A stretch of DNA of 64,000 nucleotides from the NCBI GenBank assembly GCA_023823795.1, contig CP085710.1:4552001-4616000 (forward strand), in the 5' to 3' direction. Every line of letters starts with the position of its first letter. Positions within the stretch are counted from its first letter, which is position 1. The position numbers and the translations under genes are program-made. Below are positions 1-64,000 of this stretch, one piece after another. This stretch comes from Bacillus sp. F19 (lineage in GTDB: Bacteria > Bacillota > Bacilli > Bacillales > Bacillaceae). Under the pieces are notes generated by a model, which made no database searches, had not been told where the DNA came from, and saw only the letters and a program-made list of their open reading frames with translations.

Positions 1-686
1 CGGCCTTGCTTGGCAAGCTTAGTAAAAAAGTCAATTCCTGGTTGGAGATTTGTTTCATCACCGCCGTAAGCGATAGCGGCAGCAAGAACGGCCATTTGGT
101 TCTGTGTACCACGCTGAACATCTCCAACTGTTACTTTGTAATCTCCTTTTAATATGTCATCCCAAGACTTTGGCGGGTTATCCACTAATTCTTTATTAGT
201 AAAGAATGCAATCGTTCCTTGGTAGCCAACAACCCAATCTCCGTTGTCATCTTTTGCCCAGTCAGGTACCTCGTCCCAATAGGAAGTTTTATATGGCATC
301 GTTAATTCTTTTTGTTCCGCGATTGGTCCAAAGGAAATCCCTACATCGCCGATATCAGCTGTTGCATTCTCTCCTTCAGATTCCATTTTGGCAATCTCTT
401 CGGCACTGGATAAATCTGTATCATTGTGTTCCAATGTATATTTTTTCATCACTTCATTCCACGTTTCTCCCCAGTTAGCCCATGAATCAGGCATACCGAC
501 ACTATTAATAGTTCCCTCTTCTTTTGCCTTTGTTTCAATTTCTTTCAGGGTTAACGAACTTGGATTCTTAACAACTGGAGCAGCATCCTCTTCAGTGGCT
601 CCACAAGCAGCTAATCCTAGTACACTCACTCCTAACACCACAGCTTGAATAGACTTGTAACAATTCTTCTTGAATGTGTAATTCAT
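1..686 (-). CDS. Extracellular solute-binding lipoprotein of an ABC transporter (3' end outside window)
   Basis: The first 228 codons are present; the gene runs off the left edge. Translation from the ATG at 686-684 gives a basic N-terminus, a hydrophobic stretch and a lipobox LAAC with Cys28, so the product should be a membrane-anchored lipoprotein. The mature part contains the family-1 type pattern DIGDVGISFG, a GYQGTIAFFTNKELV stretch and PPKSWDDILKGDYKV, as in iron, polyamine or phosphonate-type binding proteins; the ligand cannot be read from the sequence. A clear GGAGGT lies 5 bases before the start. The permease and ATPase would be expected to the left, outside the window. No partner genes are visible on the right side. 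Confidence 0.85.
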   Translation of the reverse strand, partial: MNYTFKKNCYKSIQAVVLGVSVLGLAACGATEEDAAPVVKNPSSLTLKEIETKAKEEGTINSVGMPDSWANWGETWNEVMKKYTLEHNDTDLSSAEEIAKMESEGENATADIGDVGISFGPIAEQKELTMPYKTSYWDEVPDWAKDDNGDWVVGYQGTIAFFTNKELVDNPPKSWDDILKGDYKVTVGDVQRGTQNQMAVLAAAIAYGGDETNLQPGIDFFTKLAKQG

Positions 687-805
687 AAAAAGTACCTCCA
701 TTTATTGTGGGATTTTTAATGTTTATTACTGTTTATTACGGTTTAATCATAATCAACCAATATAAACCCCACATTAATCCAATGTTAAGATTTTGTAAAT
801 CAGTT

Positions 806-1192
806 TTTAAATAACGAATGGAGTCCGGATGATAATCCTTAAGTATATCCAGAACCCAAACGGCCCAGTTTCCATTCGTTTATAACTTTTTATTTTCAAT
901 CGTCAAGTATTCGCTTGAGATCAAGCGATCCGGGAGTTTCAATCGTCAAGTCCCATTAAGATTCCAGGCCAAATGATGGAATGAAATGGGATGTTGTCTT
1001 TTCCATGAACATAATAAGCTCTAGTATCTGTATCCCAAAATTTCAGCCAATCTTGCTGATTTTCAGCAGACCGCTGCTTACTTGCTGAAAGGTAACCGGC
1101 TACAGCTTCAATTCAGACATATATTGTCTTACCTTCATATCTCTTTACAGGAACAGGTACGCCAATCGGAAGATCTCTAGTGGCAGATCTGT
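806..1192 (-). pseudogene. Methionyl-tRNA synthetase remnant
   Basis: Reverse-strand reading shows consecutive pieces of bacterial MetRS: LPIGVPVP, YEGKTIYV, IEAVAGYLSAS, GKDNIPFHSIIWPGILMG, LPDRLISSEYLTIE, NWAVWVLDILK and PDSIRYL. The Trp codon expected after KTIYV is TGA (1115-1113). After GILMG there is a frame change associated with a direct repeat (CAATCGTCAAGT near 900 and 943), and a second in-frame stop follows LTIENKKL. Only the middle of the protein is left; neither the N-terminal Rossmann start nor the anticodon-binding C-terminus is present. Seen directly: the similarity pattern and the disruptions. Inferred: this is debris of an extra metG-type gene, not the housekeeping copy. 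Confidence 0.8.
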
Positions 1193-1247
1193 TCAGAATA
1201 TTATACCTGTAAACAAGGTAACCTGGTTTCAACTACCCGCGGATGAT

Positions 1248-1541
1248 ATGGAGCGAGCATGGAACTTTTATCACCAGGCTTTTGGCTGGAGCCAAGAAGA
1301 AGTGTACACAAACAAAGCAATATGGGGTGCTATTAATGGAGAAATTGCTGAGCGCAACGAAGAAATGCAATACCCGAGACTCGTGATAAGAGTTGATGAC
1401 ATAAATCATATGGTGGAAAAAATTAAGAAATCAGGAGGTAAAATTGTAAAGGAAAGAACTGAGATACCTGAAATCGGTATGGTTTTTGCATCATTTGTTG
1501 ATACGGAAAGGAATATCATAAACATTGTTGGTGATCTTTGA
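1248..1541 (+). CDS. VOC (glyoxalase/bleomycin-resistance) family protein, start uncertain
   Basis: The product is a small single-domain VOC-fold protein: ERAWNFYHQAFGW near the start, an AIWGAINGEIAE strand, VIRVDDINHMVEKIKKSGGKIV and a C-terminal GMVFASFVDTERNIINIVGDL. Members are metal-dependent lyases, dioxygenases or resistance proteins; the substrate is unknown. The reading frame continues upstream of the first ATG at 1248 with codons for PVNKVTWFQLPADD (from 1206), which is the usual N-terminal strand of the family, but no ATG, GTG or TTG with a ribosome site is visible there. The 5' end abuts the MetRS remnant. The original start was therefore probably lost in a rearrangement and the gene may not be translated properly. 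Confidence 0.6.
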   Translation: MERAWNFYHQAFGWSQEEVYTNKAIWGAINGEIAERNEEMQYPRLVIRVDDINHMVEKIKKSGGKIVKERTEIPEIGMVFASFVDTERNIINIVGDL

Positions 1542-1896
1542 CTTGGAAAGTCATCTTTAAGTAGAATCGTTAATACAAAATCGTGGGTGTGGAATCTAAT
1601 GGATTATGCGTGTCTTCAACAAATGAAAAAGGAACATATGGGATATAGCGCTATCCATAAAGACCGTTGTTATCGGTACGTTTAATACCGAAACAGTTTA
1701 GTGGCAATAAAGTTATTTAATTTTAAAACCACCACTCATAACCCCGTTCTGAGTAGGACGGGGTTAAAGTAAAAAAGTTTTATAAATCTTAAAAAATAAC
1801 AATAAAGTCGTTTAAATCAAAGGTTCTTCCACATTTGCGCCCTATTCTGGAATAAGGAAATTTTGGTTATTAGTACAGTGCCAAGAAATTATCATT
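1542..1896. other. Non-coding stretch with one hairpin
   Basis: No credible gene. It holds an inverted repeat at 1742-1766 (AACCCCGT and ACGGGGTT around a short loop) without a convincing T-run on either strand, and near 1830-1855 a copy of the short repeat of the GCCCTATTCTGGAATAAGG type that recurs through the next 5 kb. Confidence 0.5.
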
Positions 1897-2712
1897 TTAT
1901 TTGTGATTAGAACTAACTGCTTCTTTACCTTGATAGCTAAAATTTGATCCGATAACGACAGTAGCATCCAGTTCCTCGTCTCTGATCACTTTCGTAGTCA
2001 GCCCAACACTATCAAAGATTTCAATCGTTTGGGGTGTCTGCATTTCGCTCGTTTCTATCAAAAGATGTCCTCCCGGTGCTAGCCAAAGTAATGCTTCTTC
2101 TGCTACTCTTCGCTGAATGTCAAGTCCATCCTCTCCTCCGTCAAGCGCCACCATCGGTTCATATAGGCGAGCCTCCTGGGGAAGTAGTTTGATTGCCTTG
2201 GTGGGAACGTAAGGTACATTTGCAACTAGGATGTTCACATGGCCTTTAAGTGAGTCGGGTAAGGCCTTATACAGGTCACCTTCAAAAACGTGACCATCGA
2301 AAATCGTTACGTTGCGTTCAGCACATCGTACTGCGACAGGGTCAATATCAACAGAGTACAACATAACCCGTCCCAAAGCTGCGGCCAGTGCTACACCCAC
2401 AGCACCTGACCCACAACATAGGTCAACAACGATATCACCAGAACATGACAGGAATTCTGCCTGGTGAACAAGAAACTCGGTACGTTTGCGTGGAACGAAA
2501 ACGCCCTGATCCACTTCTATCCGCAGACCACAGAACTCTGTGCATCCAACAACGTATTCAAGAGGTAAACCGTTGGCTCGCATTTCCACCATTTTATTGA
2601 GGTCCACTGGAGTCCGTGCCTCTGAGATAATTAACCGGGTCTCATCTTCTGCGAAAACACAACCGGCGCTTTGAAGTCTGTTAATAATATGTTTTTCCGT
2701 TTTACAGTCCAA
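1897..2712 (-). CDS. PrmC/HemK-like protein-glutamine N5-methyltransferase homologue
   Basis: A 271-residue SAM-dependent methyltransferase. Motif I is VDLCCGSGAVGVALA (about residues 95-109). The catalytic NPPY motif of PrmC/HemK appears as NVPYVP, and EPMVALDGGEDGLDIQRRV follows, as in the PrmC-related subfamily often annotated as putative protein N(5)-glutamine methyltransferase. PrmC methylates the GGQ Gln of release factors; whether this paralogue does so is unknown, and the changed first Pro argues for another target. The start is a TTG (2712-2710) with no good ribosome site; a stop lies 8 codons upstream in frame, so no longer version exists. It stands alone, and a repeat-rich gap separates it from the next gene. 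Confidence 0.75.
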   Translation of the reverse strand: MDCKTEKHIINRLQSAGCVFAEDETRLIISEARTPVDLNKMVEMRANGLPLEYVVGCTEFCGLRIEVDQGVFVPRKRTEFLVHQAEFLSCSGDIVVDLCCGSGAVGVALAAALGRVMLYSVDIDPVAVRCAERNVTIFDGHVFEGDLYKALPDSLKGHVNILVANVPYVPTKAIKLLPQEARLYEPMVALDGGEDGLDIQRRVAEEALLWLAPGGHLLIETSEMQTPQTIEIFDSVGLTTKVIRDEELDATVVIGSNFSYQGKEAVSSNHK

Positions 2713-2927
2713 AAAGAAATGAATTTTTTTCCCTATCTATCTCACCACTTTTGATAAGTTTATTTTAATTCTGTATTCGTTAAAAATAGGAAATATCCCT
2801 TCTTCAACAAAATGGCCCTTATGCAGAAGAACTTCAGAATCCGCTTACTCAGTTAAACTGCCCTTTAATTCAATAAGAAAAGACGACACTTTGTTAAGTA
2901 ATCGCCCCCTTTAACGGAATAAGTAAC

Positions 2928-3164
2928 TCAATAAACAATATTAAAATAGATATAAGTTGCAACCGGGGAAATACTCAACATAATGCCGATGGCAATGAAT
3001 ATTTTGTTTTCGCTTTTTCGAAAGAATCCTATGAATGAAATTACAATCTGAATGAGAATGATTACTGCAATGATTTCCAATTTAATAATAGCTAATATTA
3101 AAAACCATATAAAAACACCTAAACTTAAAGAAAGTACACTGAAAAAAATTGGTAGGTTTTTCAC
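2928..3164 (-). CDS. Small hydrophobic membrane protein, unknown
   Basis: The 78-residue product consists of two to three hydrophobic segments (about residues 5-25, 27-47 and 57-76) separated by a short basic loop FRKSENK. I do not recognise a family. It is part of an AT-rich run of small reverse-strand genes, each followed by a short GCCC-containing repeat, and is not obviously co-transcribed with its neighbours (gaps of over 140 bases on each side). Confidence 0.5.
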   Translation of the reverse strand: MKNLPIFFSVLSLSLGVFIWFLILAIIKLEIIAVIILIQIVISFIGFFRKSENKIFIAIGIMLSISPVATYIYFNIVY

Positions 3165-3305
3165 GAGTTAGTCTCCTATCTAGATAAGATGCCTTTATTC
3201 CTTCAATTATTTCAAAACAAGAACACAATCACAATCAACAATTATATAAAAAAGAGGTATCTCTTTCCAGATAAGCCCCCGATTGTTAAACAAGAATTTA
3301 GAGTA

Positions 3306-3761
3306 TTATCTAAGTAATGTCTTTAAAGTTTCTTCAATATCTTTTTCAAGGTCATTTTTAGATAGGTCATATAAAGTTCCAGAACCTTTGAAGTACCCGC
3401 CAAAGTAATACCATAACTCAATAGCAGCATAAAAATCATCATCAAATTTCGGACCGTCGTAATTTATTGCTATTTGAGATCGATACTCTTTTTCAAGACA
3501 CTTCTCAGAAGTTAGGTCGTCAATTTCATCACCATCAACATCTCTACAAATCCATATTCTTAGATTCTGCTTTCCTTGGCTTTCGAATATACTTGAATAT
3601 TTTCTTTGAAGAACTTTACTTAAATCTTCTGCTATCCTTTCTAATTCACCTATTTTTCTTTGCAGCTCTTCGTTTATCTCATTTTCTGAAACTGAAATAT
3701 ATTTTTCATCAATCTCATTCTGCCTCTGATTTTTAAATAACCTTCTAAGTTTATCAAGCAA
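3306..3761 (-). CDS. Hypothetical cytoplasmic protein
   Basis: An unrecognised acidic protein of about 151 residues. The best start is TTG at 3761-3759 (LDKLRRLFKNQ), because GGAGGG lies six bases upstream; a longer version from an ATG at 3791 has no ribosome site. Residues about 25-60 form a predicted coiled coil (EINEELQRKIGELERIAEDL). The C-terminal half carries IWICRDVDGDEIDDL, EYRSQIAINYDGP and ELWYYFGGYFKGSGTLYDLS, a small alpha/beta pattern that resembles immunity-type proteins, but this is only an impression. The flanking genes are similarly orphan. Confidence 0.55.
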   Translation of the reverse strand: MLDKLRRLFKNQRQNEIDEKYISVSENEINEELQRKIGELERIAEDLSKVLQRKYSSIFESQGKQNLRIWICRDVDGDEIDDLTSEKCLEKEYRSQIAINYDGPKFDDDFYAAIELWYYFGGYFKGSGTLYDLSKNDLEKDIEETLKTLLR

Positions 3762-3875
3762 ATTTCTCCCTCCAGTTACGTGGAATAACATAATAGGAAT
3801 GCTGCCCTTTAGATGAAGAAGAAAAGCTCTAATTAGGCAGGTTTAGACTTACATCTTAAAATAATATTCTTACTC

Positions 3876-3904
3876 TTCAGAATCTCCCGAATTTATGTTA
3901 TAAT
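3876..3904 (+). promoter_or_regulatory. Extended -10 sigma-A promoter of the candidate small RNA
   Basis: The -35 box is TTCAGA (3876-3881), followed by a 17-base spacer and TATAAT (3899-3904) preceded by TG at 3896-3897 (extended -10). Transcription should begin near 3911. No gene with a ribosome site starts before the terminator at 4011-4035. Confidence 0.6.
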
Positions 3905-3910
3905 ATATTT

Positions 3911-4035
3911 TAAGAATAAGTCTTACCATCTTACCCTATGTCTAAGATTAGAAGGTTTAATTTCCATATAAAACCAGATCCATTTCGTCTCTGATAAAAT
4001 AATTTATTAAGCCTCGCATTTTTGCGAGGCTTTTT
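3911..4035 (+). ncRNA. Candidate small RNA of about 125 nt
   Basis: This segment lies between a near-consensus promoter and a strong intrinsic terminator and contains no ORF with a ribosome site; an 18-codon ATG frame at 3938-3994 has none. It sits between convergent and divergent genes and ends 72 bases before the ribosome-site region of the Cys-cluster gene at 4108. It could be an independent sRNA, a leader with constitutive termination, or a prematurely terminated mRNA of the 4108 gene. I do not recognise the sequence as any known RNA family. Confidence 0.4.
4011..4035 (+). terminator. Intrinsic terminator
   Basis: Perfect 8-bp stem GCCTCGCA/TGCGAGGC with a TTTT loop, followed by five T residues. 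It ends the candidate small RNA. Confidence 0.8.
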
Positions 4036-4107
4036 CATATGGTAATCACACTACTAATCTTTATAGAAATGTTAAAAAAATAAATTAAATTATTAAGGAG
4101 TGTACAT

Positions 4108-4458
4108 ATGGATACATTACCATGTCAAGGTTGTAAAGGGTTGTGTTGCGGTCCTGTTCCTGTCAGTGAAAGCGAAGTTAAGATCATAAAAAAGAAAATA
4201 AAATCAATGCCTACTAAATTACGATTAGAGCTAGAGAATCAAAAGAGATATTATGGAACATGTATTTTCTATGATCTAAATAAAGATAGATGTGGTATAC
4301 ATTCCGTTAGACCAGAAATTTGTCGTATGTTTGGATATTACAAAGAATTAGTTTGTTTTCGAAAGCCAGAGTTAGCAACAAAAAGCATAAATCAATTTGG
4401 TGAAGAAAAACATGCTGGAATTTTAACGCTAGATTTTACCTGGGATGACTTTAGATAA
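4108..4458 (+). CDS. YkgJ-type cysteine cluster protein
   Basis: A 116-residue protein with the CxxC...CC pattern PCQGCKGLCCGP at the N-terminus and later CIFYD, RCGIHSVRPEICRMFGYY and CFRKP. This matches the Fe/Zn-chelating zinc-finger-like YkgJ family (known family feature: a metal-binding Cys8-type cluster); function is otherwise undefined. The start ATG is preceded by AAGGAG at a good distance. It is a single-gene unit on the forward strand inside a run of reverse-strand genes. Confidence 0.75.
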   Translation: MDTLPCQGCKGLCCGPVPVSESEVKIIKKKIKSMPTKLRLELENQKRYYGTCIFYDLNKDRCGIHSVRPEICRMFGYYKELVCFRKPELATKSINQFGEEKHAGILTLDFTWDDFR

Positions 4459-4579
4459 AAAAAATCACCCTCACAATCTTCAACAATCCAGCCCTTTATT
4501 TCAATAAAAAGAGCTGCATGAACAGCTCTATTGATCTTCAACTAACGCCCTGATTGCTTAATAAGGAGTTCAGACATTA

Positions 4580-4855
4580 TTAAATTATTTTTTGTATGGA
4601 TAACCACTTCTCAAATTTTTGTACTCCAATATCATAGTTAAGATCATTGCCGCTGATGGAAAAAATTCTTGTTCCAAATCCCTCTAATGTTAATTCATTT
4701 ACTTGGGCAGTATTTTTTAGTCCATACTGTTTAAAATCAAAGAAGATATCCCATACATCCTCTGATTGTCTTTTATACGCTATAGACTCATAATCAAAGT
4801 CATTTTTGTAATAACCTAAATGCAGATGATATTTATCGTCATACAATATATCCAT
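4580..4855 (-). CDS. Hypothetical protein, 91 residues
   Basis: No family recognised. It begins with alternating aromatic strands (DKYHLHLGYYKNDFDYESIAY) and ends with an FEKWLSIQKII helix, with no signal peptide or membrane segment. The size, composition and isolated position among other small orphan genes fit a single small alpha/beta domain. Repeat copies of the GCCC type flank it on both sides (4477-4560 and 4888-4930). Confidence 0.5.
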   Translation of the reverse strand: MDILYDDKYHLHLGYYKNDFDYESIAYKRQSEDVWDIFFDFKQYGLKNTAQVNELTLEGFGTRIFSISGNDLNYDIGVQKFEKWLSIQKII

Positions 4856-4943
4856 TTTGTGCCTCTTTCATTAAATTCCTTGTTCTACTAAAGCCCCCGA
4901 TATTCAGCAATTGCCCCCGATAGTGGAATAAAATCAAACGTTA

Positions 4944-5360
4944 CTACTCTTCTAAAAAGTCATTGATATATTCTTTTAATTCTTCCTTAACATCTTCAAT
5001 CGTTTCATCAAGTAATTCACCGATAATTTTACTGCCAGGAGCTTTTTTTGAAGTGGGCATTCCTAAGAAATAACGATTGCATTCCCATATTTTAATTGTA
5101 TGTAAATCGTTAAGATCCTCATTTTTTTCAGCAATGCCAATCGAAACCGAGGAATTGTATTCAGGCATAAAAGGGTCGTTACTCTCTTTATAAAACCCAG
5201 CATTAAAATCTAAATCTTTCTTAGCAAACACAGGCTTATATTCAAGTAACAAATTTTCGATATGACCTTTTAGTGCCATTTCTGTAGTTATGATAGTTTT
5301 TAATAATTCTCCAGAAAAATCCTTGTGGTGATACCTCATATATAAATCACTCCACTTCAT
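4944..5360 (-). CDS. Hypothetical protein, 138 residues
   Basis: No family recognised. It is a soluble acidic protein whose central part (VSIGIAEKNEDLNDLHTIKIWECNRYFLGMP) suggests beta strands, with a C-terminal amphipathic helix rich in Glu and Lys (LLDETIEDVKEELKEYINDFLEE). The layout (N-terminal helix, beta centre, acidic helix) is common in small immunity-type or stress-type proteins, but there is no toxin gene nearby to support that reading. Confidence 0.5.
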   Translation of the reverse strand: MKWSDLYMRYHHKDFSGELLKTIITTEMALKGHIENLLLEYKPVFAKKDLDFNAGFYKESNDPFMPEYNSSVSIGIAEKNEDLNDLHTIKIWECNRYFLGMPTSKKAPGSKIIGELLDETIEDVKEELKEYINDFLEE

Positions 5361-5531
5361 CTAAAACTTTAATATAGAAGTTATTTCCTAATTCTATCTT
5401 CCACAATCCTGCCCGTTTGCTTAGTACCAATTATTTCAAAATCAAACAGTTAACTCAATAATTATTTTCATAAAAAAGGAAGCTTACCTTTTTCCGGATA
5501 AGCCCCCGCTTGTTGAAGAAGGGTTAATTCC

Positions 5532-6173
5532 TTATTTAAACAACTTATCTATTTCATCCCTGTCGTAATCTAATATCCAGTCATTAAATTTGTTATATAT
5601 ATCTCGTATGGCTTCAGAAGAAGCAGCAAGCAAATCACAACCTCTGTCATCATAAACATTAAAAATGGTTTTTCTTTTGATATTTAAAAAATAAACACTA
5701 TGAAAAATATTTGGTTGAATTCCTAAATCTTGATTACATATTGCTTTTAACAATGGAATGTATTTAATATCAGATGTTTTACCTTTAAGAGTAAATCTAT
5801 GTGTTTTATATTTTCCATCTTCATTGTCTTCTGGGAAAATATAAGGTATTACTGTATGCCTTAACTTATATAGTACTGATTTTTCATATACATATGGAGT
5901 AAATAGCCTTCCTTTGTGGGTATAGGATTTTCTATCTCCAAAATCATTTACATCAATTACAACCAAGATTTCTTCGTCTGGTGAATGTAATGAATTAAAT
6001 AAAGTTATAGCCCTATTATAAACCCCTTTTAAATATTGACTGTTTTCGTAATCATATTCTCTATTCCACTCGACCCCTAATTCGAACCGTATACCAATTT
6101 CCCAGTTATAAAATAAAGGTGGTCGAAGATATAAGTTAGAAAAGTTCTCTTTCATATAGTCATTTAAATACAT
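5532..6173 (-). CDS. DUF3885-like protein
   Basis: A 213-residue soluble protein starting MYLNDYMKENF, followed by LRPPLFYNWEIGIRFELG, which I associate with the DUF3885 family found in many Bacillus genomes. A second conserved-looking block is VYFLNIKRKTIFNVYDDRGCDLLA, then IRDIYNKFNDWILDYDR at the C-terminus. No biochemical role is known for the family. A GAGGTG-type ribosome site precedes the ATG. It is transcribed alone. Confidence 0.65.
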   Translation of the reverse strand: MYLNDYMKENFSNLYLRPPLFYNWEIGIRFELGVEWNREYDYENSQYLKGVYNRAITLFNSLHSPDEEILVVIDVNDFGDRKSYTHKGRLFTPYVYEKSVLYKLRHTVIPYIFPEDNEDGKYKTHRFTLKGKTSDIKYIPLLKAICNQDLGIQPNIFHSVYFLNIKRKTIFNVYDDRGCDLLAASSEAIRDIYNKFNDWILDYDRDEIDKLFK

Positions 6174-6398
6174 ATCCGCACCTCGTTTGTTTCTTTTATT
6201 AATCTTTATTCCGCAATCCTACCCGTTTTGTGCTAAATTCCATGCGATTTACTGTTTTGCGCCTCGTTAAATGAAACCGTTACAAGCATTTTAATCATGT
6301 ATTAATCGGCTCGCAAACTAAAACTTTGCTGCAGATATTTAGTCCTTCCTGTGAACTTAATGTACAAAATATAGTTAACTTACTTTAATAACTTTATT

Positions 6399-6414
6399 TT
6401 GAAAACGTTTTCAT
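6399..6414 (+). promoter_or_regulatory. cre site (CcpA operator) upstream of citM
   Basis: TTGAAAACGTTTTCAT matches the catabolite-responsive element consensus exactly and is palindromic. It lies 50 bases before the citrate transporter start, so glucose repression by CcpA is expected, as known for Bacillus subtilis citM. Confidence 0.85.
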
Positions 6415-6464
6415 TTCAGAATATTTTGTATACACTTTATTTATTAACAAAAGAGGTGAAGACC

Positions 6465-7765
6465 ATGCTTGCATTATTAGGATTTTTAATGATAATTACA
6501 TTCATGATTTTAATTATGACAAAACGGCTAACGGCTATGATTGCACTGATGGTGGTTCCAGTTGTTTTTGCTCTAATCGGCGGATTCGGAAAGGAAATTG
6601 GACCCATGGCGCTTGATGGCATAAAAAGTGTAGCACCCACAGGCATTATGATCCTATTCGCCATTCTCTTTTTCGGCATAATGATTGATGCAGGAGTATT
6701 TGATCCTATTATTTCAACCATCTTGAAAGTTGTAAAAGGAGATCCTGTAAAGATAGCCATCGGTACGGCAGTCCTCGCTTTGCTGATTTCCTTAGATGGT
6801 GATGGAACCACAACATATATAATTACGATTTCAGCCATGCTGCCTTTGTATAAACGAATTGGCATGAGGCCGCTGATATTAGCAGGGATTGCCGTATCTG
6901 CTTCAGGTGTTATGAACCTCCTTCCATGGGGAGGACCTACTGCCAGAGCCATGACGGCATTGAATCTTGAGATGTCTGATATTTTCACTCCGGTCATTCC
7001 CTCGCAATGGCTGGCGGAGTATTGTTTGTATTATTCATGGCTTATTGCCTTGGGAAAAAAGAGCGCAAAAGAGTGGGTATACTTGAAATTGATTACAGCA
7101 CAATAGCTATGCAGCAGACAGCGGCTTCTGCAGAGGAAGCTGGTATTAAAAGGCCAAAACTTAGTGTCGTGAATTACCTGTTAACCATCATGCTTTTAGT
7201 GGCGCTAATCAAAGAAGTTCTGCCAACTACTGTCTTGTTTATGATTGGATTTGCCATTGCTATCACGATGAATTATCCAAAATTAAGTTACCAGAAAGCG
7301 CGGATTTCAAACTATGCTGATAATGCATTATCAGTCGTTTCCATGGTGTTTGCAGCAGGTATTTTTACAGGTATTCTCTCAGGGACTAAAATGGTAGATG
7401 CCATCGCAAACACTATGATTACGCATATACCTGATGCCCTTGGTTCACATTTTGCTCTTATTACAGCGATACTAAGTGCTCCTTTTACATTTTTCATGTC
7501 CAATGATGCTTTTTACTACGGCGTTTTGCCATTGCTCGCCAAGGCGGCTGCCGGATATGGAATTGATCCTGCATTTATTGGACGTGCATCACTTCTTGGA
7601 TTGCCTGTCCACCTATTAAGTCCGCTAGTACCGTCGACGTACCTATTAGTCGGAATGGTTGGAGAAGATTTCGGGGACTTGCAGCGCACCTTCCTGAAAT
7701 GGGCCTGCGGATCGACAGCCGTTATGATTTTAGTAGCTCTTGCCTTATCAATTATCCCTTTTTAA
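6465..7765 (+). pseudogene. citM: CitMHS-family Mg-citrate transporter, frameshifted
   Basis: The first frame (6465 to about 7010) reads MLALLGFLMIITFMILIM, then GIMILFAILFFGIMIDAG, LDGDGTTTYIITISAMLPLYKRIG and LLPWGGPTARAM; the second frame (from about 7007 to 7765) continues with LGKKERKRVG, FMSNDAFYYGVLPLL and LSPLVPSTYLLVG. Together they cover a full citrate-divalent metal/proton symporter of about 430 residues with roughly 12 membrane spans. One base appears to be lost near 7000-7010 (after FTPVIPS). The ATG at 6465 has a GAGGTG site. Seen: two frames, each clearly homologous. Not decidable here: a real mutation or a sequencing error. A perfect cre lies upstream; no CitST-type two-component system is adjacent. 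Confidence 0.8.
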
Positions 7766-7797
7766 CTAGTAAAAAGGGCATTCAACCGTAAAAAATA

Positions 7798-7842
7798 GAG
7801 GAACCCCAGATGTTTTTTTAAACAGGGTTCCTCATTCTATTT
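7798..7842 (+). terminator. Terminator downstream of citM
   Basis: Stem GAGGAACCC/GGGTTCCTC around a T-rich loop, followed by a moderately T-rich tract. Confidence 0.6.
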
Positions 7843-7857
7843 ATTTTATAGGGTGCT

Positions 7858-7904
7858 AAAAACTAAAAACCTATCTCTGAACATCCACTCCTCAGAAATA
7901 GGTT
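7858..7904 (-). terminator. Terminator of the hut operon
   Basis: On the reverse strand a 13-bp stem (AACCTATTTCTGA/TCAGAGATAGGTT, one mismatch) is followed by TTTTAGTTTTT, 60 bases after the hutG stop. Confidence 0.75.
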
Positions 7905-7966
7905 TCTATCATCAGGCAATCCCGTTTTTCAATTTCTAAATCCCTTTTAGAAACGAGTAAATATTT

Positions 7967-11835
<3,869 letters not shown>

Positions 11836-11839
<4 letters not shown>

Positions 11840-13368
11840 GATAAAATTTCCCCCTTTGTGTCGTTATAATCTTTTTTAAATCTCTTTACATTTGCTTTTT
11901 TCAGCCAGGCCGCAGCTGCCTCTATATCCTTTGAAAATACTCTGTCCTTCGTAATAGCCGGGACAACAGTTCTTCCATGAAAATAAAATGTTCTTGTCGT
12001 TTCCGACATTTTCTCAATTCCCCGGTAGGCTGCTGCCTCCATCGCACAAATCAATTCAATGGCAAGCACACGTCTGCAGTTTTGAATAATTTGATAGGCG
12101 TGCCTTGAGGCAATCGTACCCATGCTGACGTGATCCTCCTGATTGGCTGATGAAGGGATTGAATCAACACTCGCTGGGTGTGCAAGCGTCTTGTTTTCAG
12201 AGACAAGCGACGCAGCACAATATTGCATGATCATCGCTCCGGACTGGAGACCGGGCATTGGACTCAAAAACGGCGGCAGATCATTGAGCTGCGGATTGAC
12301 AAGTCTTTCGATTCTTCGTTCCGAAATATTCGCAACCTCGGCGATGCCCACCTTCAAAAAATCCATGGCAAACGCAATTGGCTGACCGTGGAAATTCCCT
12401 CCCGACAAAACCTTTTTGCCTTCATCAAAAATCAGCGGATTATCGGTAGCTGCATTCATTTCAATTTCAAGCTTATCTCTTACGTAAGAAAGGACCTGAA
12501 GACTTGCCCCATGAACCTGGGGAATGCACCTTAAGGAGTAGGCATCCTGAACTCTCAGCTCTCCCTGATGCGTCACGAGATAGCTGCCATTTAAAATCCC
12601 TCTGATTCGCTCGGCTACTTCAACTTGTTCTTTGTAGCCCCGGGCAATATGAATGTCCTCATCAAACGCATCAATGATTCCTCTCAGACCTTCAATCGTC
12701 ATCGAAGCAATGTAGTCTGCCTGCAGCGCCACCGCTTCAGCTTCGATGTAATTGACAAGCCCCATTGCCGTCATTGCCTGTGTACCATTGATTAAAGCCA
12801 GACCTTCTTTAGCCTGCAGCGTAACAGGGTGAAGTCCCGCTGTCTGAAAAGCTTCTGCTGTCTGCATTTTCCGCCCCTGGTAAAAAACCTCACCTTCACC
12901 TACAAGGACAAGTGCCATATGAGACAAAGGCGCCAAATCCCCGCTCGCACCAAGTGAGCCCTGCTCGGGCACAACAGGATGAATTTCATGATTCAGGAGT
13001 GAAACAAGTAAAGATAACACCTCTCTGCGAACACCGGAAAAACCTTTCAATAATGCATTAAGCCTAAGCAAAAGCATCCCCCTGGAAACCTCTTCAGGAA
13101 ACGGATCTCCGACACCGCATGCATGACTTCGAATCAAATTGATTTGCAGCTCTTCTGCATCTTCCGCATCAATCAGCACATCGCTGAACTTCCCAAATCC
13201 CGTCGTAATACCGTAAACGACCTTCTTCTGAGCCACTATGTTTTCAACTGCTTTTCTGCTCTTTTCGACCTTATCCCATACATAGTCAGGAATATGGATC
13301 ATAGCTTTTTCATATAAAACCTTCTTTGCGGATTCAATTGTGAGTGTACTTCCCGTTAATTCGATCAT
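11836..13368 (-). CDS. hutH: Histidine ammonia-lyase (histidase)
   Basis: First step of histidine degradation: L-histidine to urocanate and ammonia. 510 residues. The ASG triad that cyclises to the MIO cofactor is at residues 141-143 in [22 protein letters not shown] (about 52-59), the NGTQAM segment and [12 protein letters not shown] are also typical. The ATG is preceded by AAAGAGGAG. It lies 118 bases after hutP, and that gap contains the HutP-dependent terminator. Confidence 0.96.
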
Positions 13369-13393
13369 AATCTGCTCCTCTTTTGATCAAAAT

Positions 13394-13480
13394 GAAAAAC
13401 AAAAAGGAGGCCATACCAATAGAAACACGTTAAACCGTGTTTTCTACCGATACAGCCCCCTGCTATCTATTAACTATGGG
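13394..13480 (-). promoter_or_regulatory. HutP-controlled attenuator between hutP and hutH
   Basis: On the transcript strand, UAG triplets occur in CCATAGTTAATAGATAG (13480-13464), followed by a long hairpin whose arms (13460-13436 and 13429-13406) pair over more than 20 positions around a TTTAA loop, and then CTTTTTGTTTTT (13405-13394). Known for Bacillus subtilis: histidine- and Mg-bound HutP binds NAG/UAG repeats and prevents this terminator from forming. The architecture here is the same. Confidence 0.85.
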
Positions 13481-13486
13481 CGCATC

Positions 13487-13933
13487 TTATATATGATTAA
13501 TTCCCAAACCCATTGCCTCATGCTCTGATCCTTTGACAGGAGCACCTATTGTGCCGTACAAAGCAATCGCAATCCATTCGCCTTCTGTTTCTGCCTCGTA
13601 AGGCTTCCCCCTGACAATGGCAAATCGAAGACCAACTGTGCGCAAAACACTTCCAAGCTGAACCTGCCCTCTCGTCACACCATGAAGCGCTTCCATGATG
13701 GCATGATATAAAGAGTGTGTTTCGCGGTATCCATCAGGTGATATCACACCTGAACGCTTAGCTGCAGTTTCAATGGCCGCCACTACTTTATGCGTCTCCA
13801 TTGAACCTGTTTTCCCCTGACAAAATTGAAACCCCTGCTCTGTCAGCTGTTCCCCGTAAAAATGATCATTTTCACCAATCAGAACGAGCTGCATGGCATT
13901 TCTCCCAATACGATGATCCGGTTGTATGCTCAT
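13487..13933 (-). CDS. hutP: Hut operon antiterminator HutP
   Basis: Histidine-activated RNA-binding protein that opens the hut operon. From the ATG at 13933 the protein has 148 residues, exactly the Bacillus subtilis size, and an AAGTGAG site lies upstream; the in-frame GTG at 13945 is less likely. Conserved segments: [38 protein letters not shown] (the metal-binding histidines), [13 protein letters not shown] and [18 protein letters not shown]. It is the first gene after the promoter at 14012-13984 and acts at the attenuator directly downstream. Confidence 0.95.
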
Positions 13934-13983
13934 ATCTATTCTCACTTCATACTGAATTTTCTGATAAACTAATGTCTACCGTT

Positions 13984-14012
13984 AGTGTATGATTGAAATG
14001 GATTTATGTCAA
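13984..14012 (-). promoter_or_regulatory. Sigma-A promoter of the hut operon
   Basis: Reverse strand: TTGACA (14012-14007), a 17-base spacer, TACACT (13989-13984). Transcription should start near 13977, about 44 bases before hutP. I saw no clear cre near it. Confidence 0.75.
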
Positions 14013-14058
14013 GATGCTTTTGGCTCTTTTTACCGATTTTCCATGGCATACATCCTTA

Positions 14059-14091
14059 AAATAAACAAACCGCCCTTATAATAAGGACGGT
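14059..14091 (-). terminator. Terminator after the LytS-like fragment
   Basis: Reverse strand CCGTCCTTAT/ATAAGGGCGG hairpin followed by TTTGTTTATTTT, starting about 5 bases after the stop of the small gene. Confidence 0.7.
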
Positions 14092-14095
14092 CAGT

Positions 14096-14320
14096 TCAAA
14101 CATTATGCCGATTATGCTCTGCCGCAGAATTGGGATTAATTTCAATTCCCGTATAGTTGCTCAAGATCCCGAAAGTTCCAAAAACAACAATCAATAACAT
14201 CTTTCCTGAAATACGCTGATCATTATTTATAATTCTTCGAAAAGATTTAAGTCTTGAGAGCAAGAATGCAACAATAAAAATAATGCCCATTCTTTCTAAC
14301 ATTAACGGCAGTAAATGCAT
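14096..14320 (-). CDS. LytS-like N-terminal membrane fragment (truncated 5TM-LYT sensor or small protein)
   Basis: 74 residues. LLPLMLERMGIIFIVAFLLSRLKSFRRII and KMLLIVVFGTFGILSNYTGIEI match the first two helices and the NYTGI motif of the 5TMR-LYT receptor domain of LytS-type histidine kinases. The homology stops at IEI and is replaced by a short hydrophilic tail ending in a stop, directly followed by an intrinsic terminator. The remaining membrane helices, GAF and kinase domains are absent. It may be a decayed sensor gene or a genuine mini-protein with its own terminator. Confidence 0.6.
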   Translation of the reverse strand: MHLLPLMLERMGIIFIVAFLLSRLKSFRRIINNDQRISGKMLLIVVFGTFGILSNYTGIEINPNSAAEHNRHNV

Positions 14321-14410
14321 TATGAGGAATCATCCTTTAAATTTATCATTCCATACATCTTACAACACAGTATAATTTATTGTCGATTCTGCCATCCTTA
14401 TCGCGGTTAT

Positions 14411-14446
14411 AAAGAAAAAGGGCAGAAACATAATTGGTTTGCCCTT
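14411..14446 (-). terminator. Terminator after the murE-like gene
   Basis: Reverse strand stem AAGGGCA/TGCCCTT followed by TTTCTTT, 25 bases after the stop. Confidence 0.7.
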
Positions 14447-14472
14447 ATCTGTCAATTTTCAGATTCTTAAAA

Positions 14473-15942
14473 TCAAGTTGCAATCGTTGTATTTTGATCG
14501 ATCAGCAATGCGAAGGTTTCCTGATCGGATTTAGATGGGAGTTCATAGTCTTCCTTATACATTTCGCTCCCTTTTCCGGTGACGAGGATCCAATCTCCAG
14601 CTTCTGCCATATCCCAGGCTTTTTTTATGGCAAGTGTCCTGTCAGGTATGATTAGATCTGCCGCTTTGCCGGAAGCCTCACGATATTTTTCAAGCTCTGC
14701 TATCATATCTTTTTGATCAATTCCATTTAGATCATCTAACGTCAGAATTGTGCAGTCACTCATTTGCGATGAGACAGCCATCATTTCATCCCGTTTGCTT
14801 TCATCACGGTCACCCCTGAATCCAAATACATGAAGGATCCGTTTTGCCCCGCAATCACGGGCTGTTTTTAAACAGTAAGAAAACGCATCAGCTGTATGTG
14901 CGTAATCAATGACAGCCGTGGCATCATTGGGATGACTGTACATTTCGAACCGGCCCGGAATTCCCGGAAATGTTTTGAATGCATCAATCAGCCCGTCAGA
15001 TTCGATCCCTAATTTTCTGCCGGTCAGATAGGCCATGGAAGCATTATAAATGTTATGAAGACCCGGAATTGTCATTTGAAAATGAAGCTGTTTTCCAGAC
15101 TCTGTGACTTCAAAATCTGAGCAATGAACATCACTGTTAGAATCAAAAATAAGATCGTCCTCTTCTGTTTTTCCAAAGGTCGACACCTTGATCTTTCTCT
15201 CGTTTAACAGATCCGTCAGCTTCCCCCCCCACTCATCATGAGTGCTGATAATAGCTTGTCCGCCTTCTTTTAACTTTGAAAAAAGCAGCTGCTTCACTTC
15301 AAAATATTCTTCAATCGTATCATGATAATCCAAATGCTCATGAGCAAGATTTGTAAACAGACCGATGTCATATTCAATGCCTTCCAGCCTTTTTTGGGCT
15401 AAGCCATGTGAGGATACTTCCATAATGACAATATCATCATGGCTTTTGGCTAAAAGCCTTTGTAATTCCAGTGAATCAGGTGTTGTATTTTTCGAATCAT
15501 AGGTCTGTCCATTTATTACATTGTGTACTGTTCCAAACAATGCACAAGAATACCCTGCATATTTAAGAATATGTCTGAGCATAAAAGAAGTTGTAGTTTT
15601 CCCGTTTGTACCCGTAATTCCGATCATAATGTGTTTTTTTGACGGAAACTCATAGTATCGTGCGGCAAGATTGGCCAAAGCATAGCGGCTATTCTCAACC
15701 TTAATATACGGGATGGTCAAATCCGGAAAATCTTTTTCTCCAATAACTGCTGCCGCACCTCTATTTATTGCATCCTGTATATAATCGTGTCCGTCACGTT
15801 CATATCCTGTAATGGCCACAAATAAATAGCCTTCTTCTATCTTAGAAGAATTCGCTTCGATTCCTTTTATCTCAACAGATTCCAGATCTGCACTGATATT
15901 TGCAGAATGACCGGTCTCCTCTAACAATATTTGTAGTTTCAT
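14473..15942 (-). CDS. MurE-like Mur ligase paralogue (UDP-MurNAc-tripeptide synthetase family)
   Basis: ATP-dependent Mur ligase of 489 residues from the ATG at 15942 (AAGGAG upstream). The N-terminal UDP-binding domain is followed by the P-loop GITGTNGKTTTSF (108-120), MEVSSHGLAQKR, FTNLAHEHLDYH, and the C-terminal domain with HVFGFRGDRDESKRDEM. Housekeeping diaminopimelate-adding MurE enzymes carry DNPR in the following strand; here the position reads LTLDDLNGID (about residues 401-410), so the amino acid specificity is probably different. It is outside any division/cell-wall cluster and is transcribed alone, divergent from nothing recognisable. Likely an accessory ligase, not the essential MurE. 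Confidence 0.85.
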   Translation of the reverse strand: MKLQILLEETGHSANISADLESVEIKGIEANSSKIEEGYLFVAITGYERDGHDYIQDAINRGAAAVIGEKDFPDLTIPYIKVENSRYALANLAARYYEFPSKKHIMIGITGTNGKTTTSFMLRHILKYAGYSCALFGTVHNVINGQTYDSKNTTPDSLELQRLLAKSHDDIVIMEVSSHGLAQKRLEGIEYDIGLFTNLAHEHLDYHDTIEEYFEVKQLLFSKLKEGGQAIISTHDEWGGKLTDLLNERKIKVSTFGKTEEDDLIFDSNSDVHCSDFEVTESGKQLHFQMTIPGLHNIYNASMAYLTGRKLGIESDGLIDAFKTFPGIPGRFEMYSHPNDATAVIDYAHTADAFSYCLKTARDCGAKRILHVFGFRGDRDESKRDEMMAVSSQMSDCTILTLDDLNGIDQKDMIAELEKYREASGKAADLIIPDRTLAIKKAWDMAEAGDWILVTGKGSEMYKEDYELPSKSDQETFALLIDQNTTIAT

Positions 15943-16257
15943 GGCTGAACTCCTTGTATGATGGCATCCGTTCATATTTCGGTTATTTTATGTAACTTTA
16001 TGCAAAGTTATTTGCGTGCATGAATTTGCGTTATCATATTTGTTCGTAATGATTCCTGTTTTATGAGGGAAGATGCGGGAAGAAAATGCTGGATGATTAT
16101 TGTGGGGATGCCTCAAAAAGAAGGGAGTTCTAACTTCTTACTTTATTTTTATAACAGCTCGGCATTAGTTTCTGACGACTTTCATCGGATTTGTGGCCGC
16201 TTATCCAATTACCTCCTTAATCTCATATCAGCTCCATTTTTAGTCCCGGTTTACAGC
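15943..16257. other. Intergenic region without recognised gene
   Basis: An 80-codon forward frame exists here but has low-complexity coding character, no ribosome site and no similarity I recognise. The region must contain the murE-like promoter (AT-rich block 15980-16040), but no consensus pair is clear enough to call. Confidence 0.4.
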
Positions 16258-16290
16258 AAAACAAAAAACAGCCCCGAAAACCGGGGCTGT
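16258..16290 (-). terminator. Terminator of htrB
   Basis: Perfect stem ACAGCCCCG/CGGGGCTGT with an AAAAC-type loop; on the reverse strand it is followed by TTTTTTGTTTT, 22 bases after the htrB stop. Confidence 0.85.
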
Positions 16291-16311
16291 CCAAAAGGGG
16301 GGTAATCTATA

Positions 16312-17568
16312 TTAACTATTCACAACCTCTTTCTGAGACAAGGTTACTTTTTCTGTTACCTTCTCTCCCTGGCGGTAAAATTCAATATCAATTTTATCGC
16401 CGATACTTGTTTGTGAATAGAGGAATTTGCGAAGCTCATTTGAATTTTTGATCTTCGTTCCATTCATTGCAACAATGACATCGCCTTCCTGCATTCCTGC
16501 TTCTGCAGCTGGTGAAGACGGGCTTACTCCCTGAACGAAGACTCCTTCTGTAATTTTATTCGGCAGCTGAAGTGTATTTGTACGGTATTGTTCAGGCACT
16601 TCGCTTAAGTCAAGCAGACCTACTCCTAAATATGGACGATCCACTTTTCCTTTTTCAAGCAGTTCATCAACGATTGGCTGAAGGTCGTTGCTAGGGATAG
16701 CAAATCCTAATCCCTCAACACCATCCTGTGAGATTTTCAAGCTGTTGATGCCAATGACCTGACCGCTCATGTTCAGCAATGGTCCACCACTATTCCCAGG
16801 GTTAATTGCCGCATCCGTCTGAATAACATTCAATTCCCAGCTGCCTTCAGAAGTTGCGATGGGAATGGTACGGTCCGTTCCGCTTATAATCCCTTCAGTA
16901 ACGGTGCGGGAGAAATCCAGTCCCAGCGGATTTCCGATCGCAACGACTCTTTCCCCTGCACGGAGCTGTCCTGAATCGCCAAATTCAGCGATTGTTTTTG
17001 CATACTTGCTGTCAATTTTAAGGACGGCTGTATCTGTCAGCGGATCTGCTCCAACAAGCTCAGCCTGTGATTTTTCTCCATCTGAATAGGAGATTTCGAT
17101 GCTGCTTGCTCCCTCAATTACATGGTTGTTTGTAATAATATAGGCCGTTTCTCCATCTTTTTTGAAAATAACACCGGAACCCGTGCCTGCTTCAGCATCC
17201 TGTGTTCTGCCGCCAAACCCCTGCTGCTGCTGTTTGTTTGATATCCCGACAATCGCAGGCGACAGATTTTCGACCATATCCGCAATGTCGCTCGTTTGAC
17301 TGATAGGCTGTGTGTTCACAGTACTTGAGTCATTTTTTTCTTCTGCCGTGTTAGAATTAATGGAATAAGAAGGTTCCTTTTTGCTTGCCTCATCATCCAG
17401 GAAAGGCTGCACCCCAAGCACCAGCGCTCCGCCGACTACCCCGCTGATAACTGATGACATAACCGCTCTCCATCTGGACGGCTTTTTTTGAGGCTGTCTG
17501 ACCATGATCTCGTGTGATTCCTGATCCAGCGATGTATCTTTCCGTTCTGTATCGTCGTAATATCCCAT
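16312..17568 (-). CDS. htrB: HtrA-family membrane serine protease (HtrB type)
   Basis: Cell-surface quality-control protease. The order is a cytosolic N-tail (1-34), a membrane anchor (about 35-57), a Ser/Asn-rich linker, a trypsin-like domain with His149 (TNNHVIEGA), Asp179 (PLTDTAVLKI) and Ser260 (NPGNSGGPL), and one PDZ domain (about 310-412, EGVFVQGVSPSSPAAEAGM). 418 residues. It is divergent from cssRS, the arrangement known for Bacillus subtilis htrB (yvtA), where CssR activates it during secretion or heat stress. An AGGAGGA site precedes the ATG. Confidence 0.9.
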   Translation of the reverse strand: MGYYDDTERKDTSLDQESHEIMVRQPQKKPSRWRAVMSSVISGVVGGALVLGVQPFLDDEASKKEPSYSINSNTAEEKNDSSTVNTQPISQTSDIADMVENLSPAIVGISNKQQQQGFGGRTQDAEAGTGSGVIFKKDGETAYIITNNHVIEGASSIEISYSDGEKSQAELVGADPLTDTAVLKIDSKYAKTIAEFGDSGQLRAGERVVAIGNPLGLDFSRTVTEGIISGTDRTIPIATSEGSWELNVIQTDAAINPGNSGGPLLNMSGQVIGINSLKISQDGVEGLGFAIPSNDLQPIVDELLEKGKVDRPYLGVGLLDLSEVPEQYRTNTLQLPNKITEGVFVQGVSPSSPAAEAGMQEGDVIVAMNGTKIKNSNELRKFLYSQTSIGDKIDIEFYRQGEKVTEKVTLSQKEVVNS

Positions 17569-17659
17569 CCTGATTCCTCCTAGTGATTTTCTTTGTTAAC
17601 CCTACTATAAAAAATCATTTTGGGAGAAAGATGAAAAGATTATGTGAAATTGTCAAATG

Positions 17660-17688
17660 ATGACCTTATCGTGAAGACATTGTATAAT
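17660..17688 (+). promoter_or_regulatory. Promoter of cssRS
   Basis: ATGACC (17660-17665), a 17-base spacer, TATAAT (17683-17688). Start of transcription is expected about 20 bases before the TTG start of cssR. Confidence 0.55.
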
Positions 17689-17715
17689 TACGTTTAAGAA
17701 GGAGCGTGAAATGGA

Positions 17716-18384
17716 TTGTCCTACTCTATTTTTCTTGTGGAAGACGAACAAAATTTAAATGATTTGCTGACAAAATATCTGGAAAAGGAAGGCTTTAAGG
17801 TCACCTCATTTACAAATGGGGAAAAAGCGCGCCAGGCCATTCATGAAACTCCTCACCTTTGGGTTCTCGATATCATGGTACCGGATGTTGACGGCTATCA
17901 ATTAATAAAAGAAATTAAAGCGGCATCGTCAGATACTCCCGTTATTTTCATTTCTGCAAGGGATACAGATATTGACCGGGTGCTCGGGCTTGAGCTTGGA
18001 AGCGATGACTATATTCCAAAGCCGTTCCTTCCCCGTGAACTTGTGATTCGCGTTCAGAAGCTGCTGACCCGTGTTTATGAGAGCAGCTCAGTTAAAACAA
18101 GCGTGCAGCTGCCGCCTTATACCATTGATGAAAGTGTGCGCTCTGTCTCGCTGAATAATGAAAATCTGAATCTGACTTCTAAGGAATTTGATTTATTGCT
18201 GCTGCTTCTGCATAACAAAGGTCAGGCTTTTTCGCGGGAACAAATGATTGAGCACATTTGGGGCAGCGATTATTTTGGCACAGACCGGGTGGTTGATGAT
18301 CTCGTCCGCCGGCTCCGAAAAAAAATGCCTGACTTAAAAATAGAAACCATCTACGGATATGGTTACAGGATGCTGACGGGATAA
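17716..18384 (+). CDS. cssR: Response regulator CssR
   Basis: OmpR/PhoB-type regulator of the secretion-stress system. Receiver domain (1-120): VEDEQNL acidic pocket, phospho-acceptor Asp in VLDIMVPDVDG (about residue 52), FISARD and the Lys of IPKPF; winged-helix domain (about 130-222) with LTSKEFDLLLLL and DRVVDDLVRRLRKKMPD. Nearly colinear with Bacillus subtilis CssR. The start is TTG (17716), preceded by AAGAAGGAG; the nearby ATG at 17711 is out of frame. It overlaps cssS by one base. Expected targets: htrB next door and htrA. Confidence 0.92.
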   Translation: MSYSIFLVEDEQNLNDLLTKYLEKEGFKVTSFTNGEKARQAIHETPHLWVLDIMVPDVDGYQLIKEIKAASSDTPVIFISARDTDIDRVLGLELGSDDYIPKPFLPRELVIRVQKLLTRVYESSSVKTSVQLPPYTIDESVRSVSLNNENLNLTSKEFDLLLLLLHNKGQAFSREQMIEHIWGSDYFGTDRVVDDLVRRLRKKMPDLKIETIYGYGYRMLTG

Positions 18385-19730
18385 TGAAAAATAAATCATT
18401 GACGTTTCAAATTTGGATTGTGATCTCTGGTATACTTCTCGTCATTTCCTTGTTGCTGATGATTATATTCCCCACTACACTCAGGAATTTTTTCACGAAC
18501 GAGATCTATACAACGATTGAAAATGAACAGCATATCCTGACGGAATACCGCATTCAGGGAAATGTCCAAATGGATCCTCTCACCAGAAATGGAGAGAAGC
18601 TCTCCCCTGACCGTTCGGTTCAGCACATCATTCTCCCTGAGAGCGCGCCTTTTTTTTACAACGAAAAAAAGCTGCCGCTTAGATTTCTTCAAGAAATGCA
18701 AATACTTGCTTCTGCTCAAAAGGACATTACGGAAGAATACTCGAGGGTAATTAATAATGAACGGCTCTTTTTTGTCATCAAGAAGGTGACAGTTGACGGC
18801 CAGCCGGCTTTTCTTCTTTCATATGCATGGGACTCTTACCGGAATGATCTTGTTTTGACTTTGTTCAAGCAGCTTGTCTTTGTCATGATCATTGTGTTCC
18901 TTTTCAGCTGGATTCCATCCATTTGGCTTGCGAAGTATCTGTCGCGTCCAATTGTTTCATTAGAAAAGGATGTTAAAAGAATTTCGAATGAAGATTGGCA
19001 TGAACCGGTTGTACTTGATCGAAGTGATGAAATCGGAAAACTTGGAGAAACGATTGAATTAATGCGGAAACGGCTTGTTCAAAAGGATGAAGCACAGCGC
19101 ACCCTTCTGCAGAACATCTCTCATGACTTGAAAACACCTGTCATGGTAATCAGGGGATATGCGAAATCTGTAAATGACGGCATTTATCCTAAAGGCGATC
19201 TGACCAGCACGATGGATGTTATAGAGGAAGAAGCAGAGCGTCTTGAGAAAAAAATTAAAGACTTGCTGTATATAACAAAGCTAGATTACTTATCTTCACG
19301 CAACTCAGGCAAATCGGAGATTGAACTGAATATGACGGTTCGCGAGGTCATTGACCGCATCAAATGGTCACGCCAGGAGCTTGATTATGAAATAAACCTG
19401 GACCGGGCGGCTATTCATGGCGACGAAGAGCTGTGGATCAAGCTGCTTGAAAACTTATTTGAAAACCAGCTCAGATATGCGGATTCAATGATCGGTGTTC
19501 ATTTAAAAAAAGCGGGGAATGACTTCCTTCTTAAAATATGGAACGATGGTCCTCCGATTGAAGAAGACATTCTCCCTCATCTGTTTGAGCCATTTCATAA
19601 AGGCAGCAACGGCGAATTCGGGCTTGGGCTCAACATCGTAAAAAGAATTGCTGAGCTTCATCACGGTACAGTTTGGGCTGTAAATGAGGATGGAATGAGT
19701 ACGTTTTATGTGAAAGTACCAAAGAGATAG
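18384..19730 (+). CDS. cssS: Sensor histidine kinase CssS
   Basis: Membrane sensor of misfolded secreted protein. Membrane helices at about 11-31 and 162-184 enclose an extracytoplasmic loop of about 130 residues; then HAMP (PIVSLEKDVKRIS), the phosphorylated His in QNISHDLKTPVMVIRGYAK, N-box ENLFENQLRYA and the ATP lid FEPFHKGSNGEFGLGLNIVKRI. 448 residues. The ATG overlaps the cssR stop, so the two are co-translated. Its natural terminator immediately downstream has been split by an insertion sequence. Confidence 0.92.
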   Translation: MKNKSLTFQIWIVISGILLVISLLLMIIFPTTLRNFFTNEIYTTIENEQHILTEYRIQGNVQMDPLTRNGEKLSPDRSVQHIILPESAPFFYNEKKLPLRFLQEMQILASAQKDITEEYSRVINNERLFFVIKKVTVDGQPAFLLSYAWDSYRNDLVLTLFKQLVFVMIIVFLFSWIPSIWLAKYLSRPIVSLEKDVKRISNEDWHEPVVLDRSDEIGKLGETIELMRKRLVQKDEAQRTLLQNISHDLKTPVMVIRGYAKSVNDGIYPKGDLTSTMDVIEEEAERLEKKIKDLLYITKLDYLSSRNSGKSEIELNMTVREVIDRIKWSRQELDYEINLDRAAIHGDEELWIKLLENLFENQLRYADSMIGVHLKKAGNDFLLKIWNDGPPIEEDILPHLFEPFHKGSNGEFGLGLNIVKRIAELHHGTVWAVNEDGMSTFYVKVPKR

Positions 19731-19733
19731 CAG

Positions 19734-19743
19734 ACGGCCTTTT
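19734..19743 (+). terminator. Left half of the interrupted cssS terminator
   Basis: ACGGCC followed by TTTT. The matching right half (TTTT ATGA GGCCGT TTTTTT) lies at 21230-21249. Removing the element between them restores a hairpin ACGGCC/GGCCGT with an 8-base loop and a T-run a few bases after the cssS stop. Confidence 0.8.
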
Positions 19744-19861
19744 TGAACTACTACCCGAATAATGGACACTTATTAAAAGTGCCCCATATTCGGGTTTTTC
19801 TATGTCTAAACATGTTTAACCCGTTTATAATTAAAATATTAATTTGAACGGAGATTCCTAA

Positions 19862-20290
19862 ATGAGTAAAAAATTGTTTACTGAAACCCAAATAAATGAG
19901 TTAGTTATAAATCCTAATGTATCGCATGCATCCGACCGTTCCATAACGTATTTACCAGCCTTTAAGGTCAGAGCTGTTCAAGAGTATCACACTGGTAAGG
20001 GGCCTTCTCAGATTTTTATTGAGCATGGATTTGACTTGGATATCATAGGAAAAAAACAACCGAAACGATGTCTTCAACGCTGGCGTAAGACGTTTGAACA
20101 GTTTGGAGAGGATGGTCTGCAAGATGATCGCAGGGGCAAGGCTAGTACTGGCCGTACAAGTTCAAGAGAGTTATCAGTCGAAGAAAAACTGAAAAAAGCT
20201 GAGGCTAGGATTAAATATCTTGAAACAGAGAATGAATTTTTAAAAAAGCTAGAAGAACTCGAGAGGCAGGCGCTGAAGAAAAGACGTTAA
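19862..20290 (+). CDS. IS3-family OrfA (transposase N-terminal DNA-binding protein)
   Basis: 142 residues with helix-turn-helix regions (TYLPAFKVRAVQEYHTGKGP and CLQRWRKTFEQFGEDGLQDDRRG) and a C-terminal leucine-zipper-like coiled coil (KAEARIKYLETENEFLKKLEELERQ), as usual in IS150-type OrfA. An AAAAAAG stretch near the end (about 20243-20249) is a candidate -1 programmed frameshift site joining OrfA to OrfB, which is known for the family. Confidence 0.85.
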   Translation: MSKKLFTETQINELVINPNVSHASDRSITYLPAFKVRAVQEYHTGKGPSQIFIEHGFDLDIIGKKQPKRCLQRWRKTFEQFGEDGLQDDRRGKASTGRTSSRELSVEEKLKKAEARIKYLETENEFLKKLEELERQALKKRR

Positions 20291-20325
20291 AAGCAGCAAA
20301 GAAATTTCAACTTATCGAGAGAAGC

Positions 20326-21188
20326 TTGAAGGAGCATCACACACAGGGGCATGTATCTTATTTCTGTCAGCTTGCCGGAGTAAGCAGAAGCGGTTTCTAC
20401 GCTTGGTTAAAGTCAGATAATAAACGACAAGCGAGAGAAGATTCTGATGATCAGGAAAGTCATCTAATCAGAGAAATATTCCGTATCCATAAAGGGCGTA
20501 CTGGCGCATTGTCCATTAAAATGATTTTGGAAAATGATTTTGGTGTTATCATGAATCACAAAAAAATTAGAAGGCTTATGAAAAGTACGATCTCAACACA
20601 AGAATTCGAAGAGCTAATCCTTATCGGAAGATGACGAAGGCAACACAAGAACATCGAACGTGTAAAAATATCGTAAACCGCAAGTTTGATCAAGGAGAGC
20701 CAGGAAAAGTACTGTTAACCGACATTACCTATCTCTATTACGGAAAGGGTCAGAAATCTTATTTGTCATGTGTAAAAGACGGAGCTACCAAAGAAATCTT
20801 AGCGTACCACTTATCAACTTCTTTAGAAATGGATATCGTTTATCAGACGTTAAGAAAGCTCGCAAAATCTACAGAACTGTTTCATCCTGAAGCCATTCTA
20901 CATTCAGACCAAGGCGTTCACTACACTCATCCTCTGTTCCAAAATAAAGTGAAAGATCTAGGTCTCATGCAATCTATGTCCCGAAAGGGAAAATGTTGGG
21001 ATAACGCTCCAATGGAATCTTTCTTTGGCCATTTTAAAGATCATGTTCATCATAGAGCATGTGAAAATCTTCAGCAGTTAACAAAAGAGGTTGATCAATT
21101 TATCGAAGTCTATAACCATCATCGCTATCAATGGGGACTAAAGAAAATGACCCCGGCTCAATACCGAGGACACTTACTAGCTGCTTAG
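20326..21188 (+). pseudogene. IS3-family OrfB (DDE transposase), frameshifted
   Basis: The catalytic part is intact in two pieces. The first frame (to about 20634) has VSYFCQLAGVSRSGFYAWLK and IRRLMKS; the second frame has LLTDITYL, ILHSDQGVHYTH and NAPMESFFGHFK, giving the DDE triad of the rve core. The correct reading KKIRRLMKKYDLNTRIRRANPYRKM is recovered if one A is added in the A-run after CTTATG at about 20580. The element is therefore probably immobile unless this is a sequencing error. Confidence 0.8.
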
Positions 21189-21229
21189 GCACTTTTTATT
21201 TCACTGTCCATTTTAAAGGGTACAGTTCA

Positions 21230-21249
21230 TTTTATGAGGCCGTTTTTTT
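21230..21249 (+). terminator. Right half of the interrupted cssS terminator
   Basis: Target-site copy TTTT, then ATGA, GGCCGT and six to seven T. It completes the stem begun at 19734-19739. Confidence 0.8.
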
Positions 21250-21286
21250 ATGTTGAAGTCCGTGATTTTTGCGCTAGCATCCAATA

Positions 21287-21316
21287 ACAAAAAAAGAACA
21301 GCTTTCATGCTGCTCT
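21287..21316 (-). terminator. Terminator of the Nudix gene
   Basis: Reverse strand AGAGCAGC/GCTGTTCT stem followed by TTTTTTT, 14 bases after the stop. Confidence 0.75.
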
Positions 21317-21329
21317 TTCATTCCCTATC

Positions 21330-21791
21330 TTAATTAACATCTCCTAAATAAATCCTTTCAAGCTTCTTCCCATTTGCAAGCATCATAATGGAAGGCAGCA
21401 TCGATATAGGATAAAGCCGATAATCTGTAAGATTTTTTACAGGCAGCCATTCTACGCCAATTTGACCTTCATCAGGAATAACACCCGCTGCTGGTTCAGG
21501 CTGTCCTTCTTTAATGCGGCATAGAAACATCAGATCCAATTGATGGAATCCTTTATCCCAGTCAAATCCATGATTGTCCCCAACATAATCCCGAACAAAG
21601 ATCAGGTCATCAATCTCAACTTCAACCCCAATCTCCTCCATGCATTCTCTTTTCAAATTTTCATGAAGGTTCTCGCCATGCTCCTGTCCACCTCCTGGCA
21701 AAATGTAGAATGGTCCTTTCTCATCTTCTTTTTTGATGACTAAAATCTCGCTGTTTTGAATAATAATTGCTTTTGATGCTGTACGTACCAT
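21330..21791 (-). CDS. Nudix hydrolase
   Basis: 153 residues with the complete Nudix box (G x5 E x7 RE xx EE x G): GGQEHGENLHENLKRECMEEIGVEVE. It should cleave a nucleoside-diphosphate-linked substrate with Mg2+; the substrate cannot be assigned. The protein begins MVRTASKAIIIQNSEILVIKKED and has a C-terminal PISMLPSIMMLANG segment. AGGAGC precedes the ATG. Monocistronic, ended by the hairpin just downstream. Confidence 0.85.
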   Translation of the reverse strand: MVRTASKAIIIQNSEILVIKKEDEKGPFYILPGGGQEHGENLHENLKRECMEEIGVEVEIDDLIFVRDYVGDNHGFDWDKGFHQLDLMFLCRIKEGQPEPAAGVIPDEGQIGVEWLPVKNLTDYRLYPISMLPSIMMLANGKKLERIYLGDVN

Positions 21792-21934
21792 ATGTGTGCT
21801 CCTATCAGTCTTTTTTTAAAATTATCAAACTTTATTCCAAATTCTAGTACTTTGCTCAATCATTTATTCGAGAAAATGTCCCGATTCAAAAAGGACACCA
21901 TTTTTTTCAAGAATGACGCCCTTTTCTAGAATAA

Positions 21935-22708
21935 CTATTGAACATATATTGAGTAATCACACTCTCTCTTAACTTCCTCTCTCAAATCCCAAATGAACTC
22001 GCTTTTACTATTAATTAGATACTCAATATTTGGTATGACAAAATCGGCTAGATTTTGCAGCTCTCGTTCAGAACCAACACCCGAGAGTACTCCAATTCCA
22101 TATCTCACCTTGCCGTTTTTAGCTGTTTTTAAATCAACCACTGTATCTCCAACAAAAGCAACTTCTTCTTTTTCTAAGCCAAATTGTTCACAAAACTTCT
22201 CCACTACTTGAGAACTAGGCTTCTTCTCGTAAAGGTCAGATGTTCCCATAAATTGTATTTGATCCAATATTCCTAAATGTTGTAAACAGAGTACAGTAGT
22301 TTCATAGTCATCAGCTGTGGCAATTCCAATTATGACTCCTTTTTGCTTAATTGCTGTAAATAGAGATGATAAGTTACAAACAGGTTTTACATACTCGATT
22401 GATTGTTTCGTTTTTTTAAATATATTCTCTGAAATCCATTGTTGCAAAGATGGGATATGCTTTGGCAGAACTTCTTGAAAAGCATTGGCAAGATCGAGCG
22501 TAGTCCCACTTGCTAAATGGCCTTTCTCATCAACTTCTCCATCTCTTAATCCAATTGAAAGACATAACTGTTTTTTGAGATTGCAATTACCTGTCTCTCC
22601 TATCATCTTAAGTAACTCATCGATGACACCTTCTACTACTTTAATCCAAATAGATCCAAATTGTAATAAAGTACCATCTTTATCAAATAAAATGCCCTTA
22701 ATTTTCAA
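21935..22708 (-). CDS. HAD-superfamily hydrolase (phosphatase-like)
   Basis: 257 residues. Motif I is FDKDGTLLQF with the nucleophile and acid/base Asp, then a helical cap, motif II around IGIATADDYET, motif III Lys in EKKPSSQVV and motif IV VAFVGDTVVDLKTAKNG. This is the phosphoglycolate-phosphatase/PGMB-like class; the substrate is unknown. The start is TTG (22708) with GGAGAGG a few bases upstream. It is separate from the Nudix and DeoR genes, with GCCC-type repeat copies at 21860-21930 downstream. Confidence 0.85.
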   Translation of the reverse strand: MKIKGILFDKDGTLLQFGSIWIKVVEGVIDELLKMIGETGNCNLKKQLCLSIGLRDGEVDEKGHLASGTTLDLANAFQEVLPKHIPSLQQWISENIFKKTKQSIEYVKPVCNLSSLFTAIKQKGVIIGIATADDYETTVLCLQHLGILDQIQFMGTSDLYEKKPSSQVVEKFCEQFGLEKEEVAFVGDTVVDLKTAKNGKVRYGIGVLSGVGSERELQNLADFVIPNIEYLINSKSEFIWDLREEVKRECDYSIYVQ

Positions 22709-23006
22709 AACCTCTCCACCTTACCTTGTGCATTAGCTTTCTCTATATCTGAACTTACAATTGTATTTGCCAATCGTTATCCAAAATGACAAAAGAAATC
22801 ACAACCACAATTCAATAAAAGTCTATTTTTCCATAATTAATCTTCTTTTCACCGCAATATTTCACAATTGTTGAAAATCAATCAGTAATGAAATAAAATA
22901 CTTTGCTATAAATGTAAAAATACTGCTTTTTCCTCTTTTTCTACAATTTCAACTAAAAAGTGATGATAGTTACCTTAAACATTTCATCTCTGTAATAGTA
23001 GTCCTA
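22709..23006. other. AT-rich intergenic region
   Basis: No gene, terminator or repeat that I can support. It carries the promoter region of the HAD gene and the 3' end of the DeoR-type regulator. Confidence 0.4.
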
Positions 23007-23765
23007 TTACCCATTTATAATCTCAATTCCTTCTTTTGTATACTTTTGATGGACCTTATTTGATAACTTCGAATCAGAAATAATACGGTCGATACGATCA
23101 AAATGACAAACCTTTAAAAGGGAGGCAACATCAAATTTGCTGCTATCCGCTAAAACGATACAATTTCTAGAGCTCTCAAGTATCTTCATTTTCACTTGAT
23201 ATTCTCCCAGCCCATAATCTGTTAATCCTTCAGTTAATGATATTCCACTTATACTCATAAAGAAGGTATCAATACTAAAACCTTTAAAGAACTCTTCTGC
23301 CAAATGTCCAACCATGCATAATTCTTCATTTCGCAGAACACCTCCAGGTAATATAATGGTGTAATAAGGCATTTCAGCAAGTTCATTCGCAATTACTAAA
23401 GAATTAGTCAATATTGTAAGACGTTGAAACTTTTTCTTTAAAGCTTTAGCAAACTCAGTATTTGTCGTACTAACGTCTAATGCAATCGATTGACCTTCTG
23501 ATACATAGCGTGTCGCAATTTCTGCAATTTCCCTTTTCTCTTCGATGTTCTTTGTTTCTCGCAAAATGAAGTTCATTTCTGTGCTGTTTATATCATCTAA
23601 TACGGCGCCGCCACGTACTCTTCTTAAATATCCTTCCTTTTCTAAATACTCTAAATCTCTTCTTACGGTTTCAGTAGAAACACCAAACATTTTTGTCACA
23701 GTTGAAACTTTTAACGATTTATTTTTTCGTATTAGCTCCATAACTTTTTCGTGACGGTCATACAT
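23007..23765 (-). CDS. DeoR-family transcriptional regulator
   Basis: About 252 residues from the ATG at 23765 (GGTGA upstream); a TTG at 23792 would add nine residues. N-terminal helix-turn-helix: RHEKVMELIRKNKSLKVSTV and MFGVSTETVRRDLEYLEKEGYLRRVRGGAV, the DeoR signature. The C-terminal DeoRC sensor domain (ALDVSTTNTEFAKAL, LTNSLVIANEL, LPGGVLRNEE, DTFFMSISGIS, VLADSSKFD) usually binds a phosphorylated sugar. No sugar operon is adjacent, so it has either lost its target genes or acts at a distance. Confidence 0.88.
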   Translation of the reverse strand: MYDRHEKVMELIRKNKSLKVSTVTKMFGVSTETVRRDLEYLEKEGYLRRVRGGAVLDDINSTEMNFILRETKNIEEKREIAEIATRYVSEGQSIALDVSTTNTEFAKALKKKFQRLTILTNSLVIANELAEMPYYTIILPGGVLRNEELCMVGHLAEEFFKGFSIDTFFMSISGISLTEGLTDYGLGEYQVKMKILESSRNCIVLADSSKFDVASLLKVCHFDRIDRIISDSKLSNKVHQKYTKEGIEIING

Positions 23766-23869
23766 TAACAATAATTTCACCAACTTTTTCAAATGTATAT
23801 ATACTATTAATATCCCATTTTCGCACAGATTCCCATATTATATACCGAAATTCGGCTTGGCCCCCTAAT

Positions 23870-24017
23870 TATTGGACACGATCTTCCGCTTTGCACGCTT
23901 AGGCAAAAGAATTCCTAAGTCCTTACATAGTCGAAAGACCTTCTTGGGGTTGATTACCAGTTGATGTTCAATCCTTAATGAGGCAGCTCTCGGTAGCCGT
24001 ATACGCCTTCTTCCCCT
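23870..24017 (-). mobile_element. IS3-family transposase remnant
   Basis: About 150 bases. Reverse reading gives EAIEGEEGVYGYRE, then in another frame LRIEHQLVINPKKVFRLC and KDLGILLPKRAKRKIVSNN, the HTH_21 part of an IS3-type OrfB. The edge at 23873-23883 resembles an IS end (TCCAATAATTA on the reverse strand). It replaces the 3' end of tatC. Confidence 0.65.
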
Positions 24018-24651
24018 TCAATGGCTTCCATCAAGAATTCTTTCAGAAAGAAAATCAGGTGGAGTTATGAGCACCGACGTTAAAATCAAAACAAAGTACG
24101 CATATTTTCTTGCTTTTTGTAAGCGATATGGATTTAGTATCCCTATACTTGTCAAGAACATAATAATGACTGAAAGTTCAAATAATAACCCAAATGGAAG
24201 GGTCATATTCACCATGAAACGAAAATATTTCTTCACTGTAAAGAAATTCATAAACATATCATCTGACAATGAAAGAAGGAAGTTAAAGACGATTGGGAAA
24301 ATGAGAAAATATCCAAAACATATCACTAATATAAACAAAATAAATAATGCAGGAATGTAAGCTAAAGTTACTTTTCTCTCATTTTCATGTAAGGCTGGCC
24401 GGACATATAACCAAATTTGATGAGCTGCGATTGGGATCGTTCCAGCAAGTGCAACAACACTAGACAGCATTAAATATACCCATAATATATCACTAGGACC
24501 TAAAACAGCTAACTTATTTGGGAAGTCTTGAATAATCCAATTATAGATATTTTTTACATAAAGAAAAAGATAACATAAAAAAACGATGAAGACACCAAAG
24601 GTAATAATTAGTCATTTTCGCAATTCATCTAACATGACCGATAAGATTCAT
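24018..24651 (-). pseudogene. tatC: Sec-independent protein translocase TatC, degraded
   Basis: TatC is the receptor subunit of the twin-arginine export system. The gene begins MNLIGH at 24651, then a one-base frame change precedes LDELRK; the next Arg codon is a TGA, then LIITFGVFIVFL, LAVLGPSDILWVYL and a long intact stretch follow (SSVVALAGTIPIAAHQIWLYVRPALHENERK is split into several helices) to ITPPDFLS. There the reading enters the IS3 remnant and the last two helices are missing. Three independent lesions indicate a non-functional gene. It follows tatA and the Tat-exported phosphoesterase, as in the Bacillus phoD-tatAd-tatCd unit. Confidence 0.85.
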
Positions 24652-24681
24652 TTCATTTTTCCTCATTCGTAACACCTCGTT

Positions 24682-24721
24682 AAAAAAAGAAGATGCAAGT
24701 TATTTGAACTACTCACATCTT
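24682..24721 (-). terminator. Hairpin with T-run between tatA and tatC
   Basis: Reverse strand AAGATG ... CATCTT with internal AGTT/AACT pairing, followed by CTTTTTTT. It would reduce transcription into tatC. Confidence 0.5.
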
Positions 24722-24733
24722 ACTAGATTTATA

Positions 24734-24934
24734 TTAAATACTTTTTTCGTTCTTATTATTCGATTTCTCTTGATCTCTCTCATCATCTGAAACTAGATCA
24801 CGTGTTGAGTTTTTAAATTCCTTTAATGTTGAGCCGACTGCACGACCTAGTTCTGGCAATTTTGATGGACCGAAAATGATAAGTGCAATTACAAGAACTA
24901 GTATTAATCCGGGAATTCCTATATTTTGAAACAT
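24734..24934 (-). CDS. tatA: Twin-arginine translocase subunit TatA
   Basis: 66 residues from the ATG at 24934, which has GGAGGTC upstream; a longer in-frame start at 24949 overlaps the ribosome site. One N-terminal membrane helix ([21 protein letters not shown]), the conserved [14 protein letters not shown] hinge, an amphipathic helix and a charged tail: a canonical TatA/E. It forms the export pore with TatC. Here its partner tatC is a pseudogene, so it could work only with a TatC encoded elsewhere. Confidence 0.9.
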
Positions 24935-25088
24935 AAAGTTGACCTCCAATTGTTCATTTTAGACTTTTAATCTTGTAACCTAAATTGTTAGAAGATCCTT
25001 GTCATAAGATCTTTTTAAGAAATGGTGAAAGTTATTATTACTACTATTCTTTACTGCCAACAGTGAATGTTTTCACTTAAGTTAGAAG

Positions 25089-26912
25089 CTAATTCTTTAC
25101 AGTTTCAAGGACGTTAATCTCCGCAGCCGATGCCCAGCCGTTAACACCCGCCGTTGCTTCGAGCTTGACATATGATGCATCTTTCGAATCAAAAGTTGCT
25201 ACTTTCTCCACATTGTTGTCTGCCCAAGTTCCGCTTGCAACTTTAGTAAAGGTCACTCCATCTGTACTTACATAAACGTTATATCCTGTAATATTTCCGT
25301 TGCTGCCTGATCGCCTTGGTAAATACGCGACCTTATCGATTAGGTAAGTTCCTCCAAGATTTAAGGTGATCGATTGGGGGAGAACATCAGATTTATCCCA
25401 CTTTGTATGCCAAAACGTTTGTGGGTCTCCGTCAATCGCCATGGATGCTGCATTATTAGCGCCACTTGTTTCCTGACTTGTCGCTGTTGCCGTCATTTGA
25501 GACTGAGGGATCGTCATCAGCGTTTTCCCTAATACTTTTAAAGAGTTTTTACTTACATTGCCGAATGCATCAAGAGCATGTACTTCGATCTCGTATATTG
25601 TATTAGGCTTTAATTCTCCGACTGGCAAAGTTAAAGGGTTAGGCACAGGATCATTGTAGAATTCTGAGAATGCAAGAAACTCATTGGCTACTTCTTTTGT
25701 TTCTGCATTTCTTGCCACTACCTTATAGTCGTGTACAAGAAGGTCATCTTTCGCTTGGGTCAACATTATGGCTAAACTGGTAGCAGTCTTTTTTTCATTA
25801 TCAATAGAAATCATGGCATCCTTCGTAAAAAATGGTGCTTTTTGGTCTCTATCTTCTGTATACTTAAAGTTATCTTTATCAGCAGGATAACTAATTTCGA
25901 ATGGTTCCCCTGCCCAATCATTGTTATGGATATCACGGCGTTTAATGATTAATTTATTGTTGTAAACTTCTACAATTAATGCTTGATTTAGGACACCTGC
26001 CCCCTCAGGAATTTCTCCTTGAACTCTTCCACCCTCTAGCCACAAATAGGCACCTGTAGAAGTTCCGATAGTCGTAAAATCTTTTTGATGAATGATTCTA
26101 GGGTCATCTAATGGATAATGTGTGTGACCAGAAAACGTGACGACTTGCGGATATTCTTTCAAAGTATCGTAAAAAAGGTCTCTATTTTGAGAGAAGCCCC
26201 ATTCGCTTCCATAAACGGTTCCTTTGATAGGCTGGTGATGGAAGACAAAAATTGGTTTTTTCGGATCATCAGCATTTGCTATCTTTAATTGTTCACCCAT
26301 CCATTCAATTTGCTTCACTGAAAAGGTCCCAGATGTGTTGCCATCTTCCGTAGCAAGAACAATGAAATGGTAACCTTTGATTACCTTATGATAGAAATGC
26401 GATTCCATCCCAGTTTTCTCACAGAACCGTTTTTGAGAATCAGCTGCTGTTAAACCATTCCAGTAGTCATGGTTTCCAATAGCAAACATAGAAACTGCTT
26501 GAGATTGTTTTCGTGGATTATAAGCAGACATAAACTTATCATATTCTAATTCAGTTCCCAAATCCGTTAAATCTCCAACAACGACAAAAGCATCTTGCTT
26601 AGGAGCAACTTTATTTAACTGTTCTAATGTAGTAACAAACTTATTTAAAAAATCATCGCTCTGACGTTGAACATGAATATCGCTTATAACAGGAAAAACT
26701 AAATCTGGTTTATTGCTAAGTGAATTAAAAACAGAAGAGCTAGTTGCTGCACTTACAGGTAAACTATTTAGTGAACTTACTAGTGTTAATCCCAAAGCAG
26801 CTCCAGCGACTTTTGATGTCCCCCGTAAAAAAGTACGGCGGTCCATTCCATTTTTAAAAACATCAGCAGACAACGATTTTTCTGTTTCATTTTGTGATTG
26901 CTTGTCCTTCAT
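25089..26912 (-). CDS. Tat-exported calcineurin-like phosphoesterase with C-terminal discoidin domain
   Basis: 607 residues. Tat signal: DRRTFLRG (about 25-32), then a hydrophobic region ending near VSAATSS. The metallophosphatase core has ISDIHVQ, VVVGDLTDLG, IGNHDYW, FHHQPIKG and FSGHTHYPL, the five calcineurin-type metal-binding blocks (about 75-280). The C-terminus (about 475-600) is an F5/8 type C (discoidin/CBM32-like) domain with AIDGDPQTFWHTKWD. It should hydrolyse a phosphoester outside the cell, perhaps bound to a polymer. A Pho-type promoter lies upstream and tatA-tatC downstream, so it parallels phoD of Bacillus subtilis although the catalytic family is different. Confidence 0.85.
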   Translation of the reverse strand: MKDKQSQNETEKSLSADVFKNGMDRRTFLRGTSKVAGAALGLTLVSSLNSLPVSAATSSSVFNSLSNKPDLVFPVISDIHVQRQSDDFLNKFVTTLEQLNKVAPKQDAFVVVGDLTDLGTELEYDKFMSAYNPRKQSQAVSMFAIGNHDYWNGLTAADSQKRFCEKTGMESHFYHKVIKGYHFIVLATEDGNTSGTFSVKQIEWMGEQLKIANADDPKKPIFVFHHQPIKGTVYGSEWGFSQNRDLFYDTLKEYPQVVTFSGHTHYPLDDPRIIHQKDFTTIGTSTGAYLWLEGGRVQGEIPEGAGVLNQALIVEVYNNKLIIKRRDIHNNDWAGEPFEISYPADKDNFKYTEDRDQKAPFFTKDAMISIDNEKKTATSLAIMLTQAKDDLLVHDYKVVARNAETKEVANEFLAFSEFYNDPVPNPLTLPVGELKPNTIYEIEVHALDAFGNVSKNSLKVLGKTLMTIPQSQMTATATSQETSGANNAASMAIDGDPQTFWHTKWDKSDVLPQSITLNLGGTYLIDKVAYLPRRSGSNGNITGYNVYVSTDGVTFTKVASGTWADNNVEKVATFDSKDASYVKLEATAGVNGWASAAEINVLETVKN

Positions 26913-27154
26913 TACGCTTTATCCCTCTTTCCTATGTATTTTATCTAAACCCATTATCACTAACTGTTCTCCTAAAGCTAAAAATTCAATTTTTTGTTTC
27001 CAGCGTGAAGATTAAAATTTTCGCTTCCAAATTGATTTCTAAAATTACCTAACCTATCGACGAATTGATTGCCTTAATATTCTCCTGCTTATTCAATTCA
27101 TCACAAACACACAATAAACCATTTTTTACAACAAATAACCTTCTTTCAACACAA

Positions 27155-27197
27155 ATAATACAATATTAATATTAATTACATGTTAACAACGTGTAAA
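27155..27197 (-). promoter_or_regulatory. PhoP-box promoter (Pho regulon)
   Basis: Reverse strand TTTACA (27197-27192), 5 bases, TTAACA (27186-27181), 5 bases, TTAATA (27175-27170): the 11-base-period TTNACA repeats that PhoP~P binds in Bacillus. A TATTAT -10 (27160-27155) follows at the usual distance. It would give a leader of roughly 235 bases before the phosphoesterase gene. Confidence 0.65.
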
Positions 27198-27205
27198 TTT
27201 ATGTA

Positions 27206-28098
27206 TTATTCACACGTTTTTCCACAAACCAACAACTCCGTAGGTTCTTTTTTTATTTGGACCGCAATTATTTCTAGAAAAATGGCAAAAAATAGAATGC
27301 AGAATGTTATTGCCCCAACTTCATGCAAATCTAAATAAAAACTGCTTGCCATGAACATATCAAAACCGATCCCGCCAGCTCCTGCGGCAGCACCCATTGC
27401 AACTGCTACTCCAAAATTGATTTCAAATCGTAAAAACGTCCATGATATGAGGGAAGTGAGTGTAGATGGTATGATTGCCTGAAAAACAATTTGCCGCCAA
27501 TTTGCTCTACTCCCCTTCAAAGCCTCGATCACACCTCCACCCGAGTTCTTCAAAAGATTCTGAATACGCTTTAATCAAATAACCGACAGAGTGAAGCGTC
27601 TCCAATGACAGAAGCGACACTTCCAAGACCGGCAGCTGCAGCAAAAATCAACACCCAAAGTACAGTAGGTATAGCACGAATAAATGAAATGAAAATCTTT
27701 ATTAAGTTTGAAGTTTTAGGTGAAGTTAAATTTTGAGCAGCAAGTAACCCTAAAAATAGCGAAATTATCGCTCCAATCAATGTTGCTAACATCGCTAATC
27801 CAATCGTAATGATCACCTGATGGAGCCCTTCAAAAAATCCAAAATGTTTAAATTAATGTTGTGTAAACATTGTTTTCACATTTTGTAACGTTAATAAAAT
27901 TTCTTCAACAATACTAATGTCTTTGTAATCAAAGGTGATAAAACCATAAATCGTCACAGTAATTAATAATAGAAACGTCATTCCGATAATGAAAGAAGCT
28001 TTATTGAAGGGCTTTACGATGATAAGCTTCGATTTATAAGAATCTAATTTATTTCCAGAATTATTTGAAGCAACACTTGTTGATTCATTAACAGCCAT
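27206..28098 (-). pseudogene. Phosphonate-type ABC permease (PhnE-like), degraded
   Basis: From the ATG at 28098 (AAGGGTGA upstream): N-terminal membrane segment KASFIIGMTFLLLITVTIYGF, then ...TMFTQH and an in-frame TAA (27855-27853); the same frame continues FKHFGFFEGLHQVIITIGLAML...FIRAIPTVLWVLIFAAAAGLG. A frame change near 27590 gives TLHSVGYLIKAYSESFEELG, and another near 27550 gives GGGVIEALKGSRANWRQIVFQAIIPS...GAGGIG. This is the binding-protein-dependent permease EAA-type motif (EALKGSRAN) of PhnE/PtxC-like proteins. One nonsense and two frame lesions: inactive. Confidence 0.8.
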
Positions 28099-28263
28099 TA
28101 TAAAATCACCCTTCTCACATAATTTGATATCAATTCTAAACACAAAATTGATAATAAAATCACGATTACGACTAAGCTAGCCGAATTATAGTCTAAGCTT
28201 TTATAATATAAATCAAATGAAAAACCAATTCCCGTTCCAGTTAAGATCCCAACTAAATTAAAC
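28098..28263 (-). pseudogene. C-terminal remnant of a second PhnE-like permease
   Basis: About 50 codons survive (LFNLVGILTGTGIGFSFDLYYKS, YNSASLVVIVILLSILCLELISNYVRRVIL), ending in a TAA that overlaps the ATG of the next permease (TAATG), the coupled arrangement expected for two transporter subunits. The 5' part is missing; the sequence upstream is the fumC terminator, so a deletion joined the two. Confidence 0.65.
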
Positions 28264-28274
28264 AACATCAAAAT

Positions 28275-28326
28275 CAAAAAAAAGCGAAAAACTTTGCAAA
28301 AGAAAATGCAGCAAAGTTTTCGCTTT
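28275..28326 (-). terminator. Terminator downstream of fumC
   Basis: Reverse strand AAGCGAAAACTTTGC/GCAAAGTTTTTCGCTT stem followed by TTTTTTT. The 170 bases between it and fumC contain a further inverted repeat TTGGCAC/GTGCCAA (28385-28438) and no gene. Confidence 0.75.
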
Positions 28327-28495
28327 TATCCGCCTGTTTACTTAAGATAAGGATAGCTCTAGCATTAAGAAAATAATAAAAAATTGGCACTGCCCTTACT
28401 TTAGTAATGGCGAATTTACTTCTCCTTTGGCGTGCCAACTTAGTTTTCTTCCAAATTAAAGAAAAATTTATCCGCCTAACTGCATTGCGGACTGC

Positions 28496-29881
28496 CTATT
28501 CCCCCCGAGGGCCAATCATATCGAGCGGATTTACATACTCATCAAATTCCTCTTCCGTCAGCAATTGAAGCTTTAAAGCAGCTTCTTTCAGCGTACTGCC
28601 ATCTTTATGGGCTTCTTTCGCTATTCTCGCAGCATTCGCATAACCAATATGAGGATTCAAAGCTGTTACAAGCATCAAAGATTCATTTAAATATTTATCT
28701 ATTACATCTAAATTCGGCTTGATGCCAATCGCACAATGGTCATTAAAGGAGTGAATCGAGTCCGCAAGCAATCTGACCGATTGCAGGAAATTATACATAA
28801 TTACCGGCTTGAACACATTCAGTTCAAAATTTCCCTGACTTGCTGCAAATCCGATCGTTGCATCATTCCCCATCACTTGTGCTGCAACCATCGTAATGGC
28901 TTCACTTTGAGTTGGGTTCACTTTTCCGGGCATAATGGAGCTTCCCGGTTCATTTTCAGGTATGGTGATTTCTCCGATTCCGCACCTTGGACCGCTTGAA
29001 AGCCATCTTACATCATTTGCAATCTTCATTAAATCTGCTGCAAGTCCTTTTAAAGCACCATGAACAAAGACGATCTCATCATGACTTGTCAGGGCGTGAA
29101 ACTTGTTTTCTGATGTGCGGAATTTGGTTGCTGTATACAGACTGATCTCTTCTGCTACGAGTCTCCCAAAATCAGGATGGGCATTGATCCCCGTGCCAAC
29201 CGCTGTACCTCCTATTGCAAGATCCCGCATTTTTTCTACAGATAACAGAATCATATCTTTCGATTTTTGCAGCATATGAACCCAGCCGCTTATTTCCTGG
29301 CCCAATGTGAGCGGGGTAGCATCCTGTAGATGTGTTCTGCCGATCTTGACGATATCTTCATTTTCTTTGGATTTGTTTACAAGTGTTAAATAGAGCTTAT
29401 CAATTGCCGGAATCAATGAATCAAAAACAGAGAGCACTCCTGATACATGCATAGCTGTCGGAAACGTATCGTTCGAGCTTTGACCCATGTTGACATCATC
29501 ATTGGGATGAATGACTTGATCAGACTCATTTAACAGCGCGTTTCCCCTGTTTGCAATCACTTCATTTACATTCATGTTGCTTTGTGTTCCGCTTCCTGTC
29601 TGCCATACAACCAGAGGAAAGTGTTCATCAAGCTTTCGGCTGAGGATATCATCACATACGTTCACAATCGCTCTCTCTTTTTCTGCGCTTAGCTTTCCTA
29701 ATCTGCCATTCACTTTAGCTGCGCTTCTTTTTAGAATAGCGAATGCGTCAATCAGCTCCTGAGGCATTCTTTCCATACCGATTTTAAAGTTTTCTTTGCT
29801 TCGCTGTGTTTGAGCTCCCCAAAGCTTATCAGCAGGAACTTTAATCTCACCCATCGTATCTCTTTCGATTCGAAATTCCAT
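28496..29881 (-). CDS. fumC: Class II fumarate hydratase
   Basis: Hydrates fumarate to malate in the TCA cycle. 461 residues from the ATG at 29881 ([12 protein letters not shown]), preceded by GGAGGTGG; an ORF extension of 14 codons upstream has no ribosome site. Family signatures: [36 protein letters not shown] and the fumarase/aspartase signature [11 protein letters not shown]. Single gene with its own terminator. Confidence 0.95.
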
Positions 29882-30007
29882 TTTCTCCACCTCCGCATTT
29901 TTATTCTTACCCTTTTTATTCAAGAAAAGTTCATATAAACCTTTTTAACACACCTATTCTTCAGCTGCTTTTTTGATAAAATATAGAAAAACGGCGGTGG
30001 AAATATA

Positions 30008-30500
30008 ATGAATTCTTTTAAGCTGGTTATGTTCGATTTAGACGGACCTCTCATAGATCCCGGAACAAGAATTATTCATTCAATTAAATACGCATTGAAA
30101 GCACGGAATGTGAAAATGCCCTCACCCGCTGTTTTAAAAGATTTTATTAGACCGCCGCTTCAGATTTCGTTTCAAAAGCATTGCAGAAAAAATTCTTAAG
30201 CATTTCAAAATGGACTTCTATTTTGATCATATAGCCGGCGGCAGCCTTGATGGTACACTTACCGCCAAGTCAGACATCATCGCAGAGGTTCTGATGCATG
30301 ATCCTGCTCTCCCAAAATCAGAGAGCGTCATGATATGCGACCGTGAGCGGAAATAATCGGAGCAAGGGAACATTGCTTCATTTGGGATTTTATACGGGTA
30401 TGGTTCAAAAAAAGAACTGAGTTCAGCTGCACCCGATTTTCTGGCACCATCAGTGAACGAACCAAAGAAAACCTTGCTGCAGCAAGGAAATTCGCAGCTT
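30008..30500 (+). pseudogene. HAD-superfamily phosphatase (PGP/5'-nucleotidase-like) pseudogene
   Basis: Begins MNSFKLVMFDLDGPLIDPG (motif I; note DGP instead of DGT), runs to FIRPPLQ and then stops after a frame change near 30165. Further pieces in other frames are ILKHFKMDFYFDHIAGGSLDGTLTAKSDII, VMICDRE and FGILYGYGSKKELSSAAPDF. Part of motif IV (GDRxxDIxGA) is deleted around 30345. At least three lesions. Confidence 0.75.
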
Positions 30501-30537
30501 AATCAAACGTTTGTTTAACTATTAATGAGGTGATAGA

Positions 30538-30822
30538 ATGGGAGATTTCTTCGTACTGACAGCGGCATTGCTGCTTTTAATTTTTGTTTTAGACTCGCTT
30601 GCAAAATTGAAGGGTTCAAGTAAGGACAAGAACGAAAACATTCTTAAACTCTATTTAGGATTTTTAATCCTTATTGCCATTTCCGTTATCCCCTATAAAT
30701 TGTGGAAGCTCACAGGCAGCCATCATAGTCCTGACGGCATGCTCGTCACGGCAGGTGCTGCTCTTGCCATGATTGTTTTCGTTATCGGTTTTTATTCCCG
30801 CAGAGTTAAAAATCATGCATGA
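30538..30822 (+). CDS. Small membrane protein, unknown
   Basis: 94 residues with three hydrophobic segments (about 3-21, 37-57, 68-87), a basic loop between the first two (KLKGSSKDKNEN) and a positive C-terminus. GAGGTGATAG precedes the ATG. No family recognised. A TCAAACGTTTGTTT palindrome-containing segment lies about 35 bases upstream; the same word occurs before the metal regulator region at 59133. A terminator follows. Confidence 0.6.
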   Translation: MGDFFVLTAALLLLIFVLDSLAKLKGSSKDKNENILKLYLGFLILIAISVIPYKLWKLTGSHHSPDGMLVTAGAALAMIVFVIGFYSRRVKNHA

Positions 30823-30852
30823 AGATCGATAAAATGATATAAGTAGAAATGT

Positions 30853-30882
30853 AAAACTTCAGCGGAAACGCTGAAGTTTTTT
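30853..30882. terminator. Bidirectional terminator
   Basis: AAAACTTCAGCG/CGCTGAAGTTTT stem with A- and T-runs on the two sides; it serves the forward small membrane gene and the convergent reverse gene ending at 30881. Confidence 0.85.
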
Positions 30883-31783
30883 ATAGTCCTTCTATCCGGT
30901 TAAACTCCCGCAAGATTCTCAGCTTTTCAAGCGTAATCCAGCCCTTCCACTCTTCTTTGGCAAGAAGCCAAACATCATCATATTGCCCCCATGACCAGGC
31001 TGGTGCAAAGCTGCCATCATTGGTTTGCTGATCAATGCTGAAATCAAGATTCTGTTCCACGCTCTCAGCGAATAATGGATAATACCTGGAGCTTGGAGAC
31101 TGAATCACACCCGTTGGCTGAAGTCCGTAGCCTGTCCAGTCTTCTGAATTCCTGATGATACATTTGTTAACAAATTCATCCAGATGAACGGTCATTTCAC
31201 GGCGGGTTATGTTCGGCGCTCTTTCTGCAAGTCTTAAATAGCAAAGCAATTCATGAAATTCATATTCCTTAAGTCCCTGAAGATGGCTGATTGCATAATC
31301 TGTCAATTCAGACAGCATGCTTTCTGGAATCAATCTTTTATATTCATAAAAATAACCCAGTATTTCAGCATTGGGATTTCCCCAATCTGCCCCAGCCTTT
31401 TGATAATTCCACCAGGGTGCCCTCGCTGCTGATTCTACCTCAGGGGGCACTTTTTCCCATCCATGAAGTTCTGTTTGAAAGGACTGCATGAAATATGCTA
31501 TAACTTTGTTAAGAATTTCATCTTCTTCATCCGCGTTCACTCTGGATAAATACTGCATGCCGACCGTTGAAGCAAGTGCTGAAGAATCTGAACATCTGAA
31601 ATCCGGCTCAAGTCCATTTCCGAAGCCGCCATCTTGATTCTGGTAAGCTTTAAGCTCGATTAGTACATCTTCTTTAGAGCCGCCCTCAAATTCAAAAAGA
31701 TATAAAGCACGGTCAATCTTTCGTGCTTTTTCAAGCATAAACCCCCGTGCTTTAAGAAATTGCTCCTTTGTAAACAGCTTCAT
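30881..31783 (-). CDS. Prenyltransferase/squalene-cyclase-like alpha-alpha toroid protein, unknown function
   Basis: 300 residues, helical throughout, with the QW-like motif YQNQDGGFGNGLEPD (about 48-62) and a second degenerate one QQTNDGSFAPAWSWG near the C-terminus, as in terpene cyclase/prenyltransferase-fold proteins. No DxDD or DxDTA catalytic motif is visible, so an enzymatic role is not supported. Similar stand-alone proteins are common in Bacillus. It follows the PAS kinase gene by 14 bases on the same strand and may be co-transcribed with it. Confidence 0.65.
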   Translation of the reverse strand: MKLFTKEQFLKARGFMLEKARKIDRALYLFEFEGGSKEDVLIELKAYQNQDGGFGNGLEPDFRCSDSSALASTVGMQYLSRVNADEEDEILNKVIAYFMQSFQTELHGWEKVPPEVESAARAPWWNYQKAGADWGNPNAEILGYFYEYKRLIPESMLSELTDYAISHLQGLKEYEFHELLCYLRLAERAPNITRREMTVHLDEFVNKCIIRNSEDWTGYGLQPTGVIQSPSSRYYPLFAESVEQNLDFSIDQQTNDGSFAPAWSWGQYDDVWLLAKEEWKGWITLEKLRILREFNRIEGL

Positions 31784-31797
31784 AACCCCAGCCTCCG

Positions 31798-33642
31798 TTA
31801 TTTTTTCAGTCTGATGATCACCATTGTGCCTTTGCCAAGTTCACTTTCCATTTTGAATTCTCCATTATGCTCGGTAATGATTTTGTTGCTGATCGTAAGA
31901 CCCAGTCCGATCCCTTTTTCCTTTGTTGTAAAGAAAGGAGTTCCGAGCTTTTCCAGCCGCTTTTCATCAATACCTGTCCCATTATCTTCAAACGTCAGCT
32001 GGTAAAATAAATCCTCTTTGTTTACTCCTCTGATTTTAAGGCTGCCGCCGTCCGGCATAGCTTCAATTGCATTTTTCATAACATTGATAAAAACTTGTTT
32101 CATTTGATTTTTTTCACATTCTATTTTTGCTGAATCCGAATCAAACTGAAGATCGATAGCCACATTCCTGAGGGAAGCCTCTGAACTTAATAAAATCATC
32201 GTATCTTTAAGAAGCTGGACAATATTTGTGCATTCTTTCAGATGAATAGCCTGAGGCCTTGCCAGTGCCATGAACTCATTGACGATCTGCTCAATTCGGC
32301 TTAATTCATCCATGATGACATTCTGATATTTTATCTCTTTCTCATCCCTGTCTTTTTCAGTCAGCAGCTTAAAGAATCCCTTTATGGATGTAAGCGGATT
32401 CCTGATTTCATGGGCAACACCCGCTGCAAGCTCCCCTAATACAGTAAGCTTTTCATAGTTGCGGATATATTCTTCCACTTTTCTTTTTTCAGTAATATCC
32501 CTTGAAATGAACACAATGTTTTCTGGGTCCCCATGCTGATTTAAGACAGCCATTCCTTTTCCCTCAAACAAAACAGCCTGTCCTGTATGACTGAGCTTGT
32601 GATAAGAGATTGTGACAGGTTCTTTTGTAATAAAAAGGGTGTACATAATCTCTTCTACTTTTACATGATCATCAACAAGTATATATTTAAAGACATTTTG
32701 CCCGATCATACGCTCAGGTTCATATCCCAAGATTTTCTTATAAGAAGGGGATGCGTATTTATAATTCCCTTTAAGATCGACTACACATATTAAATCATTG
32801 CTGTGCTCTAAAATGATCCGGTATTTGCTTTCGCTTTCTCTCAGTTTTTCTTCTGTTAGCTTCCGCTGTGTAATGTTTCTTGAAATGACGATCGCATGCT
32901 TTAAGGATTCATTTTCAGTGACAGGAATTCCATGCGACTCAAGCCAAATATAAGTATGATCCTTGCATAAATAACGATACTCAACCGTCAGCTGTCTATT
33001 TTCTTTGAGCATTTTATAAAATTGGCAGGCAATCTGCTCCCTGTCCTCCGGATGCACGAATTGAAAAGGAGTGTATCCGACTGCTTCTGACATATCATAT
33101 CCGAGCACTTCTTTGTAAGACGGAGATACATAGGTAAACAGTCCGTTTTCATCCAGAAGCCCAACGATATCACGCATGTTTTCAGTAATCAGACGGAACG
33201 TTTTTATCATTTCCTCGTGTTCTATTTCAAGCTTTTTCTTATTTGTGATATCTCTGATAATCACTTGGGTGGATTGACTGTCCCCCCATACGTTTGGCAA
33301 TGATGTAACTTCCACGTTTATGGGCAAACCTTTTTTTGTATACCAGATCTGTTCCATTGAAGTCGGTGTGAAACCATTTTTTGTAACAGTAATCCGCTGC
33401 TCGATCATCTCTCTATACTGAGGATCAATTGAATTCCAGATGGGTTTTCCAATCAGTTCCTCCTTGCAGGTGACCTCTAGCAGCTTCATTGCAGAAGGAT
33501 TTATATATGTCCACTTTCGGTTTTCGTGAATTAAAAATGCGGTTGGAGAGTTTTCAAGCTGATTAAGATAGACTTCCATTATGCCATCCAGCTTTTCCTG
33601 AGAAAGGATTTTCTCTTCATGAGCCTGATCCAGATTCTTCAT
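31798..33642 (-). CDS. PAS-domain sensor histidine kinase (sporulation-kinase-like)
   Basis: 614 residues from the ATG at 33642. No membrane segment. Three PAS domains in tandem (about 20-130, 140-260, 265-385; for example GLFTYVSPSYKEVLGYD and GNYKYASPSYKKILGYEPERM), then the dimerisation/phosphoacceptor region GELAAGVAHEIRNPLTSIKGF, the N-box INVMKNAIEAMPDGG, FEDNGTGIDEK and TTKEKGIGLGLTI. This is the cytosolic KinA/KinE-like layout used in Bacillus to feed the Spo0 phosphorelay; that role is an inference. No response regulator is adjacent. The upstream in-frame ATG at 33669 lacks a ribosome site, while GGAGGGG precedes 33642. Confidence 0.85.
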   Translation of the reverse strand: MKNLDQAHEEKILSQEKLDGIMEVYLNQLENSPTAFLIHENRKWTYINPSAMKLLEVTCKEELIGKPIWNSIDPQYREMIEQRITVTKNGFTPTSMEQIWYTKKGLPINVEVTSLPNVWGDSQSTQVIIRDITNKKKLEIEHEEMIKTFRLITENMRDIVGLLDENGLFTYVSPSYKEVLGYDMSEAVGYTPFQFVHPEDREQIACQFYKMLKENRQLTVEYRYLCKDHTYIWLESHGIPVTENESLKHAIVISRNITQRKLTEEKLRESESKYRIILEHSNDLICVVDLKGNYKYASPSYKKILGYEPERMIGQNVFKYILVDDHVKVEEIMYTLFITKEPVTISYHKLSHTGQAVLFEGKGMAVLNQHGDPENIVFISRDITEKRKVEEYIRNYEKLTVLGELAAGVAHEIRNPLTSIKGFFKLLTEKDRDEKEIKYQNVIMDELSRIEQIVNEFMALARPQAIHLKECTNIVQLLKDTMILLSSEASLRNVAIDLQFDSDSAKIECEKNQMKQVFINVMKNAIEAMPDGGSLKIRGVNKEDLFYQLTFEDNGTGIDEKRLEKLGTPFFTTKEKGIGLGLTISNKIITEHNGEFKMESELGKGTMVIIRLKK

Positions 33643-33820
33643 TATTCGTCCATCCCCCTCCAAGTACATACATATCTTTAATATATCAAAAATTCAAATA
33701 ATAAGGTACTGTCCTAGTTGCGAATAAATAAAAAGCCCGTATCTTATGATCAATAAGTACAATGAACCACTTATTGTTTTCTTGATCATATTTTAAATTT
33801 ATAATTGTGAAAATTTTCAC

Positions 33821-33850
33821 TTGCAAGCTTGCCAACTTACCTGCTATATT
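33821..33850 (+). promoter_or_regulatory. Promoter of thiC
   Basis: TTGCAA (33821-33826), 18 bases, TATATT (33845-33850). A perfect palindrome GTGAAAATTTTCAC lies directly upstream (33807-33820) and could be an operator. Confidence 0.55.
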
Positions 33851-33877
33851 GCTAACAAATGAATATTTTTTTCATTC

Positions 33878-33972
33878 TGCTGGGGGAGTCCATGATGCTG
33901 GACTGAGAGAAGAACGCAATTCTTTGACCCTTTGAACCTGATCTGGATGATACCAGCGTAGGGAAGCGGTGT
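33878..33972 (+). ncRNA. TPP riboswitch (thi box)
   Basis: The conserved TPP aptamer blocks are all present: GGGGAGTC, CTGAGAGA, GACCCTTTGAACCTGAT and TGGATGATACCAGCG followed by TAGGGAAG. It precedes thiC and is followed by a transcription terminator, so thiamine pyrophosphate should switch thiC off. Confidence 0.95.
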
Positions 33973-34012
33973 GGCGTAGGCCGTTTTTTTGGCTTTTTAC
34001 ACATACTGTTCC

Positions 34013-35812
<1,800 letters not shown>

Positions 35813-35995
35813 GACGATTTAGGCTGTGAACGTTCTGCCGATTCATTGAATCATTTTAGGGCCGAACCTTGTATTACTTTCCAAACCGGTCCATTTACTG
35901 TCCGGAATGCCCTCAATACTGGTGAAAAACAGGAAAATACTTTCTAATTTGAATTAAATACTTTCTTTTTTACAAAAATCTCCTAATCCATATAA
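35813..35995. other. Intergenic region after thiC
   Basis: No gene or hairpin that I can support before the shared terminator at 35996. Confidence 0.4.
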
Positions 35996-36027
35996 AAACA
36001 GCGGAATGCATGCATTCCGCTGTTTTC
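35996..36027. terminator. Bidirectional terminator between thiC and nox
   Basis: Fully palindromic AACAGCGGAATGCA/TGCATTCCGCTGTT with A-runs on the left and T-runs on the right. Confidence 0.85.
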
Positions 36028-36032
36028 TTCTA

Positions 36033-37364
36033 TTACTGCATCGCCTGCAAACCAGCCTGATTCAAGAAGTTCCACGGCTTGTTGTAATGAGGCTGGAAGA
36101 AGAAGTCGACATAGCCAAGCTCATCAATCGTCATGCGATTTTGGATGCAGACAGATAAAGTGTTGATTGATTGAGTCAGATCCGCTTTTGACATCACTTG
36201 TGCACCTACAATTCTTCTTGTCTCTTCTTCATAAATGACTTTTAAAGTGACAGGTTCATAGGATGGCATAAACTCAGGGCGATCGTTCTCTAAGATTGTG
36301 ATACTTTTCACATTCATATCCATAAAAGAAGCGGCTGTTTCTGTCATGCCTGTTGAAGCGATATTATTTTCATAAATTTTAATGCCTGATGTACCTTGAG
36401 TCCCCATATATTTAATCGTTTTCTTCACTAAGTTTTTTGCGGCTAATGTTCCCATCCGGACGGCATTTGTAGCTAATGGAATATAAGCATGCTTCCCGGT
36501 TGGATTATAGAGAATCGCACAGCTGTCGCCTGCTGCAAAGATATCTTCATTGCTTGTTTGCATATACTCATTTACGATTATAGCGCCATTATCCAGCATA
36601 TCAACTTGCCCTTGAAGCAAACCTGTATTCGGCTTAAATCCTATGCAAAGAACAACTAGATCTGTCTCGTACGCGCCTTTGGTTGTTACTACTTTTGAAA
36701 CATTGCCGTTTTCGCCTTCGAATTTGCTGACTGTTTCTCCCAGAGCAAGAGTAATGCCGCGATTTTTAAATTCTTCTTCAATGACTTCTGTATATTCCTG
36801 ATCTAGATATTTACTTAAAATACGGTCTGAACTGTCTATTAAAGTAACTTCTTTTCCGTATGATTCAAACGCTTCTACAAGCTCAATCCCAATATAGCCT
36901 GCCCCGACTACTGTTATTTTCTGTGCATCCTTCGCTTTTTCAATAATTTTATTTGCGTGGTTAAAGTTTTTAGAAAGGACGATATTATTTAATTGAATTC
37001 CCGCAAGTGGAGGCACGATCGGCCATGAACCTGTTGTCATCACTAATTTATCATACGTATCTTCGAACGTTTCCCCTTTTTCAAGGTTTTCAGCTGTCAG
37101 TGTTTTCGCTTCTGAATCAATAGAAGTTACGGCATGCTTCATTTTCATCGTAACTCCCATGTTCTCAAGTTCTTGAGGTGAAGAGTAAAATAAGCCCTGT
37201 GCGTCCTGAACAACTCCTCCTACATATAATGCGATGCCGCAAGATAAGAATGAAACATTATCATTTTTTTCATAAACGGTAATTTTTGCTTCCGGATAAA
37301 GCTTCGTCATATTTGAAACTGCTGCTGTTCCAGCATGTGTACATCCAATAACCGCGATTTTCAT
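36033..37364 (-). CDS. nox: FAD-dependent NADH oxidase (Nox/CoA-disulfide-reductase family)
   Basis: 443 residues from the ATG at 37364 (KIAVIGCTHAG), preceded by AGGAGG; an ORF extension of 14 codons has no ribosome site. FAD-binding GxGxxG variant IGCTHAGTAA, redox-active Cys in VSFLSCGIALYVGG (about residue 42), NAD-binding VVGAGYIGIELVEAF (about 150-165), FAD motif IFAAGDSCA and a C-terminal dimerisation domain ending FFFQPHYNKPWNFLNQAGLQAMQ. Typical of water-forming NADH oxidase, which regenerates NAD+. Three TTGTGAA-type palindromes lie in its promoter, consistent with Rex or Fnr control. Confidence 0.85.
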   Translation of the reverse strand: MKIAVIGCTHAGTAAVSNMTKLYPEAKITVYEKNDNVSFLSCGIALYVGGVVQDAQGLFYSSPQELENMGVTMKMKHAVTSIDSEAKTLTAENLEKGETFEDTYDKLVMTTGSWPIVPPLAGIQLNNIVLSKNFNHANKIIEKAKDAQKITVVGAGYIGIELVEAFESYGKEVTLIDSSDRILSKYLDQEYTEVIEEEFKNRGITLALGETVSKFEGENGNVSKVVTTKGAYETDLVVLCIGFKPNTGLLQGQVDMLDNGAIIVNEYMQTSNEDIFAAGDSCAILYNPTGKHAYIPLATNAVRMGTLAAKNLVKKTIKYMGTQGTSGIKIYENNIASTGMTETAASFMDMNVKSITILENDRPEFMPSYEPVTLKVIYEEETRRIVGAQVMSKADLTQSINTLSVCIQNRMTIDELGYVDFFFQPHYNKPWNFLNQAGLQAMQ

Positions 37365-37390
37365 AAGTGTAGTTCCTCCTTGAGAATTGC

Positions 37391-37407
37391 TTGTGAATAA
37401 TTCCACA
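37391..37407 (-). promoter_or_regulatory. Rex/Fnr-like palindrome 1 (nox-proximal)
   Basis: TTGTGAATAATTCCACA: half-sites TTGTGAA and TTCCACA. It lies 27 bases upstream of the nox start. Confidence 0.5.
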
Positions 37408-37412
37408 TTATA

Positions 37413-37431
37413 TTGTGAAGTAATTCACATA
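37413..37431 (-). promoter_or_regulatory. Rex/Fnr-like palindrome 2
   Basis: TTGTGAAGTAATTCACATA: a perfect TGTGA-N6-TCACA core, close to the Rex consensus TTGTGAA-N-TTCACAA. Confidence 0.6.
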
Positions 37432-37481
37432 CATTACTTAATGCATATTATATTCCCTTATTTTCAAAAACACAAGAAATA

Positions 37482-37500
37482 TTGTGAAGTTTTTCACATA
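37482..37500. promoter_or_regulatory. Rex/Fnr-like palindrome 3
   Basis: TTGTGAAGTTTTTCACATA: again TGTGA-N6-TCACA. It lies between nox and the forward permease genes and could serve either promoter. Confidence 0.55.
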
Positions 37501-37512
37501 AAGATTTTCCTC

Positions 37513-37562
37513 ATTTATACCTATTTATACCTATTTATACCTATTTATACCTATTTATACCT
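37513..37562 (+). repeat. Perfect 10-bp tandem repeat, five copies
   Basis: Five exact copies of ATTTATACCT and a partial sixth. It lies between the nox operators and the extended -10 element of the forward permease genes. Confidence 0.95.
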
Positions 37563-37581
37563 ATTCATCATCCAATAGTCA

Positions 37582-37590
37582 TGGTAGAAT
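37582..37590 (+). promoter_or_regulatory. Extended -10 element for the permease pair
   Basis: TGGTAGAAT: TG one base before TAGAAT. The -35 position (about 37562-37567) falls at the end of the 10-bp repeat array and is a poor match. Confidence 0.45.
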
Positions 37591-37629
37591 TTTTACAATA
37601 CTCTGAAAGGTGAACGCGGGGTTTTTTAA

Positions 37630-38565
37630 ATGAAATCAACAATAGAAATCTGCAGGCATATCCTTCTTTTTCTCTTAATTGTTCTATCTCTCATTCTAGT
37701 CGTTCTATTTCCAAGAGATGTTGAAATAAGAGCTGAGGGCAAAGCACAGACTGTCATATTCGACTATCAATTTTCATGGTCTGACTATCAAGAAAACATA
37801 ACATCCTTTTTCAGCGGTCTTTATGAGGAAAAAAGCTTTGGACTGACTAAATATGAACGGACTGTGGAAGAAGAATTGAAACTGTATTTTTCAAGAAGCA
37901 TAAAAATCATTGTTACTGCTCTCATCCTGAGCTTGTTTTTCGGAATTCTGAAAGGAGTTTATGATGCAACGCACCCAAATCCGCTCGGAATGATTTTTGG
38001 AAAAGGATTCACATGGGTGCTGCAGGCCATCCCTGATTTCTTTCTGTTTCTTTGTTTACAGTGGGTGCTCATCATCTATTTCAGGGACTATGTCGATATT
38101 TTTGGACATGAGAACAGGTACAGTTTTTTCTATCCAGCTCTATTGGTGTCCATTTACCCTGCCCTGTACATAAGCCGCATTACTGCTGCATCCTTTCAGG
38201 AACAGGCAGGCAAGCAATATATTACGGTTGCCCATTCAAAAGGGCTGCCGCAGGCTGTTATCACGTTTAAGCATGTTTTTAAAAACAGCGCAGTCCAAAT
38301 CCTGAATCATACAAGTTCAATGATGATCTATCTTCTTTCTAATCTATTGCTTGTAGAATATCTGCTCGATTACAAAGGGGCTGCATACCGTCTATACGAA
38401 GCATTTCATGTAACGCCTGTCTTAAGTGTTGGTTTGAACACAGCAATAGAGCAAAATGTCATCATCGTATTTGGCACTTGTTTCATGATTATGGTCCTTA
38501 TTGTTCAAATCACGAGCGGACTTATTAAAAGAATGATAGATCCAAGGGAGGGGCATGAGAAATAA
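37630..38565 (+). CDS. ABC transporter permease, OppB/DppB-like
   Basis: 311 residues with about six membrane helices. The N-terminal helix and a roughly 70-residue outer loop (WSDYQENITSFFSGLYEEKSFGL) are followed by helices and a degenerate EAA loop (FQEQAGKQYITVAHSKGLPQAVITFKHVFKN), as in peptide/nickel-type permeases. It overlaps the next permease by 11 bases, so the two form a heterodimer and an operon. No binding protein or ATPase gene is adjacent, so the partners must be encoded elsewhere or be lost. Confidence 0.8.
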   Translation: MKSTIEICRHILLFLLIVLSLILVVLFPRDVEIRAEGKAQTVIFDYQFSWSDYQENITSFFSGLYEEKSFGLTKYERTVEEELKLYFSRSIKIIVTALILSLFFGILKGVYDATHPNPLGMIFGKGFTWVLQAIPDFFLFLCLQWVLIIYFRDYVDIFGHENRYSFFYPALLVSIYPALYISRITAASFQEQAGKQYITVAHSKGLPQAVITFKHVFKNSAVQILNHTSSMMIYLLSNLLLVEYLLDYKGAAYRLYEAFHVTPVLSVGLNTAIEQNVIIVFGTCFMIMVLIVQITSGLIKRMIDPREGHEK

Positions 38566-39439
38566 AACACTATTATTCGGAAGCGTTATGCTTGCTGCTA
38601 TTCTATTGATTTCTCTGATAGGTCCTCTTTTCCCCTTTGTGCAAGCAGGGATAGAAGAACAGAGAATGGTTTTTATAAACAGCACCACCTATGAACGGGC
38701 ACCATTCCCTCCCTCACTGCAGCATCCCTTTGGATCTGATGATGATGGGAGAGACATTCTCAGCCTCATTATCATGGGAGCAAAAGACACACTGCTCCTA
38801 ATTTTCAGCATTACGGCCATAAGATATCTCTCTGCCGTCGTACTTGCTTTTTTAGAATCCAGCAAAAAAAGTCCGTTCCGTCTTCTGATTTATGGCTTAA
38901 ACGGTTTTGCAGCAAGTCTTCCCTTAATTTTTGCAGCCATTCTTTTTATTACAATGCCGATGTTTACCTTCAGCCCCAATCGCGTAATCTGGGTTATTCT
39001 CTTTCTCTCACTGACTGATGCAGGCAGAGTTGCTTTTATTATTCAGCAATCGATAAGCAGCCTTTCTCATTCTCAATTTGTAGAAGCAGGAGTAACTGTC
39101 GGCAATAACGCATTGGGACTTTTCATTCGCTATTACCTGCCAAATTTATTGCCGGACCTGATCGTTCAATTTTTTATGGACCTCGGAAAAGTTGCGCTTT
39201 TGTTAGGACAGCTCGGGATTCTATCTATTTTTGTCACACAGGTTTTTGTTCAGACTACCTATGGATATGGCGGACTGCAAAATACGAGCCTGAATTGGTC
39301 TACTCTTCTCGGCATGGCGAGATCAGATATATTAAGAGGTTTCTGGATTCCATTTTTTCCTGCACTCTCCCTGACATTTCTGATTTTCACCTTTAACATG
39401 ATCAGTGAAGGTCTCAGACAGCATTTCAGCCGTGCTTAA
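38555..39439 (+). CDS. ABC transporter permease, OppC/DppC-like
   Basis: 294 residues, five to six membrane helices. HPFGSDDDGRDILSLIIMGAKDTLLL is the well-known OppC/DppC opening (HPFGTDxxGRDVLSR), but the Ser/Arg pair is not conserved; the EAA-like loop SLSHSQFVEAGVTVGNNALGLFIRYYLPN follows. Starts inside the end of the preceding gene. A terminator follows at 39459. Confidence 0.8.
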   Translation: MRNKTLLFGSVMLAAILLISLIGPLFPFVQAGIEEQRMVFINSTTYERAPFPPSLQHPFGSDDDGRDILSLIIMGAKDTLLLIFSITAIRYLSAVVLAFLESSKKSPFRLLIYGLNGFAASLPLIFAAILFITMPMFTFSPNRVIWVILFLSLTDAGRVAFIIQQSISSLSHSQFVEAGVTVGNNALGLFIRYYLPNLLPDLIVQFFMDLGKVALLLGQLGILSIFVTQVFVQTTYGYGGLQNTSLNWSTLLGMARSDILRGFWIPFFPALSLTFLIFTFNMISEGLRQHFSRA

Positions 39440-39458
39440 ACGATATAATAATAGCAAA

Positions 39459-39491
39459 TGCCTGACTGAAGGGACAGTCAGGCACCTTTTT
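39459..39491. terminator. Terminator between the permeases and corA
   Basis: TGCCTGACTG/CAGTCAGGCA stem with CCTTTTT; A-rich on the other side is weak, so mainly the forward direction. Confidence 0.75.
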
Positions 39492-40446
39492 ATATTTGGT
39501 CTTTATCAAACCATCCCTTACGTTTAAACCAAATAAACATCATGAAACTCAGAAAGCCCATTCCGCCAAGCACATAAAAATAACCGTACTCCCACCTGAG
39601 TTCAGGCATGTTCTCAAAATTCATTCCATATACCCCCGCTATAAATGTCAGCGGCATAAATATTGTTGTAATTACAGTCAGCGTCATCATGACAGTATTT
39701 GCACGATAAGAGTTGACTGAGATATAATTTTCTCTTATTTCAGCTGTGAAATCCATATTGGCAGAAATCAGCTCGGACAGCTTTATTAGATGGTCATATA
39801 CATTCATGAAATACGTTCTTTCACTCTTTGGGATACTCAGTCTTTCTGAATTTAATAGCCGGTAAAGCAAATCTCTCATTGGAAAAATGGTCCGCTTTAG
39901 CTTAAGCAACCCTGAACGCGTTTCAAAAACCTGCTTCATTATCTCCTTTATTCTGAATTCCCCGCTCTCAAGCGCATTCAGCGTCTCTTCCATTTCTGTT
40001 ATACGCGGAAAATAGAAATCAACCAGTTTATCCAGCAATTCATAAAAGACATAATTGGGTGTAAGAGATTTCACATGATTTACTTGCTTTATTTTTTCAT
40101 AAAGAAGCTCTGTTTCTTCTGACTGATGTAAATGAAAGGTCACAATATACTTATCAGACAAGAAAACATCCAGTTCCTCGGCCTCCATTGTTTCTTTATT
40201 GATAGAATGGAGAACGAAGAAATGATACCCGTCATAATAGTCAAGCTTTGGCCGCTGCAAAAAATGAAAACAGTCCTCAATTGCAAGAGGATGAAAATTA
40301 AAAAGATCCTTTAACAATTTCCCTTCCCAATCTTTTTCAGGGTAAATATCAAGCCAGACCATTTTATATGAATCAAGTGAAAAATTCTTTAAATCGACTG
40401 AATGAATGAGACTGCCGCTATGATCGACTGCCATCGTCTTAATCAA
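39490..40446 (-). CDS. corA: CorA-family Mg2+/Co2+ transporter
   Basis: 318 residues. Large cytosolic alpha/beta funnel domain, a long stalk helix, then two C-terminal membrane helices (about 260-280 and 292-311) with the pore signature YGMNFENMPE between them, the diagnostic GMN motif. It forms pentameric channels for Mg2+ uptake. Basic C-terminus KRKGWFDKD. Upstream it is separated by 15 bases from the ABC-2 permease gene on the same strand; co-transcription is possible. Confidence 0.92.
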   Translation of the reverse strand: MIKTMAVDHSGSLIHSVDLKNFSLDSYKMVWLDIYPEKDWEGKLLKDLFNFHPLAIEDCFHFLQRPKLDYYDGYHFFVLHSINKETMEAEELDVFLSDKYIVTFHLHQSEETELLYEKIKQVNHVKSLTPNYVFYELLDKLVDFYFPRITEMEETLNALESGEFRIKEIMKQVFETRSGLLKLKRTIFPMRDLLYRLLNSERLSIPKSERTYFMNVYDHLIKLSELISANMDFTAEIRENYISVNSYRANTVMMTLTVITTIFMPLTFIAGVYGMNFENMPELRWEYGYFYVLGGMGFLSFMMFIWFKRKGWFDKDQI

Positions 40447-40461
40447 AATGTTCCATCTCCT

Positions 40462-41229
40462 TTAAATTGACACATCCCGCTTCGTAAAAGCAGCCCAGGC
40501 TGCTGCAAAAAAGATGCATAAATAAATACATAAAACAGCAATTGAAAAGCCCATTGTTGTTCCCTCAAATAACGGCCTGTTCCCTTCAAGATGCTGCTTG
40601 AGGCTGGTGTTGGCAAACAAGATGTATTTTCCCCACTCAAGGTTATAATGGGCAAGCAGCTGAACGAAGGTTTTACCTGAAAACGTGATGAACATCGATA
40701 GTCCAATAGCGAGAGAGCTGTTTCTGAATACCGCAGAAATCATAAAAGCGAACGTTGTTATCATGATCATCTCAATCAAAACGGTAAGATAGTTCAGGCT
40801 GATGCCTTTCATTAACTCTGTATCGCCCGTTCCGCCGGCTGTCCCAAAGAAAAGCAGTCCGAGCAAAACAGACAGGGCAATATAGAAGAGTAAAAAGTAC
40901 AATCCGAACAAAACAGAAGTGATGTATTTCGACAGGAGAATTTTCGTGCGGATTACAGGGCGGATTAGCAGGAACTTAATGGTTCCCCACGAAAATTCAT
41001 TTGCCACAATAGCTCCAGCAATTACAAGTGAAAAAAAGGGCAGAACAAATAAGAAGCCTGTAGTCAGCGATACATACCCCAGTACATTTTCATCTGTTCC
41101 TGCGCCGGAAAACATTCGTTTTGAAATGACTGCCATTAATATACTGATCACAGCAAGTGTAATAAAAAGGACATTGGTGCTTTTCTGAAAAAGCAATTTC
41201 ATATGCTCGATTTTAATTAACTTCATCAT
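40462..41229 (-). CDS. ABC-2 type permease
   Basis: 255 residues from the ATG at 41229 (a second ATG follows directly); GGAGG is 9 bases upstream, inside the end of the ATPase gene, so the two overlap by 17 bases. Six hydrophobic segments (for example NVLFITLAVISILMAV, FLFVLPFFSLVIAGAIVA, FSIAVLCIYLCIFFAAAWAAF) with the VANEFSWGTIKFLLIRPVIRTKILLSKY block typical of bacitracin/lantibiotic-type exporter permeases. Works with the ATPase just upstream. Confidence 0.85.
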   Translation of the reverse strand: MMKLIKIEHMKLLFQKSTNVLFITLAVISILMAVISKRMFSGAGTDENVLGYVSLTTGFLFVLPFFSLVIAGAIVANEFSWGTIKFLLIRPVIRTKILLSKYITSVLFGLYFLLFYIALSVLLGLLFFGTAGGTGDTELMKGISLNYLTVLIEMIMITTFAFMISAVFRNSSLAIGLSMFITFSGKTFVQLLAHYNLEWGKYILFANTSLKQHLEGNRPLFEGTTMGFSIAVLCIYLCIFFAAAWAAFTKRDVSI

Positions 41230-42130
41230 GAAGCATTTCCTCCGTAAGCTCGATAAAGGAGTCTTCCAATGACTTATAAACAGGCTGTATGGAATAGACA
41301 TCTATCTTTCCTTGCACGAGAATTTGATTAATCTTTGGGATATCTTCTTTCTTAATGAATAGAGAGATGCCGTTATTGTATATGGATGCGGAGTATTCAG
41401 GCTTTAAAATTTGCAAAGCTCGTTCTCCCTCAGATAATTCAAACCGCACCTTTAGGAGTTCATCTTTCTGACTTCCAATCTCATTTACTGCAGCGATTTG
41501 CCCCCTTCTAATAATGGCAGCTCTTGTACACAGCTCCTCTACTTCCTTGAGAAGATGAGATGCAATGATAACGGAGACATTCTCTTTTTCGCAAAGATCT
41601 CTTAAATAGGTTCTAAGCTCCCTGATGCCTGATGGATCTAGTCCGTTTGTGGGTTCATCCAGGATAAGCAGCTTAGGTTTATGTAAAATGGCCTGTGCAA
41701 TGCCAAGGCGCTGTCTCATCCCAAGCGAGTACGTTCCCACTTTGTCGTGAATCGCATCCTTCAAATGAACAAGACCGACAACGTCTTCAATCCTCTTTTT
41801 ACTGATATCTCCATGCATATCAGCAAAGTGCGAAAGGTTCTGATAACCAGTCATAAATGGATAAAATTCCGGGTTTTCCACAATGGCTCCCGCATGTGAA
41901 ATTGCTTTTTCAAACTCGCTGTGCACAGAGTGCCGATTGATTCTGATTTCTCCGGAATCAATCTTAATAAGTCCAAGGATCGCCCTGATTAATGTCGTTT
42001 TTCCAGAACCATTAGGACCAAGCAGTCCAAATATTTCTCCTTCATATACGTCTAAGGAAATTTGATGAAGCAGCTGCTTTTGCCCAATCGACTTGTCCAG
42101 ATTTTTTACGCTAAGAATGACCTTCTCCAT
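41213..42130 (-). CDS. ABC transporter ATPase (BcrA/lantibiotic-exporter type)
   Basis: 305 residues. Walker A GLLGPNGSGKTT (about 35-46), Q-loop region AIVENPEFYPF, signature YSLGMRQRLGIAQ, Walker B LLILDEPTNGLDPSG and the switch His in IIASHLL. The C-terminal 90 residues are the extension common in drug/peptide exporter ATPases. With the following permease it makes a two-gene exporter; no two-component system is adjacent, so the substrate is open. Confidence 0.9.
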   Translation of the reverse strand: MEKVILSVKNLDKSIGQKQLLHQISLDVYEGEIFGLLGPNGSGKTTLIRAILGLIKIDSGEIRINRHSVHSEFEKAISHAGAIVENPEFYPFMTGYQNLSHFADMHGDISKKRIEDVVGLVHLKDAIHDKVGTYSLGMRQRLGIAQAILHKPKLLILDEPTNGLDPSGIRELRTYLRDLCEKENVSVIIASHLLKEVEELCTRAAIIRRGQIAAVNEIGSQKDELLKVRFELSEGERALQILKPEYSASIYNNGISLFIKKEDIPKINQILVQGKIDVYSIQPVYKSLEDSFIELTEEMLHDEVN

Positions 42131-42204
42131 GAAGCATTCCTCCTCATATCAACAGTATATACCGTACTATGAAGATTCGAAAAGAAGGATGGCAGGGAAC
42201 GGCA

Positions 42205-42300
42205 AATAAGAAAAGCCCATGCGACCGTTTCCGGCAGAAAAGTCCGGGTTTGATATTTTTAACGGATTTGTTCTGGCCGAGGAGTTGGGTAATAGGGCTG
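42205..42300. repeat. Partial copy of the long imperfect-palindrome repeat
   Basis: CAGAAAAGTCCGGGTTTGAT and TTCTGGCCGAGGAGTTGGG match the middle and right arm of the complete element at 48141-48248. No gene is supported between 42131 and 42551. Confidence 0.6.
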
Positions 42301-42368
42301 AACTTCCATGCACAAAATTATTACCCATTTATTCTAATAGTATTTGCTGATGAATATAAAAAACTAAA

Positions 42369-42409
42369 AGGGAGCACGCTTGGCATCGAAATGGCAAAAG
42401 CACGCTCCC
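42369..42409 (-). terminator. Hairpin with T-rich tail
   Basis: AGGGAGC/GCTCCCT arms with further internal pairing; on the reverse strand followed by TTTTAGTTTTTT. Confidence 0.5.
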
Positions 42410-42551
42410 TGTTCTAAACTTTATCTCAACTAAGCTCTTCTCTATTTCACTTTTAAGCGTTTACGCTTTTAAGCGATAAAGTAACTGTCTTAATAATATC
42501 TCTCTTATTGAATAGCGTCAAGGTCTTTTTTATATTAATGTCTAATGAAAA

Positions 42552-42574
42552 GAGACCCGCGCAAGCTTGGTCTC
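42552..42574 (-). terminator. Terminator of the lysozyme-like gene
   Basis: Reverse strand GAGACC/GGTCTC around AAGCTTGCGCG, followed by TTTTCATT, 9 bases after the stop. Confidence 0.6.
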
Positions 42575-42582
42575 ACTTAAGA

Positions 42583-43218
42583 TTACATTTGATCATTCTT
42601 TTTTGCAGATGCTGTTTTACTCAGAGAATTCACGTTTTCCTGCACCTTCGTGCTGTAAGTGAAATCGCCATAGCAGTAAGGATAGCGGAAGTTCCCTTTA
42701 TCTCCTCCGCAGTTGTAGATATCCGGCTGTTTTTTTACCTGTATCATCGAAAATTCTTTTGCAAGGTCCTCGCTGTGCTTTCCGCCATTTTTTACAATAA
42801 AGTCAATGTAGCCGGTTCCCATATTATAAGCTTGAATGACTGTCAGCTCGTCCACATTTCGTTCTTTTCCGTACTGTAAGCTTTTTTGAAAATATTTGAC
42901 GCCCTGCTCAATGCTTTTAGCCGGGTCTTCAATGGTATTCCTCGGAAGCCCGGCAGATTCAGAGGCCTGCATTGGGTCACCGCCAAATCCTTTACTCTCT
43001 TGCTGCATTAGAGCAAGAACAAGCGGCGTATATTCTTCAAGCTGGTACTCCGCAAGTTCCTTTGAAATCAGCGGCTCATACTTCTTCACATCTTCAAATG
43101 CGTCACTTGGATAAAAAACCGGCTGTTTCGTTTCTTCTGAATAAAGGATGGTCAGTATAAAAAAACCAAAAAACACAACTAGTAGAAAACCAATACTATT
43201 TTTAAGGAATTTTATCAT
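42583..43218 (-). CDS. Lysozyme-like (lytic transglycosylase-type) secreted protein
   Basis: 211 residues. N-terminal membrane anchor or signal (FLLVVFFGFFILTILY, about 11-26), then a lysozyme-like domain: VLALMQQESKGFGGDPMQASES, with the likely catalytic Glu in QQES, ...SIEQGVKYFQKSL, LTVIQAYNMGTGYIDFI. This corresponds to the Lysozyme_like domain found in CwlT-like and YjbJ-like proteins. It probably cleaves peptidoglycan at the cell surface. Alone, with its own terminator; 43219-43456 upstream shows only an AT-rich promoter region. Confidence 0.8.
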   Translation of the reverse strand: MIKFLKNSIGFLLVVFFGFFILTILYSEETKQPVFYPSDAFEDVKKYEPLISKELAEYQLEEYTPLVLALMQQESKGFGGDPMQASESAGLPRNTIEDPAKSIEQGVKYFQKSLQYGKERNVDELTVIQAYNMGTGYIDFIVKNGGKHSEDLAKEFSMIQVKKQPDIYNCGGDKGNFRYPYCYGDFTYSTKVQENVNSLSKTASAKKNDQM

Positions 43219-43456
43219 GTTTTATTCTCCGTTCCCCTTTTCCCTTGTATTTATCATTATAATGATTCTAGCAATCTCATCAACAGAGAACATGCTTCCT
43301 TCTTCTAATCAACTTAAGAATAAGGTAGAATGGGAGGGAAAGATACGGCCTGCAGTCTTTCTATCCATAAGGCCAGAGACTTAGTTGAAACTTTTTTGAA
43401 CTTACCTTCGTCTTAACTCTATGAAACTTCTTGAACATTAAAGTGAGGGATTAAAC

Positions 43457-43894
43457 ATGTTTGAAATAAAACAAATTGAAGCAGAACATACATACATCTT
43501 AAGACAAAAGGTACTTATGCCTGATCACGCTACCCAGGAATGCGGATATACCCGTGATAAAAAGAAAGAAACACTCCACATTGGCGCTTTTAAGGAAGAA
43601 AAGCTAATTGGAACAGCATCTTTTTTCAAGGAAACACATGAAATACTTAAGCAGAAAAACGGCTACCGTATGCGTGGACTTGCAATCGATCCAGATCACC
43701 GCAATCAGCTACGCGGGCAGACTTTGTTATTATTCGCTGAAAATAAACTTACCCAGCTGGATGCATCAATGCTTTGGTGCACAACAAGCGTGAATAATGT
43801 TGAGTACTATCAGCACTTGGGATTCAAAGAAACGGATCACCGGTTTCACTTGCCTTCTAAAGGGCTTAATGTTTTGATGGTTAAACCATTGTAG
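43457..43894 (+). CDS. GNAT-family N-acetyltransferase
   Basis: 145 residues. The acetyl-CoA-binding region is YRMRGLAIDPDHRNQLRGQTLLLFAENKL, followed by MLWCTTSVNNVEYYQHLGFKETD, the characteristic GNAT motif A and B strands. The substrate is unknown. GTGAGGG precedes the ATG. The stop codon TAG runs directly into the terminator hairpin that has become the target duplication of the IS1182-type element. Confidence 0.85.
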   Translation: MFEIKQIEAEHTYILRQKVLMPDHATQECGYTRDKKKETLHIGAFKEEKLIGTASFFKETHEILKQKNGYRMRGLAIDPDHRNQLRGQTLLLFAENKLTQLDASMLWCTTSVNNVEYYQHLGFKETDHRFHLPSKGLNVLMVKPL

Positions 43895-43912
43895 AACCGC
43901 CTCTGGCGGTTT
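43894..43912 (+). repeat. Left 19-bp target duplication (terminator hairpin)
   Basis: GAACCGCCTCTGGCGGTTT: an AACCGCC/GGCGGTT hairpin, the natural terminator stem of the GNAT gene. Identical copy at 45456-45474. Confidence 0.85.
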
Positions 43913-45455
43913 CAGATTGTAGACAAAAGGCATTCGGATGAACTCTATCCGAATGCTTTTTGTCATTTCTAGGGCTAATTTGATGTTTGTAGGCCTATTC
44001 GTTGACTATTTTTATACCGCTTTCGCTGGCTTCCATGTCCAGGATGCCAACTTTTTCAAGTTCATGGCAGCAAAAGTAAGCATCGCCTGCATGGACAATT
44101 TTTTGAGTCCTCTCAACGTTGTCCAACGCATACCATGCTTTTCTTTTGCATCTGCAAAGACACGCTCTATCGTTTCTTTACGTTTTGCATAAATTGTTTT
44201 GTTCTCTTCTGTATGACGAAGGTGTTCAGCTTCATCTAAGTATTCTTGCCAGAGATGCCTTTCAATCAATTTCTGATGATTTTGGCTCTCCGTACATTGG
44301 CTTAGGAATGGGCAATTTTCACAAACCTTCGGATCGGAAGAGTATTGTCTGTATCCTTTTTTCGTAGTAGTTCTGTAAGGAAGCACTTGATCGTGCGGGC
44401 ATATGTAACAATCAAAATGTTCGTCGTACACATAATCACTTTTCTTGAAAAATCCATCTTTTGTTTTTGGCCGTGTATAAGGAAAAACCGGACGAATTTC
44501 TTTTTCGTTCAAATAGTGAGCAAGAGCAGGGTTCTTGTAAGCAGCATCGGCAGCAACAGCAGCAGGTTTCTTGTGAAGCTCAGTTACTTGATCAGTAGAG
44601 GCTCGAATATTGCACTGTCGTGCACGTTACCAGGCGTAACGATTGTCCCCAGAACAAATCCTTTTTCGTCAGAGGCTGCGTGAAATGAGTAAGCGAACTG
44701 TTTTGTTCTTTCATCTTTTACGTAATAGCCACTTTCCGGATCCGTCGTACTTTCTTTAATCTCTTTCTCTTCCGGTTCAAATTTATCTGGGGAAAAGGCT
44801 TTTTCCGTTTTCTTCGCGGTCTAGATTGAGTTCGTTTTGGAGCCTTTCCTCATATGATTTCGTTTCTTTTCGTACGATTTTTTTTCTGATACTTTCGTTT
44901 ATTAGCACTAGCCTTTACGTGAGTTGAATCAATAAATACCTGTTCTCCATTGACCAGTTTCTTATCAATCGCCTCTTTTAAGATGCGGTAAAATATCTGC
45001 TCAAACAGATCTGTATCCTTAAAGCGCCGTTCATAGTTTTTACCGAATGTTGAGAAGTGGGGCACCTTGTCATGAAAACCAAAACCCAAAAACCAACGGT
45101 AGGCTAAGTTGGTTTCAATCTCTTCAATGGTTCTTCTCATGGATCGAATACCGAAAAGGTATTGGATGAAGGTCATTTTAATCAATATGACCGGATCAAT
45201 ACTTGGACGACCTCGATCTGCGGAATAGACTTTCTCTACTAATGGATAGATGAAAGAAAAATCGAGAGCTTGTTCAATTTTACGGACTAAGTGATCTTCC
45301 GGCACCAACTGTTCAAGTGTAATCATTTCTAGTTGATCGCGATTCATTTGATTATTTTTAGACAACATCCAAATCACCTCTGTATTGTTCTATTTTCATT
45401 ATATAAAAAAACTGCCGACAAATCCCCCAAAAAGGGGGGATTTGTCGACAGTCTG
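43913..45455 (-). mobile_element. IS1182-family insertion sequence, 1543 bp, degenerate
   Basis: Ends are inverted repeats: left CAGATTGTAGACAAAAGG, right (reverse complement) CAGACTGTCGACAAATCC. Each end also holds a hairpin (GCATTCGGAT.../ATCCGAATGC at 43932-43958; CAAATCCCCC/GGGGGGATTTG at 45419-45445). Flanked by a 19-bp direct repeat that is itself a terminator palindrome. Confidence 0.85.
44012..45377 (-). pseudogene. IS1182-family transposase, several frameshifts
   Basis: The N-terminal part (45377-44850) is intact: MNRDQLEMITLEQLVPEDHLVRKI, FSTFGKNYERRFKDTDLFEQIF, VNGEQVFIDSTHVKASANKRK (with the first catalytic Asp). The middle (about 44850-44520) is scrambled by at least two to three frame changes but still shows GKWLLRKR-type and AAVAADAAYKNP pieces. 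The C-terminal part (44512-44012) carries YICPHDQVLPYRTTTKKGYRQYSS, CENCPFLSQC and KETIERVFADAKEKHGMRWTTLRG. Not functional. Confidence 0.85.
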
Positions 45456-45479
45456 GAACCGCCTCTGGCGGTTTTTTTA
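45456..45479 (+). terminator. Right copy of the duplicated terminator, with T-run
   Basis: GAACCGCCTCTGGCGGTTT followed by TTTT; this is the complete original GNAT terminator, now 1.5 kb away from its gene. Confidence 0.8.
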
Positions 45480-45529
45480 TGTTGCGGGCTTGGCAGCTCA
45501 ATTTTCATCAAAGTTTACCTGGTTCGGAG

Positions 45530-45690
45530 GATTTTATTTAGCAAAAATGCATTTTATTAGCGATTTTTCCAGTATTATTAGCGGTTTTTAACGATTATTT
45601 AGCCGAATGTGAAGTCCATTTAGAGTTCGGCTATTTTTCATTAGCTGAAGTTCTCTTTAACTAGCCAAATACAGCTCTTTTAGCCATTTT
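45530..45690 (+). repeat. Array of degenerate TTTAGCCGAA-type repeats
   Basis: Successive units of about 20-25 bases with the core TTTAGC: TTTAGCAAAAATG, ATTAGCGATTTTTCC, ATTAGCGGTTTTTAA, TTTAGCCGAATGTGAAG, TTTAGAGTTCGGC, ATTAGCTGAAGTTC, CTAGCCAAATACAGC, TTTAGCCATTTT. No gene. Confidence 0.6.
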
Positions 45691-45694
45691 ATCT

Positions 45695-45731
45695 AAGAAA
45701 AAAGCCCGCAGCATTCTACCGCTGCAGGCTT
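45695..45731 (-). terminator. Terminator of the gnt operon
   Basis: Reverse strand AGCCTGCAGC/GCTGCGGGCT followed by TTTTTTC, just after the last gene of the gluconate group. Confidence 0.85.
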
Positions 45732-45735
45732 CCCT

Positions 45736-46542
45736 TCATTTTACTTCTTTGTTTTCGATTGTCAGCTCTTTTGTATCATCCGCGTTTTTCAGCCACTCAT
45801 ATACTGCCTGAGACAAATTTTTCTCAATAATCCGGTCAGCGGCAGTTGGACGTGAGCTCATGCACTGAGATTCATCAAATAACAGCTCTTTAAAATCAAG
45901 GTCCATCTGCTGCAGCAGGAATGCTCCCAGCTGTTCTGGCAGAATGGATTCATTAATAATCAAGAATGAGTAGGTCACTCCTTTTTGATCTTTCTCTCTT
46001 AAATAATCTGCAGCGTGCATCCACACAGATTCTCCTCCGGTAACAACCAGCCCATCAACAGCGGCCGCCGCATCGCGCATTAAATCAGAAAGTTCTTCTC
46101 CAGGGAGCTGAACACAGCACACTCTCTGCTTCATATATAAAAGAGAACTGATCGTATCTTTTACTTTCAGCACATTTGTTACAACTTCATTCAAAGCTGT
46201 ATCGTATCCTAAAGAGCGGTCAGATAAAATGGAAATTGGAAGAAAGAGCAATTTCACTTGTGCAAAAGACAGCACGTCAACAGCCTTCTTGCTTCCGCCA
46301 AATACAATCACTGCGTCATATGCTTCGATGACTTTAATAAAACTTTCCTTATTCTCAATAAGCGTTTTCTCAGATACAGAGCGAATCCAGTTTTCCAAAG
46401 CTTCTGCCTTCAGTTCTGATGAAGCCGTCAGCCATTCAAGTCCTTCTATTACGCTGTTCGTTTCAGAGGCGAACTTTGTTATGTCCTGGGTGATAGACTT
46501 CGTTTCATTTATTGTATCGATGCCGAGAACTCCGATCCGCAT
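45736..46542 (-). CDS. Phosphofructokinase-like protein without catalytic motifs
   Basis: 268 residues. The framework of bacterial ATP-PFK can be followed: N-terminal strand MRIGVLGID (PFK: IGVLTSGGD), AVIVFGGSKKAVD where PFK has the GGDGS nucleotide loop, LPISILSDRSLGYDTALNEVV where PFK has GTIDND...GFDTALNTV, KVKDTISSLLYMKQRVCCVQLPG (PFK: KIRDTATSHER...VEVMGR) and RPTAADRIIEKN (PFK: SPTAFDR). All ATP-, F6P- and catalytic motifs are replaced, including the TID catalytic base. Last gene after gntK (18-base gap), AAGGAGG before the ATG. Probably a regulatory or structural pseudo-enzyme of gluconate metabolism. Confidence 0.6.
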   Translation of the reverse strand: MRIGVLGIDTINETKSITQDITKFASETNSVIEGLEWLTASSELKAEALENWIRSVSEKTLIENKESFIKVIEAYDAVIVFGGSKKAVDVLSFAQVKLLFLPISILSDRSLGYDTALNEVVTNVLKVKDTISSLLYMKQRVCCVQLPGEELSDLMRDAAAAVDGLVVTGGESVWMHAADYLREKDQKGVTYSFLIINESILPEQLGAFLLQQMDLDFKELLFDESQCMSSRPTAADRIIEKNLSQAVYEWLKNADDTKELTIENKEVK

Positions 46543-46560
46543 GATATCCCTCCTTCTTTT

Positions 46561-48093
46561 CTATATATGCTTTTGCTGAAAAGATGCTATGCTTGCGTAC
46601 TCTTCTTTCAGAAGTCGTGAAAGGCGAATATAAATTGGTGTTAATTCTTTATAAACCTCAACATGTTCTGAGTTCGGCTTGTGGTGGTGAGTACCGCCGA
46701 CCATATCTGATACTACATCAAGAGAATCAACATGTCCAACTCCATATAAACCAAGAAGTGCAGCACCTAAGCAAGAGCTCTCAAAGCTTTCTGGAACTGA
46801 AACCTCCTGATCAAAAATATCCGCCATCATTTGGCGCCATAATTCTGAACGTGCGAATCCGCCTGTTGCCTGAATTTTTTTCGGCTCGCCGATCAGCTCT
46901 TCAAGTGCAAGCAGCACAGTATATAAGTTGAAAATAACACCTTCTAATACAGAGCGTATCATATGTTCTTTTTTATGGTGAAGGGAAAGCCCGAAGAAGG
47001 AACCTCTCGCGTTTGCATCCCACAAAGGAGCACGTTCGCCGGCCAGATACGGATGAAAGAGCAAACCGTCAGAGCCTGGCTTCACAAGTGATGCAATCTC
47101 AGTCAGCACTTCGTATGGATCTTTGCCTAAACGCTTGGCTGTTTCCATTTCAGAAGAACCTAATTGATCGCGCACCCATCTGAAGATCATTCCGCCATTA
47201 TTAACAGGACCGCCGATTACCCATTTATCATCAGTCAGGGCATAGCAAAAGATACGTCCTTTTGGATCTGTCACCGGCTTGTCCGTAACTGTCCGGATTG
47301 CGCCGCTCGTACCGATTGTAACGGCAACAACGCCTGGCTGTATTGCATTCACTCCAAGGTTTGACAAAACTCCGTCACTTGCGCCAACTATAAACGGAAC
47401 CTCTGCAGGAATTCCCATTTCTGCTGCATAAACAGCATCTAGTCCCGTTAATGAAAATGTTGTATTCACAGGTTCTGAAAGATGTTCCGCCGTAATTCCT
47501 GCAACTTCAAGCGCTTCTTTATCCCAATCTAACGACTCCAGGTTAAACAATCCAGTTGCTGAAGCAATTGAATAGTCGATAACAAAGCGCTTAAACAGCT
47601 TGTGGAAAACGTACTCTTTAATGGAAATAAATTTAAACGTTTTCAAAAATAAGTCTGATTGTTCATTTCGGATCCACGTTATCTTAGACAGCGGGGACAT
47701 CGGGTGGATAGGTGTCCCTGTGCGTAAATAAATCTCATGGCCATTCATTTCTTTTGCTATTTTTTCTGCCCACTTGGCACTGCGGTTATCTGCCCAAGTC
47801 ATGCAATTTGAAAGTGGTGTACCATCCCGGTCAACAGCGATGACACTGTGCATTGCAGAACTGAAAGACACGCACAGCAGATCAGCCGGGTCCACTTTGC
47901 TGATTACTTCCTTAATTGTTTTGATCACAGCTTGAAAGATCTCCTGCGGGTTTTGTTCTGCTGTTTCAGGATTCGGAGAATAAAGCGGATACTCCACTCC
48001 AAATGTTGAAACGATTGTTCCGTCTGTTTTAAATAAAACGGATTTTGTGCTTGTTGTGCCAATATCGACTCCGATAACAAATTTCTGATTCAA
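46561..48093 (-). CDS. gntK: Gluconokinase (FGGY kinase)
   Basis: Phosphorylates gluconate to 6-phosphogluconate. 510 residues, close to Bacillus GntK. N-terminal phosphate loop IGVDIGTTSTKSVLF, central MTWADNRSAKWAEKI, VAVTIGTSGAIRTV, FGGY C-terminal signature region LFHPYLAGERAPLWDANARGSFFGL and ATGGFARSELWRQMMADIF. The start is TTG (48093) with AAGGAGGAG upstream. A 108-bp palindromic repeat lies between it and the dehydrogenase gene. Confidence 0.92.
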   Translation of the reverse strand: MNQKFVIGVDIGTTSTKSVLFKTDGTIVSTFGVEYPLYSPNPETAEQNPQEIFQAVIKTIKEVISKVDPADLLCVSFSSAMHSVIAVDRDGTPLSNCMTWADNRSAKWAEKIAKEMNGHEIYLRTGTPIHPMSPLSKITWIRNEQSDLFLKTFKFISIKEYVFHKLFKRFVIDYSIASATGLFNLESLDWDKEALEVAGITAEHLSEPVNTTFSLTGLDAVYAAEMGIPAEVPFIVGASDGVLSNLGVNAIQPGVVAVTIGTSGAIRTVTDKPVTDPKGRIFCYALTDDKWVIGGPVNNGGMIFRWVRDQLGSSEMETAKRLGKDPYEVLTEIASLVKPGSDGLLFHPYLAGERAPLWDANARGSFFGLSLHHKKEHMIRSVLEGVIFNLYTVLLALEELIGEPKKIQATGGFARSELWRQMMADIFDQEVSVPESFESSCLGAALLGLYGVGHVDSLDVVSDMVGGTHHHKPNSEHVEVYKELTPIYIRLSRLLKEEYASIASFQQKHI

Positions 48094-48140
48094 GGTGACT
48101 CCTCCTTACATTGCGCCAAAATCTTATTAGAAAATACAAA

Positions 48141-48248
48141 AGCGCAGGCGCCTTGGTCAGCTCCGACAGTCAGATAAGGATCCGCCAGAAAAGTCAGGTT
48201 TTGACTTTTTGGCGATCCATTCTGACCGAGGAGTGAGGCGCCTGCGCT
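48141..48248. repeat. 108-bp intergenic palindromic repeat (complete copy)
   Basis: Perfect 13-base terminal arms AGCGCAGGCGCCT/AGGCGCCTGCGCT, continued by GGTCAG/CTGACC and an inner GGAT..CGCCAAAAAGTC pairing. Partial or related copies at 42205-42300, 49424-49495 and 59586-59622. It can form a long hairpin in the mRNA between gnd and gntK. Confidence 0.75.
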
Positions 48249-48311
48249 AGGGCGCAAATTAAATGAATTTAATAAGCAAGACCTATTCATGATTAAAATC
48301 TTCTAAACAAC

Positions 48312-48343
48312 GAAAAAGAAGATGCTTGTTGTTAAGCCTCTTC
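48312..48343 (-). terminator. Possible terminator after the 6PG dehydrogenase gene
   Basis: Reverse strand GAAGA-GGCTT/AAGC-A-TCTTC stem followed by TTTTTCG. If active it separates gnd from gntK, which would then need its own promoter or read-through. Confidence 0.5.
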
Positions 48344-48369
48344 CCTTCTCGTTTTAATGCCTAAACGTG

Positions 48370-49269
48370 TTAGTCTTTATTTACAACAGCATGTCCGCCA
48401 AACTCATTACGCAGCGCTGCCACTACTTTTCCCGAGAAAGTATCTTCATCAAGCGAGCGGTATCTCATCATTAAGGATAAAGCGATAATCGGCGTAGCAG
48501 TCTGAAGGTCTAATGCTTCCTCAACTGTCCATTTTCCTTCGCCGGATGAATGCATAACTCCCTTGATGCCATCTAATCTTGAGTCTTTTGAAAATGCATT
48601 TTGAGACAGCTCCATTAACCATGATCGAATAACAGAACCGTTGTTCCACACTCGTGCTACCTGCTCATAGTCAAAGTCAAATTGACTCTTCTCGAGCACT
48701 TCAAAGCCTTCTGCAATAGATTGCATCATTCCGTATTCAATACCGTTATGAACCATTTTCAAATAGTGTCCGCTTCCCATAGCGCCGGCATATAAATAGC
48801 CATTTTCAACACAGATATCTTTAAACAGAGGTTCGATTGAAGCAAACACTTCTTTTTCTCCGCCGACCATTGTGCAGGCTCCATTTCTTGCGCCTTCCAT
48901 TCCTCCGCTTGTTCCTACATCAAAGAAATGAATGCCAAATTCCTTTAATTCGTTTCCGCGGCGAATGGATTCTTTGTAATTTGAGTTTCCGCCGTCGATC
49001 ACGATATCTCCAGGCGCAAGAAGATCTTTTAATTCAGATAGCACATTTTCTGTAATAACGCCTGCAGGCACCATCATCCAAACCGTTCTTGGAGATGGAA
49101 GCTTAGAAACTAGATCTTCAATTGAAGATGAGCCTGCCGCACCCATATTAGCAATTTTATTTACAGCATCTGAATCAATATCAAATGCAACAACCTCATG
49201 TTTATGATCTATTAAATTAAGTGAAAGATTATATCCCATTTTCCCTAAACCGATTAAACCTACTTGCAT
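48370..49269 (-). CDS. gnd: Decarboxylating 6-phosphogluconate dehydrogenase (short, YqeC/GntZ-like)
   Basis: Oxidises 6-phosphogluconate to ribulose-5-phosphate. 299 residues, the short NAD-type subclass, not the 470-residue Gnd. Nucleotide-binding GLIGLGKMGYNLSLNL (4-19), DGGNSNYKESIRR, GTSGGMEGARNGACTMVGG, catalytic Lys in GHYLKMVHNGIEYGMMQ, and LDGIKGVMHSSGEGKWTVEEA. AAGGAG upstream. It heads the leftward gluconate group, with a cre near 49340. Confidence 0.9.
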   Translation of the reverse strand: MQVGLIGLGKMGYNLSLNLIDHKHEVVAFDIDSDAVNKIANMGAAGSSSIEDLVSKLPSPRTVWMMVPAGVITENVLSELKDLLAPGDIVIDGGNSNYKESIRRGNELKEFGIHFFDVGTSGGMEGARNGACTMVGGEKEVFASIEPLFKDICVENGYLYAGAMGSGHYLKMVHNGIEYGMMQSIAEGFEVLEKSQFDFDYEQVARVWNNGSVIRSWLMELSQNAFSKDSRLDGIKGVMHSSGEGKWTVEEALDLQTATPIIALSLMMRYRSLDEDTFSGKVVAALRNEFGGHAVVNKD

Positions 49270-49331
49270 GTTTTAAAACTCCTTTATATCTTGTTTTTGT
49301 CCTATTTCTATTATACGAAAATTTTTTTCTT

Positions 49332-49347
49332 CTGCAATCGTTTTCAA
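49332..49347 (-). promoter_or_regulatory. cre site upstream of gnd
   Basis: Reverse strand TTGAAAACGATTGCAG fits WTGNAANCGNWNNCW in every defined position. 63 bases before the start codon. Confidence 0.7.
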
Positions 49348-49423
49348 GAAATTTTTTTTCATATTCTTTTTATGCTATACTTTTTTTCGGAAGGATAAAA
49401 TATATTTAAGATTCCGTATTCAT

Positions 49424-49495
49424 GTCTAGCAGAAGCGCCAGACTCCCCAGCTAGAACGTCTGCAGGAGCGGGCCTTGGCGCTTCCGCTTTTCTTA
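49424..49495. repeat. Palindromic repeat related to 48141-48248
   Basis: Arms AGAAGCGCCA and TGGCGCTTCC enclose CAGCTAGAACGTCTGC. It lies in the divergent region between gnd and the RpiR regulator. Confidence 0.6.
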
Positions 49496-49520
49496 GTAAA
49501 TGTAAGCGAGGTCATACTTT

Positions 49521-50366
49521 ATGGGGCAAAACTGTTTAGGAAGTATTCGTTCTCATTATGCAAGGTTAAGTGAAAAAGAAAAAAAGATTGCTAATTATAT
49601 TTTGGAGAACCCAAAAGAAATTATTCATAGCACGATTAACGAAGTGGCCGATAATCTTGGCGTTGCAGAAGCAACTGTTTTCCGTTTTTGTAAGCGCATA
49701 GATTTTAAAGGGTACCAGGCCATGAAAATTGCTCTTGCCTCTGAAATCATGAGTCCGATTCAGCAAATCCTCGAGGAAATTAATGACAATGACAATGAAA
49801 AGGCTGTCGCTGAAAAGGTTTTCCATTCAAATATCAGAACACTCGAAAACACACTTCAGATATTGGATTTTTCCTCCATAAAAAAAGCCGCCGGCATTCT
49901 CACAAACGCGAATCACGTTAATTTTTATGGAACGGGAGGATCGGCCATCATAGCTATGGATGCCTATCATAAGTTTATACGTACTGGTATTTCGGCCTAT
50001 GCGTTCATCGATTCGCACTTTCAGCTGATGTCGGCTTCCCAGCTGACAGACCGTGATGTTGCTGTCGTTATTTCTCACTCAGGAACGAACAAGGACACAA
50101 TTAAGGTGATGAATACGGCTAAAAAAAATGGAGCAAAAACCATTGGCATTACTGGATTTCCAAAATCACCGATCGGCCAAAATGCAGATGTCGCTCTCTT
50201 TACCAGCTCTGAGGAAACGGAATACCGGTCAGAAGCGCTCGCTTCAAGAATTGGCCAGCTCAGTCTGATTGATGCTCTTTATGTAAACATGATGATTTCA
50301 AACAAAGATGACGCAAAAAAATCATTGGAAAAAGTTCGTGACGCAATTTCGGAAACACGCGTATAA
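49521..50366 (+). CDS. MurR/RpiR-family regulator, probable gluconate regulator
   Basis: 281 residues: N-terminal RpiR helix-turn-helix (LSEKEKKIANYILENPKEII, VADNLGVAEATVFRFCKRIDFKGYQAMK) and a SIS sugar-phosphate domain (NHVNFYGTGGSAIIAMDAYHKF, VVISHSGTNKDTIKVM, ASRIGQLSLIDALY). It sits between divergent gnd-gntK and gntP, so the ligand is probably 6-phosphogluconate or a related sugar acid phosphate. In Bacillus subtilis the same job is done by a GntR-type protein, which is absent here. Confidence 0.88.
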   Translation: MGQNCLGSIRSHYARLSEKEKKIANYILENPKEIIHSTINEVADNLGVAEATVFRFCKRIDFKGYQAMKIALASEIMSPIQQILEEINDNDNEKAVAEKVFHSNIRTLENTLQILDFSSIKKAAGILTNANHVNFYGTGGSAIIAMDAYHKFIRTGISAYAFIDSHFQLMSASQLTDRDVAVVISHSGTNKDTIKVMNTAKKNGAKTIGITGFPKSPIGQNADVALFTSSEETEYRSEALASRIGQLSLIDALYVNMMISNKDDAKKSLEKVRDAISETRV

Positions 50367-50367
50367 C

Positions 50368-50393
50368 GAGAGAGCCTCTTGGTTCTCTTTTTT
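50368..50393 (+). terminator. Terminator of the rpiR-type gene
   Basis: GAGAGCC/GGTTCTC stem followed by eight T. Confidence 0.75.
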
Positions 50394-50432
50394 TTCCGCC
50401 CTCTGAAAATAAAATATTTTTTCATAAATGTA

Positions 50433-50461
50433 TTGATTTTAAAAAATATTTTTCATATAAT
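50433..50461 (+). promoter_or_regulatory. Promoter of gntP
   Basis: TTGATT (50433-50438), 17 bases, TATAAT (50456-50461). Start of transcription expected near 50468. Confidence 0.75.
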
Positions 50462-50473
50462 CGGAATCACTAG

Positions 50474-50489
50474 TTGAAAGTGCTTTCAA
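50474..50489 (+). promoter_or_regulatory. cre site downstream of the gntP promoter
   Basis: TTGAAAGTGCTTTCAA, a perfect palindrome except for the central TG in place of CG. Its position right after the start point suits repression by CcpA. Confidence 0.7.
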
Positions 50490-50516
50490 ATTTTTAAACA
50501 AGAAAGGATTTTATAC

Positions 50517-51866
50517 ATGCTATTACTCATCGTCTTCGCAGCAATCGTTGCGCTTCTACTGCTCATAACTGTGGCAAAGCTGAATCCTTTTGTCGCGTTA
50601 ATTGTAACCGCTATTGGCGTTGGTCTTGCGACTGGAATGCCGCTTATTTCTACTAATCCCGAGGTTCCTGGCATCATTGATTCGATTAAAGCCGGCATGG
50701 GAAATACGTTAGGGTTTCTTGCAATTGTTCTTGCACTAGGTACAATGCTTGGTAAAATGATGGCAGAATCAGGCGGTGCTGAGCGCATTGCCAATACTCT
50801 GATTGCAAAATTCGGAGAAAAAAATGTTCACTGGGCAATGATGTTTGTTGCTTTCATCGTTGGGATACCTGTTTTCTTCCAGGTTGGGTTCGTTCTCTTA
50901 ATCCCGCTTGTTTTCACAATTGCACGCCGTACTGGAGTTTCTTTAGTCAGCCTTGGTGTTCCGCTTGTAGCTGGTTTATCTGTTGTGCACGGCTTAGTTC
51001 CTCCGCATCCAGCCGCAATGGCAGCTGTTGGAATATTCAAAGCTGACGTAGGCACCACGATTCTTTACTCGATTATTGTTGGTCTTCCGACTGCAATCTT
51101 AGCAGGTCCTGTTTACGGTAAATGGATTGGTAAACGCATACACAAAACTGTTCCAAAGGAAATTGGGGATCAGCTGACAGAACAAAAAGATGAAAAAGAG
51201 CTTCCTGGATTTTTAAATACTGTTATCACGGTTTTAATCCCTGTTTTCTTAATGCTTTCTGCTTCGATTGCAGAGCTGTTTTTATCAAAAGAAAGCACAG
51301 CATTTGAAGTTTTCCGATTCCTTGGAGATCCTGTTGTTGCTCTATTAATTGCAGCCGTCTACTCATTCTTCAGTCTTGGCTTCTTCCGCGGCATGAACCG
51401 TGATAAAATCTTGAAACTGACAAACGACTGCTTGGCTCCTACTGCTACGATTCTATTAGTTATCGGTGCAGGCGGCGCGTTTAATAAAGTTCTACTTGAT
51501 TCAGGCATTGGTGATTACATTGCACAGCTTGCGCAGGAATCGAATGTTTCTCCGATTCTCCTTGCATGGGGAATTGCTGCGATGATTCGCATTGCAACTG
51601 GTTCTGCCACTGTTTCCATGATGACAGCAGCCGGTATCGTTGCTCCAATTGCAGCAGTAGCTCCGGATGTAAACCTTGAGCTTCTTGTATTAGCAACAGG
51701 CGCTGGCTCACTCATTCTTTCTCACGTTAATGATTCAGGTTTCTGGATGATTAAAGAGTATTTTGGGATGACTGTTAAAGAAACGCTTCAAACGTGGACA
51801 GTGCTTGAGACTATCATTTCAGTTGCGGCACTTGTATTTATCTTATTGTTAAGTATGTTTGTATAA
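50517..51866 (+). CDS. gntP: Gluconate permease (GntP family)
   Basis: 449 residues with about 12-14 membrane helices. GntP landmarks: LNPFVALIVTAIGVGLATGMPL, ALGTMLGKMMAESGGAERIANTL, VGIPVFFQVGFVLLIPLVF, GLVPPHPAAMAAVGIF and the C-terminal RIATGSATVSMMTAAGIVAP, LSHVNDSGFWMIKEYF. Proton-coupled uptake of gluconate. Own promoter and cre; AAGAAAGGA upstream of the ATG. Confidence 0.95.
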   Translation: MLLLIVFAAIVALLLLITVAKLNPFVALIVTAIGVGLATGMPLISTNPEVPGIIDSIKAGMGNTLGFLAIVLALGTMLGKMMAESGGAERIANTLIAKFGEKNVHWAMMFVAFIVGIPVFFQVGFVLLIPLVFTIARRTGVSLVSLGVPLVAGLSVVHGLVPPHPAAMAAVGIFKADVGTTILYSIIVGLPTAILAGPVYGKWIGKRIHKTVPKEIGDQLTEQKDEKELPGFLNTVITVLIPVFLMLSASIAELFLSKESTAFEVFRFLGDPVVALLIAAVYSFFSLGFFRGMNRDKILKLTNDCLAPTATILLVIGAGGAFNKVLLDSGIGDYIAQLAQESNVSPILLAWGIAAMIRIATGSATVSMMTAAGIVAPIAAVAPDVNLELLVLATGAGSLILSHVNDSGFWMIKEYFGMTVKETLQTWTVLETIISVAALVFILLLSMFV

Positions 51867-51871
51867 GAAGA

Positions 51872-51904
51872 AAAATCCTCAAGCGATTGCTTGAGGATTT
51901 TTTT
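51872..51904 (+). terminator. Terminator of gntP
   Basis: AAATCCTCAAGCGA/TTGCTTGAGGATTT stem followed by TTTTT. It overlaps the end of the convergent membrane-protein gene. Confidence 0.85.
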
Positions 51905-52205
51905 ATGGTCTGATTTTAATTAATTGAATCACAGTCTTATCAATGATCTGTTTTCCTCGAAAATAACTGACTGAATAGCCGGCAGCTGCTATTGATAGGG
52001 AGACGAGCAAATAAATCATCCAGTACAGATGCGTGCCTGCATGATATATGCTAAGCACAAACGCTCCTGTGAACCAAAAGATAATATGCAGGAGATGCTG
52101 AAGCTTGTATCGCTTTTGCTCAGCAATTGCCTCAATAAAAAAAACCGTATAGATGACAGCTAGCATGGCATAAATAAAAGAAACAACAACGAGCATAACA
52201 ATCAT
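51903..52205 (-). CDS. Small membrane protein, unknown
   Basis: 100 residues, three membrane helices (about 4-27, 37-56, 59-79) and a basic C-terminal tail (FRGKQIIDKTVIQLIKIRP). No family recognised. GGAGCG upstream of the ATG. Convergent with gntP and divergent from the MarR-MFS operon. Confidence 0.6.
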   Translation of the reverse strand: MIVMLVVVSFIYAMLAVIYTVFFIEAIAEQKRYKLQHLLHIIFWFTGAFVLSIYHAGTHLYWMIYLLVSLSIAAAGYSVSYFRGKQIIDKTVIQLIKIRP

Positions 52206-52278
52206 GCCTGATCACGCTCCTTTAAACTCCTCTACATTTTCTCACAATTGATGAATTCTATAAAGAAGTTTATCCAAT

Positions 52279-52294
52279 AGTTACCCAGGTAACT
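52279..52294 (+). promoter_or_regulatory. MarR operator 1
   Basis: AGTTACCCAGGTAACT, an inverted repeat covering the -35 position. Confidence 0.75.
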
Positions 52295-52308
52295 TTTCTA
52301 GTATTCTA

Positions 52309-52317
52309 TGTTATAAT
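52309..52317 (+). promoter_or_regulatory. Extended -10 promoter of the marR-MFS operon
   Basis: TGTTATAAT (TG at 52309-52310, TATAAT 52312-52317); the last bases are inside operator 2. Confidence 0.7.
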
Positions 52318-52330
52318 TACCTAGGTAACT
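52315..52330 (+). promoter_or_regulatory. MarR operator 2
   Basis: AATTACCTAGGTAACT, the same palindrome as operator 1 (core TTACC-N2-GGTAA), 36 bases downstream of it. Confidence 0.75.
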
Positions 52331-52350
52331 AATTTGCGAGGAGAAATAAT

Positions 52351-52785
52351 ATGTCAGAAATTGATCAGAATATTTTCCACTCCATTCAGCAGCTATCAAG
52401 GCAGCTTACAAAACGGCTGAACGAGGTTTTACAGCCCTATGGCCTGTTCAGTGCACAATGGACCGTTTTATTCACCTTAAAAAAATATGGAACACTTACA
52501 CAGACAGATCTCTGTGACTACCTCTCAATTGAAGCTCCGCCAATGACCCGGACGATTCAGAGACTTGTGAAGCAAGGGTATGTTATTCAAATCCCAGGTT
52601 CAGATAAACGGACAAAGCATATAAAGCTTACAGATAAAGCAATAAATGATTATGCGCTATGGGAAAAATCCGTATTAGAAATGGAGAATGACTTACTTAA
52701 AGCAATTCCTGATGACATGCAAGATCCTCTCCGGACATACATCCAGCAGTGGCTTCAGCACATAAGAAATTCAGAACGGGGATGA
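52351..52785 (+). CDS. MarR-family repressor
   Basis: 144 residues. Winged helix: LFSAQWTVLFTLKKYGTLTQTDLCDYL, SIEAPPMTRTIQRLVKQGYVIQIPGSDKRTKHIKLT, the MarR recognition helix and the wing with DKR. It is the first gene of an operon with an MFS exporter (5-base gap), and two identical palindromes overlap its promoter, so autorepression relieved by the exporter's substrate is likely. GCGAGGAG site upstream. Confidence 0.9.
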   Translation: MSEIDQNIFHSIQQLSRQLTKRLNEVLQPYGLFSAQWTVLFTLKKYGTLTQTDLCDYLSIEAPPMTRTIQRLVKQGYVIQIPGSDKRTKHIKLTDKAINDYALWEKSVLEMENDLLKAIPDDMQDPLRTYIQQWLQHIRNSERG

Positions 52786-52789
52786 AAGT

Positions 52790-54010
52790 ATGAAAGAACA
52801 AAAACTATGGACAAAAGATTTTCTCTCTATCTCTTTAAGCAGCTTTTTTCTGTTTTTAACGTTTTACTATTTGCTTGTTACTCTTCCAATCTATTCTCTT
52901 CATGATTTAAACGGCAAGCCATCACAAGCAGGACTGATCGTGACAATTTTTCTTCTGGCAGCGATTGTCATCCGCCCTTTTGCAGGAAAGTGGATTGAGC
53001 TCTGCGGAAAAAGGATTGTGCTGATATCCTCTCTTTCTATCTTTGCTTTAGGATCTCTTCTCTACTATTTTACAAATACAATGAACGGATTGTATCTTCT
53101 CCGCTTTTTTCATGGGATTGGATTTGGAATGGCTACAACAGCTGCAGGGGCAATTGTTGCAGATATTATTCCAGAATCCAGGCGCGGGGAAGGAATGGGC
53201 TATTATGCGATGTCAATGAACCTTGCAATGGTCATCGGTCCGTTTCTCGGACTTACTGCAATGGAACAATGGGGAACAGCAGCGATGTTCGGCATCTGTA
53301 TCTTCACTGCCTTTTTCTCTCTGTTCTCATGTCTTATAATCAAGATGCCAAAGCCTGTAAAAACAAGCAGCAAAGTGGTGCCTTCAATCGATAACAAAGG
53401 CTTGAAAGGACTATTTGAACCAACAGCCATTTCGATTGCTATTGTTGCAGGTTTATTTGCCCTTGTCTACGCTTCTATTCTTTCGTTTGTTTCGGTTTAT
53501 GCGAAACAAATTGGCTTATTTGAAGCAGCAAGCTACTTCTTTGTGGTATATGCTATCGTCATGTTAATTGCACGGCCCTTCACGGGAAGATGGTTTGATC
53601 AATACGGGGCAAATGTCATCATTTATCCGGCGATTGTTTGCTTTGCATCAGGCATGGTGCTTCTAAGCATGGCAGATACATCATTAAGCTTTTTACTGTC
53701 GGCAGCTCTTATTGGCTTAGGCTGGGGAACTTTGTTTCCAAGCTTTCAAACGATAGCCATACAATCTGCGGAACCTAAAAGAAGAGGGCTTGCCACTGCT
53801 ACCTTCTTATCCATTTTTGATATCGGAATCGGCATTGGCTCCTTCCTTGTAGGTGTCATCACGACAAAAATTGAATTTAGTTCCCTGTATTTCTTCAGTT
53901 CATTTTTCATCTTGGGAGGCCTTGCTGTTTATTATGCTCTGCATGGTAAAAAAACGAGTCTGAAATACAAGAATGAAAGCAGTGCACCGCTGTTGAAAGC
54001 GAATGGCTGA
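52790..54010 (+). CDS. MFS transporter (drug efflux-like)
   Basis: 406 residues, 12 membrane helices. The loop motif between helices 2 and 3 is IVIRPFAGKWIELCGKR and its second-half counterpart LIARPFTGRWFDQYGA; helix 4-5 has GIGFGMATTAAGAIVADIIPESRRGEGMGYY, typical of MFS exporters. Probably extrudes a compound sensed by the MarR protein. Same promoter as the repressor. Confidence 0.88.
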   Translation: MKEQKLWTKDFLSISLSSFFLFLTFYYLLVTLPIYSLHDLNGKPSQAGLIVTIFLLAAIVIRPFAGKWIELCGKRIVLISSLSIFALGSLLYYFTNTMNGLYLLRFFHGIGFGMATTAAGAIVADIIPESRRGEGMGYYAMSMNLAMVIGPFLGLTAMEQWGTAAMFGICIFTAFFSLFSCLIIKMPKPVKTSSKVVPSIDNKGLKGLFEPTAISIAIVAGLFALVYASILSFVSVYAKQIGLFEAASYFFVVYAIVMLIARPFTGRWFDQYGANVIIYPAIVCFASGMVLLSMADTSLSFLLSAALIGLGWGTLFPSFQTIAIQSAEPKRRGLATATFLSIFDIGIGIGSFLVGVITTKIEFSSLYFFSSFFILGGLAVYYALHGKKTSLKYKNESSAPLLKANG

Positions 54011-54014
54011 TCTT

Positions 54015-54048
54015 AAAACCTCTGATTATAATCAAGGGTTTTTCTTTT
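54015..54048 (+). terminator. Terminator of the MarR-MFS operon
   Basis: AAAACC-TC-TGAT/ATCA-A-GGGTTTT stem followed by TCTTTT. Confidence 0.55.
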
Positions 54049-54163
54049 GAAGACCCCCTATTATCAATATTACTAATAAATATTATAATTTATATTTATT
54101 TTACTAATAGTTATGAAGTTGATAAAGTTATCTTAAGAACAAATTGCTTAGGAAGTGTACATC

Positions 54164-55177
54164 ATGTTGAACAGTCAAACAAAGCTAAAACATCAGCAGT
54201 TTCCTTTTATGCAAGGGATTTTGCTGACATTCATATTTGCAGCTATTGCTTCTTATATAGCAAGTTTCTCCTTATTTTCCGTTATAGGACCCCTTATCAT
54301 CGCCATGATTCTGGGAATATTGTGGAGAGCTTCTGCCGGAATAAGTGAACCAGTGCTTACAGGAGCCTCTTTTTCAAGTAAAAAGCTATTGCGCCTCGGC
54401 ATCATTTTTCTCGGAATGAGATTAAACCTGACAGCTCTCTATCAAGCTGGAATTAACGTGTTTATCCTTTCCTTAATCGTAATCCTCTTTACCATACCCC
54501 TGGTATATACTCTTTCCCGCTTTCTCAAAGTGGATAAGAAAATCAGTATACTCACCGCATGTGGAACCGCAATTTGCGGGGCTGCAGCAGTTGCAGCAAT
54601 TGCCCCATTGGTGAAGGCGAATGATGAGGAGACAGCTGTAAGTGCAGGAACCATTGCCATTTTAGGCACGGCCTTTACTCTGCTATACACCTTTTTATAT
54701 TCTTTTATAAATCTAACACCCTATGGTTTCGGTGCTTTTTCCGGAGGAACGCTGCATGAGATTGCACATGTCGTAGCTGCGGCATCGATTGGAGGAACCG
54801 AATCAGAAGATATAGCTATTATCGTAAAATTAACCCGTGTCGCCCTGCTTGTACCCTCTGCTCTGATAGTCGGAATCCTTTTTAGAGAAAAAAAGACAGA
54901 AGGTGCTCCCTCTTCCCTGCCTATTCCTTGGTTTATTCTAGGATTCCTTTTCATGAGCGGGTTGAATACAGCTGGAATTGCTTCAGAGGAAACTGCCTCT
55001 TTCCTTGTCTCTTTTTCCTATCTATTAATTGGAATGGCCATGGCTGGACTTGGATTAAACGTAAACTTAAAGACTTTTAAAAAGCTTGGCTCTAAGCCGT
55101 TGATTGCCGGTTTGACAGGGTCTGTGCTGCTGTCTGCTGCGGGGTATGGGTTAGTCCTATTGCTTGGGCTTAATTAA
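54164..55177 (+). CDS. YeiH/UPF0324-family membrane protein (putative sulfate exporter)
   Basis: 337 residues from the ATG at 54164 (TAGGAAG 8 bases upstream); a GTG three codons earlier overlaps this site. About ten membrane helices. Family marks: LLRLGIIFLGMRLNLTAL, ILTACGTAICGAAAVAAIAPLV, YGFGAFSGGTLHEIAHVVAA and MAMAGLGLNVNLKTFKKLG. Members have been proposed as sulfate/sulfite-type exporters; the function is not settled. The region before it holds an AT-rich palindrome AATAAATAT/ATATTTATT (about 54070-54096), a possible operator. Confidence 0.85.
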   Translation: MLNSQTKLKHQQFPFMQGILLTFIFAAIASYIASFSLFSVIGPLIIAMILGILWRASAGISEPVLTGASFSSKKLLRLGIIFLGMRLNLTALYQAGINVFILSLIVILFTIPLVYTLSRFLKVDKKISILTACGTAICGAAAVAAIAPLVKANDEETAVSAGTIAILGTAFTLLYTFLYSFINLTPYGFGAFSGGTLHEIAHVVAAASIGGTESEDIAIIVKLTRVALLVPSALIVGILFREKKTEGAPSSLPIPWFILGFLFMSGLNTAGIASEETASFLVSFSYLLIGMAMAGLGLNVNLKTFKKLGSKPLIAGLTGSVLLSAAGYGLVLLLGLN

Positions 55178-55210
55178 AAAAAGGAGGACCGGTCAATTAC
55201 GATCGGTCCT
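55174..55210 (-). terminator. Terminator of the TlpA-like gene
   Basis: AGGACCG/CGGTCCT stem; on the reverse strand followed by CCTTTTTTT. Confidence 0.75.
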
Positions 55211-55215
55211 TCGTA

Positions 55216-55695
55216 TTAATGAGCTATTAATGCCTTAACCCGCTTCTCAAGCAGCTCTGTCCCTCCATACCCAGTCAGCACACTCGCAATTTCGCCATTC
55301 CTATCCACAAAAAAGGTTGTAGGCACCGCCGCTACTCTATATAGTGAAGAAGCTTCCCCTGTCTTATCAAGCAAAACAGGAAATGAAAATCCATAGTCTT
55401 TAGCGAACATATACGCTCCTTCTTCTGAATCCTGATTGGTCATATTGACGGCATAAATCTTCACCTGACCTTTATATTTCTCAGCAAGCTTCACTAAATC
55501 AGGTGCTTCCATTTTGCAGGGACCGCACCAGGATGCCCAGAAATTCAGAACAATGGGCTGATCGTAGGGCGGTTTTATTTCATGTTCTTTCTGATTGATA
55601 TCCGAAAGCTTAAGTTCAGGAGCTTTTGCTGCAGCAGATTGTTCCAGCGGAAGACAAAGACTGAGCAGTACAGCGAGCAGAATTATTCGTGCCAT
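55216..55695 (-). CDS. TlpA/ResA-like thiol-disulfide oxidoreductase
   Basis: 159 residues. N-terminal signal (MARIILLAVLLSLCLPLEQSAAAKAPE), so it acts outside the membrane; the thioredoxin fold carries WASWCGPCKMEAPDL (active site CGPC), the cis-Pro in VAAVPTTFFVDRNG and LTGYGG. It probably reduces or exchanges disulfides in cytochrome maturation, spore coat or cell-surface proteins; no partner gene fixes the role. Cleavable signal or membrane anchor cannot be decided. Confidence 0.85.
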   Translation of the reverse strand: MARIILLAVLLSLCLPLEQSAAAKAPELKLSDINQKEHEIKPPYDQPIVLNFWASWCGPCKMEAPDLVKLAEKYKGQVKIYAVNMTNQDSEEGAYMFAKDYGFSFPVLLDKTGEASSLYRVAAVPTTFFVDRNGEIASVLTGYGGTELLEKRVKALIAH

Positions 55696-55801
55696 CTAAA
55701 TCACTTTCCTTTTTTATCCTTATCATTCTCCTTTAAGAATGGACATATTCCTGTGAGACGAGCGTACATATGAATTAAGATGTTTTTGAAAGGAGCGGCT
55801 G

Positions 55802-56128
55802 GTGTTGCTGTCTAAAACAAGTTCACAAATCTTCACCCTCTTTTTTCTCGTCCTCCTGATTGGAACGATGGCCTATTTAGATTCATTTCAGGCAAGAAAT
55901 ATCGAAACAGGATCCTTTCCTATGGCTGCTGAAGAAGAAGCAGCGACTGCGGCAAAGGAGCAGCCGCTTTTTACAGTGTACGAGGATAAGAAAATTTCAT
56001 CAGAAGTGAAAGATGGATATTGGGTAGAAACGTATCAGGAGTTTGAAATCCTTAAAGATGCAGATGGTAAAACGGTTGAAGTGAAGCCGACAGAGAACTA
56101 CAGTTACTTAAAATATAGAGTAGATTAA
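55802..56128 (+). CDS. Hypothetical membrane-anchored extracytoplasmic protein
   Basis: 108 residues starting at GTG (55802) with AAAGGAGC upstream. One N-terminal membrane helix (FTLFFLVLLIGTMAYL, about 11-26), then an acidic Ala/Glu-rich linker and a beta-rich tail (YWVETYQEFEILKDADGKTVEVKPT). No family recognised. Terminator follows directly. Confidence 0.6.
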   Translation: MLLSKTSSQIFTLFFLVLLIGTMAYLDSFQARNIETGSFPMAAEEEAATAAKEQPLFTVYEDKKISSEVKDGYWVETYQEFEILKDADGKTVEVKPTENYSYLKYRVD

Positions 56129-56133
56129 ATGAC

Positions 56134-56166
56134 AAAAAAGCTGATCTGTATGAAGATCAGCTTTTT
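56134..56166. terminator. Bidirectional terminator
   Basis: AAAAAGCTGATCT/AGATCAGCTTTTT stem with A- and T-runs on both sides. Confidence 0.85.
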
Positions 56167-56687
56167 CATTTTGAAAGCAGGATATATCCTTTGTTATACA
56201 GCTTTCCGTTCTGCTGAAATTTAGACGGGCAGGTTTCCACAAGATAATCTCCCTGCAAATGGCCAAGACTCAATTGCATCGTTTGCTCGAAAGGATTCTT
56301 TTTATAAAAAGAATCCGCCAGGTGCCGCTCTTTTCCGATTGAAAGCCCCTTTGGCACGAAGATGTCCCAGTTCGAAAGACGAATCACACCTGAAATAGCC
56401 AAGTCTCTCCGTCCTGCTGCATGAAAATCCGTCACCAACCGAATAAAGGCCGATGGTCCTGTTCATATTGCTTCATTTATAGTACCGTCCCCGCCCATTG
56501 CCGCAACAAAATCAAGCTTTCTTTCACAGGCTTCCCGGGCAAACTCCATTGCATCTCCCTCGCCTTTTGTTTCATGGAGCTCTGTTTCATAGCCCATTTT
56601 ATTCGTTGTTTTAAAAGCATGTTCCGTATATTCAGTCCCTTTTTCCTTTCCTGAAGATGGGTTTACAATTAACATTGCCTGCTTCAA
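56166..56687 (-). pseudogene. Diacylglycerol/lipid kinase-like gene, internally deleted
   Basis: The first 74 codons are a clear DAGK-catalytic start: MLIVNPSSGKEKG, ETELHETKGEGDAMEFAREA and AAMGGDGTINEAI (the GGDGT nucleotide loop). Then TGA (56465-56463). The same frame continues TGPSAFIRLVTDFHAAGRRDLAISGVIRLS...YNKGYILLSK to 56166. The typical rest of the kinase (SxPxG, C-terminal beta-sandwich) is missing, so a deletion joined the N-terminus to about 90 codons of something I do not recognise. Confidence 0.6.
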
Positions 56688-56799
56688 ACCATTTTCCCCC
56701 TCGACTTAAAATGCCTATAATTTACCTTACCCCTAAAATAGACAAATTGAACCGTCGTACAAAAAAACATTACTCCTTTTACTGAAGTAATGTTCCTTA

Positions 56800-57531
56800 T
56801 CACAGGATGGCAATCCGTTCATAAATATCCCTCAGGTTTCTGCAGCCGAGCCCTTTTACATCCTCTACATATTTACACCATAATTTCGCTGTCAAGATGG
56901 CGTCGCCTAACGCATGATGACGGTCTATAACAGGAATCTGCTTATGATCACACCAATCTTCAAGTCTTACATACTCTGAATTCGGTTCAGCGATGCGGTA
57001 TAAAAAAGAAGTGTCCACAATCCGGTGCTTAAAAGGTGCACGGAACAGTTTCCTGCTTGCATGCTGCATAAAGTTTTTTTCATGTGAAGAGTGATGGGCA
57101 ACAAGTGTATCTCCTTTTACAAACTTATAAAATTCGATCATGGCTTCTTCAAGGGAAGGCGCATCCTTTAAGTCATCATCAGTAATGCCCGTTAACTCAC
57201 GGATTTCATCGGACATCCCATTTTCATGTCTGACAAGCGAGTAGAAACGTTCCTCTTCCTTCAGCGTGCACCCGCTCACCTTAACTGCTCCGATTGCAAT
57301 GATTTCATTCCCCTGCTCTGGGAAAAATCCGGTTGTTTCAATATCAAAGACAACTACATTCAGATCATCTAATGGAACCGACAGCGCCTCCTCTGCTTTC
57401 ATTTCGCGCTGAAGCTGACGCAAAAACGCGATTTGCTGGGAGTTTTGCCCGCTTTGAGCAGTTCCAAATACGCTCGTTTGAAACTTTCCGTGCACTTCTC
57501 TTATAAAATGAACGAACGGATTCGTCTTCAT
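56800..57531 (-). CDS. DnaQ-like 3'-5' exonuclease domain protein
   Basis: 243 residues. DEDDh exonuclease motifs: ExoI VVFDIETTGFFPEQGNEIIAIGAV (about 58-81), ExoII VAHHSSHEKNFM and ExoIII DRHHALGDAILTAKLW. The 50-residue N-terminus is not part of the nuclease. It overlaps the preceding gene by the ATGA type (57531-57528), so it is translationally coupled with the nucleotidyltransferase-like gene; the pair is found together in Bacillus genomes. Confidence 0.85.
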   Translation of the reverse strand: MKTNPFVHFIREVHGKFQTSVFGTAQSGQNSQQIAFLRQLQREMKAEEALSVPLDDLNVVVFDIETTGFFPEQGNEIIAIGAVKVSGCTLKEEERFYSLVRHENGMSDEIRELTGITDDDLKDAPSLEEAMIEFYKFVKGDTLVAHHSSHEKNFMQHASRKLFRAPFKHRIVDTSFLYRIAEPNSEYVRLEDWCDHKQIPVIDRHHALGDAILTAKLWCKYVEDVKGLGCRNLRDIYERIAIL

Positions 57532-58508
57532 TTATGAACACCCTTTTCAATGATTCCCTGCACAAAGTGATGCAGCTTTTTCCCGTTTTTCAGGATGGTT
57601 TTCATTTCTTTTCTCTCCGCACGGCTGAGCTTTTGAATGGGAAGGTAATGTACATCATCGTAATCTTGGATTCTCTTTAAATTAAACATCCGAAACTGCA
57701 GCAGATTTGCAAAGCTGGTTTTATAGTCTCTCAGCTCATTCCGATAAAATTCGTCTTTGCTGAGTTCATCAATCCGGTCCAAAGTTGATGCGGCTAATAC
57801 TCCTTCTTTAATGGCAAGGATTCTTACCGCATTTACATACGGCAAAAACGCAGCCTGCTTTAAATTCAATGATCCCTGATAAGGGCCGCTGTTTTCAGTA
57901 AAGATTTGCCCAAGAGGACCAACAGAAGGCTTGAGGTGCATGATATTATCCATAAACCGTTTTAATAGTTTCGGAGACTTTTTCCGGCATTCATCAATGA
58001 CGTTTTTTAAATGGTCAATAAATGCTTCTTCTCCCTCTAAAACTCTTGCATCAACAAAAATCTGCAGATACCGCATTGACTCGAAGCTGACTTCATCCAT
58101 CCATTTTGACAGCTGTTTTTCAAAAGCTCCAAGCGATTTGCACCAGACAGGATTTGAGCTCATGACTTTTCCTTCGCAATAAGGATATCCTGCAATATGA
58201 AGACCTAAGGAAACTTCTTTTCCAAGTGCCAGAAAGTACTGATCTGCATCCGTACCGCTTTTTTCATAAACCATTCCATGATCCTGGTCACTGATGACCC
58301 CCTGTTCATATCTCCCTGCACTCCCCATGACAAACCATGTAAAGGGTGAAGGAGGAGTCCCCTTTTCCTCCTTCACCCTTTGCAGAGATACGTTAAAAAC
58401 CGCCCGCATGACTTGATCGTGAAATTGATTTAATGAGTGCGTATCAGATGTATATTTATTTATCTCTTCATCTTTCCATGCACGAATCGATTCGTAGCTT
58501 TCTCCCAT
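57528..58508 (-). CDS. DUF294-type nucleotidyltransferase-like protein
   Basis: 326 residues. GlnD-like nucleotidyltransferase core: WFVMGSAGRYEQGVISDQDHGMVYE (GS-x9-DxD pattern, about 55-80), then helices of the DUF294 C-terminal domain (MHLKPSVGPLGQIFTENSG, LNLKQAAFLPYVNAVRILA). Usually associated with CBS/cNMP domains; here those are absent. Its target is unknown. It is followed by the exonuclease gene, and it starts 27 bases after the CadC-AmtB chimera. Confidence 0.85.
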   Translation of the reverse strand: MGESYESIRAWKDEEINKYTSDTHSLNQFHDQVMRAVFNVSLQRVKEEKGTPPSPFTWFVMGSAGRYEQGVISDQDHGMVYEKSGTDADQYFLALGKEVSLGLHIAGYPYCEGKVMSSNPVWCKSLGAFEKQLSKWMDEVSFESMRYLQIFVDARVLEGEEAFIDHLKNVIDECRKKSPKLLKRFMDNIMHLKPSVGPLGQIFTENSGPYQGSLNLKQAAFLPYVNAVRILAIKEGVLAASTLDRIDELSKDEFYRNELRDYKTSFANLLQFRMFNLKRIQDYDDVHYLPIQKLSRAERKEMKTILKNGKKLHHFVQGIIEKGVHK

Positions 58509-58535
58509 TTACAGCACTTCCCTTTCGCTCCGGAA

Positions 58536-59096
58536 TTAAGAGCTGATCTTATCCTCTTTTGATAAGAATACTTCAGGATAGCCGTAACTTCCATGCTCAC
58601 TCATATCAAGCCCCATAATTTCTTCTTCTTCCGTTACACGAAGACCGCCCATCAGCTTTTTAGCGGCAAAGAGAATGATAAATGAAACGATAAAAGCATA
58701 AGCCCCGGATACGCCTGCACCCATAATCTGAACACCTAATTGTTCAATGCCTCCGCCATAGAATAATCCCGGCTTTCCAACTGTCGCTAGTTCAGGTGCT
58801 GCGAAAAATCCTGTTGAAATCGTACCCCAAACCCCTGCTGCGCCATGAATGGATAAGGCGTAGATTGGATCGTCTATTTTTCTCTTTTCGAAAATCGTCG
58901 CAGTCGTAGCCCCGACGATATTCGCCGCATCACAGACACAAAGCTCCTCTTCTTCTAAAAGCGCATAAGCAATTTTCAACCTTGTATCATCAGCGAGGGC
59001 TTTATAAATTTCCGCCACATTAGCCGTTTCCTGTCCTCGAAGCTTGTTCTTAACCCGTTCCACTTTTTCCGAATCCACACAAGTTATTTCACACAC
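58536..59096 (-). CDS. In-frame chimera of CadC-type repressor N-terminus and ammonium transporter C-terminus
   Basis: 186 residues, start GTG (59096). Residues 1-66 follow cadmium/lead repressor CadC (ArsR family): the metal-binding Cys pairs CEITC and ELCVCD and the helix IYKALADDTRLKIAYALL, up to ANIVGATTAT where the recognition helix should continue as ASHHLR. Instead it continues IFEKRKIDDPIYALSIHGAAGVWGTISTGFF and runs through three AmtB/NrgA membrane helices, ending with LRVTEEEEIMGLDMSEHGSYGYPE, the normal end of the Bacillus transporter. The join falls at a GAT/GCG-rich shared stretch. It lacks the HTH and most of the channel, so it is most likely a deletion product. Confidence 0.85.
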   Translation of the reverse strand: MCEITCVDSEKVERVKNKLRGQETANVAEIYKALADDTRLKIAYALLEEEELCVCDAANIVGATTATIFEKRKIDDPIYALSIHGAAGVWGTISTGFFAAPELATVGKPGLFYGGGIEQLGVQIMGAGVSGAYAFIVSFIILFAAKKLMGGLRVTEEEEIMGLDMSEHGSYGYPEVFLSKEDKISS

Positions 59097-59259
59097 ATCC
59101 TGCAGGCTTCACTTCATCACATCCTATTCATTCAAACGTTTGTTTGATTAAAGTATATGCACGATAATATGAACAGTTAAACAATTATTTGAATGTTTGT
59201 GTAAATAGATAATCTTCCCTATAATGATAACTACACAAGAAGTCAGAAGGAGACCCACG
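59097..59259. promoter_or_regulatory. Divergent regulatory region of the chimera and arsR
   Basis: Contains a CAAACGTTTG palindrome (about 59134-59143) and ArsR-like half-sites ATATGAACA (about 59168-59176) and TTGAATGTTTGTG (about 59189-59201). No full operator of the quality of the czcD one. Confidence 0.4.
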
Positions 59260-59580
59260 ATGAAAAAAGAAAAACAAGAAGCAGACACGTTTCATGATCT
59301 GGACGAAGAAACCCTCTTCATCTCTTCCCAGACCTTCAAGGCGCTGTCAGACCCAACACGGCTCCGCATATTAAACCTGCTCACTCAAGGTGAACGGTCC
59401 GTAAATGAAATTGCTGAAACATTATCTCTTCTCCAATCAACCGTATCCCACCAGCTAAGATTTCTAAAAAACCTCCGCCTCGTGAAATTCCGCCGCGAAG
59501 GAACAACCTTATTCTATTCACATGACGACGAACACGTTATCGGGCTTTTGAAGCAGATGATTGAGCATGCCAGGCACTGA
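59260..59580 (+). CDS. ArsR/SmtB-family metal regulator, CzrA-like
   Basis: 107 residues from the ATG at 59260 (AGAAGGAG upstream); the ORF extends 12 codons further upstream without a ribosome site. [49 protein letters not shown]; alpha-5 has [22 protein letters not shown], with the Asp/His...His/His pattern of the Zn/Co sensor CzrA. Presumed target: czcD, convergent downstream, which has a matching operator. Confidence 0.88.
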
Positions 59581-59811
59581 AACGAAATGCGGAACCGGCT
59601 GTTCTGGCCTAGGAGTTGGGCGGTAAAGCCTTCACAAGCAAAACTTGAAATTTGGGATCCTTAATGACACGAATCCGTTCAGCTTGATTTAAACTTTTAG
59701 CCAATTTATTAGCCGAAATTCAACTTTTTATAGTGGAATTTCCGTTTTTATTAGCTGATTTTGGACTTTATTTAGTCAAACCCAATTAAATAAAACAAAA
59801 CCAATCTGCAA
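59581..59811. repeat. Intergenic repeats between arsR and czcD
   Basis: GGAACCGGCTGTTCTGGCCT and AGGAGTTGGGCGG (59586-59622) resemble the right arm of the 48141-48248 repeat. From 59697 to 59785 there is an array of degenerate units: TTTAGCCAATTT, TTAGCCGAAATTCAAC, ATAGTGGAATTTCC, TTAGCTGATTTTGGAC, TTTAGTCAAACC. No gene. Confidence 0.55.
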
Positions 59812-59839
59812 AAAAAAGAGACACGACCGTGTCTCTTTT
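59812..59839. terminator. Bidirectional terminator
   Basis: AAAAGAGACAC/GTGTCTCTTTT around GACC, just after czcD. Confidence 0.8.
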
Positions 59840-60760
59840 CTAATTACAGTGATCATCCCCGCAGCAAGTTGAATCCTTCCTATCAATCTGAATCGTTGTG
59901 TGGTGCAGTCCAAATTGATCATGCAAAATACGGTTTGCTTTTTTCAATAAGTCCTGCTGATTCTCCCCGCTCTCTACTATTAAATGACAGCTTAGCGCCG
60001 GAAAATCTGATGTTATCGACCACACATGCAAATCATGGACGCCGCACACTTCTTCTATTGTTAGAAGAGCAGCCCGAATTTCGTCCGTTTTCAGATTTCC
60101 AGGTACACCTTCCATTAAAATATGAAAAGACTCCTTCGTCACTCGGAATCCGCTGATAATAATCAACACGGCAACAATAATGCTTGCAATCGGATCTGCA
60201 AGGCCAAAGCCAAAAAACATAATGAGAAGCGCCGCGATAATCGCGCCCACCGAACCAAGCATATCACCTATAACATGCAGAAAAGCACTTTTTACATTCA
60301 GATTCTCATCTTTATCTCCGCGCATCAGGATAAAAGCAGCAGCAATATTCACAATCAGACCTATACTGGAAATCAAGAGCATACCAGAACTGATGACCTC
60401 AGGCGGATCGATAAACCGCTGATACGCTTCCCAGAAAATATAGACTGAAATCACAATTAAGGAGAGGCCGTTAATAAAGGCAGCCAAAATCTCAAACCTT
60501 TTATAGCCGAACGTTTTAGATGCTGAAGCTCCTCTTGCTCCAAAAGTCAGAGCTAGAAAGCTTAACCCTAATGCAGCTGCGTCACTGAGCATATGTCCTG
60601 CATCAGACAGCAGCGCCAGACTATTCGTCAGCAAACCCCCGATCACTTCTACAACCATAAATAGAGTGATAATTAAAAATGCCAGAAGGAGTGCTTTTTT
60701 ATTGCTTGTATGATGATGATGATGTCCCTCATGACCTTGATGATTATGCGAGTGTCCCAT
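59840..60760 (-). CDS. czcD: Cation diffusion facilitator, zinc/cobalt/cadmium exporter
   Basis: 306 residues from the ATG at 60760, preceded by GGGGAG; a 7-codon ORF extension is upstream. His-rich N-terminus (GHSHNHQGHEGHHHHHTS), six membrane helices with the metal-site HxxxD-type pattern in LLSDAGHMLSDAAALGLS and FLHVIGDMLGSVGAII, and a cytosolic C-terminal domain (HDLHVWSITSDFPALSCHLIVE) ending CCGDDHCN. Exports divalent metal in exchange for protons/K+. CzrA-type operator directly upstream. Confidence 0.92.
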   Translation of the reverse strand: MGHSHNHQGHEGHHHHHTSNKKALLLAFLIITLFMVVEVIGGLLTNSLALLSDAGHMLSDAAALGLSFLALTFGARGASASKTFGYKRFEILAAFINGLSLIVISVYIFWEAYQRFIDPPEVISSGMLLISSIGLIVNIAAAFILMRGDKDENLNVKSAFLHVIGDMLGSVGAIIAALLIMFFGFGLADPIASIIVAVLIIISGFRVTKESFHILMEGVPGNLKTDEIRAALLTIEEVCGVHDLHVWSITSDFPALSCHLIVESGENQQDLLKKANRILHDQFGLHHTTIQIDRKDSTCCGDDHCN

Positions 60761-60781
60761 TTTAATCTCCCCGATCCTCAT

Positions 60782-60803
60782 TATATGAGTATGTGTTCAT
60801 ATA
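60782..60803 (-). promoter_or_regulatory. CzrA/ArsR-type operator of czcD
   Basis: Reverse strand TATATGAACA, two bases, TACTCATATA: a 22-base imperfect inverted repeat of the ATATGAA-N-TTCATAT class used by CzrA and other ArsR-family Zn sensors. Confidence 0.75.
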
Positions 60804-60955
60804 TTAATTATTTCAAATTATTTCAAGATTTGCAAGCTATATTTATAATTCACATACCCTATTTTTTTCATTAATAAAGTTAGGAGAAGGGATTTTACCA
60901 TTTAAGTCCGAATTTATAATATTGAATTATTCAAACTATTTTATAGACTATTTAT

Positions 60956-60970
60956 TTATAATAATTATAA
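60956..60970 (+). promoter_or_regulatory. PerR box of katA
   Basis: TTATAATAATTATAA, an exact match to the PerR/Fur-family peroxide regulon consensus. It lies 8 bases upstream of the -35 box. Confidence 0.9.
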
Positions 60971-60977
60971 AATAGTA

Positions 60978-61005
60978 TTGATTTTTTACTGATAGATGTT
61001 ATCAT
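60978..61005 (+). promoter_or_regulatory. Promoter of katA
   Basis: TTGATT (60978-60983), 16 bases, extended -10 TGTTATCAT (TATCAT 61000-61005). Confidence 0.65.
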
Positions 61006-61049
61006 TGTAAATAGGTTAAATAATATGAAACTATGAGGTGATTCGATTT

Positions 61050-62507
61050 ATGAGTAATGAGAGAAAAAATCTTACTACTAGTTGGGGTGCGCCTGTCGGG
61101 GACAACCAGAATTCAATAACAGCAGGTTCTCGCGGTCCAACGTTAATTCAGGATGTCCACCTTCTAGAGAAGCTTGCACATTTTAACAGAGAACGTGTGC
61201 CTGAGCGCGTCGTTCATGCAAAAGGTGCAGGAGCACATGGCTATTTTGAAGTAACAAATGATGTAACAAAATATACAAAAGCAAACTTCTTATCAAAAGT
61301 TGGTAAACGTACACCTATGTTCGTCCGTTTCTCAACTGTAGCCGGCGAAAACGGTTCAGCTGATACAGTGCGCGACCCGCGCGGATTTGCTTTGAAATTC
61401 TATACTGAAGAAGGAAACTATGACTTGGTCGGAAACAACACGCCTGTTTTCTTCATTCGCGATGCGATTAAATTCCCGGATTTCATCCATACACAAAAGC
61501 GTCATCCGCAAACACATCTTAAAAACCCAGATGCAGTTTGGGATTTCTGGTCTCTTTCACCAGAATCTCTTCATCAGGTAACGATTTTGATGTCTGACCG
61601 CGGGATTCCTGCAACGTTCCGTCATATGCATGGCTTCGGAAGTCATACATTTAAATGGACAAATGCTGAAGGCGACGGCGTCTGGATCAAATATCATTTC
61701 AAAACAGAACAGGGCATTCAAAACCTCGCTCCGGAACTTGCAGCTAAAATTGCTGGAGAAAATCCGGACTACCATACTGAGGACCTATTTAATGCAATTG
61801 AGAAAGGCGATTTCCCTGCATGGAAAATGTATGTACAAATCATGCCTTTAGAAGATGCAGACACATATCGCTTCGATCCATTCGATGTTACAAAAGTTTG
61901 GTCTCAAAAAGACTATCCGTTAATTGAGGTTGGACGCATGGTTCTCAACCGTAATCCTGAAAACTACTTTGCAGAAGTTGAGCAGGCTACATTCTCACCC
62001 GGAACACTTGTCCCTGGAATCGATGTATCTCCGGACAAGATGCTTCAAGGCCGTTTATTTGCCTACCATGATGCAGCCCGTTACCGCGTAGGTGCGAACC
62101 ATCAGGCACTGCCGATTAACCGTCCTAAAAATGAAGTAAACAATCACCAGCGTGACGGTCAAATGCGCTTTGACAACAACGGCGGCAGCTCTGTCTACTA
62201 CGAGCCAAACAGCTGCGGCGGACCAGCAGAATCAGCTGAAAACAAGCAGGCTGCTTTCCCTGTTCAAGGCATTGCAGACAGCGTCTCTTACGATCATAAC
62301 GATCACTACACTCAGCCTGGAGATCTCTATCGTCTCCAAAGTGAAGAAGAGCGCGCACGCCTTGTTCAAAACTACATTGAATCAATGGCTCCCGTCACAA
62401 AAGAAGAAATCAAACTGCGTCAAATCACGCATCTTTATAAAGCTGATCCGGAATTCGGACAGCGTGTAGCTCAGGGACTTGGACTTCAGGTTCCGCAGCA
62501 GGTTTAA
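61050..62507 (+). CDS. katA: Vegetative catalase
   Basis: Haem catalase, 485 residues from the ATG at 61050 with GAGGTG upstream (a GTG four codons earlier is less likely). Active-site His in [46 protein letters not shown] split across the conserved distal region, Asn in [11 protein letters not shown], and the haem-ligand Tyr in [17 protein letters not shown]. Small-subunit clade 3 type. PerR box and promoter indicate peroxide induction. Confidence 0.96.
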
Positions 62508-62526
62508 GTAAATTGAAGTAAAAGCT

Positions 62527-63552
62527 TTACAATTCGTTCTCAATTTTATTCTCATTTTGCATCCGCTTTGTTGGCGGGTGCTTTTTTTTCATTGATTTAA
62601 GGTTGTAGGAACGATTTCTTGTCTCACCGGTAACAGGTAAATTCAAAGATATTAGGAGTTTGCTGGCTATATGAATATATGATAGATTGAGGAAATTTCG
62701 TAGCTCTTTGTTTGTAATACTTTGACTAATAAGCAGGTTATAGTCACTTAAAGATTCAATATGAGCATCTTTTGAAAAAAAAGAGCACTCCCGGCATATC
62801 CATCTTCCCCTGCCTCTCCGCATAAGCGAAGCTGAACATGCCGGGCAAAAGACACCCTTAACAAGCTCCTTCTGACTGATTGTGAACTGCTGAAGAATAT
62901 TTACATCTGCTGGACAATGCTCTTTTACAATCCTTCTTGAAAGCTTCTGAATGAGTTTAGAAGTATACATTTCTTTCTGATGAATTTTTCGAAGTGTCTC
63001 GGTTTGCGCTGGAAGTTTTGCATTCAAAATCACTGTTTCAAAGATATGCTGATTGTCCGGCAAAGTTCTGAGGATGGCACGCGGGCTTGTAAAGATGACA
63101 AGCGGTTCAACAGGGATAAACGGAAATTTATTCAGCTGAAGCCATTTAGTAAATTGAAAGCATTGTCTCTCAACCTGAAGAATTGGTTCAGGAAATGCTT
63201 CTTCTTTCTCATCTAGAGTTCTAATAAGCTGATGAAAATGAGAGTCAAAGAAAATTTTCCCTGCAATATTTTTCACTTCCAGAACGAGAATAAACCATTT
63301 TGACAGGATAAGAGTGTCAATCTGAAAATAGTGTGTTCCATCAAAAATTCTAATATCGTGAAATATGAAGTAGTCTTCTTCAGCAAGAAAACTAAGCGGA
63401 TAATCAATACTTAGCTCTCCCCTATAACCTGCCATTCTTTTTGCTAAAACTTCTTTAATATGGGTTCTTTTATGATCATCAGGAGGCAGTCTTCTTAACA
63501 ATGCTTCAAGTTTATGAATATAAACTGGGGTTGAGTGAGATTTAACGATCAT
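62527..63552 (-). CDS. NERD-domain protein with zinc ribbon
   Basis: 341 residues. Nuclease-related NERD domain (about 40-165): GELSIDYPL, FHDIRIFDGTHYFQIDTLILSKWFILVLEVKNIAGKIF, with the restriction-like D...ExK residues. A four-Cys zinc ribbon follows (CPACSASLMRRGRGRWICREC, about 237-257), then a helical tail. The family is thought to act on nucleic acid; the role is unproven. Convergent with katA: the katA terminator lies inside its 3' coding end. Confidence 0.85.
   Translation of the reverse strand: MIVKSHSTPVYIHKLEALLRRLPPDDHKRTHIKEVLAKRMAGYRGELSIDYPLSFLAEEDYFIFHDIRIFDGTHYFQIDTLILSKWFILVLEVKNIAGKIFFDSHFHQLIRTLDEKEEAFPEPILQVERQCFQFTKWLQLNKFPFIPVEPLVIFTSPRAILRTLPDNQHIFETVILNAKLPAQTETLRKIHQKEMYTSKLIQKLSRRIVKEHCPADVNILQQFTISQKELVKGVFCPACSASLMRRGRGRWICRECSFFSKDAHIESLSDYNLLISQSITNKELRNFLNLSYIHIASKLLISLNLPVTGETRNRSYNLKSMKKKHPPTKRMQNENKIENEL
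62559..62590 (+). terminator. Terminator of katA
   Basis: GCATCCGC/GCGGGTGC stem followed by TTTTTTTT, inside the last codons of the convergent NERD gene. Confidence 0.85.
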
Positions 63553-64000
63553 TTCATCTCCCCTTATAGATTAGGATGATGTAATTGTACTGTATCTTTA
63601 AATCGTTGTAACCGCTGAATATTTGAGTTTTCATGGAAGAAAAACTGTTTTTCGCTGCATAAAATATAAAATTATCCAAGCTAATTGAAAGATATTTCCT
63701 TATAAAAGAGTATTTTAGCAGGTAATTAAAAAGGTACGGCATACTTAAAAATTTGCAAGTTTCAAAATGATAATATAAATTCGATTAGTTCATTAAACAT
63801 TTAGCTGAAATCCGAATTTTTTTAGCCGAAAATGAAGAATTTCTAGCCGATTTCGGGATTTTTTTAGCCAAGACGAAAATAACACGTTTCAGCTAATGAC
63901 TGTATCTAGCCAACATTTCTATTTTCTATCTGATACTTCTTTATTTTAGCTGAAGTCACCCTTTTATATCTAAATCCACGATACATAAAAACAGCCGCTC
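63553..64000 (+). repeat. Intergenic region with a third TTTAGCCGAA-type array
   Basis: From about 63795 to 63960: TTTAGCTGAAATCCG, TTTAGCCGAAAATGAAG, CTAGCCGATTTCGGG, TTTAGCCAAGACG, CAGCTAATGACTG, CTAGCCAACATTTC, TTTAGCTGAAGTCACC; spacing about 20-24 bases. 63553-63790 shows nothing beyond an AT-rich promoter region for the NERD gene. Confidence 0.6.

Follow-up and report, generated by a model that had tools for sequence, protein, structure and literature searches.

Whole-hairpin target duplications flank an IS1182-family insertion sequence of Bacillus sp. F19 and its relatives among the Firmicutes

DDE transposases usually leave a target duplication whose length is fixed by the enzyme, and the IS1182 family comprises insertion sequences (ISs) of about 1.3-1.95 kb that are bounded by terminal inverted repeats. 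The closest described systems are two members of this family, IS1272 and TnSha1, which, according to the accessible portions of two reports (PMC5678879, PMC4923244), have as their targets hairpins of varied sequence; for TnSha1, insertion occurs in both orientations and several of the hairpin targets have been confirmed as terminators by RNA-seq. The same portions describe no target duplication for either element, the hairpin being lost wholly or partly, record non-hairpin targets for some IS1272 copies, and refer to Siguier et al. for the use of palindromic targets by some members of the family. The model drawn for IS1272 includes alternatives in which the whole stem-loop is duplicated by joining at the 5′ feet (pathway b) or in which only the loop is duplicated (pathway c) (PMC5678879, Fig. 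13), and the accessible part of that paper names no element that follows either one. Elsewhere, a Paracoccus IS1182 element is described with a 4-bp repeat (PMC3281130), and one survey, again as far as its accessible portion goes, counts IS1182 as one of ten families that are enriched between converging genes (PMC9208149). Palindromic intergenic targets are also used by ISPpu9 and similar elements, which enter repeated extragenic palindromes (PMC8450116, PMC1525189, accessible portions); those targets are defined repeated sequences, in contrast to the 150 different hairpin sequences found here. Hairpin targeting by the IS1182 family is already published; a description of whole-hairpin duplication was not found in the literature searched, and ISfinder may record cases.

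The window analysed here, a 64,000-nucleotide stretch (C1:4552001-4616000) of the 5.59-Mb genome of Bacillus sp. F19, contains a 1543-bp IS at 43913-45455 with its transposase on the minus strand. This copy is defective, the transposase being represented by an N-terminal fragment with a DUF772 domain (44850-45377) and a C-terminal fragment with a DDE_Tnp_1_6 domain (44012-44512), both recognised as minus-strand ORFs with a domain match and lying in separate frames. Its 15-base terminal inverted repeats are CAGATTGTAGACAAA on the side of the transposase 3′ end (43913-43927) and TTTGTCGACAGTCTG on the side of the transposase start (45441-45455), which differ at two positions when written as the inverted pair CAGATTGTAGACAAA / CAGACTGTCGACAAA. 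Directly adjoining these ends are two copies of a 19-bp hairpin, GAACCGCCTCTGGCGGTTT, at 43894-43912 and 45456-45474, which form an exact pair, as the initial annotation had reported; with up to two mismatches tolerated, the sequence occurs exactly twice in the window, against a mean of 0.00 in 100 shuffles. To the left lies a GNAT acetyltransferase gene on the plus strand (43457-43894; an ORF with a Pfam Acetyltransf_1 match at 9.2e-11), whose own terminator hairpin was the target, the last base of its TAG stop codon (43892-43894) being the first base of the left hairpin copy.

Both 19-bp copies fold at -7.6 kcal/mol with DNA parameters (z -4.45 and -6.88), and a terminator-like score is assigned to the right copy only, which is followed by a T-tract (45472-45478); the left copy, which is unlisted, has lost this tract and is now followed by the IS. 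Immediately within the left IS end is a further hairpin (43930-43956), followed on each strand by T-rich DNA, with TTTTTG coming next on the plus strand and a terminator-like pattern on the minus strand. The region that holds it (43925-43966) folds at -12.2 kcal/mol (z -6.13), and this internal hairpin might substitute for the terminator function that the GNAT gene would have lost at the left copy. At the other end of the IS, a long hairpin (45409-45454) includes the right terminal repeat.

The genome contains 13 full copies of the IS, one split copy and fragments. The full copies are 1539-1545 bp long, the 12 outside the window being 99-100% identical to the one within it, and every one of the 13 is flanked by a whole-hairpin direct repeat, which is what the initial annotation had suggested looking for. 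These repeats are 19-29 bp in length, differ in sequence at each copy, and are exact in 12 cases, with a single mismatch in the thirteenth (L007). In the split copy (L015, L014, L377, L378; C1:2737662-2774662), the halves lie ~37 kb apart, with outer 27-bp hairpins that are identical and intact, the gap representing an insertion or a rearrangement through the IS. Five copies were found of a 159-bp transposase-less element (MITE) whose ends are related, and all five lie between hairpin duplications of 20-28 bp. An open transposase frame of 459 codons is present in only two of the 13 copies (L007 and L009), and the alignment of all 13 (L001-L013), in which 27 of 1547 columns vary, reveals frame lesions in common, including one 2-bp deletion present in six full copies. 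Because such lesions are common to several copies, it is probable that broken elements were mobilised in trans, unless the lesion passed between copies by gene conversion.

Assignment to the IS1182 family, as the initial annotation had it, is borne out by the intact sister copy L009, which scores 483.7 bits with the NCBIfam IS1182 model (NF033551) against a cut-off of 270, a value also exceeded by 10 representatives that include distant relatives. The copies in this genome agree with the family in their length, terminal repeats and palindromic targets, and share hairpin targets with IS1272 and TnSha1. They are set apart from the hairpin-replacing IS1272 type by the presence of a hairpin on both sides of all 13 full copies: the whole hairpin is duplicated here, whereas it is lost there, a contrast in which IS1272 is represented by its description in the accessible portions of the reports cited above. 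The family had also been called known for palindromic target duplications, which holds for the palindromic targets cited in those portions, but not for IS1272 and TnSha1, which delete hairpin DNA.

To find empty sites, the flanks of seven of the 13 sites were joined with one hairpin and queried against relatives. All seven sites tried have an orthologous counterpart in the sister species (G045) that lacks the IS and contains a single hairpin, at 84-98% identity, the match for the window site covering bases 2-388 of 420. At the window site and at L011, the hairpin of the sister species matches the duplicated one exactly; at the other five sites it carries substitutions or small indels. For L003, the alignment contains one hairpin and an automatic core count gave two, which most likely reflects a near-palindromic core counted on both strands; further full-length weak matches to this site in G050 (73%) and G049 (69%) were left out of the counts. 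The joined flanks of a copy on an S. simulans plasmid matched six staphylococcal plasmids over at least 80% of the query, and the two examined, from S. agnetis and S. simulans, are IS-free at the site and carry one hairpin. For a site on a Peribacillus plasmid, no IS-free relative covering the query was found.

The survey of relatives drew on the family (81 genomes), the phylum (398 genomes) and named genome records (80 loci), the loci surveyed being part of the matches listed and their transposases 41-80% identical to that of L009. Of 204 distinct loci with proposed ends, 29 whose automatically chosen ends were not IS-like were set aside, leaving 175 with recognisable IS ends and 164 with both flanks readable; 8 + 27 loci without ends (contig edges, truncations and distant relatives) stand outside the counts, including L208, L215, L225 and L244, which do have flanks. 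Among the matches listed, a direct repeat of at least 12 bp flanks 151 of the 164 elements, own copies and relatives together. These repeats are 13-42 bp long (median 24) and represent 150 distinct sequences, and they occur at all levels of relatedness: 18/18 for the own copies and the MITE, 50/55 at 60-80% identity, 25/31 at 50-60% and 58/60 at 40-50%. A hairpin adjoins the left end in 157/168 cases, the right end in 163/171 and both ends in 152/164, as against 38 of 1879 random positions (2%) in the outer parts of those loci. The centre of the repeat coincides with the hairpin axis (offset 0) in 141 of 151 elements, and the repeats have a self-complementarity of 0.82, compared with 0.26 for length-matched random segments. 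Hosts of elements with whole-hairpin repeats include, among others, Bacillus, Neobacillus, Cytobacillus, Exiguobacterium, Sporosarcina, Enterococcus, Tetragenococcus and Lachnospiraceae. Three copies in G101 (L268, which is the same copy as L161, together with L269 and L270), which were among the 29 set aside because their ends had been missed by the script, fit the pattern by boundary comparison.

The 13 elements of the 164 that lack a repeat of at least 12 bp are of several kinds. In two (L054, L224), both flanks contain the complete hairpin, with a shifted edge, and six (L086, L154, L216, L237, L247, L249) have an inverted repeat that differs between the two sides, as would be expected if two copies had recombined. 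A hairpin is present on one side only in L050 and L150, and L069, L125 and L227 are odd, L227 from E. avium having a 7-bp repeat only; these five do not fit cleanly with whole-hairpin duplication. A stricter count of 151/166 is obtained by adding L149 and L219, IS-like loci without a repeat that were dropped by the filter and are probably true elements. At the level of sequence comparison, the loci surveyed demonstrate duplication of whole hairpins of unrelated sequence and variable length, centred on the axis, with the same pattern in the MITE; we regard this as a genuine behaviour of a known IS family, both general and well defined.

Among named elements, ISEfa7, an IS1182-like element of Enterococcus faecium plasmids, has 57-58% identical transposases and the end CAGACTGTAGACAA in common with the present element. 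Relatives of ISEfa7 carry whole-hairpin repeats in E. mundtii (L223) and E. avium (L226), the edge being shifted in L224. ISEfa7-like copies in three E. faecium plasmid records, which represent two distinct sites, have no intact repeat: the inverted repeats on the two sides of L380 differ from each other, whereas L381 and L382, at one site, have a hairpin on one side only. Those staphylococcal IS1182-family plasmid elements that we take to be of the IS1272/TnSha1 kind share 24-25% identity with L009 across 39-48% of its length, and one of them scores 442.5 bits with the IS1182 model.

More distant clades, at about 22-37% identity, leave short duplications. At nine of 17 such sites, the duplicated segment is a loop flanked by arms with at least 9 of 12 positions paired, as against 0.7% in a control for which, by contrast with the data, the repeat length was not scanned. 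Examples are the 8-bp loops of L288, L284 and L071 and the 4-bp centres of L272-L274; the other eight sites (L271, L286, L287, L336, L337, L343, L345, L346) have weak arms. In the distant IS1182-like clade of G234 (L351-L354), 4-bp repeats are accompanied by arms pairing at fewer than 9 of 12 positions in 4/4 cases, with no clear target hairpin. A quick tree of ORFs chosen by HMM places the 30 sampled transposases of whole-hairpin elements on one side of a branch with SH-aLRT 94, with the loop-duplicating L071 and L272 as neighbours; deeper placement is unsure, the branches being long. Pathway b of the IS1272 model (PMC5678879, Fig. 13, accessible portion) corresponds to the pattern of the present clade, and pathway c matches some of the distant ones. 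Bacillus sp. F19 itself carries a second, distant IS1182-like gene (L310, L379; C1:1329220-1330674), an open frame of 513 codons that is 39% identical to the loop-duplicating L288 type, for which ends were not found.

With regard to mechanism, it is likely, judging from the comparisons above, that in this IS1182 clade a DDE transposase picks hairpin-forming targets and joins the element at their 5′ feet, with gap repair duplicating the hairpin. The enzyme would select a target by its hairpin-forming potential and not by its sequence, and the two 3′ ends of the IS would be joined at the 5′ foot of the hairpin, one per strand, at points symmetrical about the axis, after which gap repair would yield the whole hairpin on both flanks. 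The transposase may encounter a cruciform after its extrusion, or a hairpin formed while the DNA is transiently single-stranded, its cuts would resemble the resolution of a four-way junction, and terminators would be hit as the commonest strong intergenic hairpins. Joining at the edge of the loop would result in loop duplication, and joining at the 3′ feet in loss of the hairpin. A broader reading, that IS1182 transposases read an extruded hairpin and that clades are split by the site of joining (5′ feet, loop edge with 4 or 8 bp, or 3′ feet), has in our estimation an even chance of being right. The same balance applies to its allocation of clades, in which the 5′ feet would be used by the Firmicutes-wide clade, the loop by the L071, L272 and L288 groups, and the 3′ feet, on the literature, by IS1272. 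Were the split by joining site to be true, the three outcomes drawn for one element would be real, heritable variants of one mechanism.

Several other explanations can be set against selection of the hairpin itself. The 151 sites have biased edges, with A at 89% for the first base inside and at 74-81% for the three bases outside, followed by purine, a bias that matches what would be expected for terminators with A/T tracts. A transposase that read a symmetrical sequence cue, an A-tract running into purine or GC on each strand, in place of the fold would account for this bias, and hairpins would then be seen because terminators have such edges on both strands. We consider such a cue quite unlikely, since the two edges lie anywhere from 13 to 42 bp apart and yet are centred on the axis in 141 of the 151, since hairpins that are tract-poor or GC-rich are used where the host has them (L278, L279, L160, L268), and since some related clades duplicate the loop, away from those edges. 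At many sites, A-T pairing is able to extend past the repeat, so the cut site is not just the foot of the longest stem that could form. The 150 distinct targets and the symmetry about the axis are consistent with target use that would depend on the pairing of the arms and not on sequence.

Targeting could also be coupled to termination, the site being marked by a paused RNA polymerase, a nascent RNA hairpin or an R-loop. For this speak the 3′ end of an ORF of at least 80 aa within 30 nt on at least one side at 14 of the 18 own sites, the presence of at least six T after, or A before, the hairpin in the better 8-nt flank at 111 of 151 sites, and the over-representation of IS1182 between converging genes (PMC9208149, accessible portion). 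Such coupling nonetheless seems to us doubtful, given the weaker tracts (five or fewer) in the remaining 40 sites and a repeat that is symmetrical about the axis though termination is directional. A special terminator signal is not needed, as tract-poor hairpins are used, and what is recognised seems to be the hairpin as such; the initial annotation's terminators as landing sites are supported, 'hairpin' being the better description once the tract-poor and GC-rich targets are included. Random insertion with survival only in terminators is very improbable: selection would favour intergenic sites, but it is unable to set the ends of a duplication at hairpin edges, and the hairpin-adjoining ends (93-95% of IS ends, as against 2% of random flank positions) together with the centring on the axis led us to reject it. 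Also rejected, as having next to no probability, is the reading of the 19-bp repeat as part of the IS, which its position against both ends would allow. None of the other full copies has this repeat at its ends, each carrying one of its own, and in the sister species the IS-free site contains a single copy of this hairpin. Since the repeats differ between copies and the IS-free sites carry one hairpin, the repeat belongs to the target and not to the IS, as first proposed.

Returning to selection of the hairpin, its relation to genes can be followed at the 18 own sites, none of which is spanned by an ORF of at least 100 aa; an ORF ends 1-14 nt within the hairpin at four of them (L001, L002, L012, L034). 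The proposal that such landing sites spare genes agrees with this, and the sparing may be a simple consequence of shape preference: of the 21 perfect hairpins with stems of at least 8 in the window, 14 lie mainly outside ORFs of at least 100 aa (two of these 14 inside the IS), so a pure preference for shape would already steer the IS from genes. Both where the element inserts and how long the duplication is appear to be dictated by the way the target folds. If this is true, these elements would be a natural, sequence-independent reporter of hairpins that fold or are accessible in living cells, a role for cruciforms in vivo would become testable, and the multiplication of the IS with little damage to genes would be explained. 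Whole-hairpin repeats also make it easy to define the boundaries of these elements, and of the small elements related to them, in genome sequences.

Two further insertions were observed in this genome. An IS3/IS150-type element in the window (19744-21229; rve domain 20697-20996), with the ends TGAACTACTACCC and GGGTACAGTTCA and a TTTT repeat (3-4 bp), sits in the loop of the terminator ACGGCC[TTTTATGA]GGCCGTTTTTTT. The initial annotation had paired it with the IS1182-family element as two unrelated ISs landing in terminators; its location is confirmed, but its 3-4-bp repeat indicates a different mechanism and it is a single case. At C1:4250276-4251998 (L016, L017, L376), the hairpin at the end of a truncated IS1182 copy contains a 1.7-kb segment whose inverted ends, TATGGAAACGATTC, are near-perfect and which is flanked by a 13-bp palindromic direct repeat, CCCCAAAAAGGGG. 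The sole ORF of at least 150 aa in the 1.5 kb listed for this segment encodes a 403-aa UTP-glucose-1-phosphate uridylyltransferase-like protein (Pfam UDPGP).
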